NCBI GenBank assembly: GCA_003153435.1
Contig: PLYR01000089.1
Span: forward strand, 1 to 48,456
Direction of reading: 5' to 3'
Length of the DNA: 48,456 bases
DNA from: Bacteroidota bacterium
Lineage (GTDB): Bacteria > Bacteroidota > Bacteroidia > Palsa-965
The notes under the pieces are model-generated. The model did not search any database, was not told where the DNA came from, and saw nothing but the letters and a program-made list of their open reading frames with translations. Made by a program: the position numbers and the translations under genes. This document shows, piece after piece, positions 1 to 48,456 of the stretch; the first letter of the stretch is position 1; each line of letters starts with the position of its first letter.

Positions 1-1
1 T

Positions 2-142
2 GATTCTGACTGGCCAATAATCAGCCATATTTTCCCAAAAGCTGTACTTATTACAATCCCTGACGCTGGTCATTGGGTACATGCGGAACAACCTAAACTT
101 TTCTTTGAATCTGTTAAACTGATTCTGGAAGAGCTCCAATAA
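2..142 (+). CDS. Alpha/beta-fold hydrolase, C-terminal fragment (5' end outside window)
   Basis: An open frame enters from the left edge and stops with TAA at 140-142, giving the last 46 residues of a protein. The segment PDAGHWVHAEQP is the usual context of the catalytic His in alpha/beta hydrolases: a Gly-His pair followed by a short helix with an acidic residue and Pro. The tail ending EELQ matches the length normally left after that His. The nucleophile and the acid lie outside the window, so the substrate (esterase, epoxide hydrolase, dehalogenase or other) cannot be inferred. It reads toward the next gene but is separated by 195 nt that hold a promoter, so it is probably a separate transcription unit. 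Confidence 0.75.
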   Translation, partial: DSDWPIISHIFPKAVLITIPDAGHWVHAEQPKLFFESVKLILEELQ

Positions 143-289
143 CAACCTCAGGCATTTTCAAATCGTATAAAATCACCTTTGGTACATTTTTCCTTGGCTT
201 TCCTTCTCATTTTCAGTCAACAGATGCTATTCATAGCATAAATAGAGGTGATCAAAGGCATAGATAGTTTCCTGTTTATGAAAAAACTC

Positions 290-297
290 TACTTTTG
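290..297 (+). promoter_or_regulatory. Bacteroidota-type -7 element TACTTTTG
   Basis: The octamer matches TAnnTTTG and lies 40 nt before the start codon of the deoxyhypusine synthase-like gene. The expected -33 position holds only a partial match (TTTC at 268-271, 18 nt upstream). A 7-bp inverted repeat (ATGCTAT/ATAGCAT, 224-239) lies further upstream. The rest of the 143-337 gap shows nothing recognisable. Confidence 0.55.
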
Positions 298-337
298 CAT
301 TGAAAATTTAGTAAATCCATATTTTTAAAGTCGACTT

Positions 338-1312
338 ATGAACAGAGGACCAATTTCACAATTTATTGAAAAACATTATAAGCACTTTAACTCTGCGGCA
401 CTTGTAGACGCTGCTAAAGGTTATGAAACCCATCTGAATGAAGGGGGCAAGATGATGGTTACTCTGGCCGGGGCCATGAGTACAGCTGAGCTTGGCAAAT
501 CATTTGCAGAAATGATTCGCCAGGGGAAGGTGGATATTATCTCCTGTACAGGAGCTAACCTGGAGGAGGATATAATGAACCTTGTTGCACACTCACATTA
601 TAAACGGGTTCCACATTATCGTGACCTTAGTCCGGAAGATGAATGGGACTTGCTGGAGAACCATTACAACCGTGTTACAGATACCTGCATTCCTGAAGAA
701 GAAGCTTTCAGGAGGCTCCAGAAACATATCCATAAAATCTGGAAAGATGCAGAAACAGCAGGGAAGCGTTTTTTTCCTCATGAATATATGTACAAAATTC
801 TGCTCTCTGGAGAGCTGAAACAGTATTATGAAATTGATCCAAAAGATTCATGGATGCTTGCGGCAGCTGAGAAGAATATTCCGATTATTGTTCCGGGCTG
901 GGAAGATTCCACAATGGGAAATATATTCGCTTCCTACTGCATCAAAGGAGAACTTCAGGCCTCTACCATGAAATCAGGAATTGAGTATATGGTTTGGCTT
1001 GCTGATTGGTACCGTAAAAACTCTTCCGGCAAGGGAGTTGGTTTCTTTCAAATTGGAGGTGGGATAGCAGGCGATTTTCCAATTTGCGTGGTGCCTATGA
1101 TGTACCAGGATCTTGAATGGCATGATGTGCCCTTCTGGTCTTATTTCTGTCAGATCTCTGATTCAACAACGAGCTACGGTTCTTATTCCGGTGCTGTACC
1201 AAATGAAAAAATTACCTGGGGTAAACTGGATATAAAGACTCCGAAATTTATTGTGGAATCTGATGCTACTATCGTAGCTCCCCTTATTTTTTCCTGGGTC
1301 TTGGGATGGTAA
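338..1312 (+). CDS. Deoxyhypusine synthase family protein
   Basis: This 324-residue cytosolic protein belongs to the NAD-dependent deoxyhypusine synthase family. The N-terminal part has the family features VTLAGAMSTAELGKS and SCTGANLEED, and the C-terminal part has the motif WGK, whose Lys (about residue 296) matches the catalytic Lys that carries the aminobutyl intermediate in eukaryotic enzymes. The ending ESDATIVAPLIFSW is also typical. Bacteria have no eIF5A, so protein hypusination is not expected. Characterised bacterial relatives make homospermidine or related polyamines, and a polyamine aminobutyl transfer is the likely role here. It starts at ATG after a promoter and is followed 33 nt later by fumC, possibly in the same transcript. 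Family assignment is firm; the substrate is inferred. Confidence 0.88.
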   Translation: MNRGPISQFIEKHYKHFNSAALVDAAKGYETHLNEGGKMMVTLAGAMSTAELGKSFAEMIRQGKVDIISCTGANLEEDIMNLVAHSHYKRVPHYRDLSPEDEWDLLENHYNRVTDTCIPEEEAFRRLQKHIHKIWKDAETAGKRFFPHEYMYKILLSGELKQYYEIDPKDSWMLAAAEKNIPIIVPGWEDSTMGNIFASYCIKGELQASTMKSGIEYMVWLADWYRKNSSGKGVGFFQIGGGIAGDFPICVVPMMYQDLEWHDVPFWSYFCQISDSTTSYGSYSGAVPNEKITWGKLDIKTPKFIVESDATIVAPLIFSWVLGW

Positions 1313-1345
1313 GCCGATATAAATTATTTTTTTAAAACCCATTAC

Positions 1346-2761
1346 ATGAATACAACAACAGAAAAAAAGTACCGTATCGAAAAAGATACTATGGGTGAAG
1401 TCCAGGTTCCTGCTGATAAATATTGGGGAGCACAAACCGAACGATCCCGCAACAACTTTAAGATCGGGCCTGAAGGCAGCATGCCAAAAGAAATTATTTA
1501 TGCCTTCGGTTATCTCAAGAAAGCTGCAGCCCACGCTAACTTTGAGTTGGGAGTTCTTAGCGCAGAAAAGAGGGATATGATTTCGGCTGTTTGTGAAGAG
1601 ATTATTGCAGGAAAGCTCGACGATCAGTTCCCTTTAGTTATTTGGCAGACAGGGTCTGGAACACAAAGTAATATGAATGCAAACGAAGTTATTGCTTACA
1701 GAGCTCATGTAATTCATGGGGGAAAGTTGAGTGACGAGAAGAAAATCTTGCACCCGAATGATGACGTTAATAAGTCACAGTCTTCCAATGATACATTTCC
1801 TACGGCTATGCATATCGCCGCCTACAAACAGGTTGTCGATATTACCATTCCTGGAATGGAGAAACTGAGGGACACTCTCCTTAAGAAAAGTAAAGACTAC
1901 GCCGGAATTGTAAAAACGGGTCGGACACATTTTATGGATGCAACCCCGCTTACACTCGGACAGGAATTTTCAGGTTATTCCCAGCAGATTACAAACAGCA
2001 TTCGTGCCCTTCGTAATGCATTGGGTGCTGTAAGCGAACTTGCTCTCGGTGGAACAGCTGTAGGTACAGGCCTTAACACCCCAAAAGGTTATGACATACT
2101 TGTGGCCAAAAAAATTGCTGATTTTACCGGATACCCTTTCATCACTGCTCCGAACAAATTTGAAGCACTCGCAGCACACGATGCAATGGTCGAACTTTCA
2201 GGTGCCCTTAAACGTTCGGCTGTAGCGTTAATGAAAATAGCTAACGATATCCGCATGTTAAGCTCTGGCCCGCGTTGTGGCATAGGTGAACTTATTATCC
2301 CCGATAATGAGCCTGGATCATCCATTATGCCAGGAAAAGTAAATCCAACACAACCTGAAGCACTGACAATGGTTTGTGCACAGGTTATGGGTAATGATAC
2401 GGCTGTTTCAGTCGGAGGTTCCATGGGGCATTTCGAACTGAATGTTTTCAAACCAGTTATTGCAAGTAATGTACTTCAATCTGCCCTCCTTATCGGAGAA
2501 GCCTGTGTATCCTTTAATGATAAGTGCGCAGTGGGTATTGAGCCCAATCTGCCAGTATTAAAGCAGCATCTCGAAAATTCCCTGATGCTTGTTACTGCTC
2601 TGAACACTCATATCGGTTACGAAAATGCCGCTAAAATTGCGAAGAAGGCGCATAAGGAGAATAAAACCTTACGAGAAGCTGCAATCGCATTAGGGCTGGT
2701 AACTAATGAACAATTCGATCTTTGGGTGAAACCCGAGGACATGACCGGATCCTTAAAATAA
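1346..2761 (+). CDS. fumC: Class II fumarate hydratase (fumarase C)
   Basis: The 471-residue product catalyses reversible hydration of fumarate to L-malate in the TCA cycle and is expected to be a cytosolic homotetramer without Fe-S clusters. The superfamily signature [10 protein letters not shown] is at residues 324-333 and contains the catalytic Ser. The [16 protein letters not shown] region carries the active-site His (about 195), and the substrate-binding segment [13 protein letters not shown] is present. Length and the [10 protein letters not shown] wording match FumC rather than aspartase or argininosuccinate lyase. ATG is 33 nt after the upstream gene, and the downstream gene starts 2 nt after its TAA, suggesting co-transcription. 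Confidence 0.96.
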
Positions 2762-2763
2762 TT

Positions 2764-3390
2764 GTGAAAACATTTATATGTTATCTACTTGTTTCCTTTT
2801 CATGTCTGACAGTTTTTGCACAGAGTGCTGATACCGTCCAGGTAGCCCGTAAGCATCATCATAAAACCGAGTCGACCAATCTAAAAGAAGAGATTACTGT
2901 TGACGGGAAGCGCTTCAGGGTTTACAACAATTGGATGAACGTAGGCACCGGGGAAGGCCTCAATAGTGCACTGGCTCTTCCTCAGAACATGCTGGATGTA
3001 AACCTGCATTTTCATGTCAAAAAGAATTATTTTCAATTGGGAACCTACCTGAGTGGTGACCGTTTCCTAAGTTTCAACAATTACAATCTTCATCTTTGTT
3101 ACGGAAAGCGGTGGGAAAACGCAAAACGGAACATCTTCATCTGCGCCGGCCCATCTTATTCATGGGGCTTCCCATTTATACATGGAATATACGATCCGGG
3201 CATTTACAGGGCCTATGGCGGTTATGCAGACGTCCAATACATCTATAAACTAGCTTATGATCTTGGTATCGGAGCTTCAGCCTTTGCGGATATCAATACC
3301 AGGCAAACCGTATACGGCTTACGTCTAGAGCTTTATTTTTCTGGTGCTTTTCGTGGGGAAGGGAAGAAAAAGGCTTCCTGGATGAAATGA
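2764..3390 (+). CDS. Exported protein of unknown function, possibly outer-membrane
   Basis: I do not recognise the family. I place the start at the GTG at 2764, two nt after the fumC stop, because it gives a clean signal peptide (VKTFICYLLVSF...FA, cut before Q). An in-frame ATG at 2722 would overlap fumC by 40 nt and put charged residues before the signal. The 208-residue product has a His/Lys-rich stretch after cleavage (RKHHHK). It then shows alternating Gly/aromatic segments (YFQLGTYLSGDRFLSFNNYNL, GPSYSWGFPF, GIGASAFADI, YGLRLELYFSG) that look like short amphipathic beta strands, consistent with a small outer-membrane or periplasmic beta protein. The end is Lys-rich. It is convergent with manC, 37 nt apart, with no evident terminator. 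Confidence 0.7.
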   Translation: MKTFICYLLVSFSCLTVFAQSADTVQVARKHHHKTESTNLKEEITVDGKRFRVYNNWMNVGTGEGLNSALALPQNMLDVNLHFHVKKNYFQLGTYLSGDRFLSFNNYNLHLCYGKRWENAKRNIFICAGPSYSWGFPFIHGIYDPGIYRAYGGYADVQYIYKLAYDLGIGASAFADINTRQTVYGLRLELYFSGAFRGEGKKKASWMK

Positions 3391-3427
3391 GTTCACGAAA
3401 GAGTCGGTTGGAGCAGGCTGGTATCAA

Positions 3428-4534
3428 TTACACAAACCGATCTCCTCTTTTCACTTTCACATCGTTCACAATGTTACGAATTTGCTGTTCATCCTGTTTC
3501 TTGCAGATCAGTAGGATACCATCAGATTCGGCAACAATATACCCGTCCAGTCCTTCAATAACTACAAGCTTATCTTTCGGAACATGGACAATACAATTTT
3601 TGGTATCATAGAGCATCACATTCTTTCCCACCAGCGCATTCGCATTTTCACTCTTCTTAATATGATCATAGAGAGAGCCCCAGGTCCCTAAATCACTCCA
3701 GCCTATAATGGAGGAACGAACGTATACATTCTCCGCCTTTTCCATCACCGCATAATCAATAGAAACATTTTTACACTTACTATAGACTCCACGAATAAAT
3801 TCGGGTTCCTTGTCTGTATTGTAAATTTCCTTGCCTTCACTGAACAGTGCGGACATATCGGGAAGACTACGTTCCAGTTCCGAAATAATACTCTTCACGC
3901 TCCAGATAAAGATTCCGGAATTCCATAGAAAATCACCACTTTCCATAAAGAAACGGGCCATATCATGATCAGGCTTTTCTGTAAATGTTTTAACCTTTTT
4001 AATCCGATGATCCTTTTCTTTTAATTCCGATTCACGAAACTGAATGTACCCATAACCAGTATCAGGGCGAGTCGGGTTTATTCCAAGAGTGACCAGACAA
4101 TCCTCTGAGGCTGCCTTGCGGAAGGAAGAACGGATCGCTTTAATAAAAGTATCCTCTTTAGTGATGAGATGATCACTCGGAGCAACCACCATTACTGCAT
4201 CCGGATTGATTGAAGCAATCCGGTAAGCTGCATAAGCAATACAAGGGGCTGTGTTTTTTCTTGCAGGCTCTGAAAGAATATTTTGCAAAGGAAGTTCAGG
4301 TAACTGCTCCCTCACAAGAGCTATGTAGGACTCATTCGTCACAACAATAATATTTTCTTTCCGGCAGATACGAACAAACCGATCATACGTTTGCTGAAGC
4401 AGGGTCTTGCCCATTCCCAGTACGTCTATAAATTGCTTGGGGTGTTCAGTCCGGCTCATGGGCCAAAAACGGCTGCCTACGCCACCAGCCATAATTACAC
4501 AATATTCGTTTTTTGATTTTGTTTCTGCAGTCAT
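3428..4534 (-). CDS. manC: Mannose-1-phosphate guanylyltransferase
   Basis: The product (368 residues) makes GDP-mannose from GTP and mannose-1-phosphate for glycan and surface polysaccharide synthesis. The nucleotidyltransferase signature GGVGSRFWPMSR is at residues 17-28, followed by HPKQF. Further conserved blocks are SEPARKNTAPCIAYA (guanine and metal site) and VAPSDH. The GYGYI and FTEKP segments of sugar-1-phosphate binding follow. It is the short monofunctional form, lacking the C-terminal cupin isomerase domain of bifunctional ManC/AlgA. It begins 26 nt after the aminotransferase gene on the same strand and is probably co-transcribed with it. Confidence 0.92.
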   Translation of the reverse strand: MTAETKSKNEYCVIMAGGVGSRFWPMSRTEHPKQFIDVLGMGKTLLQQTYDRFVRICRKENIIVVTNESYIALVREQLPELPLQNILSEPARKNTAPCIAYAAYRIASINPDAVMVVAPSDHLITKEDTFIKAIRSSFRKAASEDCLVTLGINPTRPDTGYGYIQFRESELKEKDHRIKKVKTFTEKPDHDMARFFMESGDFLWNSGIFIWSVKSIISELERSLPDMSALFSEGKEIYNTDKEPEFIRGVYSKCKNVSIDYAVMEKAENVYVRSSIIGWSDLGTWGSLYDHIKKSENANALVGKNVMLYDTKNCIVHVPKDKLVVIEGLDGYIVAESDGILLICKKQDEQQIRNIVNDVKVKRGDRFV

Positions 4535-4560
4535 AAAAATTCTATGCTTTCCGGTTTCCT

Positions 4561-5853
4561 TTACGAAAGTTTGCTGATTGCTTTTCTCAGGTTTGAAATA
4601 ATTACTTCCACATCTTCCAATTTACAAGTCCCCACAGAAAGGCGATACCAGCTTGACTCCGGAGAAGTCCCGAATGCATAGAATGGCACGAGGGCTACCT
4701 TTGCCTCGTCCAGGATGTATTTGGTAATATCCATTGTCGTGTTCAAAGCAACACCAGAATCCATTTTCTTTCCATTCAGGCTGAACAGAACGGTGAGATA
4801 TATTGCACCTTCAGGCGCAATAGAATCGACAGAAAAGCCTTCTTCTTTCAATTTCTGAAAGCCAGCATGAAAGGCAACCAAACGGTCATTCACCTTTGCT
4901 TTTATCTGGTCAAGATAGGCATCATATGCCTCGGTATCAGCTAAGAATTTTGAAGTGGCCACTTGTTCAGCTTTCGGAGCCCAAGCTCCGACATGCGTCA
5001 GGATGGATTTAATTTTATCAGTGATTCTTTTGGGGCCAAAGGTCCACCCCACTCTCACCCCAGTTGAGGCCAGTGACTTCGAAATCCCATCAACAAACAC
5101 AGTGTAGTTCCTCATCTCTGGGCGCAAGCTTACAGGGTCATAATGGTGAGTTTCACCGAAACAAAGGTTCCAGTAAATCTGATCGTACATGAGGTAAAGG
5201 GGCTTTTTGTTTGCCGCATTTCGCTTAACATTTTCCTCAAGGATGAGATCACAGATTTCCTCCAGGTCTTTTTTCTTAAATGTTGTACCGGTAGGGTTTA
5301 AAGGGGAACAGAGCGCAATGAGATTGGCTTCTGAAATAAAAGGTGCAAATTCAGCAGCAGTCGGCATGAATTTGTTTTCATGCTTCGTTTCAATGATTTG
5401 TTGTTTTGCCCAGTTCAAATAGGTATAATGATTGTTGTTCCAAGAAGGCACGGGGAAGAGAACCGTATCCCCTACATCTACCAGCGCTCTGAAAATAGCA
5501 TAGATTACAGGGCGGGCACCACCGGCGATTACAATTTCATCTGGTTTATATTCCAATCCTCCTTTCCGCTTCAAAAAAGCAGAAACGGCAGCTCTAAGCT
5601 CAGGCATTCCTTCAGCAACCGGGTAGTTGGTCTCATCCGCCTGGTAAGCATCGATAATGGCTTTCTTTAGTCCGGAAGGAATAGGGAATATCTTAGGATT
5701 AAAATCACCAATAGTGAGATTATAGATTTTTTCTCCATTCTTGATTTTTTCATTAACCTCGGATGCGAGTTTAATAATTTCTGAGCCGATAATATTTTCA
5801 GCAATTGCAGATACCTTCAGGTCTTTCTTATTGATAACAGTGGTTGTGCTCAT
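4561..5853 (-). CDS. Pyridoxal-phosphate aminotransferase, class I/II (aspartate aminotransferase-like)
   Basis: A 430-residue fold-type I PLP enzyme. Visible features are the N-terminal substrate region (LTIGDFNPKIFPIP), the NYPVAEGMPELRAA block, the CSPLNPTGT segment with the conserved Asn, MYDQIYW (Asp and Tyr contacts to PLP), and DGISKSLASTGVRVGW with the Schiff-base Lys at 259. The late Arg that binds the alpha-carboxylate lies in SWYRLSVG. Such proteins transfer amino groups between amino acids and 2-oxoacids; the side-chain specificity cannot be read from sequence. The linkage to manC gives no obvious pathway. ATG at 5853; no clear promoter in the 140-nt gap upstream. Confidence 0.88.
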   Translation of the reverse strand: MSTTTVINKKDLKVSAIAENIIGSEIIKLASEVNEKIKNGEKIYNLTIGDFNPKIFPIPSGLKKAIIDAYQADETNYPVAEGMPELRAAVSAFLKRKGGLEYKPDEIVIAGGARPVIYAIFRALVDVGDTVLFPVPSWNNNHYTYLNWAKQQIIETKHENKFMPTAAEFAPFISEANLIALCSPLNPTGTTFKKKDLEEICDLILEENVKRNAANKKPLYLMYDQIYWNLCFGETHHYDPVSLRPEMRNYTVFVDGISKSLASTGVRVGWTFGPKRITDKIKSILTHVGAWAPKAEQVATSKFLADTEAYDAYLDQIKAKVNDRLVAFHAGFQKLKEEGFSVDSIAPEGAIYLTVLFSLNGKKMDSGVALNTTMDITKYILDEAKVALVPFYAFGTSPESSWYRLSVGTCKLEDVEVIISNLRKAISKLS

Positions 5854-5993
5854 AGGGCTACAATGGAAATCGGTAAATGTACTCAGTTTAGTAATTTCAG
5901 CAAAGAATTAGTTTACAAGGTAAGTAAAAAGTTGCATTCTCCGAAAGATGTGAATCTGACAGACAAATAGAAAAAAAGGGGGTTAGAGTGATT

Positions 5994-6650
5994 TTAGCTG
6001 AATAAGCTTTCTGTTACGATGGTTACCTCACAGAGGGGGCTAAACAAGTATTTTCGTTGGGTTCCCAATTCGAGGCAGGTTATCCTCTTCCTGATCCTAT
6101 CCCCTTTCCGGAAATGCCTTCCTTTTCCAAAAACAAACACGGAACCTGGCGGGAGCTCTTCCAGAAAAACAGACCCATTTGCCTTGTCATAACGCTTCAA
6201 CACACGAAGTAACCCAATGTCAGAGCAACTGGAAGCTAATGGGTTTTTCAGATAACGACTTAGGGAGTGATGTAAATCCTCAGGAAAAAAGCTCAACTTA
6301 AAAAAGGGTTGCATGAGCTGACGAAACTCTATTTTCCACTCTTCTCCATGAGGTTTAACATTATCCCCATGCTTTTTGAAATTAGACAGGTGAGCAATTT
6401 CGTGCACAAGGGTAACAAGGAATGCGTAAGGATTCAGATCCCGGTTGATAGAGATATGGTGATTGGTGTGACGAAGTGGCGGGCGGTAGTCGCCATATTT
6501 TGAACTACGGCTCTTCTTTATCTTCAACTTAAAATCAAATGTAACAATCCACTCGGCAATCAAGGGTACAGCAGGAGCAGGAATATACTTATGCAGAATC
6601 GACTTGTTTCTTTCCAGCTGCGTCATATTCGGTTTCTTCGGCTTCGTCAA
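5994..6650 (-). CDS. SprT-like zinc metalloprotease domain protein
   Basis: The 218-residue protein carries the HEIAH zinc motif (H83, E84, H87) in LVTLVHEIAHLSNF and a downstream H101 (KPHGEEW), the HExxH...H arrangement of the SprT/Spartan domain. The C-terminal third lacks the four-Cys zinc ribbon seen in Spartan-type proteins and instead looks like a small beta domain (GSVFVFGKGRHFRKGDRIRKR). Eukaryotic relatives cleave DNA-protein crosslinks; bacterial SprT proteins are poorly characterised, so only a putative protease role is proposed. Basic residues are abundant, which would suit nucleic-acid proximity. A second in-frame ATG eight codons in is possible. A TATTTTTG element lies just upstream. 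Confidence 0.82.
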   Translation of the reverse strand: MTKPKKPNMTQLERNKSILHKYIPAPAVPLIAEWIVTFDFKLKIKKSRSSKYGDYRPPLRHTNHHISINRDLNPYAFLVTLVHEIAHLSNFKKHGDNVKPHGEEWKIEFRQLMQPFFKLSFFPEDLHHSLSRYLKNPLASSCSDIGLLRVLKRYDKANGSVFLEELPPGSVFVFGKGRHFRKGDRIRKRITCLELGTQRKYLFSPLCEVTIVTESLFS

Positions 6651-6661
6651 GTATATTTCTG

Positions 6662-6669
6662 CAAAAATA
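6662..6669 (-). promoter_or_regulatory. -7 element TATTTTTG for the SprT-like gene
   Basis: Read on the minus strand this is TATTTTTG, 11 nt before the ATG at 6650. A TTTCG tract (6690-6694) lies 20 nt upstream, a weak -33 match. It sits in the 65-nt gap after feoB, suggesting that the protease gene is not purely dependent on feo transcription. Confidence 0.4.
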
Positions 6670-6715
6670 ACAAGGAGAGATCGAAAATCCGAAACGGGTT
6701 ATCAACAATTGGATT

Positions 6716-8857
6716 TTATTTCAAAATATGATAAACTGCAAAGCTTGCAGCATATGCTAGCACGCCCATATAACAGAATTGAATCAAAGGCCATTTCCAG
6801 CTTTTTGTTTCCCGATATACCACCGCAACAGTACTCATACATTGCATTGCAAATGCATAGAATATCATAAGTGAGATTGCCACGGCCAGACTGTAAACTT
6901 TTTTACCTGTAACCGGGTCTTTTTCGTCAATCATTTTTTCACGTATGGAACGTGAATTCTCCTTATCGCCAACGCTGTATATTGTTGCCATCGTACCCAC
7001 GAACACCTCTCTAGCTGCAAAAGAAGTGATCAGAGAAATACCAATTTTCCAATCATAGCCCAAGGGACGAATGACTGGTTCAATCCATTTACCTATTACT
7101 CCAGCATAGGAAGCTTCCAGCTTCTCTGCAGCTTTCTTGGGTTCCAGGTCAGTTCCAGGCATTGCATGAGTGGAGGAAGCATATTTTCTATCAATCTCTT
7201 CCATTCGTTTACCAGGTGCATGAGAAGATAACATCCAAAGAATCACCGAAATTGCAACGATCACTTTACCAGCCTCAAAGAGGAAAACCTTCACCTTTTC
7301 ATAAATAGTATAAAAAACCGAACTCCATTTCGGGGTCTGATAAACGGGCATTTCCATAATAAAATAACTTTTTTCCTTTGCTTTGAGAATGAATTTCATG
7401 ATCCATGCCGAGAACAGAGCAGCAGTGAAACCGATCAGGTACATAGCCATCAGAATCAAACCCTGCATATTGAAGAAAATAAGTTTTTTATCGGGCGGTA
7501 CAACCAGAGAGATCAGCAACGTATACACAGGCAGTCTCGCCGAACAGCTCATTAGAGGTGTTACGAGAATAGTAATCATTCTTTCTTTCCAGTTTCCTAT
7601 CGTCCGTGCGCTCATAATAGCCGGAACCGCACAAGCTACACCACTGATCAGAGGAATGACTGATTTGCCGTTCAACCCGAACTTCCGCATCATTTTGTCC
7701 ATAATAAAACTTACCCTTGCCATATATCCGGTGTCTTCAAGAATCGCGATAAAAGCGAACAAGAGTGCAATCTGAGGCACGAAAACTACTACACCACTCA
7801 GTCCGGCAAGGATCCCGTTTACGAACAAAGCAGAAAGTTCTCCAGTAGGCAGGTGAGCCGAACTCCATTTAGAGATCCCGACAAAAAGAGATTCGAGCCA
7901 CTCCATTGGATAAGCAGCAAGGAAAAAGATAGATTGAAAGAGCAGGAACAACACCACCAGAAAAATAACATATCCCCAGATGTGATGTGTCAACACTTCA
8001 TCTATTCGCTTTGTAACGGTTTTACTGGATTTTGATTTCTCCTCAACTGAATCAGCTACTATTATTCCGATTGAATGGAAGCGCACCACACTCTCATTAG
8101 CTTGAAAAGCGGTTGGATCAAAGCTATATTTCTTCAGTAGAGCCTCAATCCTCTTCTTTACTTCTGGTTTGAGGCCAGTATAATGCTTATAATTATTAAG
8201 TATTTGCCATACTGCATAGGAACCTGTTACGGGGAGGATTTGAGTTAAGTCCTCCAACAGAGCGGGGTCCGGTTTTTTTGTGAAAAAAATTTGGGAGGAA
8301 AGTGGTACAGGCTCTGTTAAGGTTTTGAGGAGTTCATCTACACCTTCTTTTTTCCTAGCATTCGTATAAAGAATTGGAATCTCTAAATGGGATCTGAGCT
8401 TTTCGAGGTTTATAGTAATCCCTCTTTGCTCCATAACATCCTTCATGTTGAGCACCAGAATAACTGGTCGCCTCAACTCAATGAGCTGAGTGACAAGAAA
8501 CAGATTCCTTTTTATATTGGAAGCATCTGCAATTACAACTGTACAGTCGGGATAATCACCGTTCGCCGGATCACAAAGCACATCAAAGGTGACCTGCTCG
8601 TCAAGAGACTTGGGGTAAAGACTATACGTGCCAGGGAGGTCGATAAATTGAATCTCCGTGAGTCCTGCTCCTTTACCCGGATTGTGCTTTGCATAACCAG
8701 TCTTCTTATCAACTGTTACACCTGGAAAATTTCCGGTACGCTGGTTCATGCCTGTGAGGGCATTAAAAAGTGTTGATTTCCCGCTGTTGGGATTTCCAAC
8801 CAAGGCGACCTTCAGCGTTGTTAAAGGTGATTTTTCAATCGATCCACGTTGCTCCAT
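6716..8857 (-). CDS. feoB: Ferrous iron transport protein B
   Basis: FeoB (713 residues from this start) is the inner-membrane Fe(II) transporter. Its N-terminal G domain has G1 GNPNSGKST at 21-29, DLPGTYS (G3) and NMKD (G4), followed by a helical spacer domain. A membrane domain with Gly/Ser-rich gate segments (SGVACAVPAIMSAR; ITSFAAREVFVG) follows. I chose the ATG at 8857: it has a purine-rich ribosome site (AAGGGAAGAGGA) directly upstream and begins just before the G domain. The longer in-frame start at 8968 would run 83 nt into feoA. feoA is 28 nt upstream on the same strand. The C-terminus ends after a last hydrophobic helix, with no FeoC-like extension. Confidence 0.95.
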   Translation of the reverse strand: MEQRGSIEKSPLTTLKVALVGNPNSGKSTLFNALTGMNQRTGNFPGVTVDKKTGYAKHNPGKGAGLTEIQFIDLPGTYSLYPKSLDEQVTFDVLCDPANGDYPDCTVVIADASNIKRNLFLVTQLIELRRPVILVLNMKDVMEQRGITINLEKLRSHLEIPILYTNARKKEGVDELLKTLTEPVPLSSQIFFTKKPDPALLEDLTQILPVTGSYAVWQILNNYKHYTGLKPEVKKRIEALLKKYSFDPTAFQANESVVRFHSIGIIVADSVEEKSKSSKTVTKRIDEVLTHHIWGYVIFLVVLFLLFQSIFFLAAYPMEWLESLFVGISKWSSAHLPTGELSALFVNGILAGLSGVVVFVPQIALLFAFIAILEDTGYMARVSFIMDKMMRKFGLNGKSVIPLISGVACAVPAIMSARTIGNWKERMITILVTPLMSCSARLPVYTLLISLVVPPDKKLIFFNMQGLILMAMYLIGFTAALFSAWIMKFILKAKEKSYFIMEMPVYQTPKWSSVFYTIYEKVKVFLFEAGKVIVAISVILWMLSSHAPGKRMEEIDRKYASSTHAMPGTDLEPKKAAEKLEASYAGVIGKWIEPVIRPLGYDWKIGISLITSFAAREVFVGTMATIYSVGDKENSRSIREKMIDEKDPVTGKKVYSLAVAISLMIFYAFAMQCMSTVAVVYRETKSWKWPLIQFCYMGVLAYAASFAVYHILK

Positions 8858-8885
8858 TCCTCTTCCCTTAGAAATTAAATGAGGT

Positions 8886-9128
8886 TTATGATGCCAGTAA
8901 GTGAATGAGAACCGTTGACGCTTCAGCTTTCCGCAAGCTGAGCATATATCCAGAGACCGTAATTGCAATAGGATCGCCCATGGGGGCTACTTTCACAAGT
9001 TGAACCCTTTCGCCCGGAGTACATCCCATTTCCAGCAGCTTCAGGGACATGATAGGATCTGTAAAGGAATCGATTATGCCGATTTGACCAATTTTAAGCT
9101 GAGAAAGATTGTGGGCTGATAGGGGCAT
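8886..9128 (-). CDS. feoA: Ferrous iron transport protein A
   Basis: The 80-residue product is a small SH3-like FeoA protein, a cytosolic partner or regulator of FeoB. Diagnostic features are KIGQIGIID near the start, LLEMGCTPGERVQLVK in the middle, and GDPIAITVSGYMLSLRKAEASTVLI at the end. Length is normal for the family. It is the first gene of the feoA-feoB pair, 28 nt before feoB, with a good -7 element upstream. No Fur box was recognised by eye. Confidence 0.93.
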   Translation of the reverse strand: MPLSAHNLSQLKIGQIGIIDSFTDPIMSLKLLEMGCTPGERVQLVKVAPMGDPIAITVSGYMLSLRKAEASTVLIHLLAS

Positions 9129-9151
9129 AAATAAAGTGCTGATTTTCTAAG

Positions 9152-9159
9152 CAAAGATA
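9152..9159 (-). promoter_or_regulatory. -7 element TATCTTTG for feoAB
   Basis: The minus strand reads TATCTTTG, a perfect TAnnTTTG match, 23 nt before the feoA ATG. No TTG is seen at the usual -33 distance, so the promoter may need an activator or be weak. Confidence 0.55.
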
Positions 9160-9225
9160 GGAATACGCAGAAATTGTAGAGCTTGACCCCTATACCCTAA
9201 AACAGGTATTTTATGATTTTAGCCA

Positions 9226-9384
9226 TCATTTAGGGTGCAGTTGGTGCTTACTATTCCCCCAAGTTGGGCAATCAGTGCACTTGTTCTTCCTGTGAAACAC
9301 AAAACAACCTGTGCTGAATATGGAGAAAAGCAAAACCATCAGTAAAACAGTGAGTTTTCCGCTTATTCGAGAATACCTATTCAT
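9226..9384 (-). CDS. Small Cys-motif lipoprotein (52 aa) upstream of feoA
   Basis: This short gene encodes 52 residues from ATG at 9384 to TGA. The N-terminus is MNRYSRISGKLTVLLMVLLF with a basic n-region and a hydrophobic core, followed by the lipobox FSTGC, so the mature protein would start at Cys27. Only 26 residues follow, containing KNKCTDCPTWGN, a CxxC pair flanked by basic residues. A matching -7 element lies 32 nt upstream. Very short lipoproteins with a CxC or CxxC are, from memory, frequent in Bacteroidota, but their function is unknown. It is on the feoAB strand, 97 nt upstream of feoA. The signal plus lipobox plus promoter make a real gene likely. Confidence 0.7.
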   Translation of the reverse strand: MNRYSRISGKLTVLLMVLLFSIFSTGCFVFHRKNKCTDCPTWGNSKHQLHPK

Positions 9385-9415
9385 ATGGTTCTTAACATTT
9401 CAACAATCCTATATT

Positions 9416-9423
9416 CAAAGATA
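9416..9423 (-). promoter_or_regulatory. -7 element TATCTTTG for the 52-aa lipoprotein
   Basis: The minus strand reads TATCTTTG, 31 nt before the ATG at 9384. The -33 region shows only CCTG. The region between here and the mlaE-like gene at 9528 also holds a weak plus-strand candidate (TTTA at 9437-9440, 19 nt, TAATTTTA at 9460-9467). Confidence 0.5.
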
Positions 9424-9527
9424 CGGACTAATTCGGTTTAGGATCAGGTTAAAATACCGTAATTTTATACCCGAAGGAACCTAATCCCAGCCCCAATCCT
9501 GATGATCCCTGGCAGGATTTTTTATCT

Positions 9528-10268
9528 ATGAAGATTTTTTATCATATCGGTCGGTATTTCATCCTGCTTAGCCGGGTTTTTTCAAAACCGGAGAAAAGTA
9601 TAATCTATAGGAACCGCTTCTTTGAAGAGGTGAATTCACTCGGTATTGGGTCATTGGGTATTGTAGCTATTATTTCAGTATTCATGGGAGCGGTTATTAC
9701 CATTCAGGCAGCTTTCGGATTCGAGAGTCCGTGGATTCCGCTCTATGCAGTTGGCCTGGCTACCAGAGACAGTATTGTTCTTGAATTTTCTCCTGCAATT
9801 GTAAGTCTTATCCTCGCAGGCAAGGTAGGGTCCAGTATTGCAGGTGAAATTGGAACCATGAGGGTTACAGAGCAGATTGATGCCATGGAGATTATGGGCG
9901 TTAACTCTGCGGCCTACCTTATTCTTCCGAAAATTCTGGCTTTTATGTTTATCCTTCCTTTTCTAATCATCATCAGTATGTTTCTGGCTATGATAGGGGG
10001 TCTAGTGTTCGGCGTTCTGACCGGAGCGGTGACTCCTCATCAGTTTCTCTATGGAATCCAGTATGATTTCAGGCCGTACAATGTCTTTTATGCACTTGTG
10101 AAAGTGGTCGTGTTTGCTTTTATCATTACTTCTGTTTCGTCTTATCATGGATATTATACCAAAGGGGGAGCACTGGAGGTCGGCCGCTCCAGCACCAAAG
10201 CGGTGGTATACAGCAGCATCGTATTATTGTTCTTCGACTTATTACTCACCCAACTTCTTCTGGCATGA
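9528..10268 (+). CDS. MlaE/YrbE-type ABC transporter permease
   Basis: A 246-residue polytopic inner-membrane protein of the MlaE permease family, which moves phospholipids or other lipids between inner and outer membrane. The family hallmark is visible as AGEIGTMRVTEQIDAMEIMGVNSAAYLILPK in the middle, flanked by an amphipathic N-terminal segment and five or so hydrophobic helices. ATG 9528 gives a normal length (about 245-260). Its stop overlaps the start of the ATPase gene as ATGA, indicating translational coupling. The MCE-domain subunit (MlaD) that usually completes the system is not adjacent, so it is probably encoded elsewhere. Confidence 0.92.
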   Translation: MKIFYHIGRYFILLSRVFSKPEKSIIYRNRFFEEVNSLGIGSLGIVAIISVFMGAVITIQAAFGFESPWIPLYAVGLATRDSIVLEFSPAIVSLILAGKVGSSIAGEIGTMRVTEQIDAMEIMGVNSAAYLILPKILAFMFILPFLIIISMFLAMIGGLVFGVLTGAVTPHQFLYGIQYDFRPYNVFYALVKVVVFAFIITSVSSYHGYYTKGGALEVGRSSTKAVVYSSIVLLFFDLLLTQLLLA

Positions 10269-11020
10269 TCGAAGCAATAAATCTGAATAAGAGTTTCGGA
10301 AACAAACAAGTACTGAAGAACTTCTCCTTCAAGTTTGAGAAGGGGAAACCGAATTTGATCATAGGGGAGAGTGGAACGGGAAAGTCTGTTTTGTTAAAAA
10401 GTATGGTTGGGCTTTTGGAGCTTGATTCCGGTGAGGTTTTATATAGCGGGCGGGATTTCCTTAAGATGAATTTTAAAGAGAAAAAACTAATCCGTAAAGA
10501 AATAGGAATGCTTTTCCAGGGAGGTGCTCTTTTCGATTCTATGACTATTGAGGAAAATGTAGTTTTCCCTTTATCCCTCTTTACCGATAAATCTGCAGAG
10601 GAAAAGCGGGAGAGGGCTAATTCCTGTCTGCAAAGAGTTAATCTTGAAAACGTAAACAAACTCTATCCCTCAGAGATCAGTGGAGGAATGAAGAAACGAG
10701 TGGCTATAGCAAGGGCTATTTCCATGGAGCCTGAATATTTGTTCTGTGACGAACCGAATTCAGGGCTGGATCCTAAAACGTCTATCCTTATAGATGAGTT
10801 AATCAATGATCTTACCTATGAATTGAATATAACCACTATTGTAATCACACATGACATGAACTCTGTTCTGGAAATTGGTGATCATATCGCCTTCCTTTAC
10901 AAGGGAGAAAAGTGTTGGGAAGGCAACAAACAGGAAATTCTTCATACGGATAATAAAGAACTCAATGATTTTGTATACGCCACTAAATTCCTCAGAAATT
11001 TCAAAGATAAACTCAAATAA
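10265..11020 (+). CDS. MlaF-type ABC transporter ATP-binding protein
   Basis: This 251-residue cytosolic ATPase partners the MlaE-type permease encoded just before it (4-nt ATGA overlap). Walker A is GESGTGKS (34-41), the Q-loop is MLFQGGALFDSMTI, the ABC signature is ISGGMKKRVAIARA, and Walker B is YLFCDEPNSGLDP, with the switch His in ITHDM. The GGALFDSMTIEENV wording is typical of MlaF rather than of generic importers. The pair ends at a strong hairpin terminator 32 nt downstream. Confidence 0.92.
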   Translation: MIEAINLNKSFGNKQVLKNFSFKFEKGKPNLIIGESGTGKSVLLKSMVGLLELDSGEVLYSGRDFLKMNFKEKKLIRKEIGMLFQGGALFDSMTIEENVVFPLSLFTDKSAEEKRERANSCLQRVNLENVNKLYPSEISGGMKKRVAIARAISMEPEYLFCDEPNSGLDPKTSILIDELINDLTYELNITTIVITHDMNSVLEIGDHIAFLYKGEKCWEGNKQEILHTDNKELNDFVYATKFLRNFKDKLK

Positions 11021-11052
11021 TAGAATCATTCCTTTACTCCCGTCCGGATACA

Positions 11053-11088
11053 AAAAGAGAAAGCCACATCATTGTGGCTTTCTCTTTT
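11053..11088. terminator. Bidirectional intrinsic terminator
   Basis: A perfect 16-bp stem (11053-11068 with 11073-11088) with a TCAT loop has A-rich and T-rich outer ends on both strands. It therefore serves both the MlaEF-type genes (+) and the T9SS cargo gene (-), which converge here. Confidence 0.88.
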
Positions 11089-11104
11089 AATAGAAGATTA
11101 TGTA

Positions 11105-12442
11105 TTACTGAGTAACGACCAGACGCACGGTCTTCACACTTGTACCCACAGAAACGGATACAAAATAAATTCCAGCTTCCAGGTTTTTTGTGTTCAGGGT
11201 AACTTCGTTAGCACCAGTAACAAGTGATGGTTCGAGTGTTGCACCCATTTTCTGACCAACCACATTGTAGATTGCGATTTGAGTCTTCTCCTTATTTTCG
11301 ATAGAGATCGGAACTACAACATTTGTTCCGGCAACAACCGGGTTAGGATATGCATTTCCGATTGAGAAACCAGAAGCTGCAATGTCATTAGTGGACAGTG
11401 CAGTACAAGTAGCACAGGTTAGGTGGTAATAGATCAGGTGATGCTCATAAGCAAAGTTATCGGTTGTTCCACCGTCGTAAGCGAATGAAGGAACGTAACT
11501 TCCATTCCATGCACCAACAGATTGATTGTAGTATACATCATTCGGAATGATGTAAGACGCATTCAAATCATGCTTTTGGTATTTCGTTGGGAATGTAGTG
11601 TTATTACCCATCTCATGGTAAGAAAGGAAATCCAGCTCATTCTTTTTGCCAAGTGTATCGTGGTTAGCAACCCAAGTATAACCTGGTTTGAAATAGATGG
11701 AAGATACAGCCAGTTTGCCAGCACTTATAGCTGGGAATGAAGGACAAGCCAGAGTTACATAATGGACTCCACCTGCCACTGTATCAGCCGCACTTGCAGC
11801 AGTCAGAGCAACAGCATAACGTGTTCTGTTGGTAGCAGTTAGAGCATGAGTAGGCTGATTCCAAAGTAAGTTCTGTAAGAATACAGTATCGGTTCCGAGG
11901 TTAGTAGGAACTGGATCTCCGGTGAAATAGCCGACGCTTTTTGAAACCTGACCGAGTTCAATAATCATAGAATCAGTGATTGCAGCAGAAGTATTACGAA
12001 CATAATACACTGCAACTTGCACAGAATCAATGTTATAAGCGGTGCTTGAAGTAACAACAGGACCAGTTACACCAGTAAGAACGGTATGGTCGTTGAAGTA
12101 ACTCGATGTAGGATCGAGTACATCACCAAGGAAATGAATCCAGGGACCACCATAGGTACCACCGAAATTTGCCAGGATTGTAGTATCCGGAAACAAATAG
12201 TTCAGTTCTGCATAAGCAGTTGTTCCGGGGTAAGTTCCTGAAACCTGAGCATCAACAGCTTCACCATAGTTATACCACCTGGAATTGGTGGATGCTACAG
12301 ACATTGGATGTGCAGAAGATGGTGGTAAGGCTATTCTACGGACACTGCGGCCGTGGGCTGGGGTTTGAACGGTACCAACCTGTTGTGCGAGCAGAGATCC
12401 TGCAAATGCACCAAATGTAAGTAGAGTAAAGATTTTTTTCAT
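11105..12442 (-). CDS. T9SS type A sorting-domain protein (secreted or surface protein)
   Basis: The 445-residue product starts at ATG 12442 with a clear signal peptide (MKKIFTLLTFGAFAG...LLA) cut before Gln. A longer frame from 12502 only adds a non-signal extension. The middle 300 residues are Ser/Thr/Ala/Gly-rich beta-type sequence with no catalytic motif that I recognise. The last 86 residues (about 360-445) are a type A T9SS sorting domain: NAYPNP, then an IYNVVGQKM strand, then LEAGIYFVSV and a basic V-R-L-V end. It should be exported by Sec, moved through the outer membrane by T9SS and then released or anchored. A well-formed promoter precedes it and it is monocistronic. Confidence 0.9.
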   Translation of the reverse strand: MKKIFTLLTFGAFAGSLLAQQVGTVQTPAHGRSVRRIALPPSSAHPMSVASTNSRWYNYGEAVDAQVSGTYPGTTAYAELNYLFPDTTILANFGGTYGGPWIHFLGDVLDPTSSYFNDHTVLTGVTGPVVTSSTAYNIDSVQVAVYYVRNTSAAITDSMIIELGQVSKSVGYFTGDPVPTNLGTDTVFLQNLLWNQPTHALTATNRTRYAVALTAASAADTVAGGVHYVTLACPSFPAISAGKLAVSSIYFKPGYTWVANHDTLGKKNELDFLSYHEMGNNTTFPTKYQKHDLNASYIIPNDVYYNQSVGAWNGSYVPSFAYDGGTTDNFAYEHHLIYYHLTCATCTALSTNDIAASGFSIGNAYPNPVVAGTNVVVPISIENKEKTQIAIYNVVGQKMGATLEPSLVTGANEVTLNTKNLEAGIYFVSVSVGTSVKTVRLVVTQ

Positions 12443-12475
12443 CACGGTTGTGTTTTTAGATTTTAGATAGAATTC

Positions 12476-12507
12476 CAAAGATAACCAGTTATTATTAATC
12501 ATCCAAA
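12476..12507 (-). promoter_or_regulatory. Full Bacteroidota promoter, TTTG-N20-TATCTTTG
   Basis: On the minus strand, -33 TTTG (12504-12507) and -7 TATCTTTG (12476-12483) are separated by 20 nt, the canonical arrangement. The -7 element ends 33 nt before the T9SS cargo ATG. This is one of the two best-formed promoters in the window. Confidence 0.8.
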
Positions 12508-12597
12508 CAATATAGGATGAAAGTATATCATTTTAACAAATTCAGCGACAAAAGCCATGTTCGTTCCTATGGGACGAAATGAAACAATAGACTTAAT

Positions 12598-15495
12598 TTA
12601 GTTTGCCATCTCATCTGCATACTGCTCAATCGGAGGACAGGAACAAATAAGATTTCTGTCGCCATAAGCGTTATCGATCTTTGCTACTGAAGGCCAGAAT
12701 TTGTTATCTCTAACCCAATTTAACGGATACACAGCCTTCTCCCTTGAGTAAGGATGTGCCCATGCTTCTGTTATCACAGATTTGGCTGTATGCGGCGCAT
12801 TTTTAATTACATTATCGTTCATATCACTAAGTCCATTCTCAATTTCCCTGATCTCCTTACGAATCGAAATCATCGCTTCACAGAACCGGTCGAGTTCACC
12901 TTTTGACTCACTTTCTGTGGGCTCAATCATAAGGGTATCATGCACCGGAAAAGCAACCGTTGGGGCATGAAAGCCATAATCCATCAGTCGCTTGGCAATG
13001 TCCCCAACCTCTACCCCTGCAGTCCTCTTGAATTCCTTACAATCAAGGATCATTTCATGTGCGACACGTTTGTTCTTTCCAACATACAGAATCGGATAGT
13101 GCTCTTTTAGGATCTCCTTCATGTAATTTGCATTAAGAATTGCTATCTCTGTAGCTGCCTTGACGCCATTTGCTCCAAGCATTTTAATGTAGCCATAAGA
13201 AATAAGCAATATCAATGCACTTCCCCATGGAGCTGCAGAAACGGCGGTAATTCCCTGCTCTCCACCCGTTTTTATTACAGGATGAGAAGGAAGAAACGGA
13301 ATCAAATGCTTCGCTACACCAATAGGGCCCATTCCAGGTCCACCACCTCCATGAGGGATTGCAAATGTTTTATGGAGATTTAGGTGGCAAACATCCGCAC
13401 CAATATTTCCAGGACTGGTCAGGCCTACCTGGGCGTTCATGTTCGCTCCGTCCATATATACCTGCCCACCATTATCGTGGATAATTCGGGTAATTTTTTT
13501 GATACTTTCCTCATAAACACCATGAGTGGATGGGTAAGTAACCATCAGGCAGGAAAGGCGGTCTTTGTTAGTCTCCGCTTTTTCCCGAAGATCCTTTACG
13601 TCAATATTACCCAGATCATCGCACTTTACAACAATAATACTCATGCCTGCCATAGCGGCACTAGCTGGATTGGTGCCATGTGCGGAGGATGGTATTAATG
13701 CGATATTCCTGTGCATATCTCCACGAGAATGGTGATATTGTCTGATTACCATTAAACCAGCATACTCTCCCTGAGCGCCGGAGTTCGGTTGAAAACTCAT
13801 AGCTGCAAAACCAGTGATGCGACTGAGGTCCTTATCAAGTTCCTTGAAAATCTGCTGATAACCCTTTGTTTGATCAACCGGAGCGAATGGATGAATATTG
13901 GCAAATTCAGGCCAAGTGATAGGCATCAGTTCAGCTGCTGCATTCAGTTTCATTGTACAGGAACCCAGAGCAATCATGGCGTGTGTAAGGGAAAGGTCTT
14001 TATTTTCAAGCCTTTTCAGATATCGCATCATTTCACTCTCCGAATGATAGGAGTTGAAAACCGGGTGCTGCATAAAGGAAGATGTCCGTGCATGTGAGGA
14101 ATTTGCAATCAGCGAGCCTGCTTTATGGATTTGATTCTCAGTAAGCAGATTGGTATGTAGTTTACCGGCTGCTTTTGCAAATACCGACAGAATCAAATTT
14201 ATATCCTCCGCTTCAACAGTTTGGTCCAGCGCTATATTGATTGTTTTCTCATCGATGTAAAGAAAATTAATCTCGTTCTTCAAAGCAATTTCCTTGATTT
14301 GTGCCGAACTTATAGAACCAAGAAGTTTTACTTGTATTGTATCAAAATAGGTTTCTTCATGAATGGCGTAACCAAGACCTTTCAGTACTGAAGCAACCGC
14401 TTGTGCGCTTGCATGCACCTGCTCAGCAATCCCTTTTATTCCATCTGGACCATGGTATACACCATACATTCCAGCCATGATCGCTAGCAGAGCTTGAGCA
14501 GTACAGATGTTGGAGGTAGCCTTGTCTCTCCGGATATGTTGTTCCCTGGTCTGAAGAGCCATACGCAGGGCCTGATTGCCTTGAGCATCTATTGAAACAC
14601 CAATAATCCTTCCGGGTATCACTCTTTTATAATCCTCCTGGGTAGCAAAAAATGCTGCATGAGGTCCACCATATCCCATCGGAACTCCAAAACGTTGTGA
14701 GTTCCCGAAAACCACATCGGCTCCCCATTCTCCTGGAGGTGTTAAAAGTGCCAGAGCAAGCAAGTCGGCAGCAACAGCAACGGATGAACCGTTTGCTTTT
14801 GCTTTTGAAACAAACTCACTATAGTTATTCACGACGCCCTTTGCATCAGGATATTGAACCAAGGCCCCGTATACTTTAGGTGAGAAAGTGAACGATTTCC
14901 AGTTTCCTACAACAAGTTTAATTCCAAGAGGGGTGGATCTTGTCCGCAGAAGAGCGAGGGTTTGAGGGAAAATCTCATCAGAAACAAAGAATACATCCGC
15001 TTCGGCTTTCTGGGCTGCTCTCGAACGGTTATGAAACAACATGGTCATGGCTTCAGCCGCTGCTGTTGCTTCGTCAAGAAGAGAAGCATTTGCAATAGGC
15101 ATTCCAGTGAGGTCTGTTATCATGGTCTGGAAATTCAACAATGCTTCCAGCCTTCCCTGAGCAATCTCAGCCTGGTATGGAGTATAGGCAGTATACCATC
15201 CTGGGTTCTCTAGAATATTACGCTGGTTGACAGCTGGAACAATAGTGCCTGAATAGCCCATTCCCAAATAACTCCTGAACAGCTTATTTTTTGATGCCGT
15301 CTGCTTAAGCTTTTTGTAATATTGAAATTCCGTCAGGGCAGGAGAAATCTGAAGAGGTTTCTTAAGCCTTATGGCAGAAGGGATGGTCTGATCGATCAAC
15401 TCATCCAGACTCTGGACGTTGATTTTTTTCAACATCTGATTTATTTCATTTTTTCGCGGGCCATTGTGCCGATCTTCAAATTTATCTATTACCAT
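12598..15495 (-). CDS. gcvP: Glycine dehydrogenase (decarboxylating), glycine cleavage P protein
   Basis: A 965-residue single-chain P protein, the fused form (alpha and beta halves in one polypeptide). It decarboxylates glycine using PLP and passes the aminomethyl group to the lipoyl H protein. The N-half has GTIVPAVNQRNILENPGWYTAYTPYQAE. The C-half has NSGAQGEYAGL, SSAHGTNPASA and DGANMNAQ, then HLNLHKTFAIPHGGGGPG with the Schiff-base Lys at 709. Length is normal. gcvT and gcvH are not adjacent, as is usual in Bacteroidota where gcv genes are dispersed. I looked for a glycine riboswitch in the leader and saw none. Confidence 0.96.
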   Translation of the reverse strand: MVIDKFEDRHNGPRKNEINQMLKKINVQSLDELIDQTIPSAIRLKKPLQISPALTEFQYYKKLKQTASKNKLFRSYLGMGYSGTIVPAVNQRNILENPGWYTAYTPYQAEIAQGRLEALLNFQTMITDLTGMPIANASLLDEATAAAEAMTMLFHNRSRAAQKAEADVFFVSDEIFPQTLALLRTRSTPLGIKLVVGNWKSFTFSPKVYGALVQYPDAKGVVNNYSEFVSKAKANGSSVAVAADLLALALLTPPGEWGADVVFGNSQRFGVPMGYGGPHAAFFATQEDYKRVIPGRIIGVSIDAQGNQALRMALQTREQHIRRDKATSNICTAQALLAIMAGMYGVYHGPDGIKGIAEQVHASAQAVASVLKGLGYAIHEETYFDTIQVKLLGSISSAQIKEIALKNEINFLYIDEKTINIALDQTVEAEDINLILSVFAKAAGKLHTNLLTENQIHKAGSLIANSSHARTSSFMQHPVFNSYHSESEMMRYLKRLENKDLSLTHAMIALGSCTMKLNAAAELMPITWPEFANIHPFAPVDQTKGYQQIFKELDKDLSRITGFAAMSFQPNSGAQGEYAGLMVIRQYHHSRGDMHRNIALIPSSAHGTNPASAAMAGMSIIVVKCDDLGNIDVKDLREKAETNKDRLSCLMVTYPSTHGVYEESIKKITRIIHDNGGQVYMDGANMNAQVGLTSPGNIGADVCHLNLHKTFAIPHGGGGPGMGPIGVAKHLIPFLPSHPVIKTGGEQGITAVSAAPWGSALILLISYGYIKMLGANGVKAATEIAILNANYMKEILKEHYPILYVGKNKRVAHEMILDCKEFKRTAGVEVGDIAKRLMDYGFHAPTVAFPVHDTLMIEPTESESKGELDRFCEAMISIRKEIREIENGLSDMNDNVIKNAPHTAKSVITEAWAHPYSREKAVYPLNWVRDNKFWPSVAKIDNAYGDRNLICSCPPIEQYADEMAN

Positions 15496-15528
15496 TTATG
15501 AGGGATTTTTACTAGATTAAGAGGAATA

Positions 15529-15556
15529 CAAAGGTAATAGAAAAGTGAAAATACAA
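15529..15556 (-). promoter_or_regulatory. Promoter of gcvP, TTG-N17-TACCTTTG
   Basis: On the minus strand TTG (15554-15556) and TACCTTTG (15529-15536) are 17 nt apart. The -7 box ends 33 nt before the gcvP ATG. Confidence 0.6.
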
Positions 15557-15596
15557 GGCTTGCAACGCCTATATTATTATTTCAAAAGAGAATGCC

Positions 15597-15604
15597 TATC
15601 TTTG
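15597..15604 (+). promoter_or_regulatory. -7 element TATCTTTG for the UbiA-like unit
   Basis: A perfect TAnnTTTG match lies 26 nt before the ATG at 15631. No TTG is seen at -33. It is divergent from the gcvP promoter, with about 40 nt between the two sets of elements. Confidence 0.55.
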
Positions 15605-15630
15605 AGTTCAATCTACTCTGACTTTTACCT

Positions 15631-16269
15631 ATGAAGCGGTTTTTCACCCTTTTATCCTTGTTTTTTATCGTATTCCAGATTCCTGCGTTATCAACGACGC
15701 GGGTCTGTTCAGAAAAAAAAGACACGCTTCTTCTCATGAATGGTAAAATACTCGCAGCCGATGTTTTAGACACTGTCTTTCACAAAGTAAAAGTAAAATA
15801 CTTGAAAAAGAGAGGAAAAGAGAAGACCATTGAAATTGAAAACGACCTCATCTATTCAATCCGATACAAAGATGGTCACGAACAAATTATTTACGAGCAG
15901 GACACGACTACAGGCAATTATTTCACAGCAGAAGAAACCAAAATGTTTATTTTCGGTGAACAGGATGCTGAAAAGAATTATCGTTGCCCCGGAGCTACTA
16001 TTATAGGAGTTGTCATTGGAGTTGGCAGTGCTTATATGGGTAATTTTCTCTCCCTTATTCCTCCTTTTGGATACACCGCGCTGCTACTGATACCTAAGGT
16101 TAAAATTAAATACAAAGATGTATCGAACCCGGTCTATCTCAATTATGACACCTATGTGATGGGATTTGAAAAGGTGGCCAGAAGGAAGAAAATACTCCGT
16201 TCATTCATCGGGGGCATTGGCGGACTGGCAGCGGGTCTCTATACCTTCTTTCTCTTTCCCAATATATGA
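15631..16269 (+). CDS. Exported/membrane protein of unknown function, coupled to a UbiA-like gene
   Basis: I do not recognise the family. The 212-residue product opens with a signal-like hydrophobic segment (MKRFFTLLSLFFIVFQIPAL). A short beta-type domain follows (DTLLLMNGKILAADVLDTVFHKVKVKYL), resembling the 'something-GKI-x-V' N-domains common in exported Bacteroidota proteins. Two hydrophobic stretches come later (about 123-155 and 190-212, Gly-rich), so it is probably anchored in a membrane with its beta domain outside the cytoplasm. Its stop overlaps the next start as ATGA (16266-16269), implying coupled translation with the UbiA-like enzyme. It is the one signal-bearing, non-lipoprotein gene here without Gln at the expected +1 site, so the first segment may be a retained anchor. 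Confidence 0.8.
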   Translation: MKRFFTLLSLFFIVFQIPALSTTRVCSEKKDTLLLMNGKILAADVLDTVFHKVKVKYLKKRGKEKTIEIENDLIYSIRYKDGHEQIIYEQDTTTGNYFTAEETKMFIFGEQDAEKNYRCPGATIIGVVIGVGSAYMGNFLSLIPPFGYTALLLIPKVKIKYKDVSNPVYLNYDTYVMGFEKVARRKKILRSFIGGIGGLAAGLYTFFLFPNI

Positions 16270-17165
16270 ATGCTTCAAAAACTTTTCAAAGGTTTTTGGA
16301 TTTCTTTCTCTTCACCAATATTTTTTTAGCTGCATCGGTTACATCCCTGGTTTTTGAAACCTCTTATTTATTGACGGTCAAAATCAGCGACTGGTCATAT
16401 CCTGCATTCCTTTTTTCAGCTACACTTTTCCTATACTGTTTTCATCGGATTTATCCTTTCAGGAAAGAAGAATCCAGATCCCCATTGGCAATCAGGCACC
16501 TATGGATTAAGAAGAATTTTTCACTTTTCTATCTCATCCTCATAGCGTCTGCCCTCTGCACCATCTATTTGCTGATATTCAGCATCCCATTTCGAGTTGT
16601 CGTTTCTCTCCTTCCTATAGCTTTTATATCTCTTGGATACACCATTCCATTCATACCCTGGAAGGGGAAGTGGATCCGGTTCAGAGACATCCCAGGAATC
16701 AAAATATTTCTTATATCGTTGGTCTTGAGTCTCACAACAGTATTACTTCCGGTGATGGCCTTTTCCCGGCTCACTTCTCTCATCGACCCTCCTTTTCTCT
16801 TCATCTTTATCCGAAGATTTTTTTTCATCTTCGCCATCACCATTCCTTTTGATATCCGGGATATGGATTATGACCGAAAGAAAGGCACCTCTACTATACC
16901 TCTGATTTTAGGCACCTTTCGCGCTAAACAATTGTCTTTTCTTGCCCTTGGGTTATTTGTTGTGGCTACGCTCACACAATATTTTTGGCTCCAGGATATA
17001 AGCAAAGCCTACTTGATGGCACTTTGCATTTCAGCGCTTGTTTCTGGGGGAGTAATTCGATACGCTGATTTTAAAAGGCGGGACTATTACTATGGATTTT
17101 ATCTGGAAGGTATGATGCTCCTTCAATCTTTGTTAATTATTGCCGGGAATAAATTATTGACTTAA
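16266..17165 (+). CDS. UbiA-like prenyltransferase superfamily membrane protein
   Basis: A 299-residue polytopic protein with about eight hydrophobic segments. The second Asp-rich motif of UbiA enzymes is clear: IRDMDYDRKKGTSTIP at about 196-211. The first motif (NxxxDxxxD), expected after helix 2, is missing: the corresponding region reads LYCFHRIYPFRKEE, with basic residues where Asp should be. Active UbiA enzymes use both motifs to hold Mg-diphosphate, so this protein may be a divergent enzyme or have lost prenyl transfer. The preceding gene is coupled by ATGA. Its 3' end overlaps the opposing methyltransferase gene by 29 nt. Superfamily assignment is good; substrate (quinone, heme, lipid) is unknown. 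Confidence 0.8.
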   Translation: MNASKTFQRFLDFFLFTNIFLAASVTSLVFETSYLLTVKISDWSYPAFLFSATLFLYCFHRIYPFRKEESRSPLAIRHLWIKKNFSLFYLILIASALCTIYLLIFSIPFRVVVSLLPIAFISLGYTIPFIPWKGKWIRFRDIPGIKIFLISLVLSLTTVLLPVMAFSRLTSLIDPPFLFIFIRRFFFIFAITIPFDIRDMDYDRKKGTSTIPLILGTFRAKQLSFLALGLFVVATLTQYFWLQDISKAYLMALCISALVSGGVIRYADFKRRDYYYGFYLEGMMLLQSLLIIAGNKLLT

Positions 17166-17841
17166 GGCTTCCGCTATTGAATGACTTCGTTAGAACTGGA
17201 TAAAAACCAGCTTCCTTGAAATATTTCTCAAAATCCGGGAGTCTTCTAATCCCTAACCCACAGGTCATATTGAAGAAAAAATAAAGGCCACGAACCATCC
17301 AGCCTGAAAAGAGCCTTGCGAATCCTTTTTCGGAAATATGAAAATCCGTAAAAAGCCATCTCCCGTCTTCATGCAGCCTTTGTTTCAAAGTCTCTATGAC
17401 CATTGGCAAATCCTGGTTCCTGAAACAGTCGAGGACAAATGGGGTAATAATGAGATCAAATTTATCGGTCAGGCATTGATCCTCAAAAGATCCACAGATA
17501 AATTCATAGGCTCCAACTCTTTCCGGAAACTCCCTCGCGAGTCTTTCAGAGGCTCTCTCAATCATTTTAGGAGAAATGTCGAGATAATAGACTCGTTCTG
17601 ATTGCTGCCATTTTTCAAGATCAGAAATTAATCTTCCTGTACCCCCACCAAGGATCAAAACAGCATGGGCGGGCGGGAGATCTTTGAGCAGAAAGGATTG
17701 TGCTAACCTCAACTTTTTACCGAAAAAAACGGATGAAAGTGTATCATAAAAAGAGGAAATGAAATCGAAGCCCCATTGTATTTTCCTTAGCCGCTTTTTC
17801 GAAGAAGAATAAGAATCTGCATTATGGTCTGCAACCGACAT
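17137..17841 (-). CDS. Class I SAM-dependent methyltransferase
   Basis: The 234-residue product has the Rossmann methyltransferase core: motif I VLILGGGTGRLISDL, an acidic residue after the second strand (YLDISPKMIERA), and motif FDLIITPFVLDCF. The C-terminal half contains a hydrophobic segment (YFFFNMTCGLGI) that may touch a membrane or lipid substrate. I chose the ATG at 17841 because it forms a TAATG overlap with the hemL stop, a classic coupling arrangement. A longer frame to 17886 would lie inside hemL. The C-terminus overlaps the opposing UbiA-like gene by 29 nt. UbiE/quinone-type methylation is possible, but the substrate is not shown. Confidence 0.85.
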   Translation of the reverse strand: MSVADHNADSYSSSKKRLRKIQWGFDFISSFYDTLSSVFFGKKLRLAQSFLLKDLPPAHAVLILGGGTGRLISDLEKWQQSERVYYLDISPKMIERASERLAREFPERVGAYEFICGSFEDQCLTDKFDLIITPFVLDCFRNQDLPMVIETLKQRLHEDGRWLFTDFHISEKGFARLFSGWMVRGLYFFFNMTCGLGIRRLPDFEKYFKEAGFYPVLTKSFNSGSLKSIIYSRQ

Positions 17842-19133
17842 TATTGCATCGCAATTTCCAGGCACTCCATAATGACCCGCTTGCATCCATTCAATATCTC
17901 TGTGCTGTGTGCCTGACTTACAAATCCAACTTCATATCCGGATGGACCAAGATAGATTCCCCGTTCAAGAAGTTCTGCATGGAGCTTTCTGAAATACTTC
18001 ATGCTCTCAGGATCGATTTGGTCAGCTGCTTGAACAGTTACCATATCAGTAAATGCAAACCAGAAAATAGAGCCTATGCTGAATACTTTAAAAGAGAGCC
18101 GACGGGTTTCAGCAAACTCATTCAAAGATTTTACAAACTCAGAGGTCTTGGATTGAAGAGACTCGTAAAAACCTGGCTTCAGACATTCAGTCAGCTGGGC
18201 TATGCCTGCGGCCATCGCAACCGGGTTTCCGCTCAGGGTTCCTGCTTGATACACGTCTCCATCAGGAGAGATTTTAGACATTATTTCTGAAGATGCCCCA
18301 TATGCTCCAACGGGTAAGCCACCTCCAATAATTTTTCCATAGGTAATAATATCAGGAGCTATTCCGTAATAGCCCGCTGCACCCGTGAAGCCTAAACGAA
18401 ATCCGGAAATTACCTCATCAAACAAAAGGAGTGTTTTATGTTCTGTGCATATTTCCCTTAGGTACTGGAGGAAAGATTTATCCTGCAGTAAGAGCCCGTT
18501 GTTTGCAGGCACAGGTTCTATAATTATACAGGCGATCTCATTTTTAAACTGCTGAAAGGCTTCCTTAACCGCTTCCCGATTATTCAATCCGACCACAATT
18601 GTTTCGTTGACAAAAGCTTCGGGAACCCCTGCAGAGGATGTGTTTCCAAAAGTAACCAATCCAGACCCCGCTTTAACGAGAAGGGAGTCGCTATGGCCGT
18701 GATAACATCCTTCGAATTTCAGAATCTTTTTTCTTCCGGTAAATCCTCTGGCCAGTCTTATTGCTGTCATGACTGCTTCCGTTCCTGAACTCACGAACCT
18801 AAGTTTCTCAATAAACTTATTATTGGAGAGGATGAGTTCTGCAAGTTCATTTTCGAGGGCGGTTGGGGCTCCGAAAGAACTTCCATCTTCGACGGTCTTC
18901 CTGACCGCAGCAACCACCGGTTCAGGGGCATGGCCCAGAATCAGAGGCCCCCAGGAACAACAGAAATCCACAAATTGGTTTCCATCCTCATCTTCTATCT
19001 TGCATCCTTTACCTTTACGTATGAAAAGCGGCGTGCCTCCAACAGAGCGAAACGCCCTTACCGGGGAGTTGACTCCTCCTGGAAAATACTTCTTTGCTTT
19101 TTCAAACAGTGCTATAGACTTATCCTTTTTCAT
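17841..19133 (-). CDS. hemL: Glutamate-1-semialdehyde 2,1-aminomutase
   Basis: The 430-residue PLP enzyme converts glutamate-1-semialdehyde to 5-aminolevulinate in the C5 route to heme. Signatures visible are FPGGVNSPVRAF near the start, SSGTEAVMTAIRLARG (cofactor phosphate), CYHGHSDS, LLFDEVISGFR, and ITYGKIIGGGLPVGAYG with the Schiff-base Lys at 267. One oddity is IIEPVPANNG where most homologs have EPVAGNMG. The downstream methyltransferase starts within its stop codon. It is divergent from kynU, with abutting -7 elements between the two genes. Confidence 0.95.
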   Translation of the reverse strand: MKKDKSIALFEKAKKYFPGGVNSPVRAFRSVGGTPLFIRKGKGCKIEDEDGNQFVDFCCSWGPLILGHAPEPVVAAVRKTVEDGSSFGAPTALENELAELILSNNKFIEKLRFVSSGTEAVMTAIRLARGFTGRKKILKFEGCYHGHSDSLLVKAGSGLVTFGNTSSAGVPEAFVNETIVVGLNNREAVKEAFQQFKNEIACIIIEPVPANNGLLLQDKSFLQYLREICTEHKTLLLFDEVISGFRLGFTGAAGYYGIAPDIITYGKIIGGGLPVGAYGASSEIMSKISPDGDVYQAGTLSGNPVAMAAGIAQLTECLKPGFYESLQSKTSEFVKSLNEFAETRRLSFKVFSIGSIFWFAFTDMVTVQAADQIDPESMKYFRKLHAELLERGIYLGPSGYEVGFVSQAHSTEILNGCKRVIMECLEIAMQ

Positions 19134-19175
19134 GCCTTAATCTCTTTTAAACATCATTAAAAATGAATTCTTGGG

Positions 19176-19191
19176 CAAATATATATCTTTG
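19176..19191. promoter_or_regulatory. Abutting divergent -7 elements of hemL (-) and kynU (+)
   Basis: The 16 nt CAAATATATATCTTTG hold a minus-strand TATATTTG (19176-19183, for hemL) directly joined to a plus-strand TATCTTTG (19184-19191, for kynU). The block is almost palindromic. Neither direction shows a TTG at -33. The kynU ATG lies 18 nt downstream and the hemL ATG 42 nt in the other direction. Confidence 0.55.
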
Positions 19192-19209
19192 AGCCGAGGA
19201 TAATGAATT

Positions 19210-20487
19210 ATGGACTATACGAACTCACTGGAATTTGCGCAACAGCAGGATATTAATGACCCCCTAAGGAAATTCCGGGAACAATTCTTTTTTCCACAAC
19301 ACGGGGGAAGGGATGTTGTTTATCTGACTGGAAATTCTTTAGGACTTCAGCCCAGGACAGCCCAGGATTATATCCTCGACGAATTGGAAGACTGGGCTAA
19401 TTTTGGAGTTGAAGGCCATTTTCACGCACGCAAACCATGGATGCCCTATCATGAACAATTTGCCGAACCACTCTCCAGAATTGTAGGGGCCTTACCGCCG
19501 GAGGTAGTTGTTATGAATCAGCTTACAGTCAACCTCCACTTATTGCTTGTTTCTTTTTACAGACCTTTAAAAGGCAGGTTTAAAATTCTATGCGAGGCTA
19601 AGGCTTTCCCATCTGATCAATACGCCCTCGAATCGCAGGTGAAATTTCATGGATATGATCCATCAGAAGCCATTCTCGAGGTTGAACCCAGAAATGGAGA
19701 ATATTGCATCCGGGAAGAAGACATTATTGCACTGATTGACAAACATCAGGATGAAATCGCACTTGTTCTTATCGGTGGTGTCAATTATTACACTGGTCAG
19801 GTTTTTGATATGAAAAAAATTACTGAAGCAGGGCACTCAAAAGGCGCACTTGTTGGTTTTGACCTGGCACATGCGGCGGGGAATATTGAACTGAGCCTGC
19901 ATGATTGGAATGTAGATTTCGCATGCTGGTGTTCTTATAAGTACTTAAACTCCGGACCAGGAGGGGTCGCGGGAGCCTTTATTCACCAAAAACATCTTGC
20001 GTCTCCCGATTTACACCGTTTTGCTGGTTGGTGGGGGCATGATAAAGCATCGCGTTTCCGGATGGAAAAGGGATTTATCCCAATGCCAACTGCCGAAGCC
20101 TGGCAAGTTAGTAATGCGCCTATATTTTCAATGGCTGTGCACAAGGCAGCCTTGGATATCTTTTTGCAAACGGATATGTCCGCTTTGGCAAAAAAGAGTG
20201 TAAAACTTACAGGTTATCTTGAGTTCATCATCCAGGAAATCAATAAAAGTCTTCCATCGAATGGGAAATTGGAGATCATAACTCCTGTAGAATCAAAAAG
20301 GAGAGGTTGTCAGCTTAGTATTATTGCTCATGGAAGAGGAAAAGAACTCTTTCTGAAGCTTCAGGAATCAGGTGTAATTTCAGACTGGAGGGAGCCGAAT
20401 GTAATTCGCTGTGCCCCAGTGCCTCTCTACAACTCCTTTGAAGATGTGTATCGGTTCGGAGTCCTTCTTTCCCAGGCATTAGTCTGA
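19210..20487 (+). CDS. kynU: Kynureninase
   Basis: A 425-residue PLP enzyme that cleaves kynurenine (or 3-hydroxykynurenine) to anthranilate (or 3-hydroxyanthranilate) and alanine. Diagnostic stretches are VYLTGNSLGLQPR, the NQLTVNLHLLL segment, GFDLAHAAGNI, CWCSYKYLNSGPGG with Schiff-base Lys244, and FAGWWGHDKASRFRM. The C-terminal domain ends RCAPVPLYNSFEDVYRF, as in the family. No other kynurenine-pathway gene (dioxygenase, monooxygenase, formamidase) lies nearby, so the pathway must be completed elsewhere. nadB in this window shows that NAD can be made from aspartate, so a catabolic role in Trp degradation is more likely. Monocistronic. Confidence 0.94.
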   Translation: MDYTNSLEFAQQQDINDPLRKFREQFFFPQHGGRDVVYLTGNSLGLQPRTAQDYILDELEDWANFGVEGHFHARKPWMPYHEQFAEPLSRIVGALPPEVVVMNQLTVNLHLLLVSFYRPLKGRFKILCEAKAFPSDQYALESQVKFHGYDPSEAILEVEPRNGEYCIREEDIIALIDKHQDEIALVLIGGVNYYTGQVFDMKKITEAGHSKGALVGFDLAHAAGNIELSLHDWNVDFACWCSYKYLNSGPGGVAGAFIHQKHLASPDLHRFAGWWGHDKASRFRMEKGFIPMPTAEAWQVSNAPIFSMAVHKAALDIFLQTDMSALAKKSVKLTGYLEFIIQEINKSLPSNGKLEIITPVESKRRGCQLSIIAHGRGKELFLKLQESGVISDWREPNVIRCAPVPLYNSFEDVYRFGVLLSQALV

Positions 20488-20599
20488 CACTCCATCACTT
20501 ATCCCCTTTATTGACTTAATTTTTAGGATTTTCAAATCAAATTGTGTCATTTCCCGGCATTTTTGTACTTTTCACTGGCTTTTACATCCTTTAAGCCTA

Positions 20600-20630
20600 T
20601 TTATATGGTGATCATATTTTTTTAACTTTG
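20600..20630 (+). promoter_or_regulatory. Candidate promoter of porG, TTTA-N19-TAACTTTG
   Basis: TAACTTTG at 20623-20630 is a perfect -7 match, with TTTA at 20600-20603 19 nt upstream. It lies 56 nt before the porG ATG. A second, weaker pair is upstream (TTG 20542-20544 with TACTTTTC). The rest of the 199-nt kynU-porG gap shows no terminator or other feature. Confidence 0.5.
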
Positions 20631-20686
20631 TATGAAATAATCCCGTAATTCTGTACGTTATTGTAAATCAGGTATTTCTTGTCTGA

Positions 20687-21526
20687 ATGAAAAAGATTGC
20701 GATTATCCTTTCTGGAATTTTTCTTTGGGGGACCGTTTCGGCTCAGAAAGAAAAGGTATTAAGGGTCCATGAAATAGGGGTTTTCATTGGTTGTTCGTAT
20801 TATATAGGCGATCTGAACCCATCCGGACACTTCGGCTCCCTTACACAACCTGCTGGAGGAGTGATTTATAGGTATAACCTGAACCCACGCTTTACTTTTA
20901 AAGGAAATCTCTTTTTCGGAAATATCCAGGGAGACGATGCTAAAAGCAATTCCGTTTCTCAGCAGGAGCGTAACCTCAGCTTCAAATCCTACGTTCGTGA
21001 GCTGGCGATAGAAGCTGAGTTCAATTTTATGGAATACAAAACCGGAAGTAACAAACATCCTTTCACTCCTTATATTTTTGCCGGTATAGCCGGGTTCATG
21101 TTCGACCCTATGGCCCAATACCATAATAACTGGTATGAGCTTGAACCACTTGGGACTGAAGGCCAGGGCACCAAACAGGGAGGAAAGAAATACAAGCTCA
21201 CTCAGATCTCTATCCCTTTCGGGATTGGGATGAAATTCAGCATGGCCAAACGTATTTGTCTTTCATTAGAATGGGGGATGCGCAAAACATTTACTCCTTA
21301 TCTGGACGACGTCAGCGGAACGTATGTTGCCCCATCTGTAATTGCTCATAACGGCCCGATGGCGGTAACTCTTGCCAACCGCTCCTTAGTCAAGGACCCG
21401 AATGCAGGCAATGCCATGATTGGAAGTGAACGAGGGAACGGTGGGATGGATGACTGGTACTCCTTCGCAGGAGTCATGCTCTCTTTCAATCTTAAACAAA
21501 GAGATAAACCTTGCTATTCTTACTGA
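20687..21526 (+). CDS. porG: PorG-like T9SS outer-membrane protein (DUF6089 family)
   Basis: The 279-residue protein has a signal peptide (MKKIAIILSGIFLWGTVSA, then Q) and a beta-barrel pattern of amphipathic strands. The N-part is HEIGVFIGCSYYIGDLNPSGHF and later strands are GIGMKFSMAKRICLSLEWGMRKTFTPYLDDVSG. I recognise this as the DUF6089/PorG family. In Porphyromonas gingivalis PorG is an outer-membrane component of the type IX secretion machine. The call is supported by context: in that species porG is followed by uppS, an Omp85/BamA gene and two ompH genes, the same order as here. The family assignment is from memory of sequence and synteny. Confidence 0.78.
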   Translation: MKKIAIILSGIFLWGTVSAQKEKVLRVHEIGVFIGCSYYIGDLNPSGHFGSLTQPAGGVIYRYNLNPRFTFKGNLFFGNIQGDDAKSNSVSQQERNLSFKSYVRELAIEAEFNFMEYKTGSNKHPFTPYIFAGIAGFMFDPMAQYHNNWYELEPLGTEGQGTKQGGKKYKLTQISIPFGIGMKFSMAKRICLSLEWGMRKTFTPYLDDVSGTYVAPSVIAHNGPMAVTLANRSLVKDPNAGNAMIGSERGNGGMDDWYSFAGVMLSFNLKQRDKPCYSY

Positions 21527-21558
21527 TTCAGCCGCTTTTATAATTTAGAAACAGAATA

Positions 21559-21586
21559 CGTCCCAACATAATGGGACGATTTTTTT
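21559..21586 (+). terminator. Intrinsic terminator or attenuator between porG and uppS
   Basis: CGTCCCA (21559-21565) pairs perfectly with TGGGACG (21572-21578) around a 6-nt loop, followed by a run of seven T. It ends only 14 nt before the uppS TTG start, leaving no room for a normal promoter after it. Confidence 0.75.
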
Positions 21587-21600
21587 AACAAGCTATCGCA

Positions 21601-22338
21601 TTGAAAGAAAAGATTGATTTGTCAAAACTCCCCCGCCATATTGCGGTAATAATGGATGGGAACGGGAGATGGGCCAAGCAAAAAGGCAGACTACGGGTTT
21701 TTGGACATCAGAATGGTGTGCTTGCAGTCAGAGAAACCGTAGAAACAGCAGCCGAACTGGGCATTAAGTTTTTAACCCTATATGCCTTTTCCACCGAAAA
21801 CTGGAACCGCCCAAAATTCGAGGTTAATGCGCTGATGGAATTGCTGATCAGCACTATACGTAAGGAAACCAAAACCCTAACGGATAACAATATTCGTCTA
21901 GAGGCCATTGGTGACCTTGACAGCTTACCTTCCGGTTGCCGGAAGGAATTGCAGGAAGCGATGGATCTTACTGCAGGAAACAAAAGAATGTCTCTTATCC
22001 TTGCCTTGAGCTATAGTTCCAAATGGGAAATTTTGAATGCTGTGAAGAAAATTGCAACAGCAGTCGAAAAGAAAGAAATTTCGGTTAACAATATCAACGA
22101 ATCCCTTTTTAATTCTTTTCTTTGCACCGCCAATTTTCCTGATCCCGAACTGCTTATAAGAACCAGTGGGGAGCAGAGAATTAGCAATTTTCTGCTATGG
22201 CAGATCGCCTATTCCGAACTATACTTTTCGGAAAAACTTTGGCCCGACTTCCGGAAAGAAGACCTTTATGCTGCAATCCTTGACTACCAAGGGAGAGAGC
22301 GCAGATTCGGGAAAACAAGTGAGCAAATAGCGTCCTGA
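21601..22338 (+). CDS. uppS: Isoprenyl (undecaprenyl) diphosphate synthase
   Basis: The 245-residue cis-prenyltransferase extends farnesyl diphosphate to the C55 lipid carrier needed for peptidoglycan and surface glycan synthesis. Conserved blocks are HIAVIMDGNGRWAKQKG (catalytic Asp, first third), TLYAFSTENWNRP, and LLIRTSGEQRISNFLLWQIAYSELYF with the diphosphate-binding Arg residues. The start is TTG at 21601: the frame upstream is closed by TAA at 21586-21588, and the first internal ATG would remove the catalytic Asp region. bamA begins 9 nt downstream, so the two genes are in one operon. A terminator-like hairpin precedes it. Confidence 0.94.
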   Translation: MKEKIDLSKLPRHIAVIMDGNGRWAKQKGRLRVFGHQNGVLAVRETVETAAELGIKFLTLYAFSTENWNRPKFEVNALMELLISTIRKETKTLTDNNIRLEAIGDLDSLPSGCRKELQEAMDLTAGNKRMSLILALSYSSKWEILNAVKKIATAVEKKEISVNNINESLFNSFLCTANFPDPELLIRTSGEQRISNFLLWQIAYSELYFSEKLWPDFRKEDLYAAILDYQGRERRFGKTSEQIAS

Positions 22339-22347
22339 TTTTTTACT

Positions 22348-24855
22348 ATGAAAAAACATTTATTTAGTTGTATTGTTTGTTTGTGGGCAGGGGTTCACTT
22401 TCTGCCGGCACAAACCACTGATACCCTTGGCCCTAAAATAGATCAAGGTCCGATAAGTTACAGCAACCCTAAGGAATATCAAATCGCGGAAGTCAGCTTT
22501 GAAGGTGCTGAAAACGTAAACAGTCAGGTACTTAAACTGGTTACAGGTCTTTCTCAGGGAGACAAAATTACCGTTCCCGGAGAAAAATTATCGGAAGCCA
22601 TTCAAAATCTCTGGAGACAAGGACTCTTTGTAGATATTCAGGTGTTGGCCAAAAAGACAGAAGGGAATTTCATTTGGATCGTTTTTAAAGTAACTGAAAG
22701 ACCCCGTCTCGATTATTTTAAACTCAACGGGGTCACGAAATCAGAAGCTGATGATATACGTGCACGTGTTAAACTTATCCGCCGGAAAGTTATTACGGAT
22801 TACGTCATTGATTATACAAAGCAGAGTATAGTTGATTATTTCGTAAACAAAGGATACTTGGATGTAAAAGTAAAAATCGAACAGCAGCCCAGCGTAATAG
22901 ACAAGAGTATGGTTGTTCTCGTGATTACTGTGGACGAAGGCCATAAAGTAAAAATTAAAGACATCTTTATTACCGGTAATGACAATATCAAAACATGGAG
23001 ACTCCTTCGTGCAATGGACGATACCAAACGCAGAAGGATCTGGACCATCTTCAGCTCTTCTAAATTCATTGAAGACAACTATCGCAAGGATAAAAAGAGT
23101 CTGATTGATAAATACAGGGAGAAGGGTTTCCGGGATGCAACTATCGATAAAGACACTGTGTTCAGGAGCGGTCCCAAGAGAGTCAGCATCGCAATTCATA
23201 TTAAAGAAGGGCATAAATACTATTTCAATCACATCACGTGGATTGGAAACACCAAGTATACTTCCAAAGCACTGACAGACAGACTTGGAATTCGAAAAGG
23301 AGATGTCTTTGACCAAACACTTCTCGATGCCCGCCTGTTTTCCAATCCTAATAGTACCGACGTAAGCTCCCTGTATATGGATGATGGATACCTCTTTTTC
23401 CAGGTAACTCCAATTGAAGTAAGAGTTGAAAATGACTCCATTGACCTGGAAATGCGCATATATGAGGGCAAGCAGGCCACCATCAACAAGGTAACTGTAC
23501 TTGGAAATACAAAGACGAATGACCGTGTAATTATGCGTGAGATAAGAACCCGTCCTGGTCAGTTATTTCGCCGTTCTGATATCATAAGATCTCAACGTGA
23601 CTTGTCTGTCCTGGGTTATTTCGATCCGGAAAAACTTTCTGTCAATCCAAAACCGAATCCTGCAGATGGGACTGTAGATATTGAATACACGGTAGCCGAG
23701 AAACCTTCAGATCAGTTGGAACTTTCCGGAGGCTGGGGAGCAGGTAGGATTGTGGGAACTCTTGGGGTTACTTTCAATAATTTTTCGGCACGGAACATCT
23801 TTAAAAAGAGTGCATGGCGGCCACTTCCGGCAGGTGATGGGCAAAGACTCAGTGTAAGGGCACAGTCTAACGGAACCCTTTACCAATCGGTAAATGCCTC
23901 CTTTACAGAGCCCTGGCTCGGAGGCAAAAAGCCAACCTCACTGAGCTTTACAACTTATTATTCTGTTCAGTCTAACGGACTTGCCTTTTCAGATCCAAGC
24001 CGAACATCATTCAACATCTGGGGTGCAACCATCGGCCTTGGCTCCCGGTTGAAGAAACCGGATGACTTCTTCACCTTTTTCGGTGAACTGAATTATGCAT
24101 ATTATGTGCTGAAGAATTTTTCAAACGTATTTTCTTTCAGTAATGGATTCTCGAATAATATCAATATGAAGCTGACCCTTTCAAGGAGCAATACAGACAA
24201 GAGCCCTATGGAGTATATTACACGTGGGGGGACAATGACCCTTTCAGGTCAGTTTACTCCACCCTACTCTCTTTTTGAAAACAGGGATTACTCTACGGAG
24301 TCGGATCAGCAGAAATACAAGTATCTGGAGTTCTACAAAATCAAATTTACAACTCAATGGTTTACAAAGATTGTAGGAAACCTGGTATTGAACTCAAGGG
24401 TCGGTTTCGGTTATCTGGGCTTCTATAATTCTCAGCTTGGGGAAACCCCGTTTGAGCGTTTTTACCTTGGCGGAAGTGGTCTTACCGGCTATTCACTGGA
24501 TGGAAGAGAGATTATCGCTATGAGGGGTTATAATGACGCCTCTCTTTCAGCAACTCATGGATCTCCGATCATCGATAAATACACGATGGAGCTAAGATAT
24601 CCGATCACCCTCAGTCAAACGGCCAATATCTATGGTTTGGTCTTTGCTGAAGCCAGCAACTCTTTCGATACATTTAGCAGTTATAATCCTTTCCAGGTTT
24701 ATCGCAGCACCGGAGTAGGAGTCAGGGTGTTCCTGCCGATGTTTGGTCTTTTAGGCCTTGATTATGGATGGAGACTGGATGATGTGCCAAGTAACCCTGG
24801 GATGCAGCGTGGACAGCTTCACTTCACAATTGGCGCGAATCTTGGAGAGCTTTAA
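22348..24855 (+). CDS. bamA: Outer-membrane protein assembly factor BamA
   Basis: The 835-residue Omp85 protein inserts beta-barrel proteins into the outer membrane. A signal peptide (ending LPA, then Q) is followed by five POTRA-like repeats over roughly residues 45-430 (for example KVKIKDIFITGNDNIKTWRLLR and ATINKVTVLGNTKTNDRVIMREIRTRPG). A transmembrane barrel from about 435 to the end follows. The barrel contains LGGSGLTGYSLDGREIIAMRGY, where MRGY corresponds to the conserved loop-6 V-R-G-F/Y motif. The last strand ends in ANLGEL rather than an aromatic residue. It sits between uppS and two ompH genes, the conserved Bacteroidota order. Confidence 0.95.
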   Translation: MKKHLFSCIVCLWAGVHFLPAQTTDTLGPKIDQGPISYSNPKEYQIAEVSFEGAENVNSQVLKLVTGLSQGDKITVPGEKLSEAIQNLWRQGLFVDIQVLAKKTEGNFIWIVFKVTERPRLDYFKLNGVTKSEADDIRARVKLIRRKVITDYVIDYTKQSIVDYFVNKGYLDVKVKIEQQPSVIDKSMVVLVITVDEGHKVKIKDIFITGNDNIKTWRLLRAMDDTKRRRIWTIFSSSKFIEDNYRKDKKSLIDKYREKGFRDATIDKDTVFRSGPKRVSIAIHIKEGHKYYFNHITWIGNTKYTSKALTDRLGIRKGDVFDQTLLDARLFSNPNSTDVSSLYMDDGYLFFQVTPIEVRVENDSIDLEMRIYEGKQATINKVTVLGNTKTNDRVIMREIRTRPGQLFRRSDIIRSQRDLSVLGYFDPEKLSVNPKPNPADGTVDIEYTVAEKPSDQLELSGGWGAGRIVGTLGVTFNNFSARNIFKKSAWRPLPAGDGQRLSVRAQSNGTLYQSVNASFTEPWLGGKKPTSLSFTTYYSVQSNGLAFSDPSRTSFNIWGATIGLGSRLKKPDDFFTFFGELNYAYYVLKNFSNVFSFSNGFSNNINMKLTLSRSNTDKSPMEYITRGGTMTLSGQFTPPYSLFENRDYSTESDQQKYKYLEFYKIKFTTQWFTKIVGNLVLNSRVGFGYLGFYNSQLGETPFERFYLGGSGLTGYSLDGREIIAMRGYNDASLSATHGSPIIDKYTMELRYPITLSQTANIYGLVFAEASNSFDTFSSYNPFQVYRSTGVGVRVFLPMFGLLGLDYGWRLDDVPSNPGMQRGQLHFTIGANLGEL

Positions 24856-24894
24856 GAAACGAACCTTTTACTTTATACCTTAAAAAAACCAGAG

Positions 24895-25425
24895 ATGAAA
24901 AAGTTAATCTTTTCCCTTATCCTGTTTGCATTCTCTTTGTCAGGTGCTTATGCTCAGAAATTTGCTTACATCGACTCGGATTATATTCTTGGTCAGATTC
25001 CCAAGTACAAAGAAGCTCAGGCTGAACTTGATAAGATTTCAGGGCAGTGGCAAAAAGAGATTGAGGCCAAGTTCCAGGAAGTAGATAAGCTCTACAAAAA
25101 CTATCAGCAGGAGCAGGTTCTTCTGACCGAAGAGCTGAAAAAAAAGAGGGAAGCCGAAATTGTTGCCAAGGAAAAGGAAGCCAAAGACCTCCAAAAGTCA
25201 AAATTTGGCGTTGATGGGGAATTATTCAAAAAACGTCAGGAACTGGTAAAACCAATTCAGGATGAAATCTACAATGCTGTGAAAAAAATGGCTGAAACGG
25301 GCAACTATGCCGTCATCTTCGACAAATCAAGCGACCTGACCATGCTCTATACCAGCCCAAAATATGATGAAAGCAACAAAGTGCTGGAACAGATGGGATA
25401 CAGTAAAAAAGGCACTGGAAAATAA
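24895..25425 (+). CDS. OmpH/Skp-like periplasmic chaperone (first copy)
   Basis: A 176-residue exported protein: signal peptide (MKKLIFSLILFAFSLSGAYA, then Q), a short beta start (KFAYIDSDYILGQIPKYKEAQAE), and a Lys/Glu-rich helical arm with heptad character (residues about 45-115). It ends with a closing helix and strand (NYAVIFDKSSDLTMLYTS). This is the OmpH/Skp architecture, a trimeric jellyfish-shaped chaperone that holds unfolded outer-membrane proteins for BamA, encoded 39 nt upstream. A paralogue follows directly. Confidence 0.9.
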   Translation: MKKLIFSLILFAFSLSGAYAQKFAYIDSDYILGQIPKYKEAQAELDKISGQWQKEIEAKFQEVDKLYKNYQQEQVLLTEELKKKREAEIVAKEKEAKDLQKSKFGVDGELFKKRQELVKPIQDEIYNAVKKMAETGNYAVIFDKSSDLTMLYTSPKYDESNKVLEQMGYSKKGTGK

Positions 25426-25426
25426 T

Positions 25427-25434
25427 TATATTTG
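25427..25434 (+). promoter_or_regulatory. -7 element TATATTTG before the second ompH gene
   Basis: A perfect TAnnTTTG match begins one nt after the stop of the first ompH gene, 28 nt before the second ompH ATG. No TTG is present at -33. It may let the second copy be expressed apart from the operon. Confidence 0.45.
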
Positions 25435-25462
25435 CCCCCAATTCAAACTTAAAAAAACACCA

Positions 25463-26062
25463 ATGAAGAACCTTTTCAGATCAATCCTTGCTGCCGGGCT
25501 GATCATTAGCACCACAGTTCCTGTTCTTGCTCAAAAAATTGCGCACATTCACCTGGACTCCTTGCTCGTACTGATGCCTGAAACAAAAAAGGCCGATCAG
25601 GATGCTCAGGACTATTACAAGCAATTGGAGCAGCGCCTTCAGCAGATGCAAGGGGAATACCAAAATAAGCTTGATTACTACGAGAAGAACAAGCCTACGA
25701 TGAGCGAGTTGATCCGTACTGCCACAGAGAATGATCTTCAGCGTATGCAGCAAAGCATGCAGGAGTTTCAGCAAAATGCACAGACTGATTTTCAAAACAA
25801 GAAAAACGAGTTATTGAAACCTATCTATGACAAAGCCAGCAAGGCCATCGCTGATGTAGCCAAAGCAGATGGATACAAGTATGTGTTGGATACCAGCCAG
25901 GGAGTTGTTATTTTCTACGAAACTTCAGATAATATTCTTGGACAAGTGAAAACAAAACTTGGAATTGCCGCTAATGCTGTACCATTTGTTAATGGCGGTG
26001 CCGGAACTGCAGACCCCAACAAAGGGAAGCAGGCTCCTCCACCAAGCAATCCAAAAAAATAA
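25463..26062 (+). CDS. OmpH/Skp-like periplasmic chaperone (second copy)
   Basis: This is a paralogue of the preceding gene with the same plan: signal peptide (MKNLFRSILAAGLIISTTVPVLA is 23 residues, cut before Q), KIAHIHLDSLLVLMPETKKA, a long Gln/Glu/Met-rich coiled arm (DYYKQLEQRLQQMQGEYQNK), and the ending YKYVLDTSQGVVIFYET. It is 199 residues from the ATG at 25463. A longer frame from 25364 begins inside the first ompH gene and lacks a signal. The C-terminus carries a Pro/Lys tail (PPPSNPKK) absent from the first copy. A strong terminator follows at once, closing the envelope operon. Confidence 0.9.
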   Translation: MKNLFRSILAAGLIISTTVPVLAQKIAHIHLDSLLVLMPETKKADQDAQDYYKQLEQRLQQMQGEYQNKLDYYEKNKPTMSELIRTATENDLQRMQQSMQEFQQNAQTDFQNKKNELLKPIYDKASKAIADVAKADGYKYVLDTSQGVVIFYETSDNILGQVKTKLGIAANAVPFVNGGAGTADPNKGKQAPPPSNPKK

Positions 26063-26067
26063 ATTAC

Positions 26068-26099
26068 AAATCCCCCTTCTTGAAGGGGGATTTTTTTTT
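26068..26099 (+). terminator. Intrinsic terminator after ompH
   Basis: A GC-rich stem (AAATCCCCCTTC, 26068-26079, with its complement at 26082-26093) with a very tight loop is followed by a T run to 26099. It starts 5 nt after the stop codon of the second ompH gene. Confidence 0.9.
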
Positions 26100-26145
26100 G
26101 CTTCTCCCCATTTGAATTATTTTTATCTTTCGGAAAATCCCTGCA

Positions 26146-26973
26146 TTGATTAAAGAAAATAATAACCTGAAATCTTCTAATCCTATCGGCATCTTTGATT
26201 CCGGCATTGGAGGGCTGACTGTGGCGAATGCTATTACCCGAATGCTTCCAAATGAAAAAATCATTTACTTCGGAGACACGGCACACCTTCCATATGGGGA
26301 AAAATCGGCGGACTCTATTAAATATTATGGGATCAGGATCAGTCAATTCCTGTTGGAGCAAAAATGCAAGCTTATAATCATCGCTTGCAATACTGCTTCC
26401 GCCCAGGCTTATGAAACAATCAAGGATTTTGTAGGCGATAAGGCTATTGTTGTGAATGTCATTGACCCTGTTGTGAGGGAAGTAGCCCATAATAAACAAG
26501 CTCGCCACATTGGGGTTATTGCCACCAAAGGAACTATCCGTTCAGATATTTATGCACGTAAACTAAAGCTTGCCAGAAAAGACTTGGAAGTCTCCTCCCT
26601 TGCAACTCCCTTGCTGGTTTCAATGATTGAAGAAGGGTTTTTCAATAATAAAATCTCCCGTGCTGTTATTCACTCTTATCTTGAACGTCCGAAACTAAAG
26701 AAAATAGATGCGCTTATTCTTGCCTGCACCCATTTTCCGTTAATTAAACCGGAAATTGAAGAGTATTACAAAAACAGAATGTGCATCATCGATTCAGCCA
26801 AAGTGGTTGCAGAAGAAGTGGCATCCATTCTCAAGACCCACAAGTTGAATACAAGGCTGAAGAATCCTAAACATCACTTTTATGTATCCGACTACACGGA
26901 TTCATTTGAAAAAAGCACTGCTTTTTTCTTTAAAGGAAAGATAAAACTGGAAAGAGCGGATATCTGGAAATAA
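26146..26973 (+). CDS. murI: Glutamate racemase
   Basis: The 275-residue enzyme makes D-glutamate for peptidoglycan. The two catalytic Cys are in IIACNTASAQA and LILACTHFPLI, and the N-terminal GIFDSGIGGLTV and FGDTAHLPYGEK blocks are family hallmarks. The start is TTG at 26146; no ATG or GTG is available upstream of the first conserved strand, and a shorter start would remove it. A TATCTTTC sequence (26124-26131), one base off the -7 consensus, lies just upstream, after the ompH terminator, so the gene probably has its own promoter. C-terminal residues are Lys-rich (FKGKIKLERADIWK). Confidence 0.94.
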   Translation: MIKENNNLKSSNPIGIFDSGIGGLTVANAITRMLPNEKIIYFGDTAHLPYGEKSADSIKYYGIRISQFLLEQKCKLIIIACNTASAQAYETIKDFVGDKAIVVNVIDPVVREVAHNKQARHIGVIATKGTIRSDIYARKLKLARKDLEVSSLATPLLVSMIEEGFFNNKISRAVIHSYLERPKLKKIDALILACTHFPLIKPEIEEYYKNRMCIIDSAKVVAEEVASILKTHKLNTRLKNPKHHFYVSDYTDSFEKSTAFFFKGKIKLERADIWK

Positions 26974-27031
26974 GTGAATTTTATGCTACCTTAGCAATAT
27001 CTATAGACACTCTGCTAAATTTTCCCGAAAG

Positions 27032-27247
27032 ATGAAACAGCAATTTTTCCTTGGCGCCCTTTTATCAATGATTGTCATATTGGGGTCTTCCTGCAAAAAA
27101 TGCACCACCTGCACCGCTGTAGATACTAACAAACATACCATCGCTCAACAACAGTACTGCAGTTCAAGCGGAACCAATCTTACTACTTTTGAGAATAGCT
27201 TTAAGACCACTTATGGTCAATATGCCTCCACCTGCAAAAGAGAATAA
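27032..27247 (+). CDS. Small Cys-rich lipoprotein of unknown function
   Basis: A 71-residue protein starting MKQQFFLGALLSMIVILGSSC, a textbook lipoprotein signal with lipid Cys at 21. The mature part begins CKKCTTCTA and has two further Cys (YCSSSG and STCKRE), so four Cys remain after lipidation and could form disulfides or bind metal. The family is not one I can name. Its stop is 4 nt from the stop of the opposing carbonic anhydrase gene, with no terminator between. A weak -7-like TACCTTAG is at 26987-26994. Confidence 0.8.
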   Translation: MKQQFFLGALLSMIVILGSSCKKCTTCTAVDTNKHTIAQQQYCSSSGTNLTTFENSFKTTYGQYASTCKRE

Positions 27248-27251
27248 TTAC

Positions 27252-27773
27252 TCACTCCGGGTCCTTATACCACCCTGCATACATCACATAATTTCCCGCT
27301 ACCCTGTTTATTTCCCCGCTGATGAGTTCAGGACTTATACTTTTGATCTTTTTAGCCGGAATACCTGCATAAATACTTCCGGGCTCTACAACGGTGTTCT
27401 CTGTGAGTACCGCACCGGCAGCAATAATACTATTGCTACCAATGATGCAGTTATCCATGATAATTGCTCCCATTCCAACCAATACATTATCATGAAGGGT
27501 ACAACCATGAACAATAGCATGATGTCCGATGGACACATTATTTCCGATAATTGTTTTCGTTTTCTGGTAGGTGCAATGAATAACAGCACCATCCTGAACA
27601 TTTACCTTGTTACCCATGCGAATGGAGTTCACATCTCCTCTGAGAACAGCGTTAAACCAGATGCTGCAATCATCTCCCATGACCACATCCCCTACAATAG
27701 TTGAATTCTCGGCCAAAAAGCAGTTCTTTCCAAACTGAGGGGTGATTCCCCGAAGTGTCTTGATCAAGGCCAT
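27252..27773 (-). CDS. Gamma-class carbonic anhydrase family protein (hexapeptide repeat)
   Basis: A 173-residue left-handed beta-helix protein built from hexapeptide repeats (IVGDVVMGDDCSIWFNAVLRGD; VLVGMGAIIMDNCIIGSNSIIAAGAVL) with a C-terminal helix. The three zinc His of gamma carbonic anhydrases are present at 66, 84 and 89 (VIHCT, SIGHHAIVHG). Members of this YrdA/PaaY-like family have varied or unproven anhydrase activity, so the catalytic role is tentative. Its ATG is 1 nt after the nadB stop, so the two genes are in one operon; the functional link is not obvious. Confidence 0.9.
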   Translation of the reverse strand: MALIKTLRGITPQFGKNCFLAENSTIVGDVVMGDDCSIWFNAVLRGDVNSIRMGNKVNVQDGAVIHCTYQKTKTIIGNNVSIGHHAIVHGCTLHDNVLVGMGAIIMDNCIIGSNSIIAAGAVLTENTVVEPGSIYAGIPAKKIKSISPELISGEINRVAGNYVMYAGWYKDPE

Positions 27774-27774
27774 A

Positions 27775-29364
27775 TTAACTTTTGTTTCGGTAATCGATGG
27801 TGTAGTGCAGGCCTACACTTTCTTTTCTGAGCATGGCTTGTTTTATGATGATATAGGCGACATTGATAATATTTCGCAGTTCACACAGTCGGGAAGAAAC
27901 TGTAGTTTCCTGATAGAGGGCTTCATTCTCTTTGTACAATATTTCGAGGCGGTCGAAAGCCCTTTCCAATCGGATATTAGATCGGACGATGCCCACATAG
28001 TTACTCATGATAGCCTGGACCTCTTTCAAGCTCTGAGTTATTAAAATCATTTCCTCCGGATGAGCGGTTCCTTCCGCGTTCCAAGCTGGAATACCTTGCT
28101 TCCATTCCACACTGCCTATTGCATGGCCGGCATCCATACTAGCTCTGTGTGAATAGACAACGGCTTCGAGTAATGAGTTACTGGCGAGCCTGTTTGCCCC
28201 ATGCAGGCCGGTGCATGAACATTCTCCAACTGCATAGAGGTTTCGGATAGAGCTTCGCCCATTCATATCCACTGCAATTCCTCCACACATATAATGTGCT
28301 GCAGGCACAACAGGAATAAAGTCTTTACTGATGTCTATATCGAGACTCAGGCACTTGCGATATATATTTGGGAAATGCCTGATAAAATCATCCTGTTCAA
28401 GATGTGTGCAGTCCAGCCACACATAATCATCTCCCCTGAGTTTCATTTCATTATCGATAGCCCTGGCAGTAATATCTCGGGGGGCAAGTGATCCGCGTGG
28501 ATCATAACGATTCATAAACTCAGCCCCATCGAGCGTCCGGAGTATTCCTCCAAATCCCCTCACAGCCTCAGAAATTAGAAATGAAGGATGTTCTCCGGGG
28601 TTATAGAGTGAGGTAGGATGAAACTGAAAAAATTCCATGTTGGAAATTTTTCCTTTGGCTCTGTAAACCATAGCTACCCCATCGCCGGTTGCGATGGTTG
28701 GATTGGTTGTCGTTGCATAGGCATGACCTGCCCCCCCGCTTGCCATCAATGTTGTCTTTGCCAGGACCGTTTCTACCTTTCCCGATTTAAGATCAAGCAG
28801 GTAAGCCCCATAACATTCAATCCCCGGAGTACGGCTATTTACCTCCACACCCAGGTGATGCTGGGTGAGCAGGTCGATGGTAAAATGATGATCCAGTAAT
28901 GTTATATTGGGGTGGGCATGTATCTGATTCAACAAGGCCCTTTCAATCTCAAAGCCAGTAACATCTTTAAAATGGAGGATACGATGCTCAGAGTGCCCTC
29001 CTTCTTTGGCGAGGTCAAACTCTCCACTTGATTTCCGGTCGAATTTAACCCCCCATTCGATTAGTTCCCTGATCCTTTCAGAGGATTCAGAGATCACCAT
29101 CCTGACTACTGCTTCATCGCACAACCCTGCACCGGCGTTCAGTGTATCGGCAATATGCTTTTCGTGGGAGTCAGGACTATACATCACAGCAGCGATACCA
29201 CCCTGGGCATATTTCGTATTGCTCTCATCCTGATTGGATTTGGTCACGATGCAGACCTGCCCAAACTTCGCTGCTTTAAGGGCATAACTCAGTCCTCCTA
29301 TTCCGGAACCTATAACCAGGAAATCAACCTTCTTGATCAAAATCTGTATCTTTGTTAAGAGCAT
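27775..29364 (-). CDS. nadB: L-aspartate oxidase
   Basis: A 529-residue FAD enzyme that oxidises L-aspartate to iminoaspartate, the first step of de novo NAD synthesis. Visible are FLVIGSGIGGLSYALKAA (FAD), the QGGIAAV block, FFQFHPTSLYNPGEHPSFLISEAVRGFGG (substrate site), and GECSCTGLHGANRLASNSLLEAVV. The C-terminal helical domain contains LCELRNIINVAYIIIKQA. I give the ATG at 29364. A TTG at 29340 (starting with IKKVDFLV after the initiator) fits homolog N-termini as well and would clear the nfu promoter region. nadA and nadC are not adjacent. The carbonic anhydrase-like gene follows at 1 nt. Confidence 0.94.
   Translation of the reverse strand: MLLTKIQILIKKVDFLVIGSGIGGLSYALKAAKFGQVCIVTKSNQDESNTKYAQGGIAAVMYSPDSHEKHIADTLNAGAGLCDEAVVRMVISESSERIRELIEWGVKFDRKSSGEFDLAKEGGHSEHRILHFKDVTGFEIERALLNQIHAHPNITLLDHHFTIDLLTQHHLGVEVNSRTPGIECYGAYLLDLKSGKVETVLAKTTLMASGGAGHAYATTTNPTIATGDGVAMVYRAKGKISNMEFFQFHPTSLYNPGEHPSFLISEAVRGFGGILRTLDGAEFMNRYDPRGSLAPRDITARAIDNEMKLRGDDYVWLDCTHLEQDDFIRHFPNIYRKCLSLDIDISKDFIPVVPAAHYMCGGIAVDMNGRSSIRNLYAVGECSCTGLHGANRLASNSLLEAVVYSHRASMDAGHAIGSVEWKQGIPAWNAEGTAHPEEMILITQSLKEVQAIMSNYVGIVRSNIRLERAFDRLEILYKENEALYQETTVSSRLCELRNIINVAYIIIKQAMLRKESVGLHYTIDYRNKS
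29347..29354 (+). promoter_or_regulatory. -7 element TATCTTTG for the nfu-type gene
   Basis: A perfect TAnnTTTG match lies 75 nt before the nfu ATG, inside the first codons of nadB if nadB uses the ATG. A hairpin (CCAGGCGCC / GGCGC-AA-CTGG, 29365-29387) would fall in the resulting leader. Confidence 0.45.
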
Positions 29365-29429
29365 CCAGGCGCCTTTGGCGCAACTGGTTTATTGCTCAGC
29401 GAAAATACGAATTTGTAATCATTCAAGCC

Positions 29430-30053
29430 ATGGAACCCATACTGAAAAAGCCAGTAATCATATACGCCGAAAGCACTCCTAACCCTGCTTCTATGAAATT
29501 TGTTGCCAATATGCTCCTTTTGCCGGAAGGAGCTACAGCACAATATCTCAATCCTTCAGAAACCTCAGGGTCTTTGCTTGCTCAAAAGCTGTTTAGATTT
29601 CCGTTTGTCAAAGGCATTTTTATAAGTAGTAATTACCTAACCATCACTAAAGCTGAGTCGGTAACCTGGGATGATATTACACTTGAACTCCGGGAATATC
29701 TTAAGGAATTTTTGGGTAGTGGAGAAGCTGTGGTTACCGAAATTCCAAAGACCACCGTTCATACAGATAGTTCTTTCGAAGGGAAGGTAGATGTATTCAC
29801 AGAACATACGGCTCCTCAGACTGAAGCTGAACACAAGATTGTCGAAATCCTTGAACAGTATATCCGTCCTGCTGTGGAGCAAGATGGAGGTTTAATAACT
29901 TTCCGATCTTTTGTGGAAGGAATAGTGACAGTTCAGTTAAAAGGAGCTTGCAGTGGTTGTCCATCCTCTACCATGACTCTGAAAGCAGGTATTGAGGCCC
30001 TGTTGAAACGACTGGTTCCAGGTGTTGTCGAGGTGGTGGCAGAAGCCGTTTAG
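29430..30053 (+). CDS. NifU/Nfu-family Fe-S cluster carrier protein
   Basis: The 207-residue protein has an Nfu N-terminal domain (IIYAESTPNPASMKFV, then SPLAQKLF-like and FPFVKGIFISSNYLTITK) and a C-terminal NifU domain (IVEILEQYIRPAVEQDGGLITFRSF) ending in the cluster-binding GACSGCPSSTMTLKAGIE, with the CxxC pair. Nfu proteins receive and deliver 4Fe-4S clusters to target enzymes. I place the start at ATG 29430; a longer frame from a TTG at 29352 adds a basic stretch unlike the family. The divergent nadB product is not an Fe-S protein, but its partner NadA is. Confidence 0.92.
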   Translation: MEPILKKPVIIYAESTPNPASMKFVANMLLLPEGATAQYLNPSETSGSLLAQKLFRFPFVKGIFISSNYLTITKAESVTWDDITLELREYLKEFLGSGEAVVTEIPKTTVHTDSSFEGKVDVFTEHTAPQTEAEHKIVEILEQYIRPAVEQDGGLITFRSFVEGIVTVQLKGACSGCPSSTMTLKAGIEALLKRLVPGVVEVVAEAV

Positions 30054-30084
30054 TTAGACGGTATTATCAAACACTTCACGGATT

Positions 30085-30777
30085 TTAGCTTATAGAGGCG
30101 GCTATAGCGACTATGCTTACCTTTGTTCCTTCTACTTCGAGCAATAGCTTTGCACACGCCTCCAGTGTTGCACCGGTTGTTACCACATCATCGACGAGTA
30201 ATATATGTTTCCCGGCAATTTCTTCAGGCTGTGAGAGGGTGAATACGGTCTCTACATTTTTCCAACGACTAAAACGTGATTTCCGGGTTTGGCTCTCCGT
30301 TGGCTGGATGCGTTGCAGGCAGGTTTTGTTTTGAGGAATGCCAAGGCTTTGGCTCAGTCCCTCTCCAAAGCACGCGCTTTGATTAAAACCTCTTATTTTT
30401 TGCTTTCGGAAATGGAGAGGAACTGGTAAAATAAGGTCCAGATTCCGGAATAAAGGAGCCTGGCGAAGCTCGATTCCATATCTCCGACCGATTTCGATTC
30501 CAATCTCCGGATATCCTTTATACTTGAATTGAAAGATCAGGTGCTGGATAGCCCCGCCTTTTTGAAAAGTATAACAAGCTGTAGCTGCCTCTATCGGTTG
30601 TCTTCCCCAGAACAAACGGCTTACTTGATTGGAAGCCTGTTTATGGAAGTTTGTCAGCGGAAGTTTGTAATGGCAATAGGTACAGAGTATCTTTTCTCCT
30701 TTATTCAAAGGAGTTGAACAGGCATGACAGCACTCGGGATAAAAGAGAGATACAAAATCCAGAAGGAACGATTTCAT
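30085..30777 (-). CDS. ComF family amidophosphoribosyltransferase-like protein
   Basis: The protein (230 residues from ATG 30777; a longer start at 30798 is also possible) has the ComF plan. An N-terminal zinc-binding region has FYPECCHAC and ILCTYC. A phosphoribosyltransferase fold follows, with FKYKGYPEIG, LPVPLHFRKQKIRGFNQS and the PRPP loop LLVDDVVTTGATLEACA. ComF proteins are linked to DNA uptake and transformation in some bacteria, but many carriers are not known to be competent. It is convergent with the nfu gene, with 31 nt between the stops. Confidence 0.88.
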   Translation of the reverse strand: MKSFLLDFVSLFYPECCHACSTPLNKGEKILCTYCHYKLPLTNFHKQASNQVSRLFWGRQPIEAATACYTFQKGGAIQHLIFQFKYKGYPEIGIEIGRRYGIELRQAPLFRNLDLILPVPLHFRKQKIRGFNQSACFGEGLSQSLGIPQNKTCLQRIQPTESQTRKSRFSRWKNVETVFTLSQPEEIAGKHILLVDDVVTTGATLEACAKLLLEVEGTKVSIVAIAASIS

Positions 30778-30849
30778 ATTGGCAGGGTTATTGACCACTC
30801 ATTGTTAGCATGTAGGGTAAAAAACGTCTAATCCTTACTTCGAAAGTAT

Positions 30850-30857
30850 TAATTTTG
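30850..30857 (+). promoter_or_regulatory. -7 element TAATTTTG before the coiled-coil gene
   Basis: A TAnnTTTG match lies 54 nt before the ATG at 30912, in the divergent gap shared with comF. No TTG at -33. Confidence 0.4.
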
Positions 30858-30911
30858 CTTAGCTTACCGGGGATTCCTGAATGCTAATGCCTCCTCAATC
30901 TAAGTAATCGC

Positions 30912-31856
30912 ATGGAAAACAATAGTCCAAAAACTCCGAGTGGAGAACAGCAAAAAGAAAAAAAGAAAGGCGGCGCCCTGGTTCTATGGATCCTGATTCT
31001 GCTGCTGGCCGGAGGAAATGGTGTTCTGGCTTGGTTCTACCTGCAGGAAAAACAGAGAGCTGATAAAACGGAAGTAATAATCAAACAGGTATTCATTGAA
31101 CGGGATAATGTCAAATCTGATCTCCTTAAAGTTCAGGAGGAATATGCCACTCTTCAAACAAACGATGCCAAAGTCAATAAAGAGCTGGATGAGAAAAGAG
31201 CATACATTGCGGAGTTACTGGAAGAAGCTGAAAAACACAAAGGAGACGCGTATGTGATCATGAAGCTCAAAAAGGAAACGGAGACCTTACGAAAGATCAT
31301 GAAACATTATGTTTATACCATTGATTCCCTGGGTCAGCTCAACGAACATCTGATAGCCGAAAAGAAATCCATCTCTGCAGATCTGAACAAGGAGAAAGAC
31401 AAGTCAACTAACCTGAGCAAGGAAAAGGAAGACCTGCAGAAGCAGGTGGATGCTGCTGCACTGCTGAAGGCAACCAATTTTAAAGCATTGGGAGTGCGGA
31501 CAAAATCAGGTGGAAAGAAGGAGTTTGAGACTACCAAGGCGTCAAAGGTTGAAAAGATAAAAGTATCTCTCTCCTTTGCTGAAAACCCGCTCGCTAAGAA
31601 AGGCAACCGGATTGCCTATTTCAGGATTATGACACCTGACGGGAAAGAGATGTACAAATCGGCTGAAAACACCTTTACTTTTGACGGAGCAAAAGGGTAT
31701 TTTGCGGGGAAGCAGCCATTCGAATACAACAATACGGAAATTGGAATCACCTCCTACTGTTCAAACAGCGGTGAAAAATTTGTTCCCGGTAAATATATGA
31801 TTGAGGTAACGGTCGACGGGTCAGTAATCGGGAGTACTTCCCTGGTTCTGGAATAG
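30912..31856 (+). CDS. Membrane-anchored coiled-coil protein with C-terminal beta domain
   Basis: The function is unknown. The 314-residue product has a charged cytoplasmic head (about 20 residues, KEKKKGG), one transmembrane helix (about 20-44, ALVLWILILLLAGGNGVLAW), and a long coiled coil rich in Lys, Glu and Asp (about 50-190). A C-terminal beta-sandwich-like domain follows (about 195-314, RIAYFRIMTPDGKEMYKS and KYMIEVTVDGSVIGSTSL). This single-anchor layout would place the coil and the beta domain in the periplasm. Similar proteins are widespread in Bacteroidota and often mislabelled as SMC-like because of the coil. Its stop is 2 nt from the stop of the next, opposing gene. Confidence 0.85.
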   Translation: MENNSPKTPSGEQQKEKKKGGALVLWILILLLAGGNGVLAWFYLQEKQRADKTEVIIKQVFIERDNVKSDLLKVQEEYATLQTNDAKVNKELDEKRAYIAELLEEAEKHKGDAYVIMKLKKETETLRKIMKHYVYTIDSLGQLNEHLIAEKKSISADLNKEKDKSTNLSKEKEDLQKQVDAAALLKATNFKALGVRTKSGGKKEFETTKASKVEKIKVSLSFAENPLAKKGNRIAYFRIMTPDGKEMYKSAENTFTFDGAKGYFAGKQPFEYNNTEIGITSYCSNSGEKFVPGKYMIEVTVDGSVIGSTSLVLE

Positions 31857-31858
31857 GC

Positions 31859-32302
31859 TTATTTCTTGAATCCCACTAAGACAGAAACGCAGCCTTCTGT
31901 ATTCATTTGCGTTTTATCTACCACATCAGAAACTTTTACAGTCAAGGTGAGTTGAGTAGTCTGCTCCACTGTAAAATCCCAGGTATCGGTTATTTCATCT
32001 CCGTTTTTGTTTTTGAAAAGTATTTTCCCGGAAGCATCGGCTATCTGAAACTCTACGGTTCCGAGTACTCCTTCACACATTACCACGATTCTGTAGCTTT
32101 GGCCGGAGTTAAAGTTCATCACCATATCTGCCGATTGACCCGGAGTCATAATGGTAGTATTCAGCTGGCCATTATTGATGTACGGAGCCAGTTTAGGAAG
32201 GCAACTTTTTTTGGCGAAAGACTTACACTGTGCATCCATGGCTGTGACATTGAACAGCAATATCCCCAGCAGTGGAAGGAACATCAATCGTTTGAGTATC
32301 AT
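31859..32302 (-). CDS. Exported beta-rich protein of unknown function
   Basis: A 147-residue protein with a signal peptide (MILKRLMFLPLLGILLFNV...DA, then Q). The mature part begins QCKSFAKKSCLPKLAPY and continues with strand-like segments (QSYRIVVMCEGVLGTVEFQIAD; TQLTLTVKVSDVV). Cys at +2, in SC, in VMCEG and in EGCVS suggest disulfides. I do not recognise a family. It lies between a coiled-coil gene (convergent, 2-nt gap) and a lipoprotein gene on its own strand 64 nt upstream. A shared transcript with the lipoprotein is possible. Confidence 0.78.
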   Translation of the reverse strand: MILKRLMFLPLLGILLFNVTAMDAQCKSFAKKSCLPKLAPYINNGQLNTTIMTPGQSADMVMNFNSGQSYRIVVMCEGVLGTVEFQIADASGKILFKNKNGDEITDTWDFTVEQTTQLTLTVKVSDVVDKTQMNTEGCVSVLVGFKK

Positions 32303-32366
32303 GAATGGAGTTTTATGTATGGTAAAATAAATATCACTCTATAAGAAAGCAATGCTGATTGACCTA

Positions 32367-33278
32367 TCAGGATTTATTAATGATTTTAGTCCTGAGTGTT
32401 TCTGCCTTTTTCGCAATTTCCCCGATCTGATCTTTTGAAACATTAAATGTTGAACCTCCGCCGATGGTTGTAACCTTCGTTTTCGGATCGGTGGTGGATG
32501 TGCTCTTTCCAGCACTCATGGTTATTCTGGAGAAGGAGTCTCTCAGATCAATCAGATCACTCAGCATGGTGGAAACATCCTGATCCTTTTTTTGTTCTGT
32601 CATTAATCCGATGAGATTATCCAGGCTGAGTTTCTGTTCAGCAATCCGGTTGTTGATCTCCGGGTTCTCTTTAGAAAGAGCGATCCGCGTGGCAATGTAA
32701 AGGCCTTCTACCCATCCTCCTGCAACAATCAGAGCCGATGTTGCCGGTCTCTGGTTTTCCTGGAGGTATGCATCAGCGGTCCAGTAGGCATCGGAAATAA
32801 TCGATAATAGAGAATCCCGGTTATTGCTATTAGCCTGCATCCGGTCCATCGTGCCTTCTCCAAAAGCATCCGAAATACCCAAGGCTGAGGCGAGGTTATT
32901 GACCTTTTTAAGATAGAGCAGAGATTCGGAAGATGCGTCAAAAATGGTTGTAAAGCTAAGGTCTGTACCATACACACCAAGGTTCATAGCCCGACCGGGG
33001 GAGGTATTGTACTTCGTAGAATTATCGAGGGAGTTCAGATAGTCTTTGTTGTAGGTTGCTCCTGCCTTCTTCAGCAAATCAGCTGTTTCTATTGGTGAAG
33101 GGAGGGCATAAAACACCTTCTGGGCATTGGATGCATCCTTCTTACCTTTCTTCACGGCAGCAGAATCCGTTGGAGTCGTTTCCTTTTCCTCCGAGCTGGA
33201 TTCATTGTTTCCGCATGAAGCGAGGATAAACGTCAGCGCACCCAGCAGTATTACCTTTCCTGTATTATTCATTCTCAT
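32367..33278 (-). CDS. Helical lipoprotein of unknown function
   Basis: A 303-residue lipoprotein: MRMNNTGKVILLGALTFILASC gives a lipobox LASC with lipid Cys at 22, followed by a Ser/Glu/Thr-rich linker (NNESSSEEKETT). A mostly helical domain follows (SPIETADLLKKAGATYNKDYLN; ALGISDAFGEGTMDRMQ; TSALIVAGGWVEGLYIATRIAL). A short low-complexity Thr/Gly segment precedes a final helix. I have no firm family name. The start could also be the second Met (33272). A -7 element is 26 nt upstream; polA ends 44 nt upstream on the same strand. Confidence 0.82.
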   Translation of the reverse strand: MRMNNTGKVILLGALTFILASCGNNESSSEEKETTPTDSAAVKKGKKDASNAQKVFYALPSPIETADLLKKAGATYNKDYLNSLDNSTKYNTSPGRAMNLGVYGTDLSFTTIFDASSESLLYLKKVNNLASALGISDAFGEGTMDRMQANSNNRDSLLSIISDAYWTADAYLQENQRPATSALIVAGGWVEGLYIATRIALSKENPEINNRIAEQKLSLDNLIGLMTEQKKDQDVSTMLSDLIDLRDSFSRITMSAGKSTSTTDPKTKVTTIGGGSTFNVSKDQIGEIAKKAETLRTKIINKS

Positions 33279-33304
33279 TTATGGTTGGATTATGGTAAGT
33301 AGAA

Positions 33305-33312
33305 CAAATATA
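33305..33312 (-). promoter_or_regulatory. -7 element TATATTTG for the lipoprotein gene
   Basis: The minus strand reads TATATTTG in the 44-nt gap between polA and the lipoprotein gene. It suggests the lipoprotein is not only transcribed from upstream of polA. No -33 match; that position falls inside polA. Confidence 0.45.
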
Positions 33313-33322
33313 TGCAATTTTC

Positions 33323-36175
33323 TCAATGTGCCTCCAGCCAGTTCTTTCCATGGCCAATACCCACCTCAATGGGCACTTTCATGGGAATTGCTTTTCTCAT
33401 CCGCTCTTCCACCAGATGTTTCATGGGCTCTAGTTCTTCCATTGGAACATCAAACACCAATTCATCGTGAACCTGGAGAAGCATCTTTGATTTCATTTTC
33501 CCCTGCAGGAGATCCTGATGAATGTGTATCATCGCGATCTTAATCATATCTGCTGCTGAGCCCTGTATAGGGGCATTAATGGCATTTCGTTCGGCAAATC
33601 CTCTGACTGTGGCATTCGCTGAATTGATATCCCGAAGATACCTTCTCCTTCCCATGATCGTCTCGACATAGCCTCTCGTTCTTGCATTTTCAATGCTTTG
33701 GTCCATATAGGTTTTTACACCTGGGTATTGACTGAAGTAATTTTCAATGATCGAAGCAGCTTCCTTTCGGGGGATATTGAGTCGTTCGGAAAGCCCGAAG
33801 GACGAAATACCATAAATGATTCCAAAATTGACCATTTTCGCATTTCTCCTCATATCAGATGTTACATCCTCCAGCTTTATTCCATAAACTCTGGCTGCGG
33901 TAGCAGCGTGGATATCATTTCCACTTTGAAATGCTTCCAGCATTCCTTCATCTTTACTCAATTCTGCTATAATCCTTAATTCAATCTGTGAATAGTCGGC
34001 CGACATTAGTGTATAGCCCTCACCGCGCGGAACAAAAGCTTTTCTTACCTCCCTGCCCCTTTCTGTACGGATGGGGATATTCTGGAGATTCGGATTATCA
34101 GAACTGAGCCTTCCGGTTGAAGCCACTACCTGATTATAGCTGGTATGGATACGGCCTGTAGCCGGGTTAATCAGATCCGGCAGGGTATCTACATAGGTGT
34201 TTTTCAGCTTCACCAGCTCCCGGTAGTCCAGTATTTTACCTACGATTTCATGTTTGCCTGTAAGCTTTGTGAGGATATCCTCCCCGGTAGCATACTGACC
34301 TGTTTTTGTTTTTTTAGGCTTTTCGGTAATCTTCAATACTTCGAATAAAATATCTCCCACTTGCTTGGGAGAGCTTATATTGAAACGCGTTCCGGCCAGA
34401 GTTTGTATTTCCTGATCTACGGTCAGGATATCTTTCTCAAGGTCACGGGAGAGTTCTTTGAGAGCATTTTTATCGACCCGGATCCCTTCTGTTTCCATAG
34501 CAGAAAGCACAGGCACCAAGGGAATTTCCATATCACGAAACAGCTTTACCGTGTTTGTTTCCTGAAGCATGGGCTGAAATACATCTTTCAAACGGAGAGT
34601 GATGTCGGCATCTTCTGCAGCGTAATCTGCAATTTTTTCTACTTCCACATCTCTCATAGAGGTTTGACCTTTTCCCTTTTTCCCAATCAGTGTTTCAATA
34701 CTAACTGGAGAATATTGGAGATAGGTCTCTGCGAGCACGTTCATATTATGCCTCATATCGGGCTGCAGGAGGTAGTGTGCAATCATCGTATCGAAAAGCT
34801 CCCCTCCGATCCTGATTCCATATCGCTGAAGAATGTTCAGATCATATTTTATATTCTGTCCGATTTTGGAAATGCCTTTATCTTCAAAAACCGCGGAGAA
34901 TTCAGAAACCAGTTTTATGGCCAGGTCCTTATCTGCTGGCACGGGTACATACCAAGCAATGCCTGGCTTTAGTGAGAATGACATTCCAACCAGCTCTGCG
35001 GTCTGCGAATCAATTCCTGTGGTTTCTGTATCAAAGCAAAATTCCTTTGCTCCTGCCAGCTCCTGCAGCAATGACTTTCTTTTCTCCGGAGTATCGGCCA
35101 AGTGATAAGAATGCTTCGTATCTTCAATCGTGTGATATACTGTTGCTGTTGTCGTCGCTGTTGAATCTGCGGTTTCTTCTTCAGCTATTTCGGCTACTGA
35201 ACCAGAGGAACCGAACATATCAAACTGGCCCTTGTTTTTTTCTTTTGGAGCTTTGGGAGTTTTAGCCTCCGGAGCTTCTGAAGTGAGCGGTGTCTCTCCG
35301 AGTACCTGCTCTGCTATTCGTCTAAATTCCAGTTCTGAAAACAGTTCACGCAGCAATTCCTTGTTTGGCTCTTTGCGGATGAGTTCTTCTTCATTCAGTT
35401 CAATAGGTGCATCACAGATAATGGTGGCCAGCCTTTTCGACTGTATGGCCATATCCTTATTAAGTTCAACCTTCTCCTTCATCTTTCCTTTCAGCTTATC
35501 TGTATTTTGAAGGAGGTTTTCAATAGTACCGTAATCCTTGATAAACTGCATGGCTGTTTTCTCTCCTACACCGGGTATGCCCGGGATATTATCCACCTGA
35601 TCACCCATCAGTCCGAGTATATCAATTACCTGATCCACTCTTTGTATCTCCCATTTCTTACATACTTCTTCCACGCCCATAATCTCTACATCGTTCCCAA
35701 GTCTTGCCGGTTTATATATAAAAATATGATCGGAAACGAGCTGACCGAAATCCTTATCGGGGGTTACCATGTAGGTGGTGTAGCCATGTTTCTCGGCTTT
35801 CTTGGCCAAGGTTCCTATTACATCATCGGCTTCAAACCCCGGGAGTTTGAGCGCAGGAATGTTAAATGCTTCCACCAATCTGAAGATATAAGGGATGGCA
35901 ATGCTGAGTGCTTCTGGCATCTCTTCCCTGTTAGCTTTATAGCTTTCAAATTCAGTATGACGGTGGGTGGGCTCTGGTGTATCAAATACGACGGCCATAT
36001 GCGTAGGGTTCTCTTTCTTGATGAGATCGAGTAGCGTTAGCGTAAAGCCGAACACGGCCGAAGTATTCAAACCTTTTGAATTGACTCTGGGATTCTTTTG
36101 AAAAGCAAAGTAAGCCCTGTAAATTAGAGCGAAGGCATCGAGAAGGAACAGTTTTTTAGGTGTATTGCCTGTCAT
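33323..36175 (-). CDS. polA: DNA polymerase I
   Basis: The 950-residue protein has all three PolA modules. A 5'-3' flap exonuclease domain (1 to about 290) contains FLLDAFALIYRAYFAF, GFEADDVIGTLA and GLMGDQVDNIPGIPGVGEKTA. A Lys/Ala/Thr-rich linker (about 295-345) follows. A 3'-5' proofreading domain keeps its catalytic motifs: FDTETTG with D382 and E384, then GQNIKYDLNIL and YAAEDAD. The polymerase domain has SADYSQIELRI (motif A), RRNAKMVNFGIIYG (motif B) and LLQVHDELVFDV (motif C). Unlike Taq or Bacillus PolA, proofreading residues are intact. It functions in Okazaki fragment processing and repair. No obvious promoter lies in the 91 nt before the upstream terminator. Confidence 0.97.
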   Translation of the reverse strand: MTGNTPKKLFLLDAFALIYRAYFAFQKNPRVNSKGLNTSAVFGFTLTLLDLIKKENPTHMAVVFDTPEPTHRHTEFESYKANREEMPEALSIAIPYIFRLVEAFNIPALKLPGFEADDVIGTLAKKAEKHGYTTYMVTPDKDFGQLVSDHIFIYKPARLGNDVEIMGVEEVCKKWEIQRVDQVIDILGLMGDQVDNIPGIPGVGEKTAMQFIKDYGTIENLLQNTDKLKGKMKEKVELNKDMAIQSKRLATIICDAPIELNEEELIRKEPNKELLRELFSELEFRRIAEQVLGETPLTSEAPEAKTPKAPKEKNKGQFDMFGSSGSVAEIAEEETADSTATTTATVYHTIEDTKHSYHLADTPEKRKSLLQELAGAKEFCFDTETTGIDSQTAELVGMSFSLKPGIAWYVPVPADKDLAIKLVSEFSAVFEDKGISKIGQNIKYDLNILQRYGIRIGGELFDTMIAHYLLQPDMRHNMNVLAETYLQYSPVSIETLIGKKGKGQTSMRDVEVEKIADYAAEDADITLRLKDVFQPMLQETNTVKLFRDMEIPLVPVLSAMETEGIRVDKNALKELSRDLEKDILTVDQEIQTLAGTRFNISSPKQVGDILFEVLKITEKPKKTKTGQYATGEDILTKLTGKHEIVGKILDYRELVKLKNTYVDTLPDLINPATGRIHTSYNQVVASTGRLSSDNPNLQNIPIRTERGREVRKAFVPRGEGYTLMSADYSQIELRIIAELSKDEGMLEAFQSGNDIHAATAARVYGIKLEDVTSDMRRNAKMVNFGIIYGISSFGLSERLNIPRKEAASIIENYFSQYPGVKTYMDQSIENARTRGYVETIMGRRRYLRDINSANATVRGFAERNAINAPIQGSAADMIKIAMIHIHQDLLQGKMKSKMLLQVHDELVFDVPMEELEPMKHLVEERMRKAIPMKVPIEVGIGHGKNWLEAH

Positions 36176-36266
36176 AGAAAACGTATTTTTTTCCGGGTTA
36201 ATCAGGTATAAGAATCAGAATTAAAATTAATGTTTTTTTTCTCCCTTCCGGGATTAAGGAAAACAA

Positions 36267-36297
36267 AAATCCCTTCCTCTTTAAAAGGAAGGGATTT
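36267..36297 (-). terminator. Intrinsic terminator of the 36.3-kb exported protein gene
   Basis: A perfect 12-bp stem (AAATCCCTTCCT, 36267-36278, with 36286-36297) has a 7-nt loop. On the minus strand it is followed by a T-rich tract (TTTTTGTTTT), so it ends the gene at 36319-36876 and insulates polA. Confidence 0.82.
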
Positions 36298-36318
36298 CAG
36301 TCCTAATTGTCTTTATTT

Positions 36319-36876
36319 TCAGCTTTTCTGAGTCTTCGCCCAGTCGTTGTATTGCTGAAATACTTCTGTGAGCTGGTCGAAATCATATTTTTTCTCCTGT
36401 ACGTCTTTAAGAAGGGCTGTATCACCAGACATAAACTCTTCTACAATCTTACGAAAGTGTCCTGATTTCACTTTCACCATTTCTGTGGTGTTGGCTTTTT
36501 CCAGATAGAATTCTGATTTGTAGATGATATTATTTCCGCTCTGCCATTCGTACTGATATTCATAGAGGTTCAGAGATCCGGATGAAAGGCATTTTACAAA
36601 AGTTGTTTCTCCGTCAACCTGTTTGGAAACAAACCGGGTTCCTTCAAAACTAAACTCCTTCGCTTTAGCCGGATTGAATGTTTTCTTTTCGTCTTCCGAA
36701 CGCTTAACCATCACTTTGGAATAGAAATCGAATTCCTTTTTAGGAATTTTTATCTCACCTTTAACGGTATCACCGGTATTTAAGAGCACATAGCCTTGCT
36801 TCCATAAAAGTTGAGCCTGAGTAGACACACTCAGCTGGAGAAGGAACACCACAATCGACAGTTTCAATAGCTTCAT
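36319..36876 (-). CDS. Exported protein of unknown function
   Basis: A 185-residue protein with a signal peptide (MKLLKLSIVVFLLQLSVSTQA, then Q). The mature part opens LLWKQGYVLLNTGDTVKGEIKI and continues with strand/turn segments (FYSKVMVKRSEDEKKTFNP; AKEFSFEGTRFVSKQVDG; FVKCLSSGSLNLYEYQYEW). It ends in a helical tail (EEFMSGDTALLKDVQEKKYDFDQLTEVFQQYNDWA). The 'GDTVKGEI' opening resembles the start of the exported protein at 15.6 kb (DTLLLMNGKI). Such domains are common in Bacteroidota exported proteins of unknown role. Monocistronic, with a strong terminator. Confidence 0.8.
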   Translation of the reverse strand: MKLLKLSIVVFLLQLSVSTQAQLLWKQGYVLLNTGDTVKGEIKIPKKEFDFYSKVMVKRSEDEKKTFNPAKAKEFSFEGTRFVSKQVDGETTFVKCLSSGSLNLYEYQYEWQSGNNIIYKSEFYLEKANTTEMVKVKSGHFRKIVEEFMSGDTALLKDVQEKKYDFDQLTEVFQQYNDWAKTQKS

Positions 36877-36903
36877 AACACCATTTATTTTACCAATCTC
36901 AAA

Positions 36904-36920
36904 GGAAAAGAATCTTTTCC
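36904..36920. repeat. Perfect palindrome GGAAAAGA-A-TCTTTTCC
   Basis: Two 8-nt arms around a single central A lie 28 nt upstream of the ATG at 36876. The spacing and symmetry fit an operator, but no regulator is known and the sequence is low in complexity. Confidence 0.4.
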
Positions 36921-37003
36921 AAAATTAAAAATCAAATGAGCAAACTTATTAACAATGGAACGGCAATAAAATACCGGAGAATGAACCGGATCTCCAATGG
37001 GGA

Positions 37004-38014
37004 TCAGGGTTTTTCAGAGTAGATCACCTGAAGTAAAGTTTGACCGACACCTTTAAGAGTGTTCCGGTCAATAATACTCAGGTTATCAGCATGGGTATGA
37101 TGATAGGAACCGAAACCACCGGTAACGGAATTATAGTTGATGATGTCAACTGTTGGAATTTTCGCATCGCGATTGATGTAGAAGTGATCATCCGTAATCT
37201 GACCATCCTCGGTATACAGGAAAAAATTCGAGAACCCTATATCTGCAGCTTCTTGCCATATTTTTTTCACATAATCCGAAGCAAAGGCCATGGAGTTTGC
37301 CTCCATTGGGAAAGTCGCATTTTTAGCTCCTACCATATCCAGCAAAATACCGAAACGGGGATGATAATCTGGAGGCATGTTTTTTGTCCAGTACTGTGTG
37401 CCCAGACACCAGGCATCTTCCGGGTGTTTTGCTATGGAAAGACTATGTGGTTCACCAGTATCTTCTGCATCGAGGAACATGACATCCACACCTATCTGAG
37501 GACTCAATTTAGCAATCTGTCTAGCCACCTCCAACATCACTCCGCAACCGCTGGCTCCATCATCCGCACCGTCGATCGCTTCATTCTTACGTACCGAATC
37601 ATCATCAGCAATCCTTCGGCTGTCCCAATGTGAGAAAAGTATGATCCTTGCCTTTGATCCTGGGTTAAAAGAACCCATTATATTTTTGATCTTCATGCTT
37701 CTGTTCTCATAATCAGTAACCGTGCCTTCCTGAACATGAACAGTCAATCCATACATTTTCAGCTTGGTGATATACCACTCGGCGCATTTTTCATGAGCCT
37801 TTGTATTGGGTACGCGAGGACCAAAATCAACCTGTGTTTTGATGAAGGAGTATGAGGAGTCTGCATTAAAATCGGGGACCTGCACTGCATTCTTAACCAC
37901 TGGAAGTTCGGGAGGGGTTTCCGCTTTTTTGTCCGGTGTGCTACAGGATGCAAGGATGGAAACACAACCCAGGGTAAGGATCCATTTACTGATTGATACT
38001 CCAGCTTGTGCCAT
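37004..38014 (-). CDS. Glutaminyl-peptide cyclotransferase, M28-type lipoprotein
   Basis: The 336-residue protein has a lipoprotein signal (SILASC, lipid Cys24) and an M28 fold. The acidic and His set matches animal-type glutaminyl cyclases: SHWDSR (129-133), DGADDGASG with Asp151/152, FLDAEDTG with Glu184-Asp185, LLDMVGA with Asp226, ITDDHF with Asp275/276, and YHHTHADN with His306. The enzyme would convert an N-terminal Gln of exported proteins to pyroglutamate in the periplasm. That fits the many Gln+1 signal peptides in this window. The start (38014) lies 29 nt inside the 3' end of cysS. An M28 aminopeptidase is the alternative, but the DDH and HTxxD context favours cyclase. Confidence 0.85.
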   Translation of the reverse strand: MAQAGVSISKWILTLGCVSILASCSTPDKKAETPPELPVVKNAVQVPDFNADSSYSFIKTQVDFGPRVPNTKAHEKCAEWYITKLKMYGLTVHVQEGTVTDYENRSMKIKNIMGSFNPGSKARIILFSHWDSRRIADDDSVRKNEAIDGADDGASGCGVMLEVARQIAKLSPQIGVDVMFLDAEDTGEPHSLSIAKHPEDAWCLGTQYWTKNMPPDYHPRFGILLDMVGAKNATFPMEANSMAFASDYVKKIWQEAADIGFSNFFLYTEDGQITDDHFYINRDAKIPTVDIINYNSVTGGFGSYHHTHADNLSIIDRNTLKGVGQTLLQVIYSEKP

Positions 38015-39452
38015 CTTTTGAGTCTTTGATCTCTATATGCAGTTTATTGAGTTCTTCTCTTATTTTATCTGACTGTGCAAAATCCTTCCTATCCTTCGCT
38101 TCTTTGCGAAGGGAAAGAACTAATCCAACCGTTCCTTCCATCAGTTCATTGCTGAGTGTTGCTTCACTTCGCAGTCCCAATACATCAAACAAAAAGCCTT
38201 TCATGAATTTCTTCAGAGTCACAAGATCTTCTGAGCTGATGGTTTCAGAACCTGCATGTACCGCCTGAATAATCCTGGCCCCTTCGAAGAGGTGAGCAAG
38301 GAGGATAGGACTGTTAAAGTCATCGTTCATTGCCGCATAACATTTCTCTTCGAGTTCTTTAATGTTACTGGAAGAGGAGGATCCGGTACGCAGATTTTCA
38401 AGCAAGGCATAGGTACTCATGAGTCTCTGAAAACCTTTTTCACTTGCTTTCAGAGCTTCATTAGAAAAATCCAGTGTGCTCCGGTAATGGCTCTGGAGCA
38501 TAAAAAATCTTACGGTCATCGGAGAATACGCTTTGTCCAGCAAGGGGTGCGCCCCGGTAAACAACTCTCCCGGCAGGAAACCGTTGCCGGCAGATTTCGA
38601 CATCCGTGTTCCGTTGACGGTTAACATATTCGTATGCATCCAGTATCTCACAGGAGCTTTCTGATGGCATGCCTGGCTTTGGGCGATCTCGTTGGTATGA
38701 TGGGTGGCCTGAAGGTCCATTCCTCCACCGTGTATGTCAAAGGTATCGCCAAGGTATTTGCTACTCATGGCTGAACATTCAATATGCCAGCCCGGAAAGC
38801 CCCATCCCCAGGGAGAAGGCCAACGCATGACATGCTCCGGCTTTGCGTGTATCCAGAGTGCGAAATCGAGACGGCCCTTCTTCTCATCTTGTCCCCCTAA
38901 CTCCCGTGTTCCGGCAATAAGATCTTCCAGTTGCCTGTTGGTGAGCAATCCATAGGGATATTTCTGGTTGTATTTTTCCACATCAAAATAAACGGTCCCA
39001 TTCACTTCATAAGCATATCCATTGGCCAGAATCTGTTTAATCATTTCAATCTGTTCACAGATATGCCCTGTTGCAGTAGGTTCTATGCTGGGAGGACGCG
39101 TATTCAAAAGCTGCATCACTTCATGAAAGCCGAGTGTATATTTCTGGACAATCTCCATCGGTTCCACCTGCTCCAGCTTGGCCTTCTTTGCAAATTTGTC
39201 ATCGCCTTCATCCCGGTCGCCTTCCAGATGCCCTGCATCTGTAATATTCCGCACGTAACGAACTTTATAACCCAGGAAGCAGAGATAGCGGTAAACAAGA
39301 TCAAACGAAACAAAGGTGCGGCAGTTTCCAAGGTGGACATCGCTGTATACCGTTGGGCCACAAACATACATACCCACAAGAGGAGGATGCAGGGGTTCGA
39401 ATTTTTCTTTTGTACGGGTGAGGGTGTTATAAATGAACAATGGCTCCGTCAT
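37986..39452 (-). CDS. cysS: Cysteinyl-tRNA synthetase
   Basis: A 488-residue class I synthetase that charges tRNA-Cys. The N-terminus has [20 protein letters not shown] (zinc Cys and the HIGH-like HLGN). The middle has [23 protein letters not shown] and [10 protein letters not shown] (remaining zinc ligands), then TRMSKSAGN (KMSKS loop) and the family-typical helical C-domain ([22 protein letters not shown]). I chose ATG 39452, where homology begins; a longer frame to 39548 extends into the 3' part of the MORN gene. The glutaminyl cyclase gene overlaps its 3' end by 29 nt. Confidence 0.95.
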
Positions 39453-39492
39453 AGGAGCCAAAGTTAAAGAGTTTTCGTTAAAGAGGGAGAGA

Positions 39493-40419
39493 TTAATCTT
39501 CCAGTGGGGAATCGGCTTTGTAGGCTCCGTTTTCATAGAGCAGAACACGGGTCAGGATTCCGTTATCGGTATACATATATACTTTTCCGTTGATCAGCTT
39601 TCCGTTTACAAAGTCGCCCGACTTACTTTTCTGACGGTTCTTATTATAAAGTGTTGCTTTCCCGGTGATGGTAGCAAGGTCTACCGGTTTGGTTGTTTTA
39701 GTATCTACACCGCCTTCAATCTTTTCATCCGGCTTAACTTGTGTCGGAGGAGCATCTTTTGGAGCAGGAGGAGCCACATCTGTATTCTTGTTGGCTATAC
39801 TTGGATTCTTTGGCTCATAGAAGGTGGTCTTGGATGGATCGTTATCCAGGCTTCCTCCGTTAAATGTCTTTTTAGCTTTCAGGGAACCATCTTCATAGTA
39901 TTCGGTGACCACCCCGTCTTCCCTTCCTTCTTTCCAGTCGCCTTCAATCATCACCTTTCCATCTGGATAGAGATAAGTCTGTTTACCTTCTCTTTTACCG
40001 GTTTCGTTAAATGTAAACTGTTGCTGTACTGCGCCGGTTTCATAATAGAGTTTATAAGGACCTACCCAACGATTATTTTTCCAGTTCCCTTCTTCTGATA
40101 TTTTACCATTTTCATGGTACATAATAGCATAACCGTTAGGGCGGTTATTTTCGTAGGTCAGTTTATTCTGAAGATTTCCGTTGGGGAAGTAGTGTTTCCA
40201 GATGCCGACCTTCAGGCTATTCATGTATTTGCCTTCTTCAACCGTTGCATCCGGTGCATATTCAGGTAGATTAGCAAGTTTTCCGGAGATTATCCATTTA
40301 CCCTGCCGTTTTCCATTTGGATCCAGCATGTTTACCGTATCTTTTCCTTTCAGAACGAAAGACTGGGCCAGTCCAATCTTACAAATGATAAACAGAAATA
40401 TAAGAGTAGATTTTTTCAT
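39493..40419 (-). CDS. MORN/YwqK-type repeat exported protein
   Basis: The 308-residue protein starts at ATG 40419 with a signal peptide (MKKSTLIFLFIICKIGLA, then Q). About seven repeats follow of the type G-x-W/Y-x(4)-G-x(2)-x-Y-Y-E-N/D-G (for example GIWKHYFPNGNLQ, GNWKNNRWVGPYKLYYETG, GDWKEGREDGVVTEYYEDG, GKVYMYTDNGILT). A Pro/Lys/Asp linker (APPAPKDAPPTQVKPDEK) precedes the last repeats. These MORN_2 repeats form extended beta-hairpin arrays and are abundant in Bacteroidota exported proteins; a precise role is unknown. It is upstream of cysS on the same strand with a 40-nt gap. Confidence 0.88.
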   Translation of the reverse strand: MKKSTLIFLFIICKIGLAQSFVLKGKDTVNMLDPNGKRQGKWIISGKLANLPEYAPDATVEEGKYMNSLKVGIWKHYFPNGNLQNKLTYENNRPNGYAIMYHENGKISEEGNWKNNRWVGPYKLYYETGAVQQQFTFNETGKREGKQTYLYPDGKVMIEGDWKEGREDGVVTEYYEDGSLKAKKTFNGGSLDNDPSKTTFYEPKNPSIANKNTDVAPPAPKDAPPTQVKPDEKIEGGVDTKTTKPVDLATITGKATLYNKNRQKSKSGDFVNGKLINGKVYMYTDNGILTRVLLYENGAYKADSPLED

Positions 40420-40638
40420 CAATGGTCTGAATTTGCGCTCCTGATAATACTTTGTCTGTCTGTCCTTTCCGTAATACGTTCCAGCCAACCCGGCCTTCCC
40501 GTTTTAGATTAATGGCCTTTTTTCATCGACCTATTAAGCTATCGCAATTACGGTTTGCAATAATACGAACTTATTTTGATATGCTGATGAGTAGTTTGTT
40601 AGGGTTTAACGCAAATGCCTGTTTACAGGTTACAGAAA

Positions 40639-41580
40639 TTATAGCTTTTTCTTTAAATTAATAAACATATCCTCGGTCATGGTTTTCAAGTCGTACAAGG
40701 GTTTCCAGCCCCAATCTAAGCGGGAAGCAGAGTCGTCGATGCTTCTTGGCCATGTATCGGCAATTTGCTGTCTGGAATCAGGCTTATAACTTATCTTAAA
40801 ACCCGGTATCTTTTTTCTAATTTCCTCTGCAAGATCCTTCGGGGAGAAGCTAATTCCCCCCAGATTATAACTGGAACGGATCTTAATCCGTCCAGTTTCT
40901 GCATTCATCAGTTCCAGGGTTGCACGGATTGCATCGGGCATATACATCATCGGTAAAGCAGTGTCCGGGCCTAAAAAACATTCGTAAGAACTTGATTTTA
41001 AGGCCTCATGGAAAATATGAACGGCATAATCCGTAGTTCCTCCTCCCGGAGCCGACTTCCATCCGATCAATCCGGGATAACGAAGACTCCTTACATCTAC
41101 CCCATACTTTGCATGGTAGTATTCGCACCAGCGCTCTCCCGATTGCTTGCTGATTCCATAAACGGTACTGGGCTCCATAATGGTATACTGAGCCGTATTA
41201 TCTTTGGGGGTGTTTGGGCCAAAAACAGCTATGGAACTTGGCCAGTAAACCTTATCCAGGTGCTTTTCACGGGCCAATTCCAGTACATTCAGAAGACCTT
41301 CCATATTGAGTTTCCACGCGAAGAGGGGATTCTTTTCAGCCGTTGCAGAGAGAAGGGCAGCAAGCAGGTATATCTGGGTGATGCCATGTTTCTTCACTAT
41401 TTTCAGAAGCCCCTCACGGTCAGTTACATCCAAGGCTTCAAACAGTCCCTCTCCAGGAATTTCAGGAGCTTTGAGGTCTGATGCAATAACCTGGGATGAA
41501 CCGAATTGCGCCCTCAGAGCCTCCACCAGTTCCGTCCCAATCTGACCTGCAGAGCCAATCACAAGAATTTTATCCTTCAT
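40639..41580 (-). CDS. L-threonine 3-dehydrogenase, SDR (NAD-dependent epimerase-like) type
   Basis: A 313-residue extended short-chain dehydrogenase. The NAD fold has GSAGQIGTEL (Gly9, 12, 15) and the Asp after strand 2 (IASDLKAPE). The catalytic Tyr-Lys pair is in STVYGISK. The substrate region RSLRYPGLIGWKSAPGGGTTDYAVHIFHEAL and LPMMYMPDAIRATLELM is the pattern of SDR-type threonine dehydrogenases, which oxidise threonine to 2-amino-3-ketobutyrate. The matching ligase (Kbl) is not adjacent. Glycine from this route would feed the glycine cleavage system, whose gcvP is in the window. A general sugar-nucleotide epimerase is the less likely alternative. Confidence 0.87.
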   Translation of the reverse strand: MKDKILVIGSAGQIGTELVEALRAQFGSSQVIASDLKAPEIPGEGLFEALDVTDREGLLKIVKKHGITQIYLLAALLSATAEKNPLFAWKLNMEGLLNVLELAREKHLDKVYWPSSIAVFGPNTPKDNTAQYTIMEPSTVYGISKQSGERWCEYYHAKYGVDVRSLRYPGLIGWKSAPGGGTTDYAVHIFHEALKSSSYECFLGPDTALPMMYMPDAIRATLELMNAETGRIKIRSSYNLGGISFSPKDLAEEIRKKIPGFKISYKPDSRQQIADTWPRSIDDSASRLDWGWKPLYDLKTMTEDMFINLKKKL

Positions 41581-41608
41581 AAGATGAATGGAGATTCATT
41601 TAAGGGGG

Positions 41609-41616
41609 CAAAAATA
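41609..41616 (-). promoter_or_regulatory. -7 element TATTTTTG for the threonine dehydrogenase gene
   Basis: The minus strand reads TATTTTTG, 28 nt before the ATG at 41580. No good -33 at normal spacing; a tandem 12-mer lies just upstream. Confidence 0.45.
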
Positions 41617-41632
41617 TGGAAAAAAAGGATTC

Positions 41633-41656
41633 ATGACCTGATCAATGACCTGATCA
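41633..41656 (+). repeat. Tandem duplicated 12-mer ATGACCTGATCA
   Basis: Two exact adjacent copies lie between the divergent -7 elements of the threonine dehydrogenase and trhO genes. Each copy contains the palindrome TGATCA. It could be a paired regulator site or a chance tandem duplication. Confidence 0.5.
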
Positions 41657-41706
41657 AAGTCATCTCAAAGAGGGCCCGCAAAAGTTTACAATTGGCTCTA
41701 AGTCAT

Positions 41707-41714
41707 TATCTTTG
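41707..41714 (+). promoter_or_regulatory. -7 element TATCTTTG for trhO
   Basis: A perfect TAnnTTTG match lies 18 nt before the trhO ATG, with TTTA (41685-41688) 18 nt upstream as a partial -33. The leader would be very short. Confidence 0.5.
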
Positions 41715-41732
41715 CTGTTCTATTTCCAATCC

Positions 41733-42773
41733 ATGGCACTTTATAATAAGGTAAACAAGAAAGAACTGAAGCAGCGTCTGCAGGATGAAACGATCCGGAG
41801 GAAAACAGTTTCTTTTTACCGTTATGTACTTATCAGCGATCCTACTCAGCTTCGGGATGATCTTTTCAGGCAATGGAGGGATCTCCATATTTTCGGAAGG
41901 ATTTATGTAGCAAAAGAAGGCATAAACGCCCAAATGTGCGTTCCGGAAGACAACTGGGACCGTTTTCTCGAACAACTCTATGCCGATGAGCACTTCAAGA
42001 ATGTTCCGATGAAAATAGCCGTGGAAGATGATGGAAAATCTTTCTACAAACTATCGGTAAAAGTGAGGAACAAAATAGTAGCCGACGGATTGGATGATGA
42101 TAGCTTTGATGTAACCAACGTGGGTACACATTTGGACGCCGTTGCATTCAACAGCGCTATGGATGAGGAGGGGGTTTTGATCGTGGATATGCGGAATCAG
42201 TATGAAAGTGAGATCGGCCATTTCGAAAATGCTATTCTCCCGGATGTAGATACGTTCAGGGAAGAACTGCCTTTCGTTGCCGAACTTTTAAAAGAGCAGA
42301 AGGACAAAAAGCTGCTCTTATACTGTACCGGTGGCATCCGATGTGAAAAAGCGAGTGCGTATCTCCGCCACAAAGGGTTCAGTGATGTAAACCAGCTTTA
42401 TGGTGGAATCATTGAATATGCCAGACAAGTAAAGAGGGAGGGCCTGGCTAACCGTTTTGTAGGGAAAAATTTTGTTTTTGATGAACGCCTTGGAGAAACA
42501 ATCAGTGGAGATGTAATCAGCAAATGTCATCAGTGCGGCGCCTCCTGTGATACTCATACCAATTGTGCCAACGAAGCCTGTCATCTGCTCTTTATTCAAT
42601 GTGAAGCGTGTGAAGAGAAATATCAGGGCTGCTGCACCCCCGCTTGCCAGGCCACTATTACCCTTCCGGAAGAAGAACGCCGCCTCCAGCGTAAAGAAGC
42701 TGCAAAAAAAGATTCTCTTTCCGTTTATAAAAGCCGGCTGAGACCTGATCTGAGGGAAACATTCAAGCCTTAA
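41733..42773 (+). CDS. trhO: Oxygen-dependent tRNA uridine-34 hydroxylase (rhodanese-related)
   Basis: The 346-residue protein (YceA family) makes 5-hydroxyuridine at the tRNA wobble position using O2. It has an N-terminal ferredoxin-like domain (TVSFYRYVLISDP; GRIYVAKEGINAQMC) and a rhodanese domain with the active Cys in LLYCTGGIRCEKASAYLRHKGF. A Cys-rich C-terminal region follows (KCHQCGASCDTHTNCANEACH, then QCEACEEKYQGCCTPAC), typical of the family. ATG 41733 precedes the conserved start; a frame from 41712 overlaps the -7 element. It is not followed closely by another gene: a 196-nt gap with a promoter separates it from hmgA. Confidence 0.92.
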   Translation: MALYNKVNKKELKQRLQDETIRRKTVSFYRYVLISDPTQLRDDLFRQWRDLHIFGRIYVAKEGINAQMCVPEDNWDRFLEQLYADEHFKNVPMKIAVEDDGKSFYKLSVKVRNKIVADGLDDDSFDVTNVGTHLDAVAFNSAMDEEGVLIVDMRNQYESEIGHFENAILPDVDTFREELPFVAELLKEQKDKKLLLYCTGGIRCEKASAYLRHKGFSDVNQLYGGIIEYARQVKREGLANRFVGKNFVFDERLGETISGDVISKCHQCGASCDTHTNCANEACHLLFIQCEACEEKYQGCCTPACQATITLPEEERRLQRKEAAKKDSLSVYKSRLRPDLRETFKP

Positions 42774-42808
42774 TCAGAGGCCAGAGACCTCGGCAAATTT
42801 CCTTCTGC

Positions 42809-42842
42809 TTTGTCAAACCAAGTTCCTTTTTCACTAAATTTG
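42809..42842 (+). promoter_or_regulatory. Promoter of hmgA-hppD, TTTG-N22-TAAATTTG
   Basis: TTTG (42809-42812) and TAAATTTG (42835-42842) are both perfect matches, 22 nt apart. The predicted leader to the hmgA ATG is about 120 nt, unusually long for this window. Confidence 0.65.
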
Positions 42843-42858
42843 TTTAAAGAAAAAAGAA

Positions 42859-42915
42859 TTGAGAAAGCTCTTCTACATAGACCTCAAGCGCATTACCAAG
42901 CGCAATCCGGAATAG
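42859..42915 (+). other. Possible 18-codon leader peptide before hmgA
   Basis: After the purine-rich tract AAAGAAAAAAGAA a TTG begins an 18-codon frame reading (M)RKLFYIDLKRITKRNPE and stopping at TAG (42913-42915). The stop falls in the loop of the hairpin described next. Coding is uncertain: the frame is short, the start is TTG and there is no clear ribosome site. Confidence 0.25.
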
Positions 42916-42930
42916 TCTTCCCGGTCTTTT
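42907..42930 (+). terminator. Weak terminator-like hairpin in the hmgA leader
   Basis: CCGGAA (42907-42912) pairs with TTCCCGG (42918-42924) with one bulged C and the loop TAGTC. It is followed by TCTTTTTC. It is only six pairs long but has the shape of an attenuator, 40 nt upstream of hmgA. Confidence 0.35.
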
Positions 42931-42969
42931 TCTGATTCCATGTCAATTTCATCTTAAATCTTATTGCTC

Positions 42970-44127
42970 ATGCCGGTTTATCATAAACTTGGGTCATTTC
43001 CGCAAAAGCGTCACACTATTTTCAAAAGCAAAGAAGATAAGTTCTATTATGAACAATTGTTCGGTACGGAAGGTTTTTCCGGCATGGCTTCACTCACCTA
43101 CCATGTGCACCGGCCAACGCAGGTCAAAGAAATAGTTCGCTCCTATTCAGTGGCACCCAAAATAGCCATCGATAAAAATATCAAGGCTCTCCTGCTCAAA
43201 GGCTTTGAGCTGAAACCAGCGGATGATTTTTTAGACAGCCGCGTGCCTATGCTGATCAACAGCGATGTCCATCTGGGACTGGCAGCTCCCCGGAAATCAA
43301 CGAAGGACTACTTTTACAAAAATGCCGATGCTGATGAGCTTCTCTTTATTCATAAAGGAAGCGGCAAGCTTCGCACCTTTATGGGTACTATCCCTTTCGA
43401 ATATGGAGATTATCTCGTCATCCCACGTGGAATGATTTACCAGATAGAGTTCGATACAACTGAGAACCGATTGCTCTATCTCGAATCATTCAGCCCCATC
43501 TATACTCCAAAACGCTACCGAAATCATTTCGGTCAGCTCCTGGAACATTCTCCTTTCTGCGAACGCGATTATAAACTACCAGTTGATCTGGAGACCCACG
43601 ACGAAAAGGGAGATTTCCTCATGAAAATTAAAAAAGAAGGAATGATCCATGAACTGATTTATGCCACTCACCCTTTTGATGTGGTTGGATGGGATGGATA
43701 CAATTTTCCTTACGGTTTCTCGATCCATAACTTTGAACCGATCACCGGCCGTGTTCATCAACCTCCTCCGGTACATCAGACCTTCGAAACAAACTCTTTT
43801 GTGGTTTGTTCTTTCTGCCCAAGGTTGTATGATTATCATCCACAGTCTATCCCTGCTCCCTATAATCACAGTAATATTGACAGTGACGAGGTGCTCTATT
43901 ATGTAGATGGTGATTTCATGAGCCGGAATAATATCAAGCAGGGACATATTACCCTACATCCGAAAGGAATACCACACGGTCCTGCACCAGGAGCTATGGA
44001 AAGAAGCATCGGACAGAAGGAAACACAAGAACTGGCCGTCATGGTAGATACCTTCCGGCCATTAATGGTTACCGAACAAGCGATGGGGTTAGATGATGGG
44101 AAGTATTATAAATCCTGGGTAGAGTAG
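42970..44127 (+). CDS. hmgA: Homogentisate 1,2-dioxygenase
   Basis: The 385-residue non-heme Fe(II) dioxygenase opens the ring of homogentisate to maleylacetoacetate in tyrosine and phenylalanine degradation. It is a bicupin: an N-domain with DELLFIHKGSGKLRTFMGTIPFEYGDYLVIPRG, and a C-domain with metal-site motifs NHSNIDSDEVLYYVDGDFMSR (His300 and the acidic pair 306/307) and HPKGIPHGPAPGAME (His336). Start at ATG 42970; an in-frame TTG two codons earlier is less likely. hppD follows 48 nt downstream and supplies its substrate. The next enzymes of the route (isomerase, fumarylacetoacetase) are not in the window. Confidence 0.93.
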   Translation: MPVYHKLGSFPQKRHTIFKSKEDKFYYEQLFGTEGFSGMASLTYHVHRPTQVKEIVRSYSVAPKIAIDKNIKALLLKGFELKPADDFLDSRVPMLINSDVHLGLAAPRKSTKDYFYKNADADELLFIHKGSGKLRTFMGTIPFEYGDYLVIPRGMIYQIEFDTTENRLLYLESFSPIYTPKRYRNHFGQLLEHSPFCERDYKLPVDLETHDEKGDFLMKIKKEGMIHELIYATHPFDVVGWDGYNFPYGFSIHNFEPITGRVHQPPPVHQTFETNSFVVCSFCPRLYDYHPQSIPAPYNHSNIDSDEVLYYVDGDFMSRNNIKQGHITLHPKGIPHGPAPGAMERSIGQKETQELAVMVDTFRPLMVTEQAMGLDDGKYYKSWVE

Positions 44128-44175
44128 AGACGATTACAGCCACCTGAATTAAAAAAAATTAATAAAAACAGAACT

Positions 44176-45315
44176 ATGAAAACGAAAGACGTTGCACCCT
44201 CACTGGAAAAGATTTACAAAAACGCGGGAGATTTTCTTCCGCTCAACGGCACCGACTATATTGAACTGTATGTAGGAAACGCTAAACAGAGTGCCCATTA
44301 TTACAAAACAGCCTTTGGATTTCAATCCCTCGCTTACGGTGGACTCGAGACGGGCCTTACAGACCGTGCATCGTACGTTTTGGAACAGGATAAAATCCGC
44401 CTGGTACTCACTACCCCTTTAACCTCTGCTTCTCCCCTGAACGACCATCTTCGCAAGCATGGTGATGGAGTTAAAGTGGTTGCCCTGTGGGTTGACGATG
44501 CTACAAAATCTTTTGAAGAAACCGTGGCAAGAGGAGCCAAGCCTTTCATGAAACCGGTAAAGGAAGAAGATGAAAACGGATTTGTGATCCGCTCCGGAAT
44601 CTATACATACGGTGAGACAGTCCACATTTTTGTAGAGCGCAAAAACTATAATGGGTTGTTCCTGCCTGGATACAAAGCCTGGAAAAGTGATTACAACCCG
44701 GCTCCAACCGGACTTAAATATGTCGACCATATGGTAGGAAACGTGGGTTGGGGAGAAATGAATACCTGGGTTGAATGGTATGAAAAAGTGATGGGCTTTA
44801 TCAACCTCCTTTCTTTTGACGACAAAGATATTTCAACAGAATATTCTGCACTCATGAGTAAGGTGATGAGCAACGGCAACGGAAGAATTAAATTCCCGAT
44901 TAACGAACCCGCTGAAGGAAAGAAGAAATCACAGATCGAAGAATATATCCAGTTTTACGAAGGACAAGGTGTTCAGCACATTGCCCTCGCCACCGATAAT
45001 ATTGTCGACACGGTAACTAAACTCAAATCCAGAGGAGTTGAATTCCTCCAGGTCCCGCAGAGTTATTATGAAGAAGCAAAACTGAGGATCGGTAAGATTG
45101 ATGAGGAAATTTCTGAACTGGCCAAGCATGGTATATTGGTTGACCGGGATGATGAAGGTTATCTGCTCCAACTGTTCACCAAGCCTGTAGAAGACCGGCC
45201 GACCATGTTCTTCGAAATTATCCAGCGTAAAGGGGCTCAGAGTTTCGGAAAAGGGAATTTCAAAGCGCTTTTTGAAGCTATTGAGCGGGAGCAAGCAAGG
45301 CGAGGAACGTTGTAG
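44176..45315 (+). CDS. hppD: 4-Hydroxyphenylpyruvate dioxygenase
   Basis: A 379-residue Fe(II) enzyme of the vicinal oxygen chelate fold that turns 4-hydroxyphenylpyruvate into homogentisate, the substrate of the enzyme encoded just upstream. The iron ligands are visible: His185 (KYVDHMVGN), His268 (QGVQHIALAT) and Glu347 (MFFEIIQRKG). The last block, with SFGKGNFKALFEAIEREQARRG, is the family C-terminal helix that closes the active site. Length and two-domain layout are normal. The unit ends before a hairpin of CACTAAGG repeats. Confidence 0.95.
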   Translation: MKTKDVAPSLEKIYKNAGDFLPLNGTDYIELYVGNAKQSAHYYKTAFGFQSLAYGGLETGLTDRASYVLEQDKIRLVLTTPLTSASPLNDHLRKHGDGVKVVALWVDDATKSFEETVARGAKPFMKPVKEEDENGFVIRSGIYTYGETVHIFVERKNYNGLFLPGYKAWKSDYNPAPTGLKYVDHMVGNVGWGEMNTWVEWYEKVMGFINLLSFDDKDISTEYSALMSKVMSNGNGRIKFPINEPAEGKKKSQIEEYIQFYEGQGVQHIALATDNIVDTVTKLKSRGVEFLQVPQSYYEEAKLRIGKIDEEISELAKHGILVDRDDEGYLLQLFTKPVEDRPTMFFEIIQRKGAQSFGKGNFKALFEAIEREQARRGTL

Positions 45316-45340
45316 AGAAAGAGGAACGGTTATAAAAATA

Positions 45341-45428
45341 ACCACTAAGGCACTAAGGGCACTAAGGGCACTAAGGATCACTAAGAAAAGACACACATAG
45401 TCTTAGTGTACCTTAGTGCCTTAGTGGT
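45341..45428. repeat. Intergenic CACTAAGG repeat cluster forming a long hairpin
   Basis: The left side has five CACTAAGG-like units (45343, 45351, 45360, 45369, and 45379 as CACTAAGA) with a spacing of 8-10 nt. The right side has three in reverse orientation (45401, 45411, 45419). The outer 18 nt (45341-45358) pair perfectly with 45411-45428, and the inner CACTAAGA pairs with TCTTAGTG. Several registers are possible because the units are alike. It lies 25 nt after the hppD stop, with no gene on it. Similar units are, from memory, frequent in Bacteroidota intergenic regions. Confidence 0.9.
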
Positions 45429-45469
45429 AAAATGACGGGCGATGATATTTCTGAATGCCATTATTTGCC

Positions 45470-45500
45470 TTGACTCCTAATTCTACATTTCCTACCTTCG
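45470..45500 (+). promoter_or_regulatory. Candidate promoter TTG-N20-TACCTTCG
   Basis: TTG (45470-45472) is 20 nt from TACCTTCG (45493-45500), one base off the -7 consensus, and 16 nt before the lipoprotein ATG at 45517. Confidence 0.4.
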
Positions 45501-45516
45501 AACTAAATTGCCTGGA

Positions 45517-46044
45517 ATGAAAACCACCGCTTACCTGCTTCTTCTTACCCTCTTCTTTTTCTTTGCCTCCTGCTCCAAAACCAAATGGAGCGATGTAACC
45601 GTCAACAACAAATACGCAATACAACTCCCCTCCTACCTGGAACCAGGGAATTTTACGAAAGATGCTTCCCTGCAATATCAAAATTCAGCGAAAGAGTTTT
45701 ATCTGATCATGATTGATGAGGATAAGGCCCAGTTTGTGAAATACGGACTGGAATATGACCTGGCTACTTATTTCAAAGTGGCTTCGGCGAAGTATGATAC
45801 TGCCGGACTGGTGACTCCTACCCTTCTTAAACTTGGAAGTGATTCAGCACGCACGGCTGATTTTAAAGGAGACATCAATGGAAATGAGGTATTGTTTAAG
45901 ATTGTAGCTATTGAAACAAAGACCAATTTCTATAAGCTTATTATTTGGATGATGGCTCGAGATAAAGATTCAAATGCACCGGATGTAGACCGGATTATTC
46001 ACTCCTTCCATGAACTCAGCAATAGATTGATTATTAATAAGTAG
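45517..46044 (+). CDS. Lipoprotein of unknown function
   Basis: The 175-residue product starts at ATG 45517 (a TTG three codons earlier is less likely). It has a lipoprotein signal: MKTTAYLLLLTLFFFFASC, lipid Cys19. The mature domain begins SKTKWSDVTVNNKYAIQLPSYLEP and shows an alpha/beta pattern (FYLIMIDEDKAQFVKYGLEYDL; LFKIVAIETKTNFYKLIIWM) ending in an RIIHSFHEL helix. That resembles the PsbP/MOG1-like folds seen in many small exported proteins, but I cannot assign a family with certainty. It is convergent with the next gene, 19 nt apart. Confidence 0.82.
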   Translation: MKTTAYLLLLTLFFFFASCSKTKWSDVTVNNKYAIQLPSYLEPGNFTKDASLQYQNSAKEFYLIMIDEDKAQFVKYGLEYDLATYFKVASAKYDTAGLVTPTLLKLGSDSARTADFKGDINGNEVLFKIVAIETKTNFYKLIIWMMARDKDSNAPDVDRIIHSFHELSNRLIINK

Positions 46045-46063
46045 TCTTTTTTCCTTCAATTAT

Positions 46064-46909
46064 TCATTTCCCAAATAAATACTGAACTCCAATAGTGAAT
46101 CCAAAAGAACTGAATGGAAGCACAATTTGAGAGGTTTGAGAAGGTGAGCCTGTTGTAGGAGTTGCTGAATTATTTACGGTATAGCTGGATTGAAAATCAA
46201 TTTCTTTTTGGCTGGTTGATAGGGTCGAAAGATTATCCTTTCCATTATAGGTTGAAGCTGTGATGACAGATTTTCCGGGACTCCAATTCAGGTAGTTCCC
46301 AGTTAGCTCTCCAAAAATATCAAGCTTATTTGTGAAAAAGTATTTTACCCCAACAGCTCCATGAAATCCCCAACTGAGCCCTCCTGAAAGAACGGCTGTA
46401 GTATGACTTGCGCCACTGGCGCTATCTTGGTCATCAGTGACCTTTGGAGCAAGGCCAACAATCAAACCGACAACTGCATAAGTACGGAATTTAGCATCTC
46501 CATTCTGAATCAGAATCGCAGGAATCAGTCTAATCATGCTACTCTTTAAAGTTGTTGTTTGAATAACTGCAGAACCTGGTGTATCTGTTTCATTTGTTAA
46601 AGTTGTCGCGGCCCCCATGAGATAATCTGCGCCAAGTTGAATTCCGAAATATTTGTTCAGCATAAAACCACCATGAATCCCAAAACTAAATCCTTGACCA
46701 AGGGAATAATTTCTGCTGGTATAAAGAGTTGCCATAGAGTTGGAAGGAGGCGGTGTAATATTTGTCTTCATGTCCGTTCCAAGTTCATCTTTGCAAGCGG
46801 CAAATCCTATTCCACCGTCAATTCCAACATAAATGCCTTGTCCAAAGGATTGGAAGGAGAAAACCCCCATCAATATTAGTAAAATCAGGTTTATTTTGAA
46901 AATTTTCAT
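46064..46909 (-). CDS. Outer-membrane beta-barrel protein (tandem copy 2)
   Basis: A 281-residue protein with a signal peptide (MKIFKINLILLILMGVFSFQSFG, then Q) and a small outer-membrane barrel pattern: GIYVGIDGGIGFA, FSFGIHGGFMLNKYFGIQLGADYLMG, WGFHGAVGVKYFFTNKLDIFGELTGNY, and the closing strand SSFGFTIGVQYLFGK. It is clearly paralogous to the next gene upstream (47.0-47.8 kb), sharing the TLYTS-x-YSLG, ELTGNY-NWSP and LPFSS motifs. The gap between the two is 55 nt without a clear promoter, so they are probably co-transcribed. Role unknown; an OmpA/OprF-like barrel without a peptidoglycan domain. Confidence 0.85.
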   Translation of the reverse strand: MKIFKINLILLILMGVFSFQSFGQGIYVGIDGGIGFAACKDELGTDMKTNITPPPSNSMATLYTSRNYSLGQGFSFGIHGGFMLNKYFGIQLGADYLMGAATTLTNETDTPGSAVIQTTTLKSSMIRLIPAILIQNGDAKFRTYAVVGLIVGLAPKVTDDQDSASGASHTTAVLSGGLSWGFHGAVGVKYFFTNKLDIFGELTGNYLNWSPGKSVITASTYNGKDNLSTLSTSQKEIDFQSSYTVNNSATPTTGSPSQTSQIVLPFSSFGFTIGVQYLFGK

Positions 46910-46964
46910 ACTGTAGTTCTTAAGACAACAAAATTCATTTTACAGATCATTATTTACCCCATAA

Positions 46965-47819
46965 TTATTTTCCACCAAAGAAAATGTGAACGCCAATATT
47001 CAGGCCAAGAGAACTGAAAGGCAGATAAATTCTGTCAGAAATGGAGGGACTGGTAGCTGGTGTAGGATTGAATGGATCTTTTGTATAGCTGGCTTGATAA
47101 TCAGTCTCTTTTTGACTCAACGGCATTTTAGAAAGGTTATCTACACCGTTAAGAGTAGATGTTGTCAATACCTCTTTGTCCGGTGACCAGTTTTGATAAT
47201 TGCCAGTCAGTTCAGCTGAAATTCCTAATTTATTAGACAGGAAATACATAAGGCCAATAGCTCCATGAAAACCAATTGTCGGGCCACCGCTGTATGTCCA
47301 AATGTTATCTCCTGTATTCGGCCCTGAAATATCTTTAATTTCATCAGTCCCACTTGCCATCCCGATAATAATTCCGGCAGTAATATATGTTTTAAGCTTA
47401 TTTTCTCCAATCTGGTATCTTAGAGCTGGGGTAAACCTAAGTATATTTCCCTTTCGCGTCTCAGTGGTAGTCGAAGGAATCGTAGGTGAGTCATCTTCAT
47501 TTGTCGAAGTGGAAGTGCCCCCGATCAGATAACCAATTTCCAGCTCCGCCCCCCAATGTTTATTAAACATATACCCTCCGTAAGCTCCAAAATCAATTCC
47601 CTTTCCAAGAGAATATTTGTTCGATGTATATAAAGTACTTGAACTGGAACCAGAGTAGGTTGTCTTTTGATCTGAGGGGAGGATCATTCTGCCAGAAGGG
47701 AATCCATATCCTCCATTTATTCCAGCGTAAATTCCCTGTCCTAAACAAGAAGCAGAGATAATGAATGTGGTAATACCAAGTACGAAACACTTCCTATTTC
47801 CATTTCTCATAACGAGCAT
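46965..47819 (-). CDS. Outer-membrane beta-barrel protein (tandem copy 1)
   Basis: A 284-residue paralogue of the downstream gene: signal peptide ending SASCLG, then QGIYAGINGGYGFPSG, YSLGKGIDFGAYGGYMFNKHWGAELEIGYLIGG, GFHGAIGLMYFLSNKLGISAELTGNYQNWSPDK, and closing strand GLNIGVHIFFGGK. SCLG before Gln resembles a lipobox, but the order (Cys two residues before the cut) and the paralogue (SFGQ) favour signal peptidase I. The start may be three codons later (47810). A weak -7-like TATCTTTA (47838-47845) is upstream. Confidence 0.84.
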   Translation of the reverse strand: MLVMRNGNRKCFVLGITTFIISASCLGQGIYAGINGGYGFPSGRMILPSDQKTTYSGSSSSTLYTSNKYSLGKGIDFGAYGGYMFNKHWGAELEIGYLIGGTSTSTNEDDSPTIPSTTTETRKGNILRFTPALRYQIGENKLKTYITAGIIIGMASGTDEIKDISGPNTGDNIWTYSGGPTIGFHGAIGLMYFLSNKLGISAELTGNYQNWSPDKEVLTTSTLNGVDNLSKMPLSQKETDYQASYTKDPFNPTPATSPSISDRIYLPFSSLGLNIGVHIFFGGK

Positions 47820-47904
47820 TTTAAACTATTTAAAGCATAAAGATAAAATCATTTTGAATGAGTCCTTCGAACATCAACATATAAATACCGGCTAAGATTC
47901 AATC

Positions 47905-48456
47905 CTAATGAATGAATGAATAACCCATTCCTACTCCTACCTCAAGCTTCCAGTAGGCAAATGGACTATCTTGCTCATACAAAAGAGGTTGGCTGGGAAT
48001 GTTGTTGAAATAAAACATGCCTTGTGCAAATAGGTTTATAAACCAGTTTTTATAAATGCTCTTTTTAAAATCCACGACTCCCCCAAGACTCACCGCATTG
48101 GAATTAAATACTCCGGTAATATAACGGTCATTCTTTGTATAATAGTTTTCAATCGTCGTTTTATATTGATCCCTCAATAAGTAATAACCTGCATCAAGCC
48201 CCCCACTCACTCGGAAGAACTTATTGTTCCTTACCTTATAGTAGAAGGTGTTTAGATGACTAAGCTTTATTAAAAAACCAGTATAAAGAGATTGGGATTC
48301 TTTTGCGTATTCTGGTGGCGGATAATAAAACGACCAGGTATATGGCAAAGAAAAATCGCTCTGATAACTGCCGGAGTGTTTGAGAGTGTCATATGAATAG
48401 CCAGTCGTAACATATTTCTTGGATGCCAATATAGATATTCCGCTTAAACAGCCCCC
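47905..48456 (-). CDS. Outer-membrane beta-barrel protein, 5' end outside window
   Basis: The frame is open to the right edge, so the N-terminus is missing; the visible part is 183 residues. It shows amphipathic strands with aromatic girdles (YTGFLIKLSHLNTFYYKV; KFFRVSGGLDAGYYLLRD; NWFINLFAQGMFYFNN) and ends with WKLEVGVGMGYSFIH, a typical last barrel strand. The first visible residues (GCLSGISILASKKYV) do not look like a signal peptide, so the true start lies further upstream outside the window. It is on the strand of the two preceding barrel genes but has no obvious sequence similarity to them. Confidence 0.75.
   Translation of the reverse strand, partial: GGCLSGISILASKKYVTTGYSYDTLKHSGSYQSDFSLPYTWSFYYPPPEYAKESQSLYTGFLIKLSHLNTFYYKVRNNKFFRVSGGLDAGYYLLRDQYKTTIENYYTKNDRYITGVFNSNAVSLGGVVDFKKSIYKNWFINLFAQGMFYFNNIPSQPLLYEQDSPFAYWKLEVGVGMGYSFIH

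Follow-up and report, generated by a model that had tools for sequence, protein, structure and literature searches.

A minimal lipoprotein with a conserved cysteine motif, encoded in a gene block of Bacteroidia shared with ferrous iron uptake

The window analysed here, a stretch of 48,456 nt from a Bacteroidota bacterium, holds at positions 9226-9384 of the minus strand a genuine gene for a minimal lipoprotein, here called lp. The lp family is widespread in the class of the window and is without a Pfam or NCBIfam model, and the gene sits in an old inherited block that is shared with iron uptake and is not tied to iron uptake alone. Its features are best reconciled with a dithiol or metal peptide that is tethered by lipid, faces the periplasm and works on its own, and not with a dedicated Feo part, a tentative reading predicted from sequence to which we give a probability of about 0.4. 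The features of lp and the two promoter-like elements are listed below, with the evidence for each in brackets.

9226-9384, minus strand: lp, predicted lipoprotein precursor of 52 aa (open reading frame, homologues, alignments A1-A3, codon-level constraint in one pair)
9307-9384, minus strand: predicted signal peptide, residues 1-26 (sequence; helix 3-25 in the AlphaFold2 model)
9304-9306, minus strand: Cys27, predicted lipidated cysteine of the lipobox STGC (identical in 69/69 rows of A2, which were selected by motif)
9259-9279, minus strand: CTDCPTW motif with Cys36, Cys39, Pro40 and Trp42 (Cys36, Cys39 and Pro40 identical in 69/69 motif-selected rows of A2; 25/27 plain-search loci; Trp or Phe at P+2 in 61/78)
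9416-9423, minus strand: TATCTTTG, promoter-like element of lp (sequence; TAnnTTTG upstream of 44/78 homologues)
9152-9159, minus strand: TATCTTTG, promoter-like element of feoA (sequence; TAnnTTTG upstream of feoA in 23/38 homologous loci)

Translated from its ATG, lp has 52 residues (MNRYSRISGKLTVLLMVLLFSIFSTGCFVFHRKNKCTDCPTWGNSKHQLHPK). The first-pass annotation had read from the bare sequence an open reading frame with a signal, the lipobox FSTGC (Cys27) and the segment KNKCTDCP (Cys36 and Cys39), and all of these are present; the upstream element that it had assigned to the gene, TATCTTTG, lies 31 nt before the ATG, and the gap between the lp stop codon and the start of feoA on the same strand is 97 nt, as it had claimed. 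Residue -3 to the lipobox cysteine is Ser, which makes the lipobox a relaxed one. The AlphaFold2 model of lp (mean pLDDT 66.8) consists of a single helix spanning residues 3-25 and nothing else. Since every row of A1 and A2 has the lipobox cysteine and residues 3-25 form a hydrophobic helix, lp appears at motif level to be a lipoprotein of the signal peptidase II type. The size of the protein, which had been taken as unusual, is not singular, and mature parts of 16 or 17 residues, the shortest encountered, were found by a pattern scan at four loci (L158, L165, L180 and L186). The alternative suggestion of the annotation, a small Bacteroidota lipoprotein of unassigned role, is supported by the homologues: they keep the lipobox and the cysteine pair and often lie directly upstream of feoA.

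In a plain protein search against 59 genomes with lp alone as query, the best match came from a genome of the same genus (E 1.7e-12), followed by matches in two other families (E 3.4e-10 and 8.9e-10), and loci were fetched at E up to 0.027. The translated homologue search that had been proposed as a check was thereby run: the lipobox cysteine together with C-x(1,2)-C-P is kept in 25 of the 27 plain-search loci, the window included, and is missing in L023 and L025. Comparison of lp with its same-genus homologue over 45 codons gave a pN of 0.29 and a pS of 0.86, with 18, 8 and 29 differing sites at codon positions 1, 2 and 3 (29 of 55 at the third position), which shows that lp is under protein-level constraint in this one pair.

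Alignments of 24 rows (A1, chosen by eye among the plain-search loci) and 69 rows (A2) share four invariant columns, Cys27, Cys36, Cys39 and Pro40, and in A2 this invariance is partly built in because its rows were selected by C...C-x(1,2)-C-P. The same pattern had to be present for further fetched loci to be scored as lp-positive; among 96 of these (L061-L156) the rule removed 14 as lp-negative, one of which (L151) does hold lp and another (L128) a Cx3CP form. A profile made from the 69 rows matches 96 of 197 genomes of the window's class at E <= 1e-4. All 96 matches were read: 91 have C-x(1,2)-C-P, as befits a profile built on motif-bearing rows, and five are variants, namely a Cx3CP form in G015 and a lipobox with a single Cys-Pro in G078, G158, G181 and G185. 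The 13 matches read last comprised nine with the motif and all four with the single Cys-Pro; the latter represent either a one-Cys form of the lp family or the profile catching its neighbours. A targeted second look, in which FeoB-less genomes were not covered equally, recovered six carriers missed by the profile: G014, G082, G111 and G137 (39 usable loci), and G016 and G172 (one of 20 MlaE loci). In a sample across the phylum, nine of 148 genomes gave an lp profile match, all of them of the same class, the 119 misses being listed without regard to kinship; the class is Bacteroidia, to judge by record titles. About half of the class genomes sampled have conserved this gene, which lies below most annotation cut-offs. 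All seven class genomes without COX1 are also without an lp profile match (p 0.014 among 197 genomes, a value that comes from few families and ignores kinship).

Neither Pfam nor NCBIfam gives a match to the lp of the window at E up to 1. Searched together, the 69 members gave weak and scattered matches to these collections, the commonest in NCBIfam being LptM, with six members, and a search of solved structures with lp returned signal-peptide similarity alone (best E 0.26). A full-text literature search found no account of lp, its family or its gene order; we claim no wider absence. Entericidin-type mini-lipoproteins are tiny lipoproteins like lp and are not known to have a cysteine pair of the lp kind.

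The anatomy of the mature peptide was derived from 78 members with a clear start, the starts being picked by rule; four of the 82 loci with the motif were left out, three through an over-strict lipobox rule and one for lack of a start. Median mature length is 28.5 residues. The lipobox cysteine is followed by a short basic linker, then in most members by C-x(1,2)-C-P-x-[W/F], and finally by a free tail. The linker, from the lipid-bearing cysteine to the second one, is 8 residues long in the median, with a median net charge of +3. Exactly three cysteines are found in the mature part of 70 of the 78 members, an Asp or Glu directly precedes the third in 55, and Trp or Phe occupies P+2 in 61. The spacing of the cysteine pair varies (CxxCP in 49 and CxCP in 33 of the 82 motif loci), which in our view agrees better with a thiol or metal site than with a fold. 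With three conserved cysteines among about 28 residues, the mature peptide offers a precise and testable motif. The minimal surface-export signal of Capnocytophaga lipoproteins is given in PMC5080379 as K-(D/E)2 or Q-A-(D/E)2. Two acidic residues at positions +2 to +6 occur in none of the 78 lp members, and 76 have no acidic residue there at all, so the known surface-export signal is absent; the idea of a surface-exposed Bacteroidota lipoprotein, for which two acidic residues shortly after the cysteine would be expected, was set aside. The lp proteins end in Ile or Val in 26 of 78 cases, compared to 44 of 479 long open reading frames of the same loci, and a C-terminal recognition signal is conceivable.

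On the reading that we prefer, lp would be exported, lipidated and cut at Cys27, and would stay on the periplasmic face of a membrane, as the lack of a surface-export signal suggests. Its two free cysteines may then make up a dithiol site on a lipid tether, one that switches between the dithiol and disulfide states or else binds a transition metal, and the proline with the aromatic residue could be a docking epitope for a larger partner. The peptide would act alone in the envelope, not as a dedicated subunit of FeoB or MlaEF, and its place beside feoA would be mostly a matter of inherited gene order. This reading is favoured by the constancy of the motif (25/27 plain-search loci and 91/96 profile matches), the three mature cysteines in 70/78 members, separate promoter elements and the existence of carriers that lack FeoB. 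Against it stand the five of 96 profile matches without C-x(1,2)-C-P and a patchy presence that is odd for a general housekeeping part. The one-Cys form, if real, weakens the dithiol reading, and our confidence in a tethered thiol or metal peptide was lowered because the single-Cys-Pro matches were found. A periplasmic cysteine pair can likewise be a structural disulfide or a partner contact without redox or metal function. If the dithiol reading is true, lp would be a remarkably small redox or metal lipoprotein. Among the explanations considered, the autonomous thiol or metal peptide is placed first, followed by an accessory of Feo, an LptM-like helper and a partner of MlaEF, in this order.

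The genes of the block around lp are the following.

8886-9128, minus strand: feoA (PF04023, E 8e-19)
6716-8854, minus strand: feoB (TIGR00437, E 4.5e-153; PF02421; PF07664; the ATG at 8854 was chosen as start, the listed open reading frame opening at TTG 8968)
9528-10268, plus strand: mlaE-like ABC permease gene, divergent from lp (PF02405, E 1.1e-65)
10265-11020, plus strand: mlaF-like ABC ATPase gene (PF00005, E 3.2e-32; the MlaF name is from its place beside mlaE)
5994-6650, minus strand: SprT-like metalloprotease gene, next in the block (PF10263, E 2.7e-7)
4561-5853, minus strand: aminotransferase-like gene of the block (open reading frame and tblastn synteny; named by reading)
3428-4534, minus strand: manC-like gene of the block (open reading frame and tblastn synteny; named by reading)

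The order of the block, with mlaF-mlaE facing lp-feoA-feoB-sprT-aminotransferase-manC, is complete in L127 and L152 and also in the window, where the last two names are by reading. Across the 82 motif loci mlaE adjoins lp in 53 and feoA in 40. Sorted by neighbours, these loci fall into mlaE with feoA (26), mlaE with sprT (16), feoA only (14), mlaE only (11), sprT only (2) and none of the three (13), counts in which one side is hidden by a contig end in a few loci (L063 and L076). Where feoAB is located elsewhere, lp stays beside mlaE or sprT. Twelve of the 13 loci without block neighbours (all but L144) were read by eye, and no gene was common to all of them. Two of the late-read profile matches also lie in the context of the block, G056 with mlaE and feoA and G069 with feoA. 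Among mlaE-feoA pairs met in what were mostly lp-fetched loci, and therefore a biased count, L150 (G182) has no lp between the two genes, and the profile-negative L151 and L236 do have one.

A scan that is blind to neighbours was made with the codon-level pattern K-N-[K/R or near]-C-x-D-C-P-x-W over 84,980 species genomes. Of the 44 stretches that it returned, 38 were counted as real: 37 show a lipobox, and one that is cut at a contig end (L181) was accepted by its neighbours only; the six others (L159, L173, L183, L191, L198 and L199) have neither lipobox nor block neighbours. The real matches come from genomes designated Bacteroidota, Bacteroidetes, Bacteroidia, Flavobacteriales or Chitinophaga; 33 lie beside mlaE, 27 before feoA and 23 between both, and seven of the 38 are on contigs equal in length to those of loci in the first set and probably represent identical DNA, so that the two sets overlap.

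Two loci deserve mention for their own sake. The mlaE-feoA gap of about 600 nt without lp in L150 (4586-5180) holds repeated ACTAAGGCACTAAG-like stretches, noticed by eye. In L111 (G018) a single open frame of 190 codons covers both lp and feoA, next to an mlaE match that is split in two; assembly indels seem a likelier cause than a fusion.

Of the alternatives, the one that survives best is that lp is a periplasmic accessory of Feo, in which a tethered thiol would reduce Fe(II) or hand it to FeoB, in the place of the PF12669 protein; we consider this unlikely. The first-pass annotation had proposed such an accessory role from position and had named homologues scattered without feo linkage as the finding that would speak against it. 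That case did not occur: among the FeoB matches listed, 41 of 79 profile-carrier genomes have FeoB no more than 2.4 kb from lp, and feoA is the next gene in 40 of the 82 motif loci. The accessory role itself stands only in part, the feo linkage being frequent but without a significant tie to FeoB and with mlaE the commoner neighbour (53/82). The lp profile matches 86 of 169 genomes with FeoB, leaving 83 without a match, and 10 of 28 without a FeoB (PF07664) match (p 0.16); all ten FeoB-less genomes were read and have the motif. With the single-Cys-Pro matches removed or the missed carriers added, p ranges from 0.15 to 0.31, and the notion that lp occurs only or mainly with FeoB was given up. 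The FeoB-less carriers likewise weaken a reading of lp in terms of iron alone. The neighbour-blind scan, in which lp precedes feoA in 27 of the 38 real matches, favours the accessory role; inheritance of the block, on the other hand, accounts for the adjacency of lp and feoA. As a sign of function, the linkage seen in about half of the cases could still count.

Further evidence against a dedicated Feo part comes from the upstream regions. The TATCTTTG 8-mer is not rare, occurring 10 times in the window when the two strands are taken together. Its general form TAnnTTTG occurs within 60 nt upstream of 44 of the 78 rule-picked lp homologue starts, compared to a mean of 2.7 in shuffles, and it precedes feoA at 23 of 38 loci, compared to a shuffle mean of 1.8, which shows that lp and feoA often carry separate promoter-like elements, as far as such elements can be recognized by motif. 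No upstream site shared by lp and feoA was found across 34 loci, pairs from the same locus being no more alike than permuted ones (mean similarity 10.74 vs. 10.62; 391 of 2000 permutations equal to or above the observed value). Folding of the stretch between lp and feoA, which contains a ACCCTAAA/TTTAGGGT inverted repeat, is not more favourable than that of shuffled sequences (z -0.26).

The known protein that lp most recalls at feo loci is that of PF12669, which is likewise small, Cys-containing, membrane-linked and found near feo genes in Bacteroidota. PF12669 is described in PMC8749426 as lying downstream of feoB and having the motif Cx3-5Cx2-3Cx6-8C. Unlike it, lp is encoded upstream of feoA, is a predicted lipoprotein and has C-x(1,2)-C-P. 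Membership in PF12669 was rejected: the window lp has no match at E up to 1, PF12669 is not among the nine families matched by the 69 members at E up to 0.1, and the place upstream of feoA is not the one downstream of feoB. Among the 149 genomes with listed places, 14 have PF12669 no farther than 1.5 kb from FeoB and 46 have lp beside feoA, and as far as was seen the two do not coincide (hypergeometric P 0.004, or 0.007 with other totals). Such exclusion speaks for lp in the place of PF12669, but the value ignores kinship and includes PF12669 matches below the curated cut-off, and it leaves five of the 14 regions upstream of feoA unread for a missed lp. With lp, a further small Cys protein is placed next to the genes of ferrous iron uptake. 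A bolder extension of the preferred reading, which we regard as speculative and doubtful, is that lp belongs to a new class of lipid-tethered dithiol peptides, with 16 or 17 mature residues at the shortest, that would move electrons or metal at the periplasmic face in aerobic Bacteroidia and at feo loci would be a non-homologous stand-in for the Cys-rich Feo protein in redox or iron hand-over.

It is also possible, with a probability that we place below that of the Feo accessory, that lp resembles LptM (YifL), a very small lipoprotein with a short mature part which is reported in PMC10567701 to promote oxidative maturation of the LPS translocon. As a small outer-membrane lipoprotein, lp would bind an envelope machine and aid its maturation or mimic its substrate through the Cys-Pro-aromatic epitope, possibly by a mixed disulfide. 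The size of lp, its predicted disorder and a conserved epitope near the lipid are consistent with this, and six of the 69 members are weakly similar to the LptM model NF047847 (best E 5.9e-4); the window lp itself, however, has no LptM match, and the similarity to solved YifL/LptM is confined to the signal peptide and lipobox. The mature part is not covered by that alignment, and lp was not assigned to LptM.

Less probable again is that lp is a partner of the divergent MlaE/MlaF lipid transporter or regulates it. Such a role is suggested by mlaE being the commonest neighbour, in 53/82 motif loci and 33/38 real scan matches, and divergent from lp wherever displayed. The divergent arrangement, however, does not make an operon, and MlaE is present in 194 of 197 genomes compared to lp profile matches in 96. 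Moreover, feoA without mlaE adjoins lp in 14/82 loci (in L063 there is a contig end at that side), and 13/82 have none of mlaE, feoA and sprT, loci without mlaE that weaken this explanation; lp was found in one of 20 MlaE loci of profile-negative genomes, in which block copies and other mlaE genes were not told apart. In the window the mlaE-mlaF pair (9528-11020) is followed by a convergent open reading frame, with no obvious MCE gene in the list of open reading frames, and the genome of the window (G000) has two further MlaE genes (C39 and C42); the block may stably include an orphan MlaEF pair.

Finally, lp could be imagined as a precursor peptide that an MNIO enzyme turns into a lipidated RiPP, since DAG-RiPP precursors such as DybA and the chryseobasin-like ones are also small Bacteroidota proteins with a lipobox cysteine and a conserved Cys motif near the end, having, according to PMC12636315, a CPxCGxG motif and an adjoining MNIO gene, and since an MNIO match, found in 21/197 class genomes, is weakly associated with lp (15/96 vs. 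6/101 genomes, p 0.04); but this is very improbable and was rejected, the lp consensus C-x(1,2)-C-P-x-[W/F] differing from the CPxCGxG core, no MNIO adjoining lp, none (PF05114, E up to 1e-10) being found in the window genome G000 or in 81 of the 96 lp genomes, and the lp contig carrying one in 0 of the 15 lp genomes that have an MNIO.

The weak profile matches include another type of tiny lipoprotein, which has a single additional cysteine, in the contexts CPAYG, CPAYS, CPSY, CPTV or CPAF, and without adjoining mlaE or feoA (L133, L136, L139, L145, L146, L147, L148, L149, L269, L275, L277 and L278). It is either a one-Cys branch of the lp family or a separate family. At one of its loci, L139, a weak FeoB match lies at the far end.
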